The translations under genes were made by a program, and so were the position numbers. From Desmodesmus armatus (lineage: Eukaryota > Chlorophyta > Chlorophyceae > Sphaeropleales > Scenedesmaceae), in contig VIIQ02000189.1 in NCBI GenBank assembly GCA_007449985.2, positions 62,001 to 126,000 of the forward strand: a stretch of DNA of 64,000 bases. Direction: 5' to 3'. Positions 1 to 64,000 of the stretch are shown here, piece by piece (positions within the stretch are counted from its first letter, which is position 1; the number at the start of each line of letters is the position of its first letter). The notes beneath the pieces were generated by a model. The model was not told where the DNA came from, searched no databases, and saw only the letters and a list, made by a program, of their open reading frames with translations.

Positions 1-42
1 TGGTGTTGGCGTTGGTGTTGGTGTTGGCGTTGGTGTTGGTGG
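1..42. repeat. GTTGGT/GTTGGC minisatellite, cut by window edge
   Basis: The first 42 bases are a G/T-rich tandem array built of GGTGTT and GGCGTT hexamers that alternate in an 18-bp higher-order pattern. The array runs off the left edge, so its full length is unknown. Confidence 0.7.
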
Positions 43-711
43 CTCAGCACAAAGTTGTGGTGGTGTGTCAAGACCTGCAGCAGTGCTGGTTGTGGCGTAA
101 CACCCCAAAGCGTGTCTGGACTTTGGGAGCTGGCTTTGGACTGGGGCTGGCTTTGGGGTGCCTGAAGTGAAGCTCAGCAGGAGCGGCAGTGAGCGGCAGT
201 GAGCTGAGGAAGGGGTGCCTGCAGGCCAGCCAGATAGACAACGGCCTGCTGTGACGCGCTGTGGGGTGTGGTGCACCACCCTGCACCCTGCTGGTGGTGG
301 TAGTGGTGAGCCTCGACGGTTGTTGGTTGTGAAGGTGACAGTATCCACGCCCAGATGTCCCATGCTGGTGGTGACTGCGCCGACAGCATGCCAGGGGGCG
401 GGGGGGGGGGGGGCCGAGACCCTAGGGCAAGACCCTAGGGCCTTGCATGACTTGCCACACAGCTCTTGACAAAGAGAACCTCCGTGACACAATATTTCAC
501 TCGATACCAAGATGGTGAATGGCCTTGAATGATCAAAGCAAGCCAGCTCATCAGCAGGTTACAAACTGCTGACCAGTCAAGTTTAGTCATGGAAATTTAC
601 CTTCGCACCACGTCTCTTCTTCGTGATCTTTTCAATACTACACGACGACTATACATTAGAAACATCCATCGGAATCAGCAGTCTTTTGTGCACGCCATGA
701 GCGACTGATCC
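43..711. other. Unassigned sequence upstream of the first gene
   Basis: No coding exon can be supported here. The stretch holds a G-run at about 399-413 followed by a short tandem duplication of CCCTAGGGCAAGA at 420-442. The part from about 480 to 711 is less GC-rich and lies directly before the ATG at 712, so it probably contains the promoter and 5'UTR of that gene. I saw no clear TATA box. Confidence 0.4.
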
Positions 712-1720
712 ATGGCTCCTCCATCAGACAGTGCAGCAACAAAGGTATGCAGCTGACCACCTGCAGCATGACCTCAACAAACCCGTATCGCATATATGTT
801 CGAAGTACCGGCACAGTATTCTATCAGCGGCAGCAGTGGTAACAACAACAGCAGCAGCAGCAGCAGCAGCAGTCCCAACAGCAGCCTCACTCATACTTGT
901 TTGTTGTTCCTGCAGCTTCAAGGCCTGCGTGTCGCACAAGCAGAACTCAAGAGCCTCAAACCAGACAGGGTGAGCCTTCAGGTTCTTCTGCTGATGCCGT
1001 TTGCACCCTCTACTGGAACTCTTGACGCATGCTTTCCAGAAACAGTGGCAGCAGCAGCAGCAGCAGCAGCATACACAGCCTCAGGCTCTTCTGCTGTTGC
1101 TGCGTTTGTTGCACCCCTGCTGAAAAGGTGATGCACGCCTTGCAGGGCAGAAGCAGCACCAGCAGCAAAGAGAGCTTGCAACATTTGGGATCACACAGCT
1201 TCATGAACCACGTTACGTCATTCACTTTCTGATCAGCGGTGCTGCTGCGTGTGTGTGTCCTGTTTTTGCAGGCTGTGTACGTCAAGCAGGGCTCCATACT
1301 GTTCAAGAGCAGCCAGGCAGCAGCAGCAAACCTAGTCAACGGTGAGTCATGTACACCTGCACAACACAACAACACACACATATGAGACAGCACATACAAG
1401 CATATGAGCATCCTCAACAGTGAGTGACACATGCACAACACAACACCACATGTAAGACAGCAAACAACAACACATGAGCATCCTCAATGGTGACTGACAC
1501 ATGCACAACACAACTCCACACACAAACCCGTTTGGTAGCACCCCACAGGCTGGCACACGCAACCATGTCGACACACAGAGAGTGGTAGCCATCCTGCAAC
1601 CGTACCCTGTCACCCCCCCCTCTTACTGACCCTCTCACTCAACTGCCCTCTCTGCTGCTGCTGCCGTCTCTTGCTGCAGACAAGCTGAAGACTATCCAAG
1701 AGCAGCAGCAGCAGCAGTGA
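712..1720 (+). CDS. Small prefoldin-like protein (ASDURF / PAQosome type), 4 exons
   Basis: Exons 712-744, 916-969, 1272-1341 and 1680-1720 have GT-AG borders and compatible phases and give a 65-residue protein ending in poly-Gln before TGA. The central part reads LKPDR then VYVKQGSILF, then a helical stretch to DKLKTIQEQ. This resembles the second half of beta-type prefoldins, and most closely the human ASNSD1-upstream-ORF protein (ASDURF), a prefoldin-like subunit of the PAQosome chaperone, which has KKNRKVYRQQ followed by NIFF and a second helix. At 65 residues it is shorter than ASDURF (about 96), so the first helix is reduced or an exon is missed; intron 1 contains a (CAG)n tract and intron 2 another. 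A TGTAA motif lies at 1824-1828, and the next gene's ATG is only 183 bp after this stop. The splice pattern is read directly; family assignment is inference from the motif. Confidence 0.55.
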
Positions 1721-1903
1721 CTGCAAACAGCAGCAGCATTGATAGCACTGGCATCTGCTATTGAACACGAACAGGCAGACAGCCGGACCAGCAGACCATC
1801 AGACAGGCAGCTGGCCAGTCAGGTGTAAGGCAGACCTGCTGCAAGGCCATCAGTCAGTGTGTACAAGCAGCAAAAGTCAGTGTGTAACAGCAGCAGGAGC
1901 AGA

Positions 1904-2080
1904 ATGCCCAGCAAGAAGCATCACGCACCCCGCCCTGTGGTGCCGGTGCACAAACAGCTGGGGCCAAACAATGCTGCGGCTAAGACGCAGCAGCAGCAGC
2001 AGCAGCAACCCGGCAAGCAGCAGCAAGCTGGCAAGCAGCAGCAACCTGGCAAGCAGCAGCAAGCCGGCAAGCAGCAGAAC

Positions 2081-2118
<38 letters not shown>

Positions 2119-2235
2119 GCACGGCAAACGTCACAGCAATGGTCAGCATGGCAAACAGCAGCAGCACAACTACCACCAGCAGCAGGAGCAGCAAGCTGGC
2201 AAGCAGCAGTACAAACAGGGCAAGAATGGTCACGT

Positions 2236-2266
<31 letters not shown>

Positions 2267-5200
2267 ACAGCAGCAGGTGTTGAGCCTGCTGCGCGGAAGC
2301 GGCAGAAGTTCACCCACAACAGCAGTCAGCAGCAGGTGGACCAGCAGCAGCAGCAGCAGAAGCAGCAGCCGGCCCAGCAGCAGCTGCAGCAAAAAGACAA
2401 CAAGCAGCAGCACCACACACAAAAGCAGCAGCAGCAGCAGCAAACTGTCAACAAGCAGCAGCACAAGCAGCATAAGGTTGACAAGCAGCAGCAGCCGCAG
2501 CAGCCGCAGCAGCAGCAGCAGCGGGAGGTCCCCGCTCAGCGCAGTGCTGGCAGCAAGAAGCGAAAGAGGAGCAACCAGCCAGCAGCAGCAGCAGCAGCTC
2601 CTGCAGCCGCCACTGCACCTGCTGCTGCTGCTGGTGGTGACGAGGGTCCCCACCCCCCAGGCCCTAAGAGGCCCTGGCAAATCAGCTCAGCAGCAGCAGT
2701 GGGCAGCAACTGGCAAGCACTGCAGCAGCAGCTGCAGGCAGCAAAGGCAGCAGCAGCAGCAGATGGCACACGCAAGCCGCCGTACAAGCGCAGGCGCAAC
2801 GGCGACACTGCTGCTGCTGATGGTGTCGAGCAGGGCAGTGGGGGGCAGCAGTCGAAGGCGGCTTTGCGGAAACAGATCAGCAGCCTTGGGCGCAACACTG
2901 CGCTGACGCATGTGGTGGCCATTGATTGTGAGATGGTGGGGGTGGGGCCCAACGGAGACAGGGACTCTCTGGCGCGAGTGTCCATCGTAAGTGTTCAGTG
3001 TGGGGGCAGGAGGGGGGCGTGTTAGTGTGTGTTGGGGGGGGGTGGGGCGGGGGAGACACGGCACTGCCAGTATGGTGGGGGGGGGGGACTCAATGGAGAC
3101 CGGGAGTCACTGGCACGCGATCAAAGTGTCGATGGGTGGCGGGAATGCCCGGGGGGGAGGGGTGAACAGGATGGGACATCATCTTGAGAGGGTGGTGAAA
3201 ACATGGTGTCCTTTTGGCAAACTCGGGGAGAGGGGGGGGGGGGGCTTGTTGTTTGTTTGTGCAGGGAGTGGGATACCCTGGCAGGTGTGTTGATTTTGAA
3301 GGGGGCCTTGATGTACAGTGATTGGTCAAGGTACGAGAACAACAGTGATGCTGACGGCCCTCCAGGTGGTCCACAAGCTTCAAGGCAAGGGCACTGGGTT
3401 CGTTCTGCTTGTAAGGGAACTGCTTCCATTGTGAGTGCGAACCTCAAAAGCCATGTCACACTGCGATTGCCAAAAAAGCTGCTGTTGCCGTTTCTGTGTC
3501 CCTGATGTGACCCCCCCCCCACCACAACTACCACTGCCGGGCCCTGCATGCAAGTGAATGCGTCAGGCAGCACGCGCCCCTCCACCCCCACCACTTTGAC
3601 TGTCAGCTTTGACGTCCGATTATTGTCTGCCTCCCCCCCCCCCCTTACCCACGCCGTCCCCCCCCCCCCCCCCCCGCAGGTGAATGCGTCTGGCAATGTG
3701 TTGCTGGACTCGTTTGTGTCCCAGAAGGAGTCGGTGTCTGACTACAGGACGTGGGTCAGTGGAGTGACACCGCAGCACCTGGTGGGGGCACCCAGCCTGG
3801 AGGAGGTGCAGAAACAGGTGGGTGGGGGGGCTCAAGATGTGTTGTGGTGGTGGTGGTGTGTGTGGGGGGGGGGGGGGATGCTGAACTACTTTGGGGTGTT
3901 GTTCCAGCTCTGAATGGTGTTGTATGAGAGTATGTCACAGATGACGATGCCTCTTATGTCATGGTGTGAGAGGGGCATTGTCACCTCTGCCTGGGTGCAC
4001 TGACACAGCAAGGGTGTTGAAGGATCAGAGGGGTGAGAGGGGGGGGGCACCCAGCCTGGAGGAGGTGCAGAAACATGTGCATGAATGGTTTTGTTTGAGG
4101 GGGGGGGGTGGGTGGGATGGAGGCGGGGGGGGGGGGGGGGGGGTAGGGGGCAGGTATTCAACATGTTGTCACTGTGCAGTATGAGCCGCCCTCGATTGGA
4201 AATGCAGACGTGAGCATTGCTCGTATCATGCCCATGCTGTTGCTGCCGCTGTTGTTGCTCTCATCCCCCCCCTCCTAGGTTCACAAGCTGCTGTCTATTT
4301 TTGTTGGTTAGAAAAAGTGCGTCACCTTCCTTCAAACATGCTGTCGAACATGCTTTGACAAATGTTGATGTTGTTGCCCCCCCCCCCTTCCGCATCCCCC
4401 CCCCCCCCCCATGTCCCCCAGGTTCACGAGCTGCTGTCGGGTCGTGTTGTTGTTGGCCACAGCATCAACAAGGACTTCACACAGTTGAACTCGTCAGTTG
4501 GTCTCAGCATGCATCTGATGTTGTTGCTTCCACCCCCCCCCCCCCGGGCATCTCCCCTAGGTTCATGAGCTGCTCTCAGGTCGTGTTGTTTGTCACAACA
4601 GGTGACTCACCGTTCTTCAGACATGCTCCCAAACATAATGCCAAACATGCTGTTAAAGATGCTGCTGCTGCCCCCCCCCCCTGTCTTTCCCCCTCTCAGG
4701 TTCATGAGCTGCTGTCGGGTCGTGTTGTTGTTGGCCACAGCATCAACAAGGACTTCAAGGTGTTGCTGCTCAGCCACCCACACAAGGACATACGCGACAC
4801 AGCTAAGTGAGTGGCACCACACAACAGCAGCATGCTTGCTTTGATAAGTGATACCTACCTCTTACTGCCATTGCCACAAACATGCATCACCACCACCAGC
4901 AGCAGCCTTCAGTGTTCATTCAGCAGGAGTTTACAGGAGCCCAACGAAAGGCCCTCAGCTCAACTCACAAAGTCACTCTGCCACTGCTGCTCCCCCTCCC
5001 CGGCCACCACTGCTGCACCCCCCCCCCCCCAGGTACCCCCCCTTCATGTTCAGCAAGGGTGGCAAGCGTCGCCCCAAGGCTCTGAAGCAGCTGGCACTGC
5101 AGGAGCTGGGCCTGGCCATACAGGAGGGACAGCACAGCAGTGTGGACGACGCACGCGCAGCACTGTACTTGTACCTCAAACATGCAGGTGGGTAGGGAGG

Positions 5201-6338
5201 GTGTTTGAGGGGTTTGGAGGGGGCGGGTGTAATTTGGGGCGGGGGAGACCAGGGGGCAGCAGTGTGGACGATGCACGTGCAGCACTGTACTTGTACCTCA
5301 AACACGCAGGTGGGTGTGGTGTCGGGTTTGGTGTTTTTTTGGGGGGGGGGGGGGGCTTTTCGGGGGGGGGGGGAGATGATGCACGCGCAGCACTCTACCT
5401 CTACCTCACCACGCAGGTGGATAGAGATGGGGGGGGGGGGGGACTGCGGCAGTGTGGGCAATGCACATGCAGTGCTTTTCACCTTTGCCTTGACATTGCT
5501 TGTGGGTGGGATGCTTTTGTGCGGCAGGGGGTGTGTGCTGTCTTGTCTGTCTTTGGGGGGGGGGGGGGAGCAGTGTGGATGATGCGCCACGGTACCAACC
5601 GTGGCGCATCATCCACACTGCTCCCCGCGCCGCCAGAAGGACAGACAAGAAAGGCACACGCCCCATGCCGCACAAATGGTTGAGTGGTGTCTGGGGCCAC
5701 ACTCACTCCCGCTGACCCTAGCCGCTCTCACACTCCCCAACGTCACTCGTCTGTCGTGGGTGTGCCCCTGCTGCTGTTGTTGTTGTGTTGTACAGCTGCC
5801 TGGGAGGAAGCCCTGCGCACGCCTGGTGGCATCCAGGCTCTGCACACTCCCTCACTACTGACTCCACCAGCCATTGCACACTCTTTCACGTCACTCATGT
5901 TTGTGTTGGTGTTTGTCGTTCTTTGCCACAGCTGACTGGGAGAAGGCCCTGCGTACGCCAGGTGGCATCAAGGCGCTGCACACTCCCTCACTCACTGACT
6001 CGGCTAGCCAGTCACACACTCCCTCTCACGTCACGCATATTTCTGCTGCTGCCTGTTGTCTTTCTGCCACAGCTACTCTGGGAGAAGGCCCTGCGACCGC
6101 CAGGGGGCATCAAGGCTCTTCCCATCCTCTTACTGACTAAAATTGCCTCACACACTCTCACGTTACTCATGTCTGTGTTGTTGTATGTTGTCTTGATGTC
6201 ACAGCTGATTGGGAGAAGGCCCTCAAGACACCGGGCGGCATAAAAAAACTGCCCACATCCAACCAGGCGGCGCGCAAGAAGCGGGTGGAGAGCTACGGGG
6301 CCAAGGCCATCACTGACGACCCCATGGCGGACCTGTAG
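1904..6338 (+). CDS. REXO4: RNA exonuclease 4-like DEDDh 3'-5' exonuclease with poly-Gln N-terminus
   Basis: Five exons, 1904-2986, 3680-3817, 4700-4806, 5033-5187 and 6205-6338, join in phase to about 538 residues. The C-terminal 200 residues are a REXO4/Rex4p exonuclease domain: AIDCEMVGVG (catalytic D and E), DYRTWVSGV, GRVVVGHSINKDF (third acidic residue), IRDTAKY, then HSSVDDARAALYLY (His and last Asp). Family members act in the nucleus/nucleolus in rRNA processing. The first exon (361 residues) is mostly Gln, Lys and Ala encoded by CAG/AAG/GCA runs and contains KKRKR-like basic patches suitable for nuclear import. I start at 1904 (MPSKKHH); an in-frame upstream ATG at 1859 would add 15 residues. 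Every exon has degraded copies in adjacent introns (see repeat entries), and introns carry long poly-G after donors and poly-C before acceptors. Alternative splicing into the copies is possible. Domain identity is firm. Confidence 0.9.
1988..2525 (+). repeat. Interrupted CAG trinucleotide repeat in REXO4 exon 1
   Basis: Blocks of CAG alternate with short units such as AAGCAGCAGCAACCTGGC near 2000-2075. The longest pure-looking run is at about 2085-2117. The frame codes for Gln, so the tract is translated as poly-Gln with Lys and His interruptions. The opposite strand shows a long Leu/Cys-rich open frame that is only a by-product of the repeat. Confidence 0.85.
3081..3135 (+). repeat. Intronic echo of the 3' end of REXO4 exon 1
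   Basis: The segment around 3091-3130 (AATGGAGACCGGGAGTCACT, then GGCACGCGATCAAAGTGTCGA) is a diverged copy of exon 1 at 2950-2985 (AACGGAGACAGGGACTCTCT, then GGCGCGAGTGTCCATC). It lies about 141 bp downstream, just after a G-run, in intron 1. Confidence 0.65.
3553..3570 (+). repeat. Intronic echo of the 5' start of REXO4 exon 2
   Basis: GTGAATGCGTCAGGCA at 3553 copies the start of exon 2 at 3680 (GTGAATGCGTCTGGCA). It sits 127 bp upstream of the true exon. The preceding acceptor AG is degraded (GCATGCAA), so this copy is probably not spliced. Confidence 0.6.
4040..4084 (+). repeat. Intronic echo of the 3' end of REXO4 exon 2
   Basis: GGCACCCAGCCTGGAGGAGG then TGCAGAAACATGTG repeats the last 30 bases of exon 2 (3788-3817) about 260 bp downstream in intron 2. 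It is preceded by a short G-run and followed by long G-runs, as the true donor is. Confidence 0.75.
4279..4640 (+). repeat. Three intronic echoes of the start of REXO4 exon 3
   Basis: Copies begin at 4279, 4422 and 4561, each straight after a C/T-rich tract and an AG, and precede the true exon at 4700; spacings are 143, 139 and 139 bp. The 4422 copy keeps about 55 bases nearly unchanged (GTTCACGAGCTGCTGTCGGG onward, through the GHSINKDF codons) before diverging. The 4279 and 4561 copies are shorter and decayed. All retain acceptor-like AGs and could act as decoy acceptors. Confidence 0.85.
5226..5480 (+). repeat. Intronic echoes of the 3' end of REXO4 exon 4
   Basis: The exon 4 end (5139-5187, VDDARAALYLYLKHA) recurs at about 5261-5309 nearly intact with its GTGGGT donor, at about 5376-5418 with changes (YLYLTTQ), and as a short remnant near 5448-5475. 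Each copy is separated by long poly-G. A further fragment at 5571-5588 has become part of the palindrome described separately. Confidence 0.85.
5531..5667. repeat. Large foldback (inverted repeat) in REXO4 intron 4
   Basis: Arms 5565-5593 and 5598-5626 are perfectly complementary over 29 nt around a 4-nt centre. Imperfect pairing continues outward (GTCTTGTCTGTC against GACAGACAAGA) to about 5531 and 5667. The inner arm contains AGTGTGGATGATGCGC, a variant of the exon 4 sequence, so the palindrome was built from an exon echo and its inverted copy. Confidence 0.85.
5796..6127 (+). repeat. Three intronic echoes of the start of REXO4 exon 5
   Basis: Copies start at 5796, 5932 and 6073, each after a (C/T)ACAG-type acceptor; the true exon is at 6205 (spacings 136, 141 and 132 bp). 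The first two keep frame and read AAWEEALRTPGG and ADWEKALRTPGG; the third has a 1-base shift. After about 55 bases each copy runs into shared intron sequence containing CACACTCCCTCAC. Confidence 0.85.
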
Positions 6339-7200
6339 CCGGGCTGTCACAGCTGTAGTACGGTACTTCAGCAGTACTGAGGGGCAAGCCCAGGTTGTCA
6401 ACTGGCGTTGTAGTTTTCTGAGGCTGACTTGCTCTGCAGCCAGGGGCAGTTGCAACTGCTGACGACCCCATGGCGGACCGGTAGCCATGCTGTTCTAGCA
6501 GTGATTTTCCCTTTAGCTTTGCTGAGTTGGTTACTAAGAGAGCGCTGCACCCTGCACACTGTGTGACAAGTGATGAGCCAATGTTGTCGCCTGGGATTGC
6601 GGTTTCTGAGGTCGAGCGTTGGACTGGCCCTGTAGCCAGTGGCGACGGCCAGCACTGGCGACTCCATAACTGCCAGTGATCTATTGCCATGCTGTGCCAG
6701 GGGTTGAGCTGTGTGACACAGCAGTGTTGTAAAAAGGAAGGGAGATGGTTACTGAGGCTCTGTGACAGAGCTGCACCGTGTGCCAGACACAGTGGTGCAA
6801 GCTGACAGCCATGATCGTCACTCGGGGATGCGGTTTTTGAGGTTGATTGGCTTGTGTACTTGGGGATGCAGGCTGTCGCTGACCACACCACACCTGTAGC
6901 CATGCTGTGTTGGAAGTCGAGGAGTGAAACGCAGTGGTGCTGAATGGGGAGACGGCTGAATGAACACGGCCGCTTCAGACTCTGCGATCTTACTACAACA
7001 GCGGTGCTGAATGGGGAGACGGCTGTGTTGAGGCGGTGCTGCATTATGTGAGCGATGGTTGTCACTCAGGCATGCGGTCTGAGGTTGACTTTCGCTGCAG
7101 CTTGGGACACAGACCATCGCAGGCGATCTTGTGGCTGACCTATAGTCATGCTGTGTTACGAAGGGTTGCAAACAGGGTTGGCTCGGAGTGAGGAGTGAGG
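6339..7200 (+). repeat. Divergent tandem repeats downstream of REXO4
   Basis: Units of very roughly 140-250 bp begin near 6320, 6463, 6667, 6886 and 7136, recognised by a shared start (about GGCGGACCTGTAGCCATGCTGT) and inner motifs such as GATGCGGTTTTTGAGGTTGA and GGTGCTGAATGGGGAGACGG (present at about 6942 and 7002). The first unit overlaps the REXO4 stop codon, so the array appears to derive from the gene's 3' end. TGTAA at 6728-6732 may be a polyadenylation signal. I see no coding exon here. Confidence 0.65.
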
Positions 7201-7540
7201 ACGTGACGGTCACTCAGTGACTGAGAGGGCGGGTGGTGTGTGGGGCAGTGCACTGTCGCTGGATAGCACGAGGACGGATTGCCCTGTCGCTGGACAGCAC
7301 AAGGCACTTGCAGATACTCATGCGTTTTGCTGATCGAGAGTAAAATGAGCGTTACTTATCCACCCGCCGCTTGACCCGCCGTCGGAGTGCGGGGTTAAAG
7401 TTGCTGGTTCGGCACCATCTTCACTGCACCACAGCTCGCAAAATACATCTTTTCGTAATCTACGCGTGCAGTGTGCTGTATCACACTTTTGTGAAAGCGA
7501 TCAGGCTTGAAGTGAACTGCGTTCACCTCCACTCAACAAG
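7200..7540 (+). other. Promoter-side region of the secreted-protein gene
   Basis: No exon is seen. A short duplication (GCACTGTCGCTGGATAGCACGAGGACG and its variant) lies at 7250-7303. The last part reads into the ATG at 7541, preceded by CTCAACAAG, a reasonable start context. Confidence 0.35.
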
Positions 7541-8457
7541 ATGGCGCACTCCAGCTTGTTCGCTGCAGCGCTTGTTCTGCTTTGCGCAAGTGCCGTCCTG
7601 GGTGAGTTTCCTTCTAGCCGTGTGGGTAGCCTGACTGCTTCTGCCTGCCGATCGATCGACAGTGGCGTTGCCGAGCCCAAAATCCAGCAACCCCTGCGGT
7701 GATTCACAGATGCCTCCATGTTCCTTGGATCCTGACCTTTTTTTCAATAAACTTATTTCGGTGTGATTGGACTGCTGCAGCCCAAGACCTTGGCAGCGAG
7801 GATGGCATCTCTACACCCTTCCTTGACCAGGCTGGCCAGAGCTTTGCCGCTTTGCTGGGTGTACATGGCGGTGGCAGTAGCTCTGCTGAGTCTTCTTCAC
7901 GCAAGCTGCTGGACGCCCAAGGCAGCGATGCAACCTGCACATGTGGAGGTGCGATGCTGTCAAATGGTGATTGCGACTCTCATGATGCGATTGTGACTGT
8001 CACAACCCTTTCCGATCAGTGATCTACACAGTTCATCCAGTGTGGTGATCACCGCCCAGCAGTGACAGTATCCACCTGTAGCTTACAGGGACCAACCCAC
8101 ATACTGCTGCCGACATGCTTACCAGCTGACCTGGCCCATGTCCCTGCAGGCCGGACCTATCGACGCTCTGGCTACTGCTGGTGCACCTGTGGGCGCAAAC
8201 TGACATCCCTGGGGCAATCTGATGATTCCCACCCCACCAACCCCATTGGTGCCACCAATGGCAACGCCGCCCTCATGGACACAGTCGCTGTGACAGTAGG
8301 AGCCAGTGCTGGCCCTGCACGCATGCTGTCTGCAGCCACAGCTGCTGATGCCAGCACTGCAGCTACAGGCACGCAGAACTGCGAGTGCGTAGGCAACTAC
8401 AGAACCTACCGTTCCTCAGGCAGCGGTTGCAACTGCTGGGTCGACTGCAGCGGATGA
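7541..8457 (+). CDS. Secreted small Cys-rich protein with two repeated modules
   Basis: Exons 7541-7601, 7781-7966 and 8150-8457 join in phase to a 184-residue protein. Residues 1-21 (MAHSSLFAAALVLLCASAVLG) are a classic signal peptide with an A/G cleavage region, so the product should enter the secretory pathway. The rest holds two related Cys modules: one around CTCGG..LSNGRTYRRSGYCWCTCG, spanning the second intron, and one at the C-terminus, CECVGNYRTYRSSGSGCNCW. They share C-x-C, (R/N)xYRxxG and CxCW features, which suggests internal duplication. I do not recognise the family; a cell-wall, extracellular-matrix or antimicrobial-like role is possible but not shown. The stop is TGA at 8455-8457. 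If the last intron were retained, translation would end at 8022. Gene structure is well supported; function is unknown. Confidence 0.65.
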
Positions 8458-8951
8458 CTGAGAAGGAAGCTATCTCGGCCAGTTCATGGGCCATGGCTGG
8501 GACCCCTTTGATTGGAGCACTGCTGATGGGCCGACATGGCATGGCATTGCCGTGCATGAATATAAAGTTGCCGCATGTGTTGAGCGCTAGCAGCAGGCGA
8601 CGCCGTGAATGCGGACAGTTGACAGATACCGCAAAGCCCTGCTAATCCCTTGTGGCAGTGCGTACTATGATTGTGGCCCACTGGCAGTATACTATGCTTG
8701 TGGAGTGAGTGTAGCCTGTCACGCGACTAGTAGGACCGTCCTGAGTGGCACTCAGATTTGTATTGGTGGGTCAGGCTGCCACTGAGGAGATTGGTGCTCT
8801 GGCAGGGTGTTTTCCTGGGTGTTTTGGTTGAAGGTTGCGCAGGCTGCAGGTCGATTGCTCTATATCAGACCGTCTGCTTTAGACATGGTCGCACCGCAGG
8901 ATTTATGCCCCTGTCTGTGTTGATGTTCTTTTATTGCTGACAGGCGCTGGT

Positions 8952-8990
8952 CCTGTGAATACTATTCACAGGCCTCAGGCCTGTGAATAA
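8952..8990. repeat. Short palindrome cluster CCTGTGAATA
   Basis: CCTGTGAATA, its inverted copy TATTCACAGG, and then a second direct copy follow one another; the first two form a 10-bp perfect hairpin with a 1-base centre (8952-8972). The last copy runs into AATAAAG. Confidence 0.7.
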
Positions 8991-9886
8991 AGACAGATTT
9001 CATCATGGTCCAACACACTAGGGCACTCAGTCTGCAGGCTGCTGGGGGCACCAGCAGTCTTCCGGGTCTGAGTTGATGTTTGGCAGGAGGGGCAACTGAT
9101 CAGTGTCAACGAGTCCGGCATCCTTGTGTGACGCAGACCATTGGACAGGTGCATGCAAGTTGCAAGGAGATTGAGTGTGAACAGATGTCCCTATCATACC
9201 TGCACATCATGCAGCAGCTGCATGTGACGGCGTTGTTTGCTTTGATGAAGATAACCGCGCTCATGCCAATGGCTCAACTGGCCTGCTGTACATTGCCAAC
9301 CACGGTGGTTGGGTTCAGGTTCCCATCATTCAGCCTCAGCATCGACCTGTGCTGTTATTCATCAAGGCATGCTAAAGCATTTTCCACATTCACATGTCGT
9401 ACAACTGTATCCAAAATGGTGACAGTGTCACACGCTTGGGAAGATTTCAGCTTCAAACTGCGCTGCCTGCCATCGGCGGCAAGTGCTCACACTGAAACAA
9501 ACACCCGAAAGCAAAGTTGACATCAGGCGTGTGTCCGACATACAATCGGCAATTGTAGGGCCATTGCATAACATAGTGAGCTCACAATCACCACCCCGGG
9601 CTGTTGTGACAGCAGCCACCGGATGTAACCCTATTGTGTGCACTGCATTCGAATCTTCCTCACAGTAAGGCCGGTACAACCTGGCAAAACCTCAAGTTTA
9701 GGCCGTCCTACCCATTGCGGTACCACTGTTGACCACTATTGCACCCCTAGAAGCACAGGTGGGGGGTTGGCAGCATCCAGCATCCAAGGTGAAGAAACCA
9801 AGGTACAAAGTGCATGACCTCATGTCTCACTCCCACAACACTGCCATTGGCAGCTCAGTGCTGCTCCACCGCAGCGCCGCAGCAAG

Positions 9887-10218
9887 CAATGCTGCGACTC
9901 AGTATATCGCTGCAGGAAATGGTGCCAAGATCATGCATAGCCACCATTTCACAACGGAAGGGCCAAGCAATGCCCACTGCGGCCCAGCACCCTACCAATG
10001 CAACTGCATGGAAGCCCTCAGGGCACGTCTGGTAGGGGAAATGTCAACGCAGCCAATGCTGCGACTGATATATTGGTGCAGGAAAGGTCGCCATGATCAT
10101 GCATAGCCACCATGTCACAACGGAAGGGCCATACCATTCCCGCATTGCCCACTATGGCCCATGGGCCAGTGCCTAGCCAGCACCCTACCACTGCAACTGC
10201 ATGGAAGCCCTCAGGGCG
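9887..10218 (+). repeat. Diverged tandem duplication, about 167 bp period
   Basis: The unit starting CAATGCTGCGACT at 9887 recurs at 10054. Both contain GATCATGCATAGCCACCAT, CACAACGGAAGGGCCA and GCATGGAAGCCCTCAGGGC in the same order; the second has an extra insert around 10140-10170. Confidence 0.8.
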
Positions 10219-10484
10219 CGATGCCATTGCGCAGGTGACAATCCACGCACAACCTGCAGAGCGGCCTTCCTGACACGTTTATACCAGCAAACAGCACCCC
10301 GAACCTGATGCAGATGGCGCTGTATGCCAAGCATACAGTTCTTTGTTGACCCACAAATGTGCAACGCTGCAACATGGCCGGCAATATTTGTCATCATTCC
10401 TCAGCTACAGTGCGGCAGCCAGTAGCGCTGCAGTACTGAAGCACTAGTTTGGGCCCTGCTGAGCATAACCCACAACACCCGTGT

Positions 10485-12999
10485 TCAGCCTGCCGCACGC
10501 CAGGCCCATTCAAACCGTGGCGCATCCATGGCAGCAACAGCCGCAGCAGCAGCGGGAGTTGGCCCTGAGGATATGCCCACAGGGCCCACACCAACATCCT
10601 CAACGGTCAGCCGCAGCACAATGCTGCCGCTTGTTGGCAGCCCCTTGGCAGCCCAAACCTCATCAAAAGCACCAGGCATGGTCCGAAGTTTGAAGAAGTC
10701 CATTTTGCCATGCACGCCTACAAAACATGGACATGTAGACCTCACCATGGTGTCTATTGTGTCCATGGCATCCACTCCAAGGCACTCCAGGCTCAACGTG
10801 CAGCGACAGTAAGCACCATACGGTAAATTTCTGGCACGCGCTCGCAGTCCAAGTGTGCTGCTGCTTGGGTGGTAGCACAGGAGCATCTGCCACGCAAACC
10901 CTGCCAGCAGGCAGCTGTTTGGAGAAGAGAGATCAACTGGATAGCCCGTGCTGTCTCCTTCCTGTGCTGTCCGCCTGATTGCAGCGACATCCACCTCCCA
11001 CTCGAGCTGTGCACTGCTTCTTGGCTGGATGTCACGCACGGGTAGCAGCCAGCTGGCGGGCCTATCTGCAACACTAAAGCGGACGGCAGAAGCAGGAACA
11101 CCCTCGCAGTACACTTGCCTCAGCGACATCAGCCGCTTTAGCTGGGGCTGCAATCCCTGCAGTAGCTGCTCGCCTGCACTGTCTGCCAGGACTGCTGCTG
11201 ACAGCCAGAACTGCGAAAGGTGCGTGCAGCGCACAAGGGGTGCAAGCTTCTCCACTGCCAGCTTTGTGGGAAACCTTTTCCAGCGGAAATAGCCTGCTTC
11301 TTCCTCCTCGTCAATGTAGGTTTGGGCTGTGAACAGCACAGTGTCCTCCGAGGCAACCTGGAGGTGCGGCGCAACGCATCGGCAGTGCAAAGTTGGCACA
11401 AGTTACCCACAGCTTTCACCACATGTGAAACTGTGCCACAGTGCCACATGTGCCCCAGTGCAGTGCATGTCAGCACGCGTGGCACAGCCTAAGCCAGGCT
11501 CTTCTTCAGAATCTAGTCCAATATTTGCAGCATGCAGGTGAAGTATCATCCTCCCACTGGCCATCATCAAAGATGACTCATCATGATGACCCATCATCAG
11601 TCGGGCGATTTTCCAAATCTACACATGGTGTACTACACTACACGGTGACCGTGTACACCGTGTGACACGGTCTGTTCAATAGATGGTTCAAGCGTCACAG
11701 GGGCAACCTAATCCCTCAGAAACTGTGCTGCACTCTGGGGTTTAGGGTTTAGGGTTCAGGGTTCAGGCACCTTACCTTGAGCTTGTCTGATGCCAGCAGC
11801 ACCTCCATAGCATGCAGGGGCAGGGCCAGCAGGGACCACTGCAGTGAGGTATTGCCTGGGGTCCAAACAGCCTCCAGGTCACCAAACTTGCTGAGCAGCC
11901 CCCGCTCAAACAGTGGCTGCATGCAAACCGGCACTGCCTCCAGACTGAGCAGCCCTTCCAGCACTGCTGACAGTCCATCCGTGGTGTCTGCTGCTGCATG
12001 CAGGACTTCTAGGCATGCTTGGCTGCCTGCTGTCAGCTGCCACATGTCTGCCAGCACTGCTGCCTGCACCTGCTGCTGGGGTTCCAAGTCAGATAGCAGC
12101 TCTGGCCAAGGTTTGACCTGGTACAGCCCTGCAAGCACTGCCATTGCTGCTGGCTCAAAGCTTGCGTCCGGCAGTGTGATGTGGAGCTGTATCTTTGGCT
12201 GCTGACTTGAGCTGCCTGGTTGGCTGCTTTCCTGTGGGCGTGGTTCCGCTTTCGACGCCTGCTGACTTGGGCTGGGTGGCTGGCTGGAGCCCTGTAGCTG
12301 TGGTGATGACTGCGACCTTCGCTGCAACCAAGCCATCAAGAACCTGGGCAAGCACCGAGTGGCGATACTGATGATGCAAGACCAGCACCAGATGATCATT
12401 GAGGCAAACCAACTGCGAGCGATGGCTTGCTGTCTGATGCCTTGCTGCTTTGACTGGCTTGCCCCTTGCTGCTGTGACTGGCTTGCCCCTTGCTGCTGTG
12501 ACTGGCTTGCCCCGGGCGAGCAGCAGCTGCTGCCCTGTGGGTTTGGTGGTGACTGGGACTGCCAGCGCACCTGTGGGGACAAGCACATAGCAGATCATTA
12601 TATTACAAACCACAAATTTGCTGCCTTGCTTGCCCATGCAACGTTTCATAGGTGAACAGTAATTGCCCATGGGTCCTGGCCAGGACTACAGGCAGCAGAT
12701 CTAGTTGCAAACCTTGTTTCAGAGCGTGGTCTACCAGACTGGGCATGCTGACAGCTGCTGATCAGTAAAATAAAACCCGGCATCAGCTGTGCTCTGATCA
12801 AGCTTACCAGTGCCGCCAAGTAGGGGCTGAGCGTCAGGATCTGTGAGTGGCCAGGAAACTGCTGCAGCAGGGCGCCGGTGCTGTCCTGCGCCGTAACGGC
12901 CTTGACGCCCGCATGACGCTGATGATTAGCAAGAACCATGATCTCTGCATCTGATAAGTCCGCCTGCTTCCAAAGGTGTTCAAAGCCTTGGTGCGCCAT
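10485..12999 (-). CDS. BTB/POZ domain protein (large algal family)
   Basis: Three minus-strand exons, 12999-12808, 12570-11776 and 11357-10485, join in phase 0 to about 619 residues. The N-terminus (ADLSDAEIMV, then LLQQFPGHSQILTLSPYL) is the first half of a BTB/POZ fold as found in the expanded chlorophyte BTB family. A low-complexity Gln/Ser/Pro insert of about 140 residues follows, and the BTB fold appears to resume at QLHITLPDASFEPAAMAVLAG. Next come helices typical of the BACK-like region (LSLEAVPVCMQPLFE...LKVASEDTVLFTAQTYIDEE), then CTHLSQFW. The C-terminal 120 residues (YGAYCRCTLSLECLG, FFKLRTMPGAFDEVWAAKG, LRLTVEDVGVGP) match the conserved tail of the same algal family. Members are usually taken as substrate adaptors for cullin-3 ubiquitin ligases; that role is inferred. 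The insert inside BTB may alter dimerisation. Intron 2 contains telomere-type repeats. Confidence 0.8.
11738..11767 (+). repeat. Interstitial telomere-type repeat (TTTAGGG)n
   Basis: About four units occur in a row: GGGTTTAGGGTTTAGGG followed by two TTCAGGG-type variants. This is the plant-type telomere heptamer, here inside the second intron of the BTB gene. Confidence 0.8.
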
Positions 13000-13284
13000 G
13001 CTGATCCGCGAGCAAACGTTCCGGTGGTTTGCTATCGATTGCAGGCTGCATGCGTCAAAACAGCTGAGATACCTTGGCATGAATCTCCTTTCGTTCTGCG
13101 TAAGCACAGAATGACGTCACACACATTTCGAAAATCAAGGGGTGACGTAAGGCGCGGGACAGCAGCAGACAGTGAGAGGATACTCTGAAACAAACAAATC
13201 GACCAACTGTTGCACCCCAGTGCGTCTCCCCACTTTCAGATCTGCAAGGAGCCAGTTGCTGCAGTCTGGGCAAGAGGTGTGTTT

Positions 13285-13308
13285 CCTTGCGGCACAGGTG
13301 CCGCAAGG
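13285..13308. repeat. Perfect 11-bp hairpin
   Basis: CCTTGCGGCAC and GTGCCGCAAGG are separated by AG. It lies about 290 bp upstream of the BTB start codon on that gene's promoter side. Confidence 0.8.
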
Positions 13309-13844
13309 ATATTGCTAGGTACCACTAGGACCGTTAGCTGTTGTCTTGACACCGTGGTGGCACAACATAGTGCACCACCTGCGGCCATTCTTCAGAAACC
13401 TTCCTATAGCATATTGCCGGCTCTGTCGTCACAGGAAGAGGGGTGTGTTTCCGAAACCATGGACTGTCTTGGAGATTGACACCAAAACTGCGTCCAGCAG
13501 CTTCACCACTTTTGCACAGCTTCTGCAGCTGCGACGTTTCACCAACCAAAATGCACACCCACAAGCACTGAGGCATCATGATTGCCAAACACTGTTTGGT
13601 TGAACCATGTGACAAGGGCCAGCGGACAACGCTCTGTGCAGCACAGCTGCTGCAGTCAACATGCGACCAGATCACACAACAGGAGGCCAAAAATCACCAG
13701 CAGCAAAGCACTCACTGCAGTATGCGGCAGCATACACAGCACAGCCCGACACATCTGTTCGTTGAGGAATGTGAACTGCTACTTATCAGCAGTACAGCAC
13801 AACACCGACGAAGTTCAGGGGTTGCAGGGTGCCACCAATGATGC

Positions 13845-13914
13845 CCTGCAGGAAGATTGCTAGTACTACTAGCAATCTTCCTGCAGGCAGCAACGGCTAG
13901 TAGCCGTTGCTGCC
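13845..13914. repeat. Two abutting perfect palindromes
   Basis: The first has 21-nt arms around a single base (13845-13887, core GATTGCTAGTACTACTAGCA). The second has 14-nt arms around one base (13886-13914, GGCAGCAACGGCTA and its complement). They overlap by two bases and could form adjacent cruciforms or, if transcribed, a double hairpin. Confidence 0.9.
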
Positions 13915-14019
13915 TGTCCGTTTGCCAATCCTGCTGCTGCCTGCATAGCCACCTCTGTGCCCTCTACTCAGTGATATACTGCAGGTACTGCAGCTGGCGT
14001 AACACAAGGGCCACAGTGA

Positions 14020-15883
14020 TCACGGCTGCTCTTCCAGCGCTGTTGCCGCCTGCTCCGCCACCTGGGGGTTGCTGTGGCTGAGGTGGAGCCGCAGAATCTG
14101 GCGCCACACGGGCTCATCACCAGGCTCCTGCACAAACACCGATTCAAGATACAGAGTCAACGGCAGCAGCCACATACTTGACATGACGCCCTGCCAATTC
14201 AGCAAGTAGGTTGGCTGCCACACTGTGCAGCCCTGGCGTAAAGGGATTGAGCCATGTCCACAAGCGGAACAGTGTGCGAAGCACAACAGGTACATGCATA
14301 CGCAATCAACACTCAGCCCACTATTTGTGTCAAGGTGCAGTACACGTTGACGTAACAGTACAGGGGACTGCCTACACTGCGTCACCACCCACCTTGCTCG
14401 TCAATGTACCACTGTACCACTGGTTCGCATGCACAGTACAGTCCAAGGGCCCATTGTACTTGAGCCATGTCAGTTGCTGCAGTTGTGTTAGCTGCAACAG
14501 CCCCTCTGTGTTGTACACTGCATTGTCGCAAACCATCAGGTGCAGCGTCCTCAGCCCTGTCAGCTGACTCACAGCCTCAAAGCCCTTCCCAACCAAAGCC
14601 AACGTGAGATTGTGCAGTCCGCTCAGCCCCTGCAGAGGGACCAGCACCTGCACACTGTCCTGTAGACCCCGCAGGCTCAAACTCTGCAAGGCAGGGCAGC
14701 AGCTCACAAGCCGGGTTGCAAAGGCTGTCACAACGCCGCCTGATGTGGACGGCACAAACCCACCCATCGCCAGAGACTGCAGGTGCTGCAGCTGCCTGCC
14801 GTCAGGGAAAATGTGCTGTAAAGCAGCTGCTGGCACCCTGCTATGGTCGATGTGCAGGTGCTGCAGCTTGCTGCTTGCCGTCAGGGCCGATAAGAAAGCT
14901 GCTGGAGCATCGCCCACCCACCACGTTCTGCCACAGAACGCTGGCTGCAAGCGCAGGTGTGTCAGATCCTGCAAGTGCTGCAGCTGGCACAGTAGCTGCA
15001 CAGCCCCTGCTGCAGCACCAGCTATGTTGCAGGACACGTTCAGGTGCTGCAGCCGCGTTTTGCCAGCCAACACAAGGGGCTCAAACTCGGCCGTGCCGAC
15101 TCTCTCAGGGGCCGCTTCCAACACCAGGCGGGTGAGATGCTGTGCGCCCGACAGCATGCTGCTGCCTATGATTACACGCTCATGCAGATATAACCGCAGG
15201 TCAACAAGCCGGGTCAGAGCTTGCAGCGGCTGCAGGTCAGGGCCCCCCTGCTGCGGGCCCTGCATGTTTACCCCAGCAAGTCCCAGGAAGGTAAGCCGTT
15301 GCAGCCCCGACAGCACGTCTGTCTGGAGAGTTAGCCTACTAGGCCACAACTCCTCTTGTTGCGGGATGGCAAGTGCAAGGTACTCCAACCCCGGCAGCAG
15401 GGCCAGTGCTGCTGCCAGCCCCTCCTCCCCATCGAGCAGCCTGCAGTCAAACAGGAGTAGGCGCTTGCAGGGTACCCCAGGCTGCACCACACCCTGCAAC
15501 CCACTGCCTGGCTGCAGCTGCACGAGCATGCCCTGCAGACTGAGGCTGTGCAGCCGCAGGTTGGGAGGCAGCTGCCGCAGTGTGACTGTACAATTGCCAT
15601 GCAGCTCAGATATCATCAATGTCCTGGGAACAGCTGCAAGGTCTGTGCTGTTGACATGCTGCCCATGTCGAGACAGGTACAACAGCAGAGAGTCCGCCTG
15701 ATGCTGCTGAAAGATGTCGGCTGTGATGCTGGTGAGGGCCAGCACAGCTGCCTGGTGCAGCCTGCTGTGGGCGCGCGCTGTGCTGAACAGACTGCGCAGG
15801 TCCCCAGCACAGCACTGCAGCACTGCCAGCAGGCAGGGGTCTGGCAGCTGCAACAGCTGCATGGGTTCTTGGTCAGTTGCCAT
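14020..15883 (-). CDS. F-box-like leucine-rich repeat protein
   Basis: Two minus-strand exons, 15883-14393 and 14127-14020, join in phase to about 532 residues. Near the N-terminus LPDPCLLAVLQCCAGDLRSL...ARAHSRLHQAA has the spacing of an F-box-like motif found at the start of many chlorophyte LRR proteins. The body is an irregular LRR array: repeated LxxLxxLxL stretches such as LTRLVDLRLYL, LQHLQDLTHLRL, LQSLSLRGL, LRTLHLMV and LTQLQQLTWLKY. The short last exon encodes EPVWRQILRLHLSHSNPQ, which is nearly repeated at the end of the paralogue at 23312-23416, confirming the splice. No signal peptide or membrane helix is seen, so a cytosolic or nuclear scaffold is likely; a role as SCF substrate receptor is inference. 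The start at 15883 (MATDQEPMQLLQLPDPCLL) is supported by the matching start in the paralogue. Confidence 0.8.
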
Positions 15884-16042
15884 CCTGCAGCAGTCAGCAA
15901 CACAAACTCACCATCAGCACTGCTTGTCGTGTTGCATGCAGCCGTGCTGCACGCAGGATGCCTCTCAACATAGGGAAGGGAACATCCATAAGTAAAGTGG
16001 GGCACGCAATAGAGTGCTGTACCAAGAAAACAGTTCAAGAGA

Positions 16043-16735
16043 TCAGCTTGATGAAGGGAGGCACCTCTGTGCATGTGATCTGATGTGACAAGATGGCAGG
16101 CTAGCGCGTGAGGCGCCGCCGTATGCTGCAACAGCGAAGCTGACATGCCATGGTGTGGGCAACCCATTCATGCAGTCAGCAAGCCGGAACCTCACCTGTG
16201 AATGATTTTGTGCCAACACAAAGCAGCTGGATGGCTTCGTTGCGCGCTTTGTGTGTGTGGCTCTGCCGCTGCTGTTGCCGAAATGGGTCAGGGTCCACGC
16301 GAGCCTACAGACAGTTGCAGCTTCCATTTCAGACTTGGTGTTGCTTGCCAGGTTTTGCAGCGTCCATACCGGTCTTACTGTGAGGTCACAGTCACGCTCA
16401 ATCTCCTGGCGAGTTTGTTCCAAAGACTTGCAAGTGCTGCTGCCCAACCTGATTGAGAACTGCACCAACGCCACTGCGTCAAGGCATCCAGCTACTTGAA
16501 AAGGGTTACATATCAACAACATATACTTCATAAGCCTTTTGTTTGTCCCTGGTCTCAGCGCGATCGCTGCCCAACGTATGACATCATCGATCGTGTGATC
16601 TACGAGCAGCAGGCTTGATGTCTCGTGGCAAACTGTCGCATGCAAGTCATCTGGTTCATCTTGATTCGCTTCTTTTGCAGTGAAGCACCGTACTTTTGCG
16701 CGTTCCATCTTTTCCAGGCTTGTACGCGCCACCAC
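16043..16735 (-). CDS. Hypothetical open frame, 230 residues, doubtful
   Basis: A continuous minus-strand frame. Its middle (residues about 75-145, containing SLEQTRQEIERDCDLTVRP) has protein-like composition, but there is no recognised domain, no clear start and no spliced partner. It may be part of a gene whose other exons I could not define, or chance. Confidence 0.2.
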   Translation of the reverse strand: MVARTSLEKMERAKVRCFTAKEANQDEPDDLHATVCHETSSLLLVDHTIDDVIRWAAIALRPGTNKRLMKYMLLICNPFQVAGCLDAVALVQFSIRLGSSTCKSLEQTRQEIERDCDLTVRPVWTLQNLASNTKSEMEAATVCRLAWTLTHFGNSSGRATHTKRATKPSSCFVLAQNHSQVRFRLADCMNGLPTPWHVSFAVAAYGGASRASLPSCHIRSHAQRCLPSSS

Positions 16736-17083
16736 CCGGAATGAGCCGCAACTTGAGCTGCACTTCTGCTATGAACATCTAAGCACGCAGCTCCCACGCT
16801 TTTTGAGACCTTCTGACCCATGCTGGTGATGGCAGCACCTGTGTCACACACACAGTACTCTGTTGCTTACAGGCCTATGGACGTGTGAGGACACTGATAC
16901 ACAACTGAATACTAAGTCAAGGTGCGGGTGAATACATGTGTTCCCTCTCGTGTGCTGATGTGGGTGTACAAGTATTGCCTCATGGGCCTTGCAGTTGTCT
17001 GCTCCGACAGCGGTATCAGCGCCGACAGGCCGACTGGACTCTGACGGCCTGCAGCTCAGCATGAGCGCAACACTGCATGCTTT
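16736..17083. other. No feature seen
   Basis: Plain sequence between the doubtful frame and the displaced REXO4 copy. It contains a short repeat of CACGCTTTTTGAGACC/GTGTGA-type words but no supported exon or RNA gene. Confidence 0.3.
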
Positions 17084-17626
17084 GTGGGTATCCTTTCTAC
17101 GGCTTGTGCCTATGGACTGTTGGCTTTAACACAACCAAGCATGGACGTGCCGCAATTCCCACTTGGAACCAAGCACCAACAATGCACCACACTGCACTCG
17201 CCTACTTCACGTTGCACGGTGCCAAAACCATTCCTCTGGCACGGTGCCAGAACCTTATCTCCAGCATGCTGCATGGTGCTGCTGCATCCTGCAGGCATGG
17301 CCTTCTCCCAGAAAGACTGGCAGTCGGCCATCAAGCTGCTGGGAGAGTTGCCGGCTGCGCCTCCATGGAACAGCGATACACCAGCCGCACCACTTGCGAG
17401 CTACGTCTCACAGTCAAACAGGTTGTTGCAGCGCTTGCCAGTAGCCAGGACTATAGGCATCACCACTATGTCACCGGCAGCTTGGAACAAGTTGTTGAAG
17501 AAGCAGGCCATCAAGACACCGGGTGGCATAAAAAAACTGCCCACATCCAACCAGGCGGCGCGCAAGAAACGGGTGGAGAGCTACGGGGCTAAGGCCATAA
17601 CAGACGACCCCATGGCGGACCTGTAG
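17084..17626 (+). pseudogene. Chimeric open frame ending in a copy of the REXO4 last exon
   Basis: This 180-residue intronless frame ends with the same 37 or so residues as REXO4 (from IKTPGGIKKLPTS through VESYGAKAITDDPMADL), including the stop. The upstream part is unrelated to the exonuclease domain; a segment from 17290 (MAFSQKDWQSAIKLLGELP) looks protein-like and follows a CCTGCAG acceptor, so it may be a further exon. None of the REXO4 catalytic residues is present. The likeliest reading is a partial gene duplication; expression as a new chimeric protein cannot be excluded. Confidence 0.45.
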
Positions 17627-17970
17627 CCCATGCTGTTTTAGCAGTGATTTGCCCTTCAGCTTTGCTGAGTTGGTTACTAAGATAGCGCTGCACCCTGCAC
17701 ACGGTGTGACAAGTCCTTAGCGAATGTTGTTGCGTGAGATTGCGGTTTCTGAGGTCGAGCGTTGGACTGGCCCTGTAGCCAGTGGCGAAGGCCAGCACTG
17801 GGGACTCCATAACTGCCAGTGATCTATTGCCATGCTGTGCCAGGGGTTGAGCTGTGTGACACAGCAGTGTTGTAAAAGGAAGGGAGATGGTGACTGAGGC
17901 TCTGAGTTGCATTGTGTGCCACACAGTGGCTCAAGCTGACAGCCAAGATCGTCACTTGGGGATGCGGTAT
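17495..17970 (+). repeat. Segmental duplication of REXO4 3' end plus downstream repeat
   Basis: From about 17500 to 17960 the sequence matches 6215-6340 (last exon) and then 6484-6845 with roughly 90-95 percent identity by eye. The stretch 6341-6483 is skipped. The copy therefore carries coding end, stop and following repeat units, about 11 kb from the source and in the same orientation. Confidence 0.85.
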
Positions 17971-18242
17971 TTGAGGCCCTCAATCATTGAGTGGCGGTGT
18001 ACTTAGGGATGCAGGCTGGAAGCCCACTTGCGCAAAGTGAGGGCGGCTATTGGACCCACTGTGCACGTGTCATGCATCGCATGATGTGCTGTGCTGCGCT
18101 GTGCTGCCATCGCGGCTGTGCAGCCTGTTGCAACATAACAGGATGTCTGAGCGCGTAGAGGGCGTCATCAAACAATCTCAGGGTGCCGTGGCTGACACTA
18201 CCCGGCTGGCATTTCCTGGGCTTCAAATCAAATCAAAGTTAC

Positions 18243-20033
18243 ACCTGTAGCTATGAAACTCAAGAGCTCATGCCAGCCATTCACTGATATCACGGAGATA
18301 GCACAACAACCCAGAAGGAACAACATACTGAGGATCAAAACAGAGAAGCCTGACGCTTTTGTGAGGATGAAAACCAACCCAAAAATCCCCAAGCGTACTA
18401 TCTAAGTGCACGAGATGGACAACCCTCCGAATGGATGCCGGGCAAAAACCTCCGTGGAGGAATATAAAAAACCCTTTGTGGCAATGTGACTGTGGGCTGG
18501 ACCAATTCGGAGGCTCGGCACTAGACGGCTCTCGATACAAACACAAAGCTGTCAAATCAGTCAACTGCCGTCAACGCTCCACTGCTGCTGTTGCTGCAAA
18601 GGACTGTTACTGCTCTCCAGTGATATCAGCTGCAGGCCCAGGTGTTAACGCCATAGAGCTTCCTCCATTGGCCTCGCGCCCTGCAAGGGCGGCTCTTCTA
18701 ATGTCCCAAGCGCGGAGGATGTAGTTGGCCATCAAAGGCTGGTTGAGCAGTTGGCGCCATGGGGCCTGTGTGGGGCTGGCTTGGGCATCTGCAATACAGT
18801 CTGCAATATGTGGCATGCTGCGGGGGATAGAGTAGGCAGGGCACTCCAACAGGAAGTGAGTGGGTGTTTCAGCATGTTGTTTACAGGATGGGCAGAGTTG
18901 CCTTGCATTGCGTGCAGCAGCTGTCTCCCTGTGTCTTGTATGGCTATGGAAGGCATTGAGTGAGAGGGTTTCAAGGCGGAAGTGCATGAACAGTGAAGCG
19001 GCTCTACATGAATCCAGGTGGGGAGTGGTGGTTAGAGTGTGCAGATATGTGCGGAGTTTGGGCCGCCTAGGTGTGAGCTCTCCAATGCCAATGTCTGCCA
19101 TGTACCTGGAGTGCACAGAACCTCCTAGGTTGCGGGGGGGCTGAGTCCAATAAGACCTAAGATAGTTGATTGCACGTGCTTCAACATGTCCCTTAAAATT
19201 TGCCTTACTGACTTCTTTAGGGGTGCTAGTGTCAATGTTGTACTCAGTCAGTAGCCGCTGCATGTTCTGACCCCAAGGGTGGTACTTGCCACTCCATGCA
19301 GTGTGGATCTTGTACAATAGTCGGTCAGTGGGTGTGTTTTCTAGATGATGCCAGTACCTAATGGCAAGTGTGTCGCATGTTACATGCAGAGGAAACAAAC
19401 CCAGCTCTTGTTGCAGGCAGATGTGGGAGGTGTTTGCAGGGCAATGGAAAGCACGTGTGGTCAAACCCATCTGCCAGGAGTCAAGCTTTTTGCGCAAAGA
19501 TTGGATGGGTTGGGCCCACACCTGGGCAGCATAGGTGACCACTGGTTGCACAATAGTGGTTAGTGTCAGTTTGCGCAAGTGGGCAGGGAGCCGCACTTGT
19601 GTGAGTACTTTACGTTGGGCTGCTGCTGCCTTTGTGCCTGACTTCATGCGAGCTTCAAAGTGGTCATCCCAAGTGTTGGTATTGTTGATGGTAACCCCTA
19701 GATATTTGTAGCTGGTGACTTGTGGGATGGTGATGTCTCCCCACTTGTATGTCTGAGCAGAGCTGTCCATCCGTGTAGCTGCAGCAGCACTGCGGCGGGC
19801 ACTTGCACAGCCACCTAGTACCTTCATGATGGCAGTTTTAGATGTGTCAGTGGGGTTGACACTTGCGCGAAGCTGCCATTTTGTCAGTGCTGCTCGTGTA
19901 CTGTCCACCAGCCGTTGCATTGCTTCAGGGGTGGATGTCACCCCAGCCAGATCATCAGCATACAAAAGAGCAGTCAGTTTTGCAGTTGTTTCGCCAGAGC
20001 GCACAGGGACAGGGATTCCCTCGTATCCCTTGT
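18243..20033 (-). mobile_element. 5'-truncated non-LTR (LINE-type) retrotransposon
   Basis: On the minus strand a frame from about 20004 to 18607 encodes the C-terminal half of a LINE reverse transcriptase and its tail. The element begins mid-domain, just upstream of the catalytic YADD box, next to a TAG at about 20033, which is the usual 5' truncation of target-primed insertion. The presumed 3' end is at about 18243, because the last 48 bp (18243-18290) recur alone at 26039-26086 with the same end. No poly-A tail or clear target-site duplication was seen. Confidence 0.85.
18607..20004 (-). pseudogene. Truncated LINE reverse transcriptase ORF2 fragment
   Basis: The 465-residue fragment contains TALLYADDLAGVTSTP (RT motif with the catalytic Asp pair), YKYLGVTI (next RT motif), a thumb/connection region rich in Trp (QVWAQPIQSLRKKLDSWQ), and a C-terminal zinc knuckle CPSCKQHAETPTHFLLEC (C-x2-C-x8-H-x4-C). 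The fingers, first palm motifs and endonuclease are missing, so it cannot be autonomous. The open frame is uninterrupted, implying fairly recent insertion. The order resembles plant and algal L1/RandI-like elements; the clade is not certain. Confidence 0.85.
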
Positions 20034-21442
20034 GCTAGCCTAGCACTAGCTTAGTGCGTGTGTGGCAGCCCACTCAAACATGCACAAGGGGGGGCATGCA
20101 CAAGGGATGGCTTTCCTCCACAGATGTGACCTCCAACCTGTTCCATGAGTTGTATCCCCTGTGCTGTTCCCAGTGCTTTTGCAGTTGCAGTGGTGTGTGA
20201 AACCTCACAACCCGGGGCGGGATCAATGCGCATTGAGCATGCTCAGCACAGGCCCTAGGGTAGTGTTGTTGCCAAGGTGCCAGGAGGCTACCAAACAGTT
20301 TGATGATTTGCCTGTTATATGTAAACGCAATCACAACAAAACATAATTAATAGTGTGAACAGAATGAGCCTGGCCCGGATCGGGTTGGCTGTGCCGCATA
20401 ACGAAGTTCGCATGCTGTGTGGTGTGTATGGCTGGCGCAGCAGTCAGGCTTGTAAGACCGCACCGGCCCGGCCGCAAAGTTGGCAGCTCTGCCAGAAAAT
20501 CTGTTGATGGTCAGTCCACGTTGCAGCACGAGGCGATACCTCAGAGCGCTGCAGAAACTAGGGTCAGTTCTACTGTGCAGTGTAGGCTAGCCAGTTCGGG
20601 ACTGAGCCCGCCCTAGCTGCACCTGCAGGATGCTGCTGTGCCTATTGGTGTGGGCCAGCAGCTGTTTCAGCAGCTGCCAGCACAAGACATGGTGGCTATC
20701 GGTGGCTCACCCTTGTCAAAGACGGCGACCACCGCCTTGCTCGCCCACAGGACTTGCGCCTTATGCTGAGCACTCTGGATGGTATATGCAAGGCGTGTAA
20801 CACTATACTTCCTAAGCTTCCGCACAGCTTGACATGCTTGGAAGGTTGCATGGTCGTCCCTGCTTGTGACCAGCCAGCCAGGCATATGGAAGGTTGCATG
20901 GCCGCTGTCTTTGATTTCTGACCGACTCAGCAGTACCTATGCTTTAAATGGCACCCAACTATAAGGTGGCAGAAACATCTTCGCAGTTGCTCCACCACTG
21001 CAGTGCCGTGCTAGAGGAGTTACAGCTCAGCTGTTGAAGAAATTCAAACGCGGTGCCTGGAAAAACCCAGGCAGACACGGCATGCAAGTTGGGGGGCCGC
21101 AATATCGGTGCTGTTCGACTTAATTCAGTTGTCTGTGCACTGAGGCTTGTGGCTGTGCGGGTTTCAACCTCTCTACTGATCAAGTGTCTCAACTCAACGC
21201 TAAGACAGCCAGGCTGAACCTCTTGGCCACCTGAGGTCAGTGTAAACAACGTGTGCACAGACAGCAACCATACTGTAAAGCTATCGCTTGTCCCCAGCGG
21301 GAAGCACCCCATCCAAGATCAGCAGTCCATAAGCAAGCACTCCTGGCCCAGCAACCCTGTGCAGGCCGCTTTCTTCGATCAAAGATTGTTTCATGACCAT
21401 CAAATAGCCCAGGCAGCTGTGCTGCTGCGTTGTGACTGCAGG
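20034..21442. other. Region upstream of the plus-strand LRR gene
   Basis: No supported exon. CACAAGGG-type duplications occur at 20080-20110 next to the LINE 5' junction (GGGATTCCC, CTAGCCTAGCACTAGC). AT-richer sequence lies at 20310-20360. The last 400 bp should hold the promoter and 5'UTR of the gene starting at 21443. Confidence 0.35.
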
Positions 21443-23416
21443 ATGGCCTCGGCAGGTGATGAGTCAGCAGCGCCGTCCTTGCTGCTAGATTTGCCAGACC
21501 CTTGCCTGCTGGCAATACTGCAGTTCTGTGCTGCGGAAGACCAACGCAGCGTGCTCAGTGCATCCAGGGCCCACAGCAGGCTGCACCAGGCAGCTTTGGT
21601 GGCGTTGCGCAGCGTTACAGCTACATTCAACACACAGCAGAGGGCGAGGGACGTGCTAGCATTCTTAGGCAGTCATGGCCAGCATGTTGGCAGTTTGACG
21701 CTGGTGAATAGAACCAGCGAGCCCTATCACGGCTTGATAGCCGAGCTGCCGCCAATTCTGCAGCTCAGCAGCTTGCAGCTCAGTCAGTGTGAATTGTGGC
21801 AGGAGACAGGTTTTGGCTCCCCGGGCGTGCTGGAGTGTCCTGGGGTAGCAGCCCTCAAGCAGCTGCGGCTTGAAAGCTGCAAGCTGATTGGTCATCCAGC
21901 CATCGAGGCGCTGCCCCACCTGCCTACTACCTTGGAGCACCTCAGCATCAAGTCCCTTACCCTTACCACCGACTTCGGCCCTCACCATGCGTAGCTTTCT
22001 ATTTGTGTGTTGGAGAAGCTGCAGCAGCTGACCTACCTTGAGCTGGATCAGATTGAGATACGGCGCCCTGGTCACCCTTGGTTTGCGGCCCAGGTCAACC
22101 TTGACCTGCAGCCCCTGGAGGCCTTGACTCGGCTGGCTGACTTGCGGCTTGCCCCTCGGTACGGATCCAGGACAGTCGTCGACGGTGTGTTGTCTGGCAT
22201 GAGCCACCTGACACGCCTGGAGTGGGAACCTGGCTACTTGTTCAGTCCCGGTGTCTTGGCTGGCAAGACCCAGCTGCAGCACCTGCGTGGATACGGTTGG
22301 CACACTACAACAACTGCGGCTCAGGTGCTGTCCAATGTGCAGGACCTGCAGCAGCTGACATTCCTCGATCTCATGGACAGGTTCAGATTTGCAGCCCCTC
22401 CTGCAGCAGCCTACGCGGCCCTGACAGCAAGCAGCAAGCTGCAGCAGCTCCACATCGACAGCTTCACAGTGCCAGCCGGTGTGTGGCAGCACGTGTTCCC
22501 TGCTGGAAGGCTGTTGCCGCAGCTGGAGCACTTGCGGGTATCTCGGGTCTTGCTTGTAGGCGGTGGTCAGGTTACAGCTCCCGAAGGCAGCCGCGTCACC
22601 AGCTGCTGCCCTGGCCTGCAGCACCTGTTCATGGACGGCTTGCAGACGGACGCAGCCCTACTGGCTCCGCTGCAGGGGCTCAGCGGGCTATACACACTCA
22701 GAATGGACACCTATGATGAGGAGACACTGGGGGCGGTGTGTCAGCTGCCAAGACTGAGGCATCTAGATGTGGGATCACCTTCAGCATCCCTGAAGGCAAG
22801 GGGAGGGCCTGAGGGGTTGCTGTTGCAGCTGACACAGCTGCGGCAGCTGAAATTCCTGAACTTTTCGGGCTCCGTCAACCGTGCTTGGCGCAATGGCGGC
22901 TTGTACTTCTGGGTGAGTTTGAGCCACTGAGTTGAGTGGTCGTTCCCTGATGCACCTCATATACGCGTACACGCATCATGCCTGCACGGCAGTGTTGTAC
23001 ATGTTCATGCCAGCCACCTGCCTGTATCTGTCAATGCATAAACATACCATTTTGTTACAGGATCAAACAGCGCGTGGTCTCCATGTGTTTGATGTTGCTT
23101 GAGTGGACATGCATGCTTTGCTAGCGCACCCAGACCGCACGACATTTGTGTGTTGGCTGTCACAACGGTGGCATTGCCAGGCATGGCTCCAAGCAGTTTT
23201 GTGCAATGGCCGTGTAACCACCCGCTTGCAGTGCAAAATTTATATGGTGTGGCAGCATACCATGAGGCACACCAATTGAGCTTGTTTCCTGATTGCTGCT
23301 GTGCTCCGCAGGGCTCTTGCTATGGCGAACCTGTGTGGCGGCAGCTGCTGCGCATGTTTGTCAACCACGATGACCCTTTGCTGGCACAACAAGCAGCTGC
23401 AGCACTGGCGGAATAA
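21443..23416 (+). CDS. F-box-like LRR protein, interrupted by one in-frame TAG
   Basis: Exon 1 21443-22912 and exon 2 23312-23416 give about 524 residues if the TAG at 21992-21994 is disregarded; the frame is the same before and after it. The start MASAGDESAAPSLLLDLPDP and the F-box-like LPDPCLLAILQFCAAEDQRS parallel the minus-strand gene at 14020-15883, and the spliced end EPVWRQLLRMFVNHDD parallels its last exon. Between lie LRRs such as LKQLRLESCKL, LQQLTYLEL, LTRLADLRLA, LQQLTFLDL and LRHLDV. The stop falls between TDFGPHHA and LEKLQQLTYLEL, at a point where the paralogue reads straight through. No GT-AG intron of reasonable size removes it. Either this is a recent pseudogene, a sequencing error, or the two halves are used separately. 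Function would be as for the paralogue. Confidence 0.7.
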
Positions 23417-24525
23417 GCGTGAGTGCAGCAGCGACTTCCGCATCAGCACTGCCTGGGGTTCCCTTGTTGCAGCGCATTGCTGGCGCTGGGCAGACGTTGC
23501 CCTGAGGGTTGTAGCAGCTGTGTGACTTCCTGTGTGCTCTGCCCTGTGCATTTTCAGCTAGCGTTGGCTCTGCTATGTTGTGCAACTTTTGCCGATACCG
23601 GGGCGCCAGTGGCGTGCTGTCACACATGAGAAGCATGTGCTGATGCCTTTGCATGATGCGCCGTACTGTGCTGTGCTGTGCTGTGTTGTGCAGGCATTGT
23701 GGGCGCGGCAGCACAACAGATAGTTGTGCGGCCTGCATGGTGAGCTTGGAGAGGGTGGTGGCTTGCTCAGCGTGTATTGGAGGCCCTAGGATGCTTGGTG
23801 CTGCTTGAAGGGACGCGCTTGGTTCCAGCATGTGCGGCAAGCGTATTGAATCACTCATACCGCATGCAGCCGGCAGGGACTGTAGACTCGGTTTGCGGCG
23901 TCACCCTGATGTGCGAGCCCGGATTGGGAACTCACGCCAGAGTACAAGCAAGGGACATGTGTGTTTGTGGCTGCTGTCCTGCAGGATCGAGTGCTGTTGC
24001 ACCGTGTGGCAGCGAGCAGCAGAGGAGCACTTCTCACCAATCCAGGGCTGAATCCAACGTACCCGCAGCACGCTGGTGGCTATGCGGTTGCAGCAGACTC
24101 AGCAGCGGGTTCGCACCCAGGCACGTGTGGTGCAGCATTATGTTCAAATAGGGTGTCGTGCTCTCATTGAAGGCCTCTGGGTTGTTGCCCCCCCCCTCTC
24201 CCTGCATGGTGGTTGGCCTCTCACTTGACAGGGGTCTGCTGTGCTGTGCTAGGCTGTCCTGCCAGGCTGGTGTGGCCAGGGCCTTGGCCTGGGTCCAGCG
24301 CATTGCTGAATCGGGTCGCGCGCTGCTGTGTGCGTTATTGGATGTGTTGGGTGGACTGCTGTAGCCGCTGCAGCGCTGGTCTTCTTCGGTGCAGGGAATG
24401 TAATGGTCCATTACTAATGGAATTCAGGGGAGGGCAGGTTCAAGGAAGGTTTCGCAAGGAAAGTGCACAACTGCACGTTTTACTGCTGAATGGAGTTTGG
24501 TATATTTTTGCAAGAGACAGCTGCG
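23417..24525. other. Intergenic, no gene supported
   Basis: Contains a (GTGCT)n pentanucleotide stretch at about 23668-23693, a C-run at 24188-24196 and a TGTAA at 24399-24403. The open frames are short and lack splice context. Confidence 0.4.
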
Positions 24526-26907
24526 ATGAGCGCTCCAGCTGATCCCGACAGTGCCCCAAGCTGTAGCAGTCGAGACCCGCCAGACTGCTATGTGATCGTT
24601 TACAACGTCAGCAAGCACAGCAACGTTGGAACTTTGTTGAGATCCTGCACAGCCTTCGGCGTCAAAGCGGTGAGGACAACCAGCAGCCAACAGCAGCAGT
24701 AGCAGTAACGGTCAGTGGCAAGCACTTTTCAGCGAGCGTGTCCTTTTTTGAGTATAGCCATGCTTGTCAGACCTGCTTGCTATCCTTCAAGCCATCATAT
24801 GGCCTGGCAACCGATCCAGGTGCTGCTTGGCCCTGCTGCTATTCCTTCAGGCGTGTTTGGTGGGTGCCCGTCAGTTCAACAGCTTTGGCAGTCACGGTGC
24901 CACAGAGCATGTCAACTTGATGCATTTTCCCACACTGGAGGCCTGCTGCACCTACCTCAAGGAGACAGCAGGTAGGCATGGGTGGGGGGCAAGGGAGGCG
25001 GGGGGGGGGGGGGGGGGTAGAAGCAGAGCGCACTCAAGGTGGGTGTGTGTGGTGATAGGGGAAGGGTCCTCGCCCCCTGCTGTGGGGAGGATGGGATTGA
25101 GCAGGTGACAACCCCCCTCCCACCCTGGAGCCCTGCTGCACATTTTCAAAAGACAGCAAGAAGGCACCATGAGCGGGGGGGGGGGGGGGGCTGGCGGCGG
25201 CGGCGGCGGGCGGGGGGGGGGGGGGGGGGGGATTTAGTGTTTGGTGAGGGGGCAGGGGCTGTCCCCTCGTCCTGCTGGTGGTGGGGATTGAGCAGCTGAT
25301 ACATTTCCCCACACTGGAGCCCTGATGTACCCCAAGGAGACGGTAGGTACCCCGGGGGGGGGGGGGGGGTACAAGCAGAGCCCGCACCCCCGGGGGGGGG
25401 GGGGGGGGGGACCTAGCCCTGCTGAGTGGGATGCGGTGGACACTAGTTGATGGATGCCAGGTGGGTCTGTTGCCAGGGTGCGGTGTGGTGGGGCGGGGGG
25501 GGGGGGGGGCGAAGCGGGCAGAGGGGTGGGGGCTTGCCAAATATGCAGGGTGGTGAGCTGACCCTCAGCTCATCAAGTTGCTCAAGTCTATTGATAGGTG
25601 CTGCTGCAGTTGGATTCAACAAGTTTGTAGCATCACCACCACCATCCTCACTCCGCAAAGCCAATGCATGCAGTTCAGCTCATGCTTTCCCCGCACACCC
25701 CAGCGACATGCCCACATACCCTTTGCGCCACCTCAACCGCCTTGCTGCTGTGCCACAACGTCACTGCTGCTGCCGCTGGTGGTCGTTGCAGGGTGTCGCG
25801 TGCTGGGTGTTGAAATTGACCCCTCAGCAGTGCCCGTGCATACACAGCCCTTCACAGGCAACACTGCTTTCATGCTGGGGAACGAGGTGAGGCAGCAGAC
25901 TTCTGCTTTGCAGTTGGGCGTTCGAGATCTAGTACAGTGCAAGTGCAGCAAACAGCAGCTGTGGTGATACTGTCAGGTTGGCCTCACATGCAGCACAAGT
26001 CAGCATGCTGCCCAGCAGGATCAAATTATCAACGTTCAACCTGTAGCTATGAAGCTCAAGAGCTCATGCCAGCCATTCACTGATATTGGAGTGAGAATGA
26101 TCAGCAGAGACACTATCACACAGGCCTCAATGCAGCAGCTGGTGCAGAAGCAACGTGGCCATAAGTCTCTCACGATTGCAATCACACCTGTGCACCTGTG
26201 GTCGTGATCAGGCGGTAAACAGACACCCCCTGAGGGACAAGGTCTGTCAGAGAAGCAGATGCGGCTATGTGACGGCTTCGTTTACATACCCCAACACGGC
26301 CCCGGCACTGCCTCACTCAACGTCACAGTGGCAGCATCCATCGTGCTGCACCACTTTGCAGTGTGGGCCGGATACGCAGCTGTGTTTGTGGTGGACCAGC
26401 AAGATACTAAGTACACCTTGTTGCCTGCCCCCCCCCCCCTGCCCCCCAAACACACCCAGGGTCAAGGTCTATCAGAGAAGCAGATGCGGCTATGTGACGG
26501 CTTCATATACATACCCCAGCACGGCCCTGGCACTGCCTCGCTCAACGTAACAGTGGCAGCATCCATCGTCCTGCACCACTTTGCAGTGTGGGCCGGATAC
26601 GCAGCTGTGTTTGTGGTGGACCAGCAAGATACTAAGTACACCTTGTTGCCTGCCCCCCCCCCCCCTGCCCCCCAAACACACCCAGGGTCAAGGTCTATCA
26701 GAGAAGCAGATGCGGCTATGTGACGGCTTCATATACATACCCCAGCACGGCCCTGGCACTGCCTCGCTCAACGTAACAGTGGCAGCATCCATCGTCCTGC
26801 ACCACTTTGCAGTGTGGGCAGGCTATACAGAGCGGCAACGAGAGGGGGCAAAGTTTGTGGTGGACCCCCGCCCCCAGCGCACTACCCCCCGGGGGTTGTA
26901 CCGTTAA
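24526..26907 (+). CDS. SpoU/TrmH-family RNA 2'-O-ribose methyltransferase
   Basis: Exons 24526-24669, 24851-24971, 25792-25886 and 26686-26907 join in phase to 193 residues. The protein is a single SPOUT domain: IVYNVSKHSNVGTLLRSCTAFGV (motif 1, with the N and R of the active site), LVGARQFNSFGSHGA, HFPTLEACCTYLKE, then AFMLGNEGQGLS (motif 2) and FIYIPQHGPGTASLNV...AASIVLHHFA (motif 3), which form the trefoil knot that binds S-adenosylmethionine. The tail ERQREGAKFVVDPRP matches plant members annotated as tRNA/rRNA methyltransferase. The substrate (tRNA or rRNA) and compartment are not readable; no clear transit peptide is present. An in-frame ATG at 24490 is an alternative start. The last exon exists in three copies; only the third (26686) continues into the proper C-terminus. 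TGTAA at 27160-27164 is the likely polyadenylation signal. Confidence 0.88.
24931..25345 (+). repeat. Intronic echoes of the end of TrmH exon 2
   Basis: The exon 2 end (from CACACTGGAGGCCTGCTGCA at 24931 to its GTAGGC donor) recurs in intron 2 at 25121 and 25310, with a period of about 189 bp. The third copy keeps a donor-like GGTAGGT. Very long poly-G tracts separate the copies. Confidence 0.8.
26039..26086 (-). mobile_element. 48-bp solo 3' end of the LINE family
   Basis: The sequence is identical to 18243-18290 except for one base, and it stops abruptly at both sides. In minus orientation it ends at the same point as the element at 18243. It lies in intron 3 of the TrmH gene and is best read as a severely truncated second insertion. 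Confidence 0.75.
26238..26850 (+). repeat. Tandem triplication of the last TrmH exon with its intron
   Basis: Three units have matching positions at 26259, 26484 and 26710, giving periods of 225 and 226 bp. Each encodes EKQMRLCDGF(V/I)YIPQHG through VLHHFAVWAGY almost identically. The first two run on into AAVFVVDQQDTKYTLLP and a poly-C tract (12 and 13 C's), then CACCCAG and the next copy; the third has the true C-terminus. The one-base difference comes from the poly-C length. Confidence 0.95.
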
Positions 26908-27159
26908 CGGAGCAGGAGCAGGAGGCTTTGAGGTTGCAGCGGCAGGGGGCGGGGGTGGATGGGGAGGAGGGGAGGGAGGGGAGGAGTGGTTGCAGCAGGC
27001 GATGGAGCAGCATGGGGGAGTGGATGGCTTGTTGGAAGCAGTGACGGGGGCGACAGGGGGGTCGAGTTGACTTCAGGCCTCCACAAGAGGTGGCTGGCTG
27101 TTGTCGGGGTGCCCCGGAGCCTCTGGGTGCCTTGCGGCTTGCTTTGCTGAGCAAAGTGT

Positions 27160-27164
27160 TGTAA
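27160..27164 (+). terminator. TGTAA polyadenylation signal of the TrmH gene
   Basis: TGTAA is the usual chlorophyte polyadenylation signal; this one lies about 250 bp after the TAA stop in the sense strand. Confidence 0.5.
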
Positions 27165-29655
27165 TCTATTCAGATGCGTTCTATGATGCCGATACCCCAT
27201 GAGCCTCGTCGGCTCCTTACGGGGTGTTCAGGCTCAGCCTGAACCATGTAACAGTACAGTAACAGCAACAGTAATTGTAATCACCAGGAGCTGCCAGCTG
27301 GCGGTCAGCAATATCTGTCAGAGGCAGTACTGGCTGTGGTGCTGTGAAGGCCAGTGTGAACTCCTCAACAGCTCTTGGTATAGATGAGCTCTTGGCTCGC
27401 TGACCATGCTAGTGCTGAGGTTGGGACCTTATGTCACATACCTGTACTGTACTGTATTGTGGTGTATTCGAACACGTGCTGCAACAAGCCCTGTCACTCT
27501 GTCATCATTTGTCATGTGAGATCACTTATTACAAACAAGTCCTGTCAACAAGACCTGGCTCACCATAGTGGCATCACCACCCCTCCTGCAAAGCCAATGG
27601 CACCCATTCTATTCCAGTACAGTACTGCTATGAGTACAAGCCGAAACGCAGCTATCACAGCTATCATGACGTGTGCGGGTGTCAGATGGCTAGCAGGCCG
27701 ACCACAAACACCTGCACACGCAAGGTATGCCGCATGCTGCAATGGCAACCCTGCAAGGCGGTAAGCAGCCCACAGACGTTTGCCGCCCAAAGACACACAG
27801 AAGACACAAGCTGTGAAGCTAACATGTTAGACAACAGCATCAGCTCTATATTGAGCCCCCAAGGCTCTGGCCTCATGTGTGTGCAGATATGTGTTGTTGA
27901 CGCACAGCAGGCACACCACACACGCTGGTGGCACCTGCACAAACAAGCTGCGCCACATGCTGCAGCAGATGAATGCTGCAAGTGCACGACCACCCTGCAA
28001 GATGGCGCAAAGCCTACAGCGCTGCCGCCCAACCATATTTTTACCCCTTGTAAGTGTAGATCTAAAACCACTCCATCCAAATTCTTGACACGACACACCA
28101 ACTTGACCCCAACTATGCGAGGAATTCATTGTGTAGAGAAGATCGTCACAAAATGCAGTCGCAAGCCACGTGCTTGGCAGCATGCAGCAGCTGCTGCAGC
28201 AAGGTCTTTACTGCATGACTGCAGCTTCCAGCAGCCTCCTCAGGATATTGCAGCTCCTGCCAGCGCTACTCACAAGCACTGCAGCACCAGCGTCTCCTCA
28301 CACCACATGGCGAACGTGCAGGGATACTACCCACAGCACCACAGCAGTGACATCCCCACACACCCGCCACAACCCTGCTCCCGAGAGGCAGCAGGCGCAA
28401 GGACGTCAGTAGTGAAGTGCTCCTGGCGCCTGCTGCCAGCTGCAGCCACGTCGGTGATGATGCAGGGGGTGCCATTCTCAACACACACAGATTGCGTTTT
28501 CACAATGCAAGTCACCTACTCACATACGCATGAAGCACGTACGCGAGCAGAACAAGGGGCTGACTGCACCACCAACTCGGCCATCCAGACCACCAAACAA
28601 CCACTTATGCCATGCATAGACAGCACAGCACACCAGTACACGCGTCCCCGCAACCATAGTCAGCAACTTGGCTGCATGCCCCTACCATGCCCCCCCCCCC
28701 TTCACCCCCCCCCCCACACACACACACACCTTCTCCACCTGTGATGCAGGCTGAGTTGTAACAATGAATGATTCAAAGCATCCAAATCTCCGCAATGGCG
28801 GCCGGTTGAGTTCCATACAAGCTGGTACTTGCATCAAACAGGCAAAAGCTGCGGCCGCCGCTGCGCTGGTCACCAGGACACATCGCAACCAGAGCAAACC
28901 AGCACACACCGCCTGCCAACATGGCAGGCACCCAATCCTGCATGATGGTCATAATCATACCCCCGGGCGACCATTGCGCTGCCAATAGGCGAGTGTAACG
29001 GGAAATGTCCCGAGACGGCATCCCTATTGATGCCCGTCACAGCGAGCCTGTATGACCGGCCAAAAACATGCACAGGGCTGGCACCGAGGTAAGCTTGCTG
29101 TCAATGCACAGCGCAGGGCCTGCCTGATAGTATTTGAAGCTGCCACTGCTACCATCAATCCTGCATAAGAATCTTCCCTCCCGGAGGTCCAGTGCGCCAA
29201 TAGGCGAGCCAGTATGATGGACCCCCCCCCCCCCTGCGCGCGCGCCCCGCGCATCGAGGTAGTGCAGCGGTTGCGTTGTCAAGACAAACAGCCCACAGAC
29301 CACAAAGCATCTCTGCCTTGAATCCTAGGCAGATGAAGGCGGAAGCTTCAGGAAGCCTCACCCCTGTGCCGAACAGCATACGAGCATCCAACCCTGCTGC
29401 TGATTAGGGATGTGCTGGTGTGCGCGACTAGCTGCCACTGCCAAGCACAGCTACACAACACAGTGGTATAGCTGTGGTAGGCAAGCTCAAGAGCAAGGGC
29501 ACAACCCAAGATGAGTCAACCCGTACACCCTGCTGTCTTGATAAGCAGGGCTGGCTGCCCCCATGCTGTAGCTGCTGCTGGTGCACCACAGAGGGTGGTG
29601 ACGTTAACAGACAGCCCGCCAGCATGCATCAGCTGTAAGGGATACCTGCAATCAC

Positions 29656-29712
29656 AAACAGCACAGCACGGCATAGCACAGCACGGCACGGCACAGCACA
29701 GCACAGCACTGC
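29656..29712. repeat. (GCACA)n pentanucleotide repeat
   Basis: About eleven imperfect GCACA/GCACG units. Related runs occur at 18085-18108, 23668-23693 and 38062-38080, so the motif is a recurrent microsatellite in this genome. Confidence 0.75.
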
Positions 29713-29785
29713 TTGTCACCAGCAGGTTCCTGATTCGGGCAGTTGGACACGCCTTGGAAGGCACGGAGGAACAAACGCAGTCAAG

Positions 29786-30170
29786 ATGACACAGCACGCC
29801 CTGCACAAGATAGCCTGCGCACCCTGCCTTTCCGGCCTGTTTATCTGGTTTTGGGTGTGTTATATGGCGCCTAGGTTGGTTTTGTTGATGTACGCAAAAA
29901 AAACTGCTGGGACAATGTAAATGAGAGTCTGGTACTATTGCCCAACAACCGCACCGCACACAACCAGACATCTTCAAAGTTCCCCCAACCTCTGTGGTCC
30001 GAGGCAAATACGAAGATGTCTGGTTGTGTGCGGTGCGGTTGTTGGGCGATAGTACCAGACATTCATCGCAGTCATGCAGGCAGTACGTGTGCTGCCCACA
30101 TGATGACACAGCACGCTTTGCTCAACATAACACACCCTGCCGTTTTCGGCCTATTGGTCTGGTTGTGTGC
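29786..30170 (+). repeat. Direct repeats flanking the foldback
   Basis: GATGACACAGCACGC...CCTGC(C)TTT(T)CCGGCCT...TCTGGTT at 29786-29852 recurs in diverged form at 30101-30163. A CAGGCAGTACGTRTGCTG pair also occurs (30077 and 30217). The foldback lies between the first pair. Confidence 0.6.
29927..30060. mobile_element. 49-bp terminal inverted repeat foldback (MITE-like)
   Basis: Arms 29927-29975 and 30012-30060 are complementary over 49 nt with one mismatch and enclose a 36-nt loop. No open frame of its own. Such a hairpin may be a small foldback transposon or a small-RNA precursor; no convincing target-site duplication was found. Confidence 0.6.
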
Positions 30171-30288
30171 GGCACAGTAACCTGGCGCCTGCAGCGGACT
30201 CTCATTGCAGTAGATGCAGGCAGTACGTATGCTGTCTGATGCATCAGGCAGCAAACTCACCAGCAGCAGTACTGGAGGCCCCACCCCT

Positions 30289-34770
<4,482 letters not shown>

Positions 34771-35538
34771 CGAAGGCGAAGGCGTTCCGAAAGCACTGCA
34801 CTATGTGGTGAACAGGGTGTAACCTTGAACGAGCGACAATGATGCGCAGCAACAGTCAAGACATGTTGGCTGCCTTGCAGCGGCCCAGTTGGGGCAGTTG
34901 CACGCAGATAACACCGTAACCCAACTTTCAAACTTGTGTGCAGACGCTAGCACCCTGCATTCCACACAAACGTAGAAGAAGTTCATGCCGTCATCTTGTT
35001 GAATTCACTTGTGCCTTCGCCATCGCTGCTCCCCAACAAAAAGATCACCATGTCAAAGGCAGCATTTGCAGAACAGCTCAAGGCTGCTGAATCAGTGCGC
35101 AACGACGTGCAGCCTGCATAGTTTGCAAAAAAACCATAAGGTTAAATTCAATTACATCACCGAACGTGCTGTTGTGACTGATGGGCCAGGGGTACAGCGG
35201 GACAGATAGTCACAGCGACTGAAAAGTCTCAAGTAACTCATGAAAAACTGTTTTAGGTTATTTTATTGTTTTTTGTGGGTATTCAGATCAGGACAGTGGC
35301 CCTGCCATTGACCGCAAGGAAAGTGGCCACTGATGCTGGGTCGGTACACTGAAATGTCAATAATGTAGCATGACGCACCGATTATTGTTGAATTTGCGGA
35401 GTGTCTGCCGTCAAGTCCGAAACCCTCTTGCACGCTTGCACCCTAGCACCCTACCCCACCATCTATTGCAGGTCCCACCGAGCCTTAGTGGCGCTGTGTA
35501 GCTCAGACGCAGGAGCTGCTCCACGCATTATCTGCAAA
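34771..35538. promoter_or_regulatory. Divergent intergenic region between kinase and FAR genes
   Basis: The two genes are transcribed away from each other, 768 bp apart, so this stretch must hold both promoters. The centre (35130-35280) is AT-rich (TTTTAGGTTATTTTATTGTTTT). No clear TATA box at either side. A tiny open frame is at 35050-35121. Confidence 0.5.
35050..35121 (+). CDS. Possible 23-residue small ORF
   Basis: ATG in a good context (AAAAAGATCACCATGTC) opens a frame reading MSKAAFAEQLKAAESVRNDV and ending PA-stop. It could be an upstream ORF of the FAR transcript, a first exon, or chance. No family recognised. Confidence 0.2.
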   Translation: MSKAAFAEQLKAAESVRNDVQPA

Positions 35539-38500
35539 ATGGAGGGCTCATACAGTATTCTTGACCACTTTCGGGAGGGGTCGGTCTTGCTTACTGGCTC
35601 GTCTGGCTACCTTGGGCAGCTTGTGCTGGAACGCTTGCTCCGGAGCACCAGCGTGCGCAAAATATATGTCTTACTCAGAAGCAAAAGGGGGGAGGACATT
35701 CACAGTCGCCTGAGGAAAATGCTGGAGAATTCGGTTGTGATGCACCTTCTGCGAGACAATGAGGTGCTGGGCAAGGTCGTGCCTGTGGCAGGCGACATGA
35801 CAGCACCCGGACTCGGTATCAGCATTACCGACCGCCACATGCTGCAGCTGGAGGTCCAGACTGTCATCCACTGTGCAGCAGACATCAGACTGGAGAACGG
35901 CATCCAGGAGCTGCTGCTGGCAAACTATGAGGTGAGGCATACTGCAGCTCCCGCCAACGTATGTGTCATAACACGTCCTTTCGACCCGTTTCAAGGACAG
36001 TAGCAACCTTCAGCAGGGCCGCTGACACCAGCAGAGTCACCCATGGTTCCACCTTGCCAGAAATAGCAGCAATGCCCCTCACCACAGCCATCAACCGTCC
36101 CAAATCCTGCACCACCGGCACCTGGCCTCCATTCACCACCCAACTTCATCCAGCAACTTCCCAAGCGTGCCTGTATCCCATAACACCCCTCACATCCCCA
36201 TCAACCTCCCCCACAACGTCCACCCACCCCATCACTGACCCCCCCCCCCCACACACACACACACACACATTCCCCCACCCCCCATGACTCACCCCTACTG
36301 CTGCAGGGCACCAAGCAGCTGCTGGACCTGGCGCGGTCCTTCAACAACCTTCAGGCCTTTGTGCACGTGAGCAGCGCCTACACCAACATGAACGCCAAGC
36401 CCGGCTCCTTGGTAGAAGAGTCCATCTACAGGCTGTCATACGGGGACCAGCTGGTCAACGATCACGACCTGGTGCAGGTGGGTACACAGTGTGAGGAGTG
36501 TCATGGCTTTACAGGATTTTAACCCAACAAGGAGGGATGTTTGGGTGCTCGGCAGAGACTTTCTTTCCTGTCAGTCAAGATTCATGTGTCTTCAGTCAGG
36601 GGCCCTAGCATCTGCGGCAAAACAGCGCAGCACCACAAGGGGTGCACAGCTTGCTGGCATGCCTGCCCGTCAATAGACTTTGGCAAGGAAGGCATGCTGG
36701 CCATGCAGCCACATGTGCAGTAACCGCAGGCTACACCCCTGTGCCCAACCCACATCAAAGACTTGGTCTCATGCAAGCTCTGCTGTCATTGCTGCCTTTC
36801 CCGCCAAAACCTGCAGGAGCTGCTGTCCATGCCAGCACACAACGCCAACCTGCGTGCTGAGGGCCTCCTGGCTCAGTGGAACTTCCCCAACAACTACACA
36901 CTCAGCAAGCACCTGGCAGAGTGAGTGTACCGTCTGAACGCTGACTTTCTGCTGCTTGATGATGCGCTTACGCCTGTGGTCTGTACGCCCTCGCTCTCTG
37001 CATGCTATGTTCCCCTGATGCATGCCCCTAGTCTGGATGAACGTCATCGGCACAGAGGATCCCCATATCTTATCCTGCCACACATCAAGTGCTGACGTCA
37101 AAATGCTTACAATCATGTCAAATCATCAGTCAACCGTTCAGATTCACGGTTGGTGTTGATAGCTTATGGGATGATGATGATTTGGAACTCAAACGCGCAA
37201 CCCTGCTGCTGTGTCTGCGCCCCTCAGGTACATGATGGCAGACTACCAGAAGAAGTACAGCCTCCCTGTGGCCATCGTGCGGCCCACACTCATCTCATCA
37301 GTCGCCCGTGACCCCTACCCAGGTAGGAGCAGGGAGCAGGCTTCAAGATAGTTTCAAGACTGGGACGTGTAGTCTGCATTGGTACAGTATCAGCACATGC
37401 CTGAAGTTGCATGCAGATTCTACACGGTATCCCCAACAGACAACATGCCTCTGACACTGAGTGGTTCTTCAGGAGGGTTCGTGAGGGGTTCACAGCAGAG
37501 GCTTGCATGGGCATCAGCCACACCACATGAATTGCGATACCGAGCGCACCCTGAAGCGGGTGTCAGCAACCGTCAGCACCGCCGTTCGAAACATCAAGGC
37601 TACAGCAACGCCGTTCGAAACATCATGTGTGTGGTTGCCGCCGCCCTGACTCCCTTCTCGCAGGTTACACTGGCAACTATGCTGGTCACGTGGGTGCGAC
37701 GCTGGCCTTCATGGCTGGACTCTTTGACTGCCCTGCTGCCAGCAACTACAAGGTAGGTGTGGGTGTGGTGAGGGGGCATGGTGCCACAGTGTGGGTGGTG
37801 TGATGTTATGCCAGTACACTGGCACAGGGTGCGGGTATGGCGTGGGTGGAAGCCAGGCAGGCCAGTGCAGTGGGTGTCAACTTACTGAAGGTTAGGGTGT
37901 AGCCAAGGGTCAGCTTGTAGCCACAAGTTAGGTTCTTGACTAAGGAGATTTCAGCACATTGCACGCGTAGCTTGCTCTGTGTTGGAACCCTCCCTGTCTG
38001 CCTGCCGCACAATGCATGCAACCAACATGTTTCAAAGTAAGTCAACAACAAGGGTCTCATGCGCTGTGCTGTGCTGTGCCCCTGCAGGCGAGCAACGTGT
38101 GGGACGTCATTCCCGCCGACGTGTGTGTCAACGTCATCCTGGCCGCAGCAGCAGCACTGGCAAGCAACGCAGCACGCGCCTGCGCTGCTGCCCCCCTGTA
38201 CAACGGCAAGACCGCCAAGCAGAGGCTGCGACAGCAGCAGGATGAGGCACGAGAGAAGCAGCGGGACCAGGTGCAGAGGGATCAGGGCCAGGAGCAACCC
38301 CTGCTGATCCTGCACTGTGGCAGCAGCACCACCTACCCACTGACCATCATGGAGAGCTGGAACTGGGGAGTGGAGGTGTATGGTGAGTCAGCATGTGTTG
38401 GGGCACTGAGGTGTATGGCGGGAATTGGGGTTTGAACCACAGCATGAGCTTGGGTGTGAATCGGGTTGTGGAGGTGTATGGTGAGTCAGCAATTGCTGGG

Positions 38501-39970
38501 CTTGCATGGTGCATGCATGCTTGAGGGGCTGTGTGCATGTGGTGGCTGCTGGCGCTGTGGATCTTGACAGGTTGCGGGGGTACTGTTCGCTGCGACTGGC
38601 TGGCAAAGTGCAAGCATACTTCACACCGGGTTTGCTGAAAATTTTAGCCTGAGTGCTCAACCCCCCCTGTGTGTGGATGTATGCGTCATCCTGCTGGTGT
38701 CCAACCTGGAACACTATTCATGCTTCGTTGAGAGCAGTGATTGACACTCCTGTTTGCGTGTGCGCTGCACTGCAGGTGCCTGGCCCATGGTGCCCAACCT
38801 CGTATGGGGCAAGTGTGCAGGGCCGCTGTACGCCAGCCACGAGCCCAACCCCACCCGCGCCGCCTACCACATCTGGCTCACAGGACTCAAGATCTGGCTG
38901 GCTGCCAAGCTGCTGACGTGAGTATGGGGCACCACTGCTTACATGCATTCAAGTAGTATTTCCACAAGTGCAGCATCCACTCAGTCGGCTAGTCATGCTT
39001 GTTCAGCTGCATAGTGGTCGGCTGAGCGTGGCAGTGCGGGATTGGCGCGTGCACCACCAACCAGACCTGTGCCGATGCTCCCAACTATAACCAGCGGGGC
39101 AAGATTACTGGGTGCATGCTTTCCTCGGGTCCAGCAAACGACGTGCAGGCATACATCCGTCCCTCCCTACCCTGCCCCCTCAAACACGGCTGGGTCTTCA
39201 TGCACTCCCTGTGCCAACACACCCAGCTGACTTGGTGTGTGTACTCCTGTCCTGCTGCTGTCCCTGTCCTGCGCACCCCTGCTATCCCTTCCTGCAGCTG
39301 GCTGAACAAGGAGCGCATCGCAAAGAAGCTCACGGTCGGCTTCGAGTCCTTCAAGGTCATCAACCAACCCAAGACCGACGTCAACCTGCGCTTCAGCACA
39401 GTCAACATGCAGCGCCTGGCAGCACTGCTCCACCCCACAGAGCAGGAGGAGTTCCTGCTGCTGTGGAGGCCACAAATTGGCGGGAAAACCAGCAGCAGCA
39501 GCGTCCTCACCGCCAAGGCAGCAGCAGTGCTTGCAGGCAAGGACACCAAGGCTCCAGGCTCTCCCATGGGCAGCACTGGCACAGCAGCAGCACTCATCCG
39601 TGCCACGGTGAAGTCCGTGAAGCGCTGCAGCGACGGAAGTGATGACTCATCCGCCTGCTCCGACACAGAGACCGTGCCTGACAGCGACTGTGGAGCCAGC
39701 GTGGCGAGTGTGGCAAGCAGCGGCGGACCCGCGGCCTGCGACGGTGCCGTGCTGTCTCCCGAGCAGCAGGAGGAGGTGCGCAAGATGCGTAGCATCCCCA
39801 TCGAGTGGCGCGCCTTCCACATCAACCTGGGCGCCTTCCTGTACTGCAACCTGTTCCAGATGCCGCTGCCTCCCGCTGTGATGCCGATTAGTAAGCCGGA
39901 GGTTTCCAGGTGGCTGCGGATCAAGAAGGAGGACCAGGTCATTCACCACAACTTCAAGCTGTATAAGTGA
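35539..39970 (+). CDS. Fatty acyl-CoA reductase (alcohol-forming)
   Basis: Eight exons (35539-35931, 36307-36477, 36817-36920, 37228-37322, 37664-37752, 38088-38382, 38776-38917, 39298-39970) join in phase to 653 residues. The N-terminal Rossmann domain shows SVLLTGSSGYLGQLVLERLL (NADPH-binding TGxxGxxG), VAGDM, VIHCAADIR, FVHVSSAYTN and NNYTLSKHLAE, whose Tyr215 and Lys219 are the catalytic Y-x3-K pair. Later come AIVRPTLI, GHVGATLAFMAG and DVIPADVCVNVIL, all typical of FARs. A FAR C-terminal ('male sterile') domain follows, rich in inserted low-complexity sequence (Gln/Arg near 410-450, Ser/Ala near 500-580). The enzyme reduces fatty acyl-CoA to fatty alcohol with NADPH, for wax esters or ether lipids. 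At 653 residues it is longer than the usual 490-550 because of the inserts. TGTAA lies at 40328-40332. No transmembrane helix is evident. Confidence 0.9.
38460..38492 (+). repeat. Intronic echo of FAR exon 6 3' end
   Basis: TGGAGGTGTATGGTGAGTCA at about 38467 repeats the exon 6 end and donor at 38371-38390; a weaker copy is at 38405-38420. The duplicated piece includes an intact GTGAGT donor. Confidence 0.7.
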
Positions 39971-42531
39971 AGCGACTGCTGAGCATCTCTCATGCGCTTG
40001 AGGGGTTGAGAGGCTTTGATGCAGCGTTTGGTAGGCTTGTTGTTATCATTTGCGGCATCAGCGATTGTTGTGCTGGCAGCGTTGGTCACTTGCGGTCAGC
40101 TCGCAAGGCCATTCACGGTTTATCTCTTGAGTCCCTCCCAGTTGCTGAGTGTTTGTGCTGAGTTGGCTGTGTCTCTGGTGTGTGGGTGTGTTCCAACCGC
40201 CGGGGTGATGCACACACACCATATCCTCAAGCACTGCGGCAGTGCTTTTACACAATACTTGTTGACTTGTTGACCACGGACATGTACAGGGATGCTTTAC
40301 AGCAGCCGGGTGGGGCTGTGCTGGGCATGTAAGCTCTGGTGCTGGCAGCTGGCCAGTTACGATTGTGGCTTGTCACAGTCAATGCCGATATGCACTGTGC
40401 AGCATTGTGGGATGCACATATGTATGCAGGCTGCAACTGCCTGACACTCGCCTGCATTTGAAAGCAATGCAGGGTGCAGCAGCCACGATGTTGTGTAGTA
40501 CTAAGTATATGTGAGCTGGGAATTTCCCGCGAGTTGTGTGATTAGGTATTCTGCCGCTGCGGCGCAAACACCACACAGTGGTGCTGTACCCAGCGAGAAA
40601 GATGCGTCCATGATGGGACGCGTGTGTGCTTTGAGCCGCAACGGTTGCGGCGGCCTGTCTCTCAGACTGCTTGCTGTCGGGGTTTGTGTGCATGCTGTTG
40701 GGGTTTGTACAGAAACAAGTCTCTTCCTCAGAAGGTGCACAGTTGTGGCACCCCTGTTGCCCTGGCAGAGCTTGGGGCCTGCATGCATGCTGCTCCTTGT
40801 TTCAGCCGTGCCGGCAACTGACATTTTACAGTGTCGACGTTGCCATGGTTTCAAACCTTCGGGTGTTTGAAGGGCTTGTCTCCAGGACAGCAGCCGGGTT
40901 GAACAGAGACCTCATGAGTGATCACTGACATTACAGCAGGCTCACAAACTGCTTGTCGGCAGGAACTCCTGACTGCTGACGCAACAGGGTTGCAGAGTCT
41001 GGGGTATGATAAAATAAGGCAATGGTTGCACTCATGTGGTGAGCATGGTGTGGTCATCACACCTCCCATCCAAGTATGCCTGCCCAGGGACTGTGCATTC
41101 GCTATGTGATCACATCAACTCATGAGTTGGCGCCAGAGTTGAGGGCGAGGTGTGTGCCTGACTGCAACAGTTGTCAAGACTTGGCTAGTCTGCACATAAA
41201 GGGAATTCAAAAGCGTCGTGCGACGTCATGAAGTCAAGCCTGGTGGTCTGGACAGCTGCTGAATACTGTGTGGCTGTCCTTACCTCAACTGACATGTGCT
41301 GACGGCGTTTTGTAACATGTTTCATAAGGTACGCAGGAAGGGTTGAGTTACTGCACATGATAGTGGTGGTGCTCCTGAGATTCACTGAATCTATTAGGAC
41401 AGGGTCTGTGTTTCACATCCAACTCGACAAGTGTCTTGATGGGATGCAAACCTTGTCTGGTGTCATGTTCAGGCCAGGTCACACTCTGAACAGACAGTCA
41501 GACAGTCACAGCTGATGCCCAACCCTAGCTTGCCCAGGTGCCTAAAAGGGTGCCGTTCTGCACAGGCATGATGATGCGCGCACACCGCAGGTCAGCATGG
41601 ACAGCACAGTACCACATCACACCCTACAAACATCCTTCCACACAGGGTTCACGTGCAAGGACTCAGTTACACGGAGGCCACAACCAGTACTGACCACCAA
41701 GATAGGTGCCTCCTGTACACTCTCAAACAGTGACAACGCCTGTGCACAGCTGAAACAGGGAGGAGGGGCTATGTGGCAGCCCTCCACAAAGCAACAGCCT
41801 GGCCTACTGATACATGTGTAGCTGCACGGACGTGATGTACGCCCATTGCAAGGGTACAACAGGGGAGGATGGGGCAAAGGGGTCCCCCTCAAACCTGTAC
41901 CCAGTGTTTACCCCAAAAGCCCTGCGCAACCAAAAACACCCCATCCTTGGTGCCAACCTTGGTGAGTCAAACCCGCAAGCAAAGTGTGTGGCAGCTAGGC
42001 CTAAGGCACACCTGTGTGTTGACGAAAAAGGTGACACAGGCAGCACCCCAACCTACCAGAGGAGGTATGTGCAGGTGTGGCAGGCCCCGCCCCGCCCCGA
42101 TGCCACCAGGCACCCCGTCAGAACAGTGCTGGGCTGCAGCAGGCGAAGAACCCCTGCTGCAGCAGTCAAGTCAGTCAGCGAACGACGCCGTCGCTCAGTC
42201 AAAAGGGGGGTACGTAAAGACAAGTAAGCGCGTCAACCCCCACCCCACGTGGGGCATCTGCCACGCGTCCATGGACGGCACAGCTGCTGCTCCAGCACAA
42301 CACACCCTTTGCAGCGCTACGCAGGTCTAGCCGCAGGACCAGGACCCCTTCGGCATAAAAACGCCGCAGCTGCGCCTGCCTGTCAACAGTCCCAGCTGCA
42401 GCCGCCACCAACGCACGAGAACCCCGCAGCTGCACTAGGGCACCTGCTGTCCACAGCCCCAGCTGCAGGGGCCAGCACACCACCGACGCAGCAGCAGCAG
42501 CAGCAGCGTCAAGTCAACCATCACCCTCCAG
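39971..42531. other. Convergent intergenic region between FAR and SIN3
   Basis: Both neighbours end toward this stretch, so it contains two 3'UTRs. The frames in it (for example 41869-42330) lack domains and splice support. I saw no RNA gene or strong repeat. Confidence 0.45.
40328..40332 (+). terminator. TGTAA polyadenylation signal of the FAR gene
   Basis: TGTAA about 358 bp after the FAR stop codon, in sense orientation. Confidence 0.45.
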
Positions 42532-45500
42532 TCAAGCTGCTGGGCCATCCACCTGCATCGCATCTTCCTGCACTGGTGCTGCTGCCACCGCTTCTGCTGC
42601 CGCAGCCGCCGCCGGCGGTGCTGCTGCCGCCACTGCTGCCACATCCTCCGCCTCTGCCTCAGCAGCTGCTGCTGGCTCCTCCGGCTCCGCCGCTGCTGCT
42701 GCCGCCGCTGCTGTTGCCGCTGCCTGCGCCTTTGCTGCCGCTGCTGCCGCCTCCTCCTGCAGCTGCTTGATGGTCGCAGAGCGCTGCTCAAACCAGCGCC
42801 GCCAGCGCGAGTCGCGCTTGGTCTCGGCTGTGCGGCTGTTCTCCGCTTCTGCACGTGGGGCCTTGCCGGCTGGCCGCTGCAGCCTGTACATGACGTCCTC
42901 AGTGTCCAATACGTACGACACCTGCAGCGGCAACAGCAGCAGGGCGCAAACATTCACGACAATGACATCAGTAATCAACAGCAAACACTTGCGCAGACAG
43001 CGCTCCGGCCAGGAATGCACCCTACTGCCACGCAAGAAGAAAACAAAAACGGTATACACCTTTGAAGGACTGCTTTACTGCTGCAGTCAACCCCGGGATC
43101 CCTGTCATCTCCACGTCCTTGGCCAATGAACATTTTGCACCACCAGCCCTTTTCCCCTGCAGCACCCAGCCCCCGCATCCCTACCTTGGAGTTGCTGCAC
43201 GCCACCTTGCATTCGAGGCCGTTGTTGATGGCCACCTGCGCAAAGGTGTCCAGCAGGCTGGTGTCCTCGTCAGCGGGGGTGCCTCTGCTGCGCCCCACGT
43301 TGCGGCACAGGAACAGCCGGTCCTTGCACACACCAGCAGGGGTGCCCATCAGCTGCCTGCACAGCGGCAAGGGGGAGACACATCGGGAGCCGCCAGGGGA
43401 GCAACAGCAGTGGCAGTGCAGTGAGCAGGAGCGACGTTGTTCACAAAGAGGGGCAGCACCTTAGACTGCACGCTCATGTGTGCAGTGCACCATACTGACG
43501 TTCATCATGACTGTCATGCTGAAGCAGTACATGGAAGCATTGGAAGGTGCTCCAACACCAGTGTCAGCACCCAAGCATGCGCCCACATGTAACAGCACAT
43601 GCGCGTACCTGAGGTACTCCTGGAAGCCTGACTCCAGCCCCAGCGGCTGCGGCTCACTCTTGTCAGGGTCCAGCAGCTGCAGCTGCAGCTGACCACCCTC
43701 GTCAGCAGCCTGGGGCTCACGCTCTGCAGGGGGACAGACACGAGCAGCCAGGGAGCAAACAGACGGACAGGGGTGAACAACATGATGCAGCATGGGGGAC
43801 AACCAGTTTGTTTCGACTCTTGTTGAAACCTCGACTAACAAAGGCACCTCAATGTCACACGTGCCACAGCTCCCACCCATCCAAGTCCTCGACAAATCCG
43901 AGGGTCTGTGCACCAGACTTGGAAGCCGAAAAAGCACCTGCGCAACGACACCAAACCATGCCTTGCTATCCTATGCCTTGCTGCCCAGCCTTAGGAGCCC
44001 TGTTCATGGAAGGACCCAAGTGCTTTCATGCATTTGCAACTGCGTAGCATTCATGCACCTGAACAGCATTCATGCATCTGCATGTGCGTAGCAACACACC
44101 TGCTGCTGGCTTGCTGGCTGGGCCGTCAGGGTCTGGCTTGACGTTGGTGAGGTGTGGCAGGCTGTCAGTGCCGTCCTCGGTGCCGCTGGTGATGCCCTCC
44201 ACAAAGGCAAACCTGCAGCACGACAGCACCAGCAAGCTTCAGGCACCAACACTCACACAGCCCACTCACAGCCTAGCAGCCACCCTGAACCAGTGCAGTA
44301 AGGCAACGCCCATCTCACATGCCGGTGAGCCATGTGCGGGTCTTCAAGCAGGGAAACTCGCCTCACTGATACAAACTGTGCATGCATCAACCCGCACAGT
44401 GACAACACTTGGCTCTGCCGCGCCTTGCATGCGGCTCAATTCTGAAACCAAGGCCCAGCCCCAGAAGCCCCCTCGCAAACCCCCTCACCTGTAGACAGCC
44501 TCATCGTGCATGAGGAGATTGGCGTTGGCACGGTACACCTCGTCTGCCACGGCCATGTTGCGCGCAGCCTCATACTTGTGCAACTCGATCAGCCGCATCG
44601 TGGTCTCGTCAGCAACCATCGTCTGCAGGGGGCGCAGGAGTAGGTGGAGGAGCAGGAGATGGAGGCAGCACAGCAGGAGCATCTCAGTACCATGGAGCAC
44701 TGTGCAAAGAACACCGCTGCTGCCAAAGTGGCAATCAATACAGGAATGCAGAACCCACAGAACGCTGGGGAACGTCACTGTCGCGTGCAACATCAAAACC
44801 CACTATGTTTTGCTGCGGCATCTGCGGCATCTACCCAACAAAGTGAATGATGCTAGTGTCTGCAACCGCACAAAGCAGTACCCATAGCAGTACGATTGGC
44901 ACGCTGCAGCCAGTTTGTATACACATGTGGGAGAGTATGCTCACCGCCATGTGCTTGATGAACTTCTGTATGAGCTTGTCCAGGGTGAAGAGCACGTAGC
45001 TGTTTGTGCCCAGCAGGGCGCGGCAGCTGTCCTCAAAGGTGCTGCTGTCCATGTGGCCGTCCAGCACCTGCCGCAGCATCGACATGAACTCACGGTGCAG
45101 CCGGGCAGCCTCCTCCGCACGCGCAGCAGCCTCCTGCAGGGATTGGCGGGGGGGGGGGGCACAGAGGCAGAGGTCAATTGGGTGAGTTGGGATGGCAAGA
45201 TGGGGGTGTGATGATTGGGGGGCGGGGACAGGGACTTGGGCGAGAGATGCAGGCGTGTGGGACGGAGGCAGGGGGGAGGGGCCAGGCAGTCAGATAGCGC
45301 ACCCCGCACGTACAGTAGTAGGCACACACGTTATAACAAGCCCGCTGCATTGGATCCCAGCACTCCCAAAGCACCCACCTGCGGGTCAGGCTCCTTGCGG
45401 TGCTCGTCACCGGTCTGCCTGAACTGCGGCTGGTTCTTGTCGCGGGCGCAGCGCTGCGCGGCCGCCAGGCGGTCGTACACATGGCGGTGCAGCCTGAAGA

Positions 45501-48500
45501 ACATGTAGTGGTTGTCGTTGCCGTACAGCACATGCTGCTTGCGCCAGTCGCTGCCGAGAGGCGCCTCAGCGTCCAACGTAGCAGCGGCAGCAGCCAGCAG
45601 TGCGTTGGGCCGCGTGTGCAGCGGCCTGCAGTTGCTGTAGTCCCCAGCAGACTCCCCGTCGTCCTGCTGCCGCTCCTCGCTGCCGGGCCGGCTGCGCTTG
45701 GCGCTCTTGGACTTCCCACGGCCCTCGCCGTCGTTCTCTGGCTCGGACATGTCCTCTGCGCCTGCGGCCAGCAGCGCTGCCAGGGCGTCGCCCTTGTCGT
45801 CCGCAGCGCCGTCGCGTTCGGGGGTGGCACCGGGCTCTGGGGTCACGCCTGCTGCATCTGTGTTGATGCCGCTCTCTGCGCCCTCGTCGCGCTTGCGGCC
45901 TGCAGGAAAGCACGGCATCACACACGCTTTTTGAGACCAGCCTGTAAACATTACGACTGGTCATGATGACATGTACCTGCTGGATGCAACTAACGTGTCA
46001 ACACAGACACCACAGATCGACCGGGTGGGTCAGGCCACAGCATCACATGCAGGGAATGCCAGCGAGTGCTGAAGCTGACAGCAGCAAACCAGCCGCCGAC
46101 CGCCCGCTAAATCACTACACGCTCAAAATGACACGACACGACTGACACAAACAAACAAGAGGAGGGCGCCCGCTCACCCTTGGGCTCCTCTGGCTCTTCG
46201 CTGCTGCTGCTCTGCTTCTCCATGTGCTCCTCAGCTTCCAGCTGCTGCATCTCCATCTTGGTGTGCAGGGGGGCATACTGGCGCTGGTCGCGGCCAAAGA
46301 AGGGCTCCACAAACTTATGCCAGAAGGCCAGCACGGATGAACGGGCCTCGCCTGCACATGCAGCAGCACAGCACATGCAGCAGCACAGCACAACACACTC
46401 AGATCTTGCAAGTGCAGCCCACACGCTCGCGCTGCAGAGCATGCGCCAAACCATTGAAAGCACCCCCTCCCATGCATATACTGACGGCTTGAAGCACACC
46501 ATATCAACTGGACAGTGCACAACAGGTGCCGGGCTATCAAGGGTGAAGCACCAGACTCAGCCGAGCATGCTGCCATGTCCTGCTGTGCAGATGCTGTTGC
46601 CGTCTGTTCGCAAACACAACTGCTAGTGGACTGCTATAGCAACTGCACACCAGGACCTCACCAACATGTTCACTGATGCCTGCCCAGTCATCACGCAGTA
46701 GGCAGCAGCGTATCAAAGCTCACCTGTCAGCTGCTCCTCGATGCCGTACACCACAGCCTGGTAAACATCCTCAAACACGTTACTGCGGAGACAGCAGAAG
46801 AGACAAAAGTGCACAGGAAACACACATCAGCAAAAATACACCTTTGGGTAAAAACATCCTGCAAAACACACATGCACGCGCACAAATTGGACAGCCTTGA
46901 ACTGGTCAGCACCCACAGTCAAGCTGGCAGATCCACATGGGTTACTGCTGCAACATGCGCAGCATGGCACCAAAAAGCAGCAACAGCTTTCAGTCAACAC
47001 AAGCACAAAAGTAGTTGCTGCATGCTTGCTTCTGCACGACTCACTGTGAGTTGTAGTCATATACCAGGTCTGGCTGCAGCACCACGCATGTGGGGCTGGC
47101 ACCAGTCACCAGCGCATGCAGCTGCCTGTCATCAAGCTTGCGGCGCTCAGCAGCATCCTTGATCTGCACACAACAGCAATTGGCACACTCAGAAAAAGCC
47201 TGCCTCAACAGCGCTGCAGCTATGCACTGGGCACAGTGCATCACAAGTCTGGTCAGATGTGCTGACATGATGTGCAAGCACAGACGCTGCCGTCCTGAAC
47301 GTGCCAGTCCTCTCGCAGGACAGAGAGTGGGCGAGTGTGCAACATCGAAGGTCAACACAAGCTGAAGGGTGTGATAGGTAAGCATGCAGGACTGCAAATC
47401 CTCACAAGATGACACTTGAGGCTGCCAAAGGGGGACAAGGCAGGGATGCATGGGTATGCTGGCATGCAGAGTGCACATGGAGCCTCAGCCCAGCAGGAAT
47501 CGCCACAGCCCCATACGGCAAACTGTGTCCCTCATCCTGTTGTGTCCCCTCATCACAACTACACCCAGCACACCCACCTCCTGCAGCATGGCCTTGGGCA
47601 TGAGACTCTTCTTGTCGCTTTGCTTGAAGTAGAAGCTGCGGTGGTCCAGGGACTTGTGGTAGTTCTGCTCAAACACCTTGCGCCAAAGCTTGTTCATCTC
47701 CTCACGCACCTGCAGCAGCAGTGAAGAAACATAGCCAAACACAACAGACACCCACATCAGCAAGAGGTTTGACTGTGTACCACTTGGTTGGCACGCAAGC
47801 TTGATGGTACTTGAGGAGCGCGCCAAACGTCCCCGACGCCGCCAAAAAGCAATCATGGCCCACAGCGCTATCACATTACATATGCGAGCTGACTGAGACG
47901 GTCTGCAGATTGCACTTTGCACTGCTGGCTGACGGCCTTTTTGGCTTCTTGTTGCTGCACAGCCACCCAATGTCATAGGGTCGGATGTGATTAGCCATGC
48001 AAGTGGCAGACTGCTGCATCATCCAGGAATGCGACCCGCAACCTGCGAAGGGAAGCACAGCCGGCCCCAGCGGCAGAGACCTGGTGTGCACAGCACCCCA
48101 CCCGCTGCTCCATATATATGCAAGGAAGACCTGGACATACCCGCATGCCCAATGATTACTTGCGGCCACCATAAGGGCTCCCCTGGGCCCCACTCTCGCA
48201 CTCACATACCCCATGACATACCCACACGCCCACAACAACCACCAAGTAGCAGCCGTCCAGCCGACAGCACCAATCCACACCCACCTTGAGCCACTCGGCC
48301 TCCTTCTGCTCCAGCCTGATGATGATCACGGGGATGGCCACTGCTGGGTTCTTGCGCAGCAGCTCAATCAGTTGGGCACCCTGCAGGTCAAGCGGGTCAT
48401 GGACAGCACCACAGGACACAGCACATCAGAAACACAGCCACACATTCCCCCAAGGGAGTGAAGGACAGCATACAGCTGACAGAACAGCTCTCAACAACAC

Positions 48501-51500
48501 GGCACTCAAATTCAGCTGTCAGGGGGCAACAACAATGAGCTGGGGATGCTGTGTCGTACGCTTTGGAATCTGCGCTGGCAAGACACATGACCCAACAATG
48601 TCACTATAGAGAACGCATAATGGCGTCGCCGCTGCACGCACCGAGTCCCCGTAGATGCGCTCGATGGCCCTGAAGTGGATGGCACCCAGGGCATCCTCAG
48701 GCAGCCTGTACATGGCACGGTCCTCGGGGGTAAGGCGCGACAGCTGCTCGGCAATGGGCCGCAGCTTGTCTGCAGAAACAGGACCAACGGCAACACCCAA
48801 GCAGGAAGCGATCGATATGGTGCGATGCCAAGTTGTATGGTGGTGGCTACAGGTCACCACAGCAGTGCCTATCTTTAAGATTCCCCATGGCAACAAGCAG
48901 TGTCTGTGTGGCTTGACAAACAAGAAGTGTGTAGGATGATGGTGCGACTGAACAGTTGCTGCCTGAGAGCCGGTTCAGTTGCTCAGCACATGCGCTCAAC
49001 ACAACCTCTGGATCTCAGAGCATGGTGGCAGCGGGCAAGCCGAAGCAATCACTGCTGCCAACGCAGTGCGGCACTCACGCAGTGTTGACGCGTTGGTCTC
49101 AATGCACATGTCCAGCTCAAAGCGGTCGTCCTCGCAGCGGAACAACGCCTCCTCATACTGATTCTTGCGCATCAGCTGCAGGACACAACAACAAACCGCA
49201 CACAACGGGGTGTATGTCAGTACAGCATTGAGCCCAGGGCACAGCATGGCATGGTGAAACCACCACCCAAAGGAGCACAGCCCTGAGCGCAGGCTGTCAA
49301 ACCTGATGTCAAGCTCTGCCTGCAACACTCCCTAATCCCTGCAGGACCCACCCTGCAGGACCCACAAACATGAGCTCAACTGCAGGTCGCCACGGTGTAT
49401 GGGACCCTTCTACATAGCGCACCAACTACACGCCTTGCAGCTATCTCGAGATCGCCTCCTGGAAGCTGGCCCAGGCACATGCTGACAGTAACCTTGAAGG
49501 ATTTGCATGTACCACGGCTTCACCACAACATGACCCACACCCATTCCTGCACCTGCTTCCCAGGCCCACCCCCACCTTGAAGCTGTAGTCCTCGCTACCG
49601 CTGATAATGGATACCCAAGACTCGTTGAGCACCTCCTCTGCCAGTGGGGTGCGGCCAGAGTACTTGATCCGCGGGAACTGCGCGGGCACGCGCACATAGC
49701 TGGGGGTGCAGCGGTCGTCTGGGTTGATCTCTGCAGCAACCTCGCTGATGGGCTTCGACAGCATCTTGTCCCTGGGAGCAGCAGCCAGCAACATGCCAAG
49801 AAACAGTCAGGGTCGGTGCGATGTCTACATTTCTTGCCACTTGGTTGATGGCAGGGAGTGTGTGTGCATTCACGAAGCTGGCGCGGCGCCTAACCAACAC
49901 GTCACCAGCAGCAGCGGCCCCCCCAAGCATCCCACTGCCTGTCCTGGCGGCCCCAACTTGCACACACATTTTCGTACTGCGCAAGAAGACATTGGAACCT
50001 TCGACAGATCCCGCCTCCCCATGCAGCCCACTGCCTCCTACCAGCCCCCAAAGCTGTCGACTGCCCTGCTTAAGGTCAGGTCCTGTGCTGGCTGCTGCTG
50101 CAGGTGCACCATCTTGCAGCACAGGCCAGTCTAGCTCACGTCTGCCCTCACCTAGCAGACACTCCCTTGAGCCGCGCCATCTCCCGCTGCGAGATGCCGC
50201 GCTGCGAGCCAAACTGCCCACGCATCTCGTTGTCAACTGCGTCCATCGTCTCGCAGCGTGCCAGGAAGCGGTTGAAGCCCTCCATCAGGTCAGGGAACCG
50301 ACCAATGATGTCCTGCGGACAAGAAGACGCAACAGCAGGGGGTTGATGCACCAAAACACAGTGCCCAAGGCGGGGACCTGGCAACATGCACCTTGGAGCT
50401 TTCAGCTGCCACCCGCACGACAGCTGCCACACACCAAAGGACAGCACGCCGAGCCAGCATGGGCCGCCAGCTGCTGATGGCCTGATCAGACAATGCACAC
50501 GGAACGTTCATGCACGCTCAGCCTATAGACCCTGACGCAGGACGACTGCAGCGTCCCTGGGTAGCTCCTGAACGTGTGTGCGGAGGGGTCCTGGCACTGA
50601 AACCTGAACAGCCCAGTGCTTGCCAGTCAGGGTGCAGCTGCCGTACTCACATTGGCCAGGTTGACAAGCTCGTTCCTGCTGATGATCTCCTGTGCGTACA
50701 GGTTGAGGCACTTGAGGAAGTCCTGCAGGTAACAACGACAGCAGCACACAGAATCTGCTGGGGTCAAGCCCAGTCACAAAACCACAGAACTGGCCCATTT
50801 TCTTGAAGGTCTCTGGCTAGGCTGGCTCGGAACCCTCCTGTTCAACCACATAGCAACGGCTGCCGCTCCCACTTCAACAGCCAAAGCTCGGTTCCCACTG
50901 CTCGACCCTCAGGTGCTGTGCAGCTTTACAGCAGAAGTCTGGTGCAACAGCTGTGGCAGCTGCTCCATAAGATGGTTGCCCTCAGGTCAAGCCAACCTGT
51001 GCCTCATTGCTGCCCCACACACACCTGGTACTGCTCCTTGCTCCTTAGGCGCTGCTTGACCTTCTCAAAGAACTGCATCTCCCTGTCCAGCTGGCCACCA
51101 AACCGCCCACTGCCATACTCGTCTGCATGCCCCATGTCGCCAGGGCGCCCGCCCTTGCGCTTGTTGGTGGCGCCTCCTGCAGCATGCCGGCGGTCACACA
51201 TACACATACATGTTCAATTCAACAGGCTAGGGTCTTGTCACCCCCAACACTCCAGCAACCACACTGCTGATCCTCGCGTGGTGCGAGGGATTTTGCATGG
51301 AGTTCACTTCAGCGAGGGACGTGAGTGGCAACCGAGAATGTGGTGGCACAACCGAAATGGAGGAGGAAGATGCATGGTGGTAGCGCCAACATGGCCTTTG
51401 CTCCCTGGCCATGTGGTGGTGGTGTTGCCAAGCAGCAGGGGACAGAGTTGCTAGTGGCAAAGAACAGAGAACACTTGCTGGCAAGGGACAGGGAGCAGGG

Positions 51501-54446
51501 GGGAGACAGTGAGAAAGACACAGAGAAGAACAGTGAGAGAGACACAGGGAGGGAAGGCCTGTGAAATTGACGCAGAAGGCGACAGGGAGGGAGACAGAGA
51601 GAGCGGACACTGAGAGAGGATGAGACAGGGAGGACATTATCATGCACTGACTGCTATTGGACAATGCTGTTGGCGATGAAATGCTACTGACCACTGTTGT
51701 GCACCTGACCAGTGTATGTGAGCGGCTGGCCAGCCAGAAAGTGCTGTAGGAAATTGACATCAAAGCACCTGGGCTTGATGGCTATGTTCACGCTGTACTG
51801 AACGACATTCCTCTCAGACACTGTTCAAGGCTGGCCAGCCAGCCACACCTTAAAGAATGGGTTGATCCCTTTCCTCCAAAGACACCTGTCAAGACACTGC
51901 TGCCTCAGCAGAATCCATGTAGCGCTTTGAGGCTGTACTCTGCTTCAAAAGGCTGGCAGCATACGAGCGATAAAGGCCATACAACGTGGCCACCACACAA
52001 CGAACAAAACTCATGGATGCACGCATGTGTTGGAGACACAAGGGCACCCACCATCCTCAGTCAGGACAACCAGGACAACCCAACCAAAGTCACAACACAA
52101 CAAACATGTTCCCTGCTGCTGGTGGCTGTCGACAATCACTGTGACTGGTGAGTGTAGCATCTGATATGTCTTAGAGTACTTGAACGTTTGTTGAGCTGGC
52201 TCATGTGCAGCAACACCTACGCAATTGCCCCCCTGCGGCATCTGACTCAACTGTCACAGCAAGGAACACACCCGCGCAAAGTCCTCCAACAAACCCCCAT
52301 CCGCACCTGGCCCGTACGCTCCAGGGTGCATGTGCTGCTGCCCCTGCATGAGGCCGCCCCGCCTGCCGCCTGGTGCTGCTGCTGGCCTGCCATAGCCTGC
52401 GCCTGCTGCTGCAACGTTGCCGCGTGCTCCGGGCAGGTGCCTGAAGCTGGGGTGCCCACCCTGCACACACAAGCACAGACACAACCAGGCACACCCACAC
52501 GTGAGCTATGGCCATTGCTGATAAGCAACAGCTATGACACTGGATCCGAGCAGCTATCATGCCAGCCAACTGCTGCCAGTGCAGGCCAGTCAACTGCTGC
52601 AAGCGAACTGCTGCAATGCAGGCTGGTGAGCCATGTGCACCTATCAACAAGGCATGCTGCTCGAGCTGCCTCCGCACCTGTGGCGGCGAGTTGTCTGGCA
52701 GGAAGTATGTGAACTGCGTCAGCAGATCGTTGTGGTTCTTGAACAGCACCGCAACCTGCAGCAAACAAGAGGTCAACCAGCAGCAATATGGATGTGCACA
52801 CAGAATGGCATAGGTGCACTTGTTGGTCAGCTACTACGTGTGCATCAAAAGCTAGTGCGCTGCCACAACTTCAACCCTGATCTGGTCACGACAAGTGTGC
52901 TGAGGCCTGTGTTGTCGTTGCACCTGGCGCCTGGGCACCAACTGCCGTGCATAGCCTGGGTGTGTAGGTGACTGATACTGCTGCTGCATGACTTGCAAAC
53001 CCAGCGTTGACAAACAATTGCTGCCCACTGCTGAGAAGGTTCTGAGGCCTACCTCATCATACACCTGCGTGATTGACTTCTGGCCCTTGCGGTACATGTT
53101 GAGGATCTCCAGGAAGGCTTTGTACACACGCTCGTCGTTGGCAAAGCGGCTCTGCGTAACACATATGTCCCAATGAGTTGCCTGACACTCTGTTTGATAA
53201 GATGAGCTAGAGCCAGTAACAGCAGGTGCTCGGCTATCTGCTGCTGCTACTTTGGCGGGCTGTGCTGGCAGTTGTGGTTGGTCTCCTGCGACCGGCCAAT
53301 GCCAAATCTGACTGGTTCTGCACTGTGCAGCTGCCATTTTTTGGACTGTGGCCGGAAATGGCATGCCTGCCAGCCCTGCTGCGTTCCTAGCCAGATGTGA
53401 CCCAGCTGCAGCCAGCACCAGGCAGCCCACCTTGATCTTGTTGACATAGTTGATGGCCTGATCGAACTCAACCGGCTGCTTTGCCTGTGAGGAAGGCTCC
53501 TGCAAGCACCAACACCACAAGCGATGTTCAAAACCAATTGCAGCCTGTTCATAACCTGATGCTGCTGCTGCTCCACCTGACCAACCCCTGTCAGCCAGCC
53601 ACCACCCAGCAGCTGCTTTCAAACCAGCTGGCCTGCCCAATGCCCAATGCTGCAGCTGACAGCCTGCACGTTCTGCTTACGTCGTCCATGTCTGCCACAT
53701 CTGCCAGTTGGATCTCGTAGCCCTGCAGAAAATACACAGCACCAGCACCAGTCAGTTCAGGGGTCAGTGGCAGTAGAGGTATGGTGCTGGCAGGAGTCAG
53801 CACTGCGCCTGCATACCTTGGGTAGGAAGGTGTTGAAGCCCAGCACGAGCTCCTTGTGCCCCTTGAACAGCTCCTTGACGCGCTGGATGACTCCGGCAGT
53901 GTCGATCCTGCAAACGCAACACGCCCCGGTTGGCAAGGTCTGCTGCTGTGCCCCAGCCTGGCCGTCTGGGGACAGTCCATGGTCTCCCCAAGCTCCCAGA
54001 ACCCGCGACAGGGCCGGCAATGCTGCACAGCTGCTGAAAATTGGATTCCAGAGTTGGAGCAGTGAGAGGCCAGCCTCCTCACCTCTGGGCCTTAAACTCC
54101 TTCATGATCTCCAGGAATGTGTCATAAACCTGCTTGTCGTTCTGGAAACGCGTTTTGACTTCCCGCAGGTAGGTGAGGGCATCGTTGGTAGTCAGCCTGT
54201 GGGCTTGCTGGCTTGCCATGCTGCCAGGACCCATGGGGGCCCGCATCATCCTGCAGGCAACAGAGCACGTCAGGACTGAGCGTCTGGCCCCAGCTGGCTG
54301 CCGCTAGACCAGCAGGGACCTCCTGCAGCAGCGATCCCATTTTGCGTTGAAAGTTCATACCCCTGCTGCTGCCTCTTCGGCACTTGCCCGTATCCACCGT
54401 CATGACCGTACTGGTTGCCCCCAAAATCATCTCGTTGCCGCTTCAT
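42532..54446 (-). CDS. SIN3: SIN3 paired-amphipathic-helix transcriptional co-repressor
   Basis: Twenty-six minus-strand exons from 54446-54361 to 42921-42532 join in phase to 1268 residues (borders: 54250-54083, 53907-53817, 53722-53681, 53499-53431, 53151-53053, 52755-52678, 52460-52307, 51176-51025, 50722-50651, 50312-50152, 49771-49576, 49175-49079, 48769-48642, 48380-48285, 47709-47578, 47163-47045, 46782-46724, 46351-46178, 45899-45379, 45133-44945, 44622-44489, 44212-44100, 43723-43609, 43356-43185). PAH1 is at about 50-118 ([26 protein letters not shown]), PAH2 at 137-205 ([21 protein letters not shown]) and PAH3 at 295-360. The HDAC-interaction core follows ([49 protein letters not shown]), then the Sin3 C-terminal domain (about 925-1130) and an Ala/Glu-rich tail. 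It scaffolds histone deacetylase complexes in the nucleus. Exon 4 is only 42 bp. Confidence 0.95.
51470..51640. repeat. Purine-rich imperfect tandem repeat in SIN3 intron 8
   Basis: GAGACAGTGAGAAAGACACA, GAACAGTGAGAGAGACACAG, GGGAGGGAGACAGAGAGAGC and similar units follow one another. The intron (51177-52306, 1130 bp) is by far the longest in the gene; the rest of it shows no feature. Confidence 0.7.
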
Positions 54447-55021
54447 GGCTGCAGGCTGCTCCTGAGGGCAGCACCACGCTGGAGAGTATAGAATACTAGA
54501 CGATGCTTTCTGCTCACCACCATGAGCGCAGGTGACGTTGTCTGGCTGCCGAGACTGTGTTGCATGGGCCCTCAGGCAAGCTTTCATGTGCAAGGAAGGG
54601 TTTTGTTATACCGCTGCACATGAACAGAAACTGAGGTGCCAACACTGCAGATAAGTAGGCCTGAAATCTCCGTTAAACCTTTCGTCAACAAGACACTTAC
54701 GCCGAGACACAGACCTACCTCAACTGCAAAACTGCCGAGAACACCCTGGGCTTGGGTACAGAGCACTCGTCTCAGGACCAACTTTAACCAGTTGATCCTG
54801 CGCTTTACCTGCTTCTGCAAAGCTCAATGCCCCGCTGCCTCGTGAGGCAGCCGACGCAGTGCGGCGCTGGAGTGTGCCGCCATTCAGCGGCGGTGGGCTC
54901 CGGCCACTCGGTTCCAGGCCGTAAAGCACTCCTCAAGCAAACAAGCGCACACTATGCGATGTACACCGTGTTGTAGTCCCTGCCGGCCTTTCATGAAAGG
55001 CTGGCTTTCAAAGAGATCATA

Positions 55022-55143
55022 TGCTTCTTGCCACTCCACTTGAGCCTGTGCAGCATTCCAGGTGCTTCTTGCCACTCCACTTGAGCCTGTGCAGCATTCC
55101 AGGTGCTTCTTGCCACTCCACTTGAGCCTGTGCAGCAATTCAG
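55022..55143. repeat. 41-bp tandem repeat, three copies
   Basis: TGCTTCTTGCCACTCCACTT followed by GAGCCTGTGCAGCATTCCAGG repeats exactly at 55022, 55063 and 55104; the last copy differs near its end (CAATTCAG). Confidence 0.95.
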
Positions 55144-55281
55144 GACGTTGCCCAGTGCCTGACACAGACGGAAGCGACGAACCTCAGGTGTGTGTGCTAC
55201 ACAGGTTTTTGGCGCGCTGAATTGGTTGTGAACCCTAGCTGCCTTGATGTGGCTTGCGCACTCCATTTATTGCATGCACTG

Positions 55282-55289
55282 TATAAATA
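55282..55289 (+). promoter_or_regulatory. TATA-like element TATAAATA
   Basis: TATAAATA in an otherwise GC-rich neighbourhood, about 1.5 kb before the RRM start codon. Could mark a distant transcription start or an unrecognised transcript; weak evidence. Confidence 0.25.
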
Positions 55290-56835
55290 CTTGTGCAATT
55301 GACCAGAATTGTCTGTCAAGGTGCTTGGCTGCTGTAGGTTGAGTCATGCATGTAAGCTATCACAAACTGCTGCCTGCACAGCTCAAAATCCACCCTGTAA
55401 TCATTCCTTTGCTGGCACCACTCAACTGCTGGCATCAAAGGCATGTCAACATGTGTGATCATCGTCAACACGTATGCCAGGCCAGTTGTGGCACATACAC
55501 TGCCCAGTAATCAGGTTACACCACAGTGCCACTCAATTGTTTGATCGTTTGAGCAAGGGCTTTGATCAGATGCTGACTTGCATGCTGGCGTGTGTTGCAC
55601 ACTGATGAAGTTCATCCAGCTACCTGCCAGGCAGCGGCTTGTATTTTGGGGCAAGGTGGATTTCTTGCAAGTTGCGTACTATCACCAGTGGCCTGATGAT
55701 TGAAGGTGCACACAGCAGCAGCAGCAGCAATGTTGTTGGGGTCTGTGGTACAGCTCAAAGAGATGCAGGCTCTGCTGTCTGCTCCGTGTGTTGGCTTGCT
55801 GGTGTCTGGTAATGATCAGGCAGTGCTCATTTCAGGCAGTACGTATGTCAAATAATTTGACATGCGCCAAGCAGAGCCGGGGTCACCAGCATTGGGTGAA
55901 TGGAGGGTCAGAGGCTGCTGATGGCAAAGCAAGCAGTCACTCACACCAGCAACAAGGTGCCGTGGGGGATGGTAAATGGTGGATGGTAGCCTGTTGGGGA
56001 AAGGCATGTACAGATTGCAGGAGGGAATGTGCTCTGTAGGCCACAGGTAGCATCGGAAGGCAAGCACTGACCCATGGGTCAGACGCATGTGCGCTAAACG
56101 CCGTTCCAGCCCTGGCTTGCTTCACCGATGAAGCTGCTGCCCCTTCATCTGTGGATGATGGCCAGCTGTCACATGTAAAGGGTGGTGTGGTGTGACTGGT
56201 GCAGCACTCACTGAGTGTCTGGTGTTGCAATGGCATGTGTGATGTACGTCAGGTGGTTGATGCATTAGACCTGGCTGCATAATGATGTACGAACCACCAG
56301 TGCCTCGTGAATGGACATTGTGTTTGCTAGGCAGTCAGCACACAAGCTGTGGTACAGTTGCAAGGAGTTGTCACTCAAAACTCCCATTATGAAATCCTCC
56401 TTGAGGCAAACAGAGGAAGTGCGTGCAAACAGCGAAAGCTTCAAATTAAAGGGTGGCCTTACAGCTCTCCCATGTTACTTTATCCACCAGCCCCCCAAGA
56501 AGCCAACACCATGGTGGAGCACCATGGACTGCACCCACCAACCCAGCGATCACGGCACCTACTCCACGTGAATTGCCCCAGAATCTCTATTGATTATTGT
56601 TACAAGTCCTCTGGGCCACGAATGCGATCATCACAGCGTGCATCGGCTGGCCGAGCAGGTTTAGTTCAGGTTTTTGCGAGGAGGACCTGTCGGGAGGGAG
56701 GGACGTGCATTTGCAAACGAAAGTCCCAGGCACAGACGGACGCCTTGTAGCTCAGCATCTTGCGTCATTGCCAACGTGAATGGGAGCTGCACTCGGCAAA
56801 CTTTCCGCGTCTGTGTAGAGCCGGGGCTGTGTCCA

Positions 56836-59800
56836 ATGCTTAATAAGGCCTTACAAAGCCAGCTTTTGCTTGACACTGCTCCCCTGTCGGGGCTTCTTGC
56901 CTCTCAGCTCCTTTCGCACGACGATGGGAGCCGAATGGAGGAGCTGCAGATTCAGTTGCAGGCTCGGGATGTCGAAAAAGATCGATTGTTGCAACGGCTA
57001 TCGGATATGGAGATAGTCCTGCAGCAGCAGCAACAGGTCAATGCCCAGGCACAGCAGACCATCACCAAGCTGCAGGCACAGATCATCCTGCTGGAGGAGC
57101 GGTACAGGCTCACCTCCAACGGTGGTGCAGATCGCCTGCAGGAAAATTGCTTGTCCCAGCACGCGGAGCCCTCATTCAGGCATGGTGCTGAGGCAGACAG
57201 CCCAGGCGCCCTCCGGTCAGCTATGTCTGTGCCCGGCACCAGCGCCTTTGCAGCAGCTGCTGCAGCTGCAGCAGCGGCTGCAGCAGCAGCCTCGTCAGCG
57301 GCGTCAACATCTGTTCTGGAGACAAGCAGCAGTGCCGGCAGCAGCAGCACCACCACTGCAGGTCCTGCCAGCAGCAGCGTGCCAAGCGGGGGCGGCGACA
57401 GCTCCTGTTCTTCAGCAGAGGGTGCAGCAGGCAGCAGCAGCACCCCCTGGTCACAAGGAGCTGCATTCAGTGCCTTTGGCCTGCACCCTGCTCCCTCGGC
57501 GCCCTCACACCTAGCCGCAGTTGAGCTCCCAGGTGGTAGCTTGCCTGTCCTGCAGCCCTCCCTGGACGCTCTGGTGTCCCCTCTGCCCACCTCGCTGTCA
57601 GGACTGTCTCGGTCCCTGTCGCTGTCAGCAACTGCAGCGGGTGTCAAGCAGCCACACAAGCCGCGGCAGCCTGGCGGCTCGGCAGGTGGTGCTCTGGGAG
57701 GCGACCACAACAGCAGCAGTGAGGAGTTTGTCCAGGTGTGTTGGGATGGTGACAAGCGCATCAGTTCTGATCATGCTTACAACATCAAGGTTTATGTATG
57801 ATCCTTCTAGCATCAACCTTGGCGTGCTGACGCCTCTTGTTGCCTTCACAGCAGCGGATTCAGACAGTTGATGCGTCACCAGTGATCTGACATTGGCTTG
57901 TCGTCCGGTCAGCTGCAAGTTTGATCCACATGCGGGAGAGTCCTGCAGCAGGCTGACATGTGATGGCCTCATCAATTCAGCCAACCTGCAGCAGCGCAAG
58001 CAAGCCTTTCTTCGCCCTCGCAGCTGTTCTTCTCATGTTGCTATGGGTACCTCACGTCTCAGCGCAAGTTGGTCCCCATCTCACTGCACTTCACTCATCA
58101 CTGCATCTCCCCGCCCGCCGCCGCCGCTGCTGCCGCTGCTACTGCTGCTGTCTGTGTGCAGGATGCTGAGGTGTGGCCCGCCCCTCTGGCCAGCCGCAGC
58201 CAGTCCCTGCTGTCCACCCGCGACCTGGGCCCTGCAGCAGACGCATGGCGCTTCAGCAGCACCACAGGTGCAACAACCGGCGGCGGCGGCCTGGCAGCCA
58301 GCCTGACCAGCACACCAGCAGGCGGTGCCACCCCTCCCTCAGCAACAGGAAGCACCGGCTTCCCCATGCGCACCCCGCCCCAGCCCATCATGGGCCCTCA
58401 CTCCACCCGCCACAGCCTCCACAGCGCGGCAGCGGCAGCAGCCAGCGCGGCAGCAGCAGCGGCGGCGGCAGCATCCCCATGGGGTGGTGGCCCAGGCATG
58501 TCTCCAACAATGGGCACTGCTGCAGGGCCTTTGGCTGCAGGAATGCCTGGCACTAGCAACAACCTGCCCTTCAGCCCAGCGTCCTGGGAGCACCCCCTGC
58601 TGGTGGCTGGCCGCCAGGGCTCTACCCTGCTGGACCCCATGGCAGCAGCAGGTGACTCAGCAGCAGCAGCAGCCGCAGCAGCAGCGGCAGAGTACCACAG
58701 CCTCCTGGCAGCAGCAGCAGCAGGCCTGGACGTGCAGGCGGTGGCAGCAGCAGCGGCCGCGTCTGCATCCGCAAATGCGGGTCATCTTCAAAGCATGGCC
58801 TCTGATCGCTTCTCGCATGACAGCAACCTGGCTCGGCTACTGCCGGTGGACCTCAAGCGGTTGGTGACAGAGGGTTCACTGGGGTCGCTGTCAGGCAGCC
58901 TGCAGCAGGGGCACTCGGGCCTCTTGGCTGCCAGCCACGGCAGCCTAGACGACCTGCAGCAAGCCCTTGTGGCACAGCAGCTGGCAGCAGCAGTGCACCA
59001 GGGCCAGCAGCAGCAGCAGTCCGCAGCCGCCATGGCTGCAGCTGCCGCGGCCGTCGCGGCGGCGCACATGCAGAAGCAGCAGGGGCAGCTGAATGCTGCC
59101 GCAGCGGTGGCAGCAGCCGCTGCTAATGCGACTGTCCGCGGCGGCAAGCCGCTGCAGCCGTTTGCTTCGCAGGGCTGCATGGGGCAGCACCGGTGCCGCT
59201 CAAGGGCAGCAGCGGGGGCGGACATCGTATCCCCATCCCCATGCCCAACAGGGACAAGACCGGCTCTCTGAGCTCTTCCAGGAGCCACCACGGGCTGCTG
59301 CGGGCGGCCTCCGGCCCTGCTTCCTCTGCCTTCCTAGATGCAGAGGACCCAGCAGCGCTGTTCAGCGTGCTCAACGCCCCTGACCTGTCGATGCGGGGGC
59401 AGTCCGAGGTGGTGTTCTCCTCCAGGGGCAGTGGCAGCCTGCGGGAGGGAGGCCTGCTCAGCATGGCGGTTGAGGCAGAGGCCCGGAGCGGGAGAAGCGG
59501 GTAGTGCGCAAGTGGACTGACTGCTGGGGACCTGACAGCGAGGCAGAGCAGCACCCGGGGAGCCCCACCGGCCGTGAGGGGTACAGCAGTGCTGGCGGAG
59601 GCATGTCTCGCAGCTTACCCGTAGCAGGGGGCTCGCTAGGTGGCTCTCTAGCTGCAGCAGCTATGGCTGAGCTACCAGATGCTGCCGATAACGACCTCAT
59701 CCCTGATCAGGATAGTCTGCTCAGCAGGATCAACAGCAGCGGGGGCGGCGCAGGAGTGCTGTCCTTTGGGGGTGCCAGCAGCGCGTCCTTCGGCGGTGGC

Positions 59801-60241
59801 TTGGGCTTCCGGCAGCCTAGCGGCTGCAGCCTCACCCGCAGCGCCAGCGCCCTGGCTGCGAGCGAGATGTCCGGCCGGGATGAGGACGGGGCTGCCGCGC
59901 AGGACCTTGACGCTGGTGCGCAGAACGCGCGCCTGCGCAGCAAGCAGGACGCGTGCCCCAACACCTGCGTGTACGTGGGCTTCCTGGGCTGGTGGGTGAG
60001 TGAGAAGGACCTCATCGAGTACTTCTCACCCTATGGGGAGCTGGTGAGTGTTCGGCTGCTGATCAGCAAGAAGAGCCGGCGCAGCAGGGAGCAGGCGTTT
60101 GTGGAGTATGCGGAGGTGGAGCAGGCTCAGCGGGCCATCACCTGGCTCGACACGATCGACTACCCTGCACTCGTGAAGCAGCTGGGATGCGGCGGTCTGG
60201 TGGTGCGCTTTGCAGACCGCAAGAAGCCTGCGTTTGAGTAG
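56836..60241 (+). CDS. RRM-type RNA-binding protein with coiled coil and Ala-rich linkers
   Basis: Exon 1 56836-57735 (300 codons) joins in phase to exon 2 from 58162. Residues about 34-95 form a coiled coil (MEELQIQLQARDVEKDRLLQ...ITKLQAQIILLEERY). Long Ala, Ser and Gly tracts follow. The C-terminus is one RRM: VYVGFLGWWV (RNP2), DLIEYFSPYGELVSVRLLIS, SREQAFVEYAEVEQAQRAI (RNP1) and LVVRFADRKKPAFE, ending at TAG 60239-60241. The frame is broken twice: near 59170 (CGCAGGGCTGC) and near 59490 (GCCCGGAGCGGG). At each place adding one G to a G-run restores sensible protein (SQGLHGAAPVPL and EAREREKRVVRKW), so these look like assembly errors or recent mutations. About 990 residues if repaired. Mei2-like or splicing-factor roles are possible; the family is not recognised beyond RRM. 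An alternative start is 56935. Confidence 0.75.
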
Positions 60242-63200
60242 GCAGGTGCAGGGGTGTGGTTTTGTGCGGGGAGCACATCCCTAGGTGCAGGGATCGAATC
60301 GTGCTGGTAGCATCCTGCTTTTCTGTGTCCTGCTGATTTCTGGTCAGGAGACAACCTCGCCAGTGCTGCGTGAGTGGGATGTTTGCTGCATCTTACGCTG
60401 CTGCGTGCTAGTGCTTCCTGGGGTGGGTTGCTGGCACTGCCTCCCTGTGTTGGTTGGGGTGGCTTGGGATTGGAGTCAATGGGGCATCAGGGGTGGGTTT
60501 GAGTTGGGTCTGGATTGGTGCCATGGGGTAGCGTGCTGGGTGTGTTGCACATCAGCGGCCTGCCTGGTGCACGCACCTGCTGCACGCACCTGCTGCACCA
60601 CCTGGACCAGAACCCTGTGCATCTTGTTTCGGGGATATGATCGCAGCCTGATGCTTGTCCCTTAGCCAGTAGGAGCTTTGATGGCAGCCAGCAGCAGCCT
60701 TGGCGTCAGCTTACTGCTGCTTGGTCTGTGTTTGCATGCTAGCCTGACTGACTGGTACATGTAGGCGGTCGCCTTGAGCCCTGGGTTGGCTGACAGGTGG
60801 CTTGGCTGAAAGGGTGTCTGCACCAGCGGGTGGGCGTCTGTCAGCCTGCGTTGTGGTTGTTGGGCTCCAGTGCTTTGGGGTATTTAGCTGTCGAGCTTGC
60901 TGGGCAACCTCCCAGAAGCTCCACGTGTGGGTGCAAAGTTGTGCGACGCCCAGGGGCTGGTTGGCACGAGCAGCTTCTTGGTTGGATCGGCGGCATCAAC
61001 CCTGTGTTGGTGCTGTGCTGTTTTCGCTGGCCGGCCACCAGAACAGAGCGCTTGGGCGATTTGCACATGCCCACAATGTATGTTGACTGTCTCAGTTGTC
61101 CGGCTGAGTTGCAGCATTATGGTTTGCTTCGTCCTTAGTGATCACTGCAAATGGAGGGTTGGGCGGTGTGCAGTGTGAAGCGCCTGGACAGGCCTTCTGC
61201 ATGTCATTGATGCTGGGCCTGACTGTCTGGTTGGGAAGCTTGCTGCCAGCTGGTCACTGTATGCAGTCCATTTGACTGCTGCAGCACCAGTTCTATGTAG
61301 CTGCCTTCACTGTCAGGGGCCTGAGTTGTGTATTGTTTCCTGCCCTAGCGCGTTGCATAGGACCGGCCGTAGGCTTGGCCTGTAGAGGTGTGCATAGGGC
61401 AGTGCCGGAGTTGGTAGGCACTGCCATGTGCGTCGCTGCTTTGGATACGTTACCACTGCAGCGATTGTTTGGTTTGCGGGCTGTGTGCATGTGTGTGTGT
61501 CCCTTTTGTGCAGATGTGCACCCAGGTCAATCCCAGTGCACTGCAGGACAGTGCACATCTTGCCAGGATTACGCAGCAGCACGTCTGTATCTATCTGTGA
61601 ATGCAACTATTGTTGACCTGGTGCAAAGGGATGACCCCTACCGCAGCTGCCGCCTTTCTCACAGAGCGCCCGTGATTGCCAACTCTGTGCAAGGGCCTGT
61701 GCGCGTGCGCGTATAGTGGCCTTAGGACGGACGCTTTCTTCAAGCATCTTGCCATGCTTTGTCTTACGCAGCCAGAGTGCAGCACGAGCATGTATGCCGC
61801 TGGCATGCCCGCCTCTCGGGTGTGCCTGGTTGCTCCTGTGGCTGCGCCTGCCCGCTGTGTAGGCTTTGGGCGTGCGTGGGCCTTTGTAGGGGACTTGTGT
61901 GAACAGGTGCTGCGCGTGGGGTGACACTCGGAGGTGTTGTGCTGTGTTGTGTGACAACAGCCTTGGGCTGCCGCTGCTTGAGGGCCTTGCATGATGAGCT
62001 TGATGTGTGTGGTGCTTTGTCCAAGGCACATGCATACGTGGTTTAGGGTGGCATCACACAGCCTCGGTTGGGTGCTGTCTCTCTCGCCTGGGCAGGAGGC
62101 ACTGAGGTGTCACGCCCTTGCATGCGCCAATGCAGCAGGGGGTGGGTCGGGTGTGTTCAATGGTGGGGTTGGCACCTGCGCCCCGTAACTTAGCTCTGTC
62201 CACAGTCTGCTCGAGCAGGCAGTTGATGCATGTCTGCACACTGCATGGTCCCCACGTTTGTCGGCTGCAACTGTCCTCAGACATGTGTAGATGGTGTGCC
62301 TTCTGTGCTGGATTGGCAGTAGCCCTGGGCGTTGTGTATACCATTACCAGAGTGGCTGGCTGGCTGGCCGGCTGGCCGGCCAGGTTGCGCGGAAGCCAGG
62401 CCATGGGTCTGCTGTAGAACTACCAGCAGTTCTGTCGAGTGTGGCATCCTGCTGCGCCCCTGTGTGCGCGAGTGGTGTATGGTGAGAACTGAGAGTGGTG
62501 AGTTGCACGTGTTTGCATGCTGGGTGGTAAATGAGGCCCTGCCCATGTGGGGAGGATACTGCCAAGGTGACACCCCTGATGCTGTGCGGACTTTGTGCTG
62601 TGTGTTGTGGACTTGGTAGGTTTCGGTGTCTTCTGGAGGGTGGTGTTGTAATGGGCTGCACAATCTGTGAACATGCCAATTCCTCGTGCATTGAGCCGCT
62701 ATTGTTGCGCAGTGGGTGTTGTCTCGCGACATGAAGCAGCATTTTGTCGAGCAGTGGCGCTTGCGCTGCACAGCGCGCTTGGTTGCGCAAGGGAGGTGCT
62801 GGTGTGTCTCGGGGTTTTGACGGGTGGACGTGTGTGACAAGCCGCTTGCTTCATTGTGTGTGTGGGGGTGCAAGATCGGGGTGGCTTAGGCCAGTTGGTC
62901 CAAGGCAGCAGCGCGTCTCCCTGTGTGCTGCTCTGCTGCCGAGGCTTGTTTTGGGTTCGCCTCATGCGCGTTGGGACGTTGCATACTTGACTGAAATGGT
63001 GCACGGACGCTTTGTGCCAGCTGTGCTGACGCACGTGGCTAGCTGCCCCGTTTGGTGGTCACGCGGCATCACATCATGTGATGGCCAGCAGTGCGCATGG
63101 GCGTGTTGTATGTCCATACCTGCTCTCACACCGACGGCAGCTGTGTCGTGACACGTGGGGGGTGATGGCTGGGTTGTGCTTGCGCTATGGAACACTGTTT

Positions 63201-64000
63201 TGTGAGTGTGTCCCGTCACACACACATATGTGTGGGTGCGGTCATTTTCGAGCCTGACGGCTGTACAGCACATTCGCACCAGTAGGCGCATCATGCCGTG
63301 CTGGGTGGCAGTGGTGTTGGTTCCCCAGCGCTTTTTGTGTACAGTCTCTGACGCCTCCTGCACTACAGGCAGCAGCAAACAAGGCCGCCGCTGGCAGCAG
63401 TCAAGTGCCAGTTGCGGCCGACAGCCCGTATTTTTCCACCGTGGAGTGCTTTTCCCGGCCTAGGCTGTGTGTGCGGGCCTGCATTTTGCGGCAGAGTGTG
63501 TGACTGCAGCCCATTTGGCTGCATCTACAGCTCTGCTGATAACTTGCAGCAGCTTGCGACACTCGGAATGACTGGCAGCAGCTTGCACTATGGCTGTGGG
63601 GGTATGGGTGAAGACCGTGGTGTGTGTCTTGCTGCTGGCGGCATGCCTGCCTAGTGCCCCACCATTACGGTCACGACGGCACACATTGTTAGCTGCACCT
63701 CCCCGGGCGAGGCAGTCTGTAGGATGCATATGATTCACATGCCAGTTGACGCATCGCTCTTGTCGCCTGCTGCAGCATCAGCAGTGCTGGTGCAACGCGC
63801 GTACAGCGCACCACCCACGCCCCACTTCTGCAGTCCCTGCACCCAATTTGTCCACAGCGACCACCAACAGACAACCGACGGGAGATGTCTTGCTTGTATT
63901 GTGTCTTGCTGCACCTGGTGTGAAGCCTAGAAGAAGTCTGACTGGCTTGTTTGGTTTCAGTGCTGACTTGTGGGATGTGTATATCACGGGGCAGTGCACC
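60242..64000. other. 3' flank of the RRM gene, no further gene seen
   Basis: About 3.7 kb of T/G-rich sequence with only short frames. A TGTAA at about 62647-62651 is the first I noticed in sense orientation, so the RRM transcript may have an unusually long 3'UTR. Minor features: (TGGC)n at 62350-62375 and (GTGT)n near 61485-61500. I find no supported exon or RNA gene up to the window end. Confidence 0.4.

Follow-up and report, generated by a model that had tools for sequence, protein, structure and literature searches.

Gene conversion coupled to end joining, in which synthesis from a homologous template is followed by joining, leaves direct repeats beside the break. In genome assemblies, local false (haplotype) duplication sets haplotype copies side by side. 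A potato RdRp gene acquired a new intron and an inserted exon by tandem duplication of an intron-exon junction, and in Rogers-type intron gain, according to the same source, an AGGT exon segment is duplicated in tandem (PMC4974935).

In the present work, a window of 64,000 nucleotides of Desmodesmus armatus was studied around the REXO4 gene, whose introns contain partial copies of its own exon edges, here called echoes. The echoes are of the same product type as those of gene conversion with end joining, a route that for this organism we infer from sequence only, and unlike false haplotype duplications they show graded decay and up to four copies per edge. As in the potato RdRp gene, a short tandem duplication appears to have copied an intron end and an exon start with the 3' splice site; unlike that report, which concerns one case in one gene, the copies here stay inside the intron, involve both kinds of edge and occur in 21 of 90 introns (PMC4974935). 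As in Rogers-type gain, tandem duplication supplies splice sites, but REXO4 has no new intron and the copied piece spans an existing border (PMC4974935). Among the titles and abstracts searched, in which subscription literature is mostly uncovered, no earlier account of exon-edge echoes in an alga was found.

Results

REXO4 was modelled with five exons and 538 codons, the spliced model being a single open frame from ATG to stop, and its protein contains an RNase_T domain. Here and throughout, splice sites were placed by homology and consensus, not RNA. The nearest named matches of the protein are chlorophytes, and the closest protein match is P0001 (a transcript ORF according to its source, EukProt), with 72% identity. 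The protein of this relative is colinear with the echo-free spliced model, and no extra intron, as would be expected from intron gain by tandem duplication, is needed in REXO4, the gene compared in this respect. A 66-bp piece of exon 3, the one piece searched, is present at only two places in the assembly, itself and its own echo, and not at many unrelated places as an introner or a transposable element would be.

Self-comparison of the gene matched exon edges to positions in introns 1, 2 and 4 (Table 1), which confirms that the copies reported in the earlier note are real. The same note had every exon echoed. This is well borne out for the exon 2 end and the exon 3, 4 and 5 edges listed in Table 1; for the exon 1 end and the exon 2 start the resemblance is weak, the latter being detected by the looser BLAST scan only, and neither the exon 3 end nor the exon 4 start has an echo in intron 3 (4807-5032) at the threshold of the stricter scan. 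Two intron 3 pairs counted by the looser scan are C-tract matches, not echoes. In echo 4419-4479, the sole exon difference from exon 3 is synonymous. Within the exon 5 array, 5792-6092 and 5928-6223 are 78% identical over 307 columns. The coding end of the gene is also echoed in the 3' UTR, without a splice site. In the palindrome of intron 4 (RNA fold z-score of -19), the exon-4-like sequence of the left arm, 5563-5585, is 91% identical over 23 bp to 5252-5274.

A second gene of the window, SpoU/TrmH-like (Pfam SpoU_methylase, E 8.7e-07, 29.6 bits, just below the 29.7-bit cut-off), also carries echoes. Over its first 142 bases, the older echo of the last exon differs at 11 synonymous and 2 non-synonymous sites, and over 160 bases compared without gaps at 12 of each; past about base 134, a different tail is common to both echoes. 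For the donor-side echo at 25297-25364, the source exon appears, from a border read by eye, to end at about 24971. The window contains no tRNA, and no RNA family at the gathering threshold.

Table 1. Exons, echoes and associated repeats located in the window
Feature	Position	Strand	Comment
REXO4 exon 1	1904..2986	+	polyQ N-terminus and start of exonuclease domain; spliced frame open
REXO4 exon 2	3680..3817	+	colinear with P0001
REXO4 exon 3	4700..4806	+	spliced model; P0001 comparison
REXO4 exon 4	5033..5187	+	spliced model; P0001 comparison
REXO4 exon 5 with stop	6205..6338	+	spliced model; P0001 comparison
Exon 1 end echo, weak	3079..3117	+	79% to 2938-2976; score exactly at threshold 19
Exon 2 start echo, weak	3550..3569	+	90% over 20 bp to 3676-3695
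Exon 2 end echo	4040..4079	+	95% to 3781-3820; G run precedes
Exon 3 start echo, weak	4268..4295	+	86% over 28 bp to 4689-4716; below stricter-scan threshold
Exon 3 start echo with AG	4419..4479	+	98% to 4697-4757
Exon 3 start echo with AG	4559..4590	+	94% to 4698-4729
Exon 4 end echo with GT	5257..5315	+	95% to 5135-5193; 3 synonymous, 0 non-synonymous
Older exon 4 end echo	5375..5408	+	85% to 5145-5178; 1-nt gap, then its GT
Exon 4 end copy, further decayed	5446..5472	+	85% over 27 bp to another echo, 5256-5282
Palindrome	5516..5676	+	85% over 162 columns; left arm holds exon-4-like sequence
Array of three exon 5 start echoes, intron included	5792..6204	+	tandem, spacings 136, 142, 131
Coding-end (stop codon) echo in 3' UTR	6459..6493	+	91% to 6313-6347
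Donor-side echo	25297..25364	+	78% to 24918-24989
Old echo of SpoU/TrmH-like last exon	26235..26393	+	end approximate
226-bp tandem unit with second echo of SpoU/TrmH-like last exon	26460..26685	+	identical to 26686 onward, 134 bases
Last exon, SpoU/TrmH-like gene	26686..26907	+	73 codons and stop; predicted from sequence

The survey was extended to loci, counted as genes, of four families: HSP70, CCT, kinesin and MCM. The 20 HSP70/CCT loci were chosen after echoes had already been noticed in search matches; two of them (L022 and L030) have no modelled intron, and a CCT place of 56 kb (C171) was left out. Only 11 kinesin/MCM loci were taken, a kinesin place (C55) whose overlapping matches are maybe an echo being left out. 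Eight HSP70 matches judged to be echoes were removed by hand before intron building, and of 112 candidate introns, 22 without a good splice pair were set aside, 14 at a first stage and 8 at a second. In this sample, the stricter scan found echoes in 21 of 90 introns and in 10 of 29 genes other than REXO4, whereas none of 360 shuffled introns had one; the looser scan gave one donor and one acceptor match in 325 shuffled introns. Echoes are a property beyond REXO4, seen in about a quarter of the sampled introns. The idea that a single gene is concerned has to be abandoned, and that of a recurrent local duplication is strengthened. The nearest copy lies 105-322 bp from the source edge, and introns with echoes are longer (median 532 versus 296 bp).

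Exon pieces were also compared with every modelled intron of their own gene. The neighbouring intron held, on the side expected, 39 matches that touch an edge and one interior match; a further 16 fell in other introns and represent these echoes again, reached from the far end of short exons. In the modelled introns there was no wrong-side echo and no inverted copy: the echoes are direct repeats beside their source in the same orientation, as tandem duplication gives. Exon starts are copied upstream and exon ends downstream, with the splice site, as previously noticed. This side rule, splice site included, follows from any edge-spanning tandem duplication that leaves the protein intact.

For 28 of the 42 echoes, homology stops 0-12 bp past the splice site. 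Intron sequence is common to the units in 22 of the 42 (z at least 3.9, or at least 3.5 with echoes masked) and not in the other 20; in L027, for example, 5836-5980 and 5960-6104 are 99% identical. Among the 21 echoes whose exon identity is at least 94%, eight (nine by the unmasked test) show no intron homology across the unit. A test on 50-bp flanks is less clear-cut, with p<0.05 in 21 of 42, including two REXO4 echoes unrelated by the unit test. Such sharp limits, and the eight young echoes lacking intron homology, could result from a process aimed at exon borders, such as RNA-templated copying of exon and splice signal into the intron; the intron sequence common to 22 units, the absence of wrong-side copies and the echoed coding end make this most improbable. 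Neither do the edge counts alone provide strong evidence for border targeting: in a simulation with random breakpoints, units of about 150 bp and introns of about 300 bp, around 50% of viable duplications crossed an edge. The border preference (21 introns with edge echoes versus 7 with intron-only pairs; p=0.008 against the simulation) is therefore modest, and detection bias may account for some of it. A sharp homology end at the splice site is not what random tandem duplication yields, and border-limited homology is only partly explained.

Substitutions in the closest echo of each of 28 edges were 64 synonymous and 37 non-synonymous (expected synonymous share 0.42, P=1.6e-5). The 21 echoes with at least 94% identity gave 34 and 11 (0.43 expected), and one such echo per edge 24 and 8 (P=1.8e-4), the expected share being 0.465 by one method and 0.42-0.43 by another. 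This excess, together with homology spanning exon and splice signal and with splice dinucleotides intact in 34 of 42 echoes, would suit echoes that selection maintains for splicing, as decoys or alternative sites, or for coding, as alternative edges. The hint of coding constraint failed once changes were polarised with a paralogue: in the BiP genes L013 and L014, used as mutual outgroups, echo-side changes were 17 synonymous and 33 non-synonymous (6 and 5 in the closest echoes alone), and exon-side changes, counted once per echo, 24 and 0, with 8 unresolved; echoes within one array are not independent. Echo-side changes look neutral in these two polarisable genes, where the coding constraint of duplicated alternative exons was not seen. 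By rough estimate, 34 intact dinucleotides of 42 is about the level of neutral decay; splicing at the echo would leave an open frame in 3 of 42 cases (0 of 7 in REXO4), some older copies have indels, and P0001 is colinear with the model devoid of echoes. The supply of decoy splice sites suggested earlier is not supported, and a selected role would be very improbable.

An assembly artefact joining two diverged haplotypes side by side would produce sharp homology limits and synonymous-only differences. The four echoes reached at some edges, the graded decay with non-synonymous changes, the indels in some copies and the MCM genes, not apparently doubled (8 loci), argue against it, and we consider it very unlikely.

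Loci rich in echoes are also rich in G/C homopolymers: over 31 loci, duplication coverage and G/C homopolymers outside duplications are correlated (Spearman 0.74), and G/C runs were found in 9 of 22 echo-free introns of echo genes against 3 of 47 in other genes. G or C runs are longer beside echo edges than in the remaining flanks (donor p=0.0005, acceptor p=0.04). At the junctions themselves, a G run of at least 5 is only mildly raised for the inner junction of donor echoes (4 of 24, where 7.0% would be expected), and for acceptor echoes C runs show no increase (1 of 18 versus 7.3%), so that runs are poor candidates for the junction itself. Some regional factor could underlie both the run counts and the duplications. 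Palindromes were rejected as a cause, with 10 in 90.9 kb of echo loci and 13 in 152.5 kb of others.

Discussion

With a probability of about 0.5, we regard the echoes as non-functional leftovers of a recurrent, repair-type tandem duplication over exon edges, for which a diverged functional copy would often have served as template, and which was followed by neutral decay. The intron sequence common to 22 of 42 units and the stop-codon region echoed without a splice site support the tandem origin. Breaks in homopolymer-rich introns would be the starting point, although this step is weakened by junction runs that are barely raised for G and not for C. Echoes would form during repair: synthesis would proceed from intron sequence across the splice site and into the exon, after which the newly made end would be ligated to the opposite side of the break. 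Because most differences between the closest echoes and the present exon are synonymous, the template may often have been another allele or haplotype lineage, or else the exon was later replaced by another allele. Homology would tend to stop at the splice site because selection keeps exon and splice signal alike, and arrays could grow by exchange between exon and echo. With synonymous sites differing by about 10%, introns of two alleles would still be expected to align in most cases, and the reading therefore has to invoke additional intron turnover or renewed copying of the exon part. There was no sign of a second allele: apart from the echo, a single copy of REXO4 exon 3 is present, and MCM is found at 8 loci.

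No second allele is needed if tandem duplication acts on the same chromosome, with the low-complexity intron part turning over rapidly through indels and with gene conversion from exon to echo now and then. Whole units are common within several arrays, L023 units are alike in the exon part while their intron flank drifts, and the longer G or C runs beside echo edges fit as well. In L013, intron 5361-6483 holds five copies of one edge (read by eye); among them, each of the four combinations possible at two sites occurs, a pattern expected from exchange or from recurrent mutation. Same-chromosome duplication alone, however, predicts no synonymous excess in the closest echoes, contrary to the 34 to 11 observed, and we hold this scenario to be less likely. 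More tentatively, exon-anchored recombination between highly diverged haplotypes might steadily copy exon edges and their splice signals into introns as snapshots; introns would then grow inward from exon edges and preserve a dated archive of the gene's earlier synonymous states.

For annotation, search matches on echoes resemble extra exons and call for caution. Should echoes prove to occur throughout the genome, they would provide an identifiable origin for intron growth in this lineage and serve as molecular fossils, each preserving a coding edge in an earlier or alternative form, so that synonymous change of the gene and neutral decay of the copy could be dated against each other. The many intact, apparently unused splice sites beside real ones would then also constitute a natural test of spliceosome choice.

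Exon-edge copies in REXO4

Across all junctions, the conserved part of the REXO4 model is colinear with P0001, a relative's protein from EukProt (a transcript ORF according to its source) that is 72% identical to REXO4. The earlier note had described partial copies of the exon edges ("echoes") in the adjoining introns at every exon of this gene. Such copies are present and clear at the exon 2 end, exon 3 start, exon 4 end and exon 5 start, whereas the exon 1 end copy appears only at threshold and the exon 2 start copy is a 20-bp match found by the looser scan alone. The pairs in intron 3 are C tracts. The splice site, said to accompany the copies always, is missing from a 3' UTR copy of the stop-codon region, indicating that it is not required for copying. 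That the echoes result from an assembly error is unlikely because of the graded decay across the copies and of the copy number.

Features in the window and in one sampled locus (unprefixed positions are those of the window)
Feature	Position	Strand	Description
REXO4	1904-6338	+	five exons, GT-AG joins, single 538-codon open frame, RNase_T domain
CAG-type repeat	1987-2522		very long; encodes a polyglutamine-rich stretch within the REXO4 N-terminus
Palindrome, REXO4 intron 4	5516-5676		85% over 162 columns; very strong RNA fold, z -19; exon-4-like sequence in left arm
Stop-codon region copy	6459-6493		REXO4 3' UTR
Long palindrome	13845-13916
SpoU/TrmH-like gene	24900-26907		exon copies, G runs, 225-bp tandem repeat (2.6 copies, 97%)
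Long palindrome	29921-30066
CCT gene (L027)	L027 5901-6155, gene orientation		TTAGGG-like repeats within duplicated intron unit

Frequency of the echoes

Repeated exon ends were seen in HSP70 matches of the same genome ahead of the intron survey. The latter started from hits to the exons of HSP70, CCT, kinesin and MCM genes, with splice sites set by homology and consensus; 90 introns in 29 loci were kept and 22 more candidates discarded. Edge echoes were found in 21 of the 90 introns and 10 of the 29 loci (shuffled introns, 0/360), for a total of 42 echoes including the 7 of REXO4. They are unevenly distributed, the 11 kinesin/MCM loci having one echo-bearing intron in 25. Together with the SpoU/TrmH-like gene of the window, which also has copies on the donor and acceptor sides, the 10 echo-bearing loci show that the copies are not peculiar to REXO4.

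Side and limits of the copies

The edge scan behind these counts was restricted to downstream copies of exon ends and upstream copies of exon starts. When pieces of the exons were searched against every modelled intron of their own gene, 39 matches touched an edge and one was interior, all of them on the expected side; the only other matches were 16 in which these echoes were seen again. No inverted copies were found. Random tandem duplication across borders accounts for the direction of the copies, the side on which they lie and their inclusion of the splice site; the sharp limit of homology at the splice site of young copies is left unexplained by it. At its outer end, homology stops 0-12 bp after the splice site in 28 of the 42 echoes, short of the site in 6 and more than 12 bp beyond it in 8. 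The repeated units have intron sequence in common in 22 echoes and lack such similarity in 20, with or without echo masking; among the 21 echoes at least 94% identical to the exon (closest class), 8 have no intron homology over the unit. The edge share is also higher (0.75; 21 introns with edge echoes vs 7 with intron-only repeat pairs) than the ~0.50 predicted by random tandem duplication. A diverged template, or renewed copying of the exon part, would account in part for the limit. In two arrays (CCT locus L027, 6220; BiP-like locus L013, 4482), the outermost copy is the exon part alone and the inner copies also have intron sequence in common, as if an initial copy had been multiplied afterwards through exchange.

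Genomic setting

Local duplication density tracks G/C homopolymer density, even outside duplications (Spearman 0.74, 31 loci). Introns with echoes are longer than those without, and homopolymers are weakly enriched at the echo junctions themselves. The homopolymers may cause breaks, or both features may derive from a regional property. The Cpn60-like loci L028 and L030, with one modelled intron in all, have local duplication over 35% and 12% of bases and many G/C runs. The fetched loci contain 23 palindromes in 243 kb.

Substitution pattern and source of the echoes

Of the 156 changes that separate exons from echoes, 98 are synonymous, a share for which a bootstrap over 27 edges gives 0.54-0.705; free drift of both lines, with only the exon under coding constraint, would give 0.465. 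When each edge is represented by a single echo, the ratio is 64 synonymous to 37 non-synonymous (P=1.6e-5). It is 34:11 in the closest class (0.106 differences for each synonymous site, 0.013 for each non-synonymous one) and 25:18 and 39:29 in the two lower identity classes. Changes were polarised with the BiP-like paralogues L013 and L014 as mutual outgroups, giving 24 synonymous and 0 non-synonymous on the exon side, and 17 and 33 on the echo side (6 and 5 in the closest class alone); 8 changes could not be assigned to either side. The echoes taken together therefore look unconstrained, and the synonymous differences of young echoes seem older than the echoes themselves. A supply of decoy splice sites, also proposed earlier, is not supported by these substitutions, by the loss of the dinucleotide in 8 of 42 echoes or by the reading frame. 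The echo at 26235, in the SpoU-like gene, likewise shows mainly synonymous change over its first 142 bases (11 synonymous, 2 non-synonymous), past which the copies diverge (12 and 12 over 160 bases). The substitution pattern, this echo included, suggests that the source of the echoes may be a diverged functional copy.
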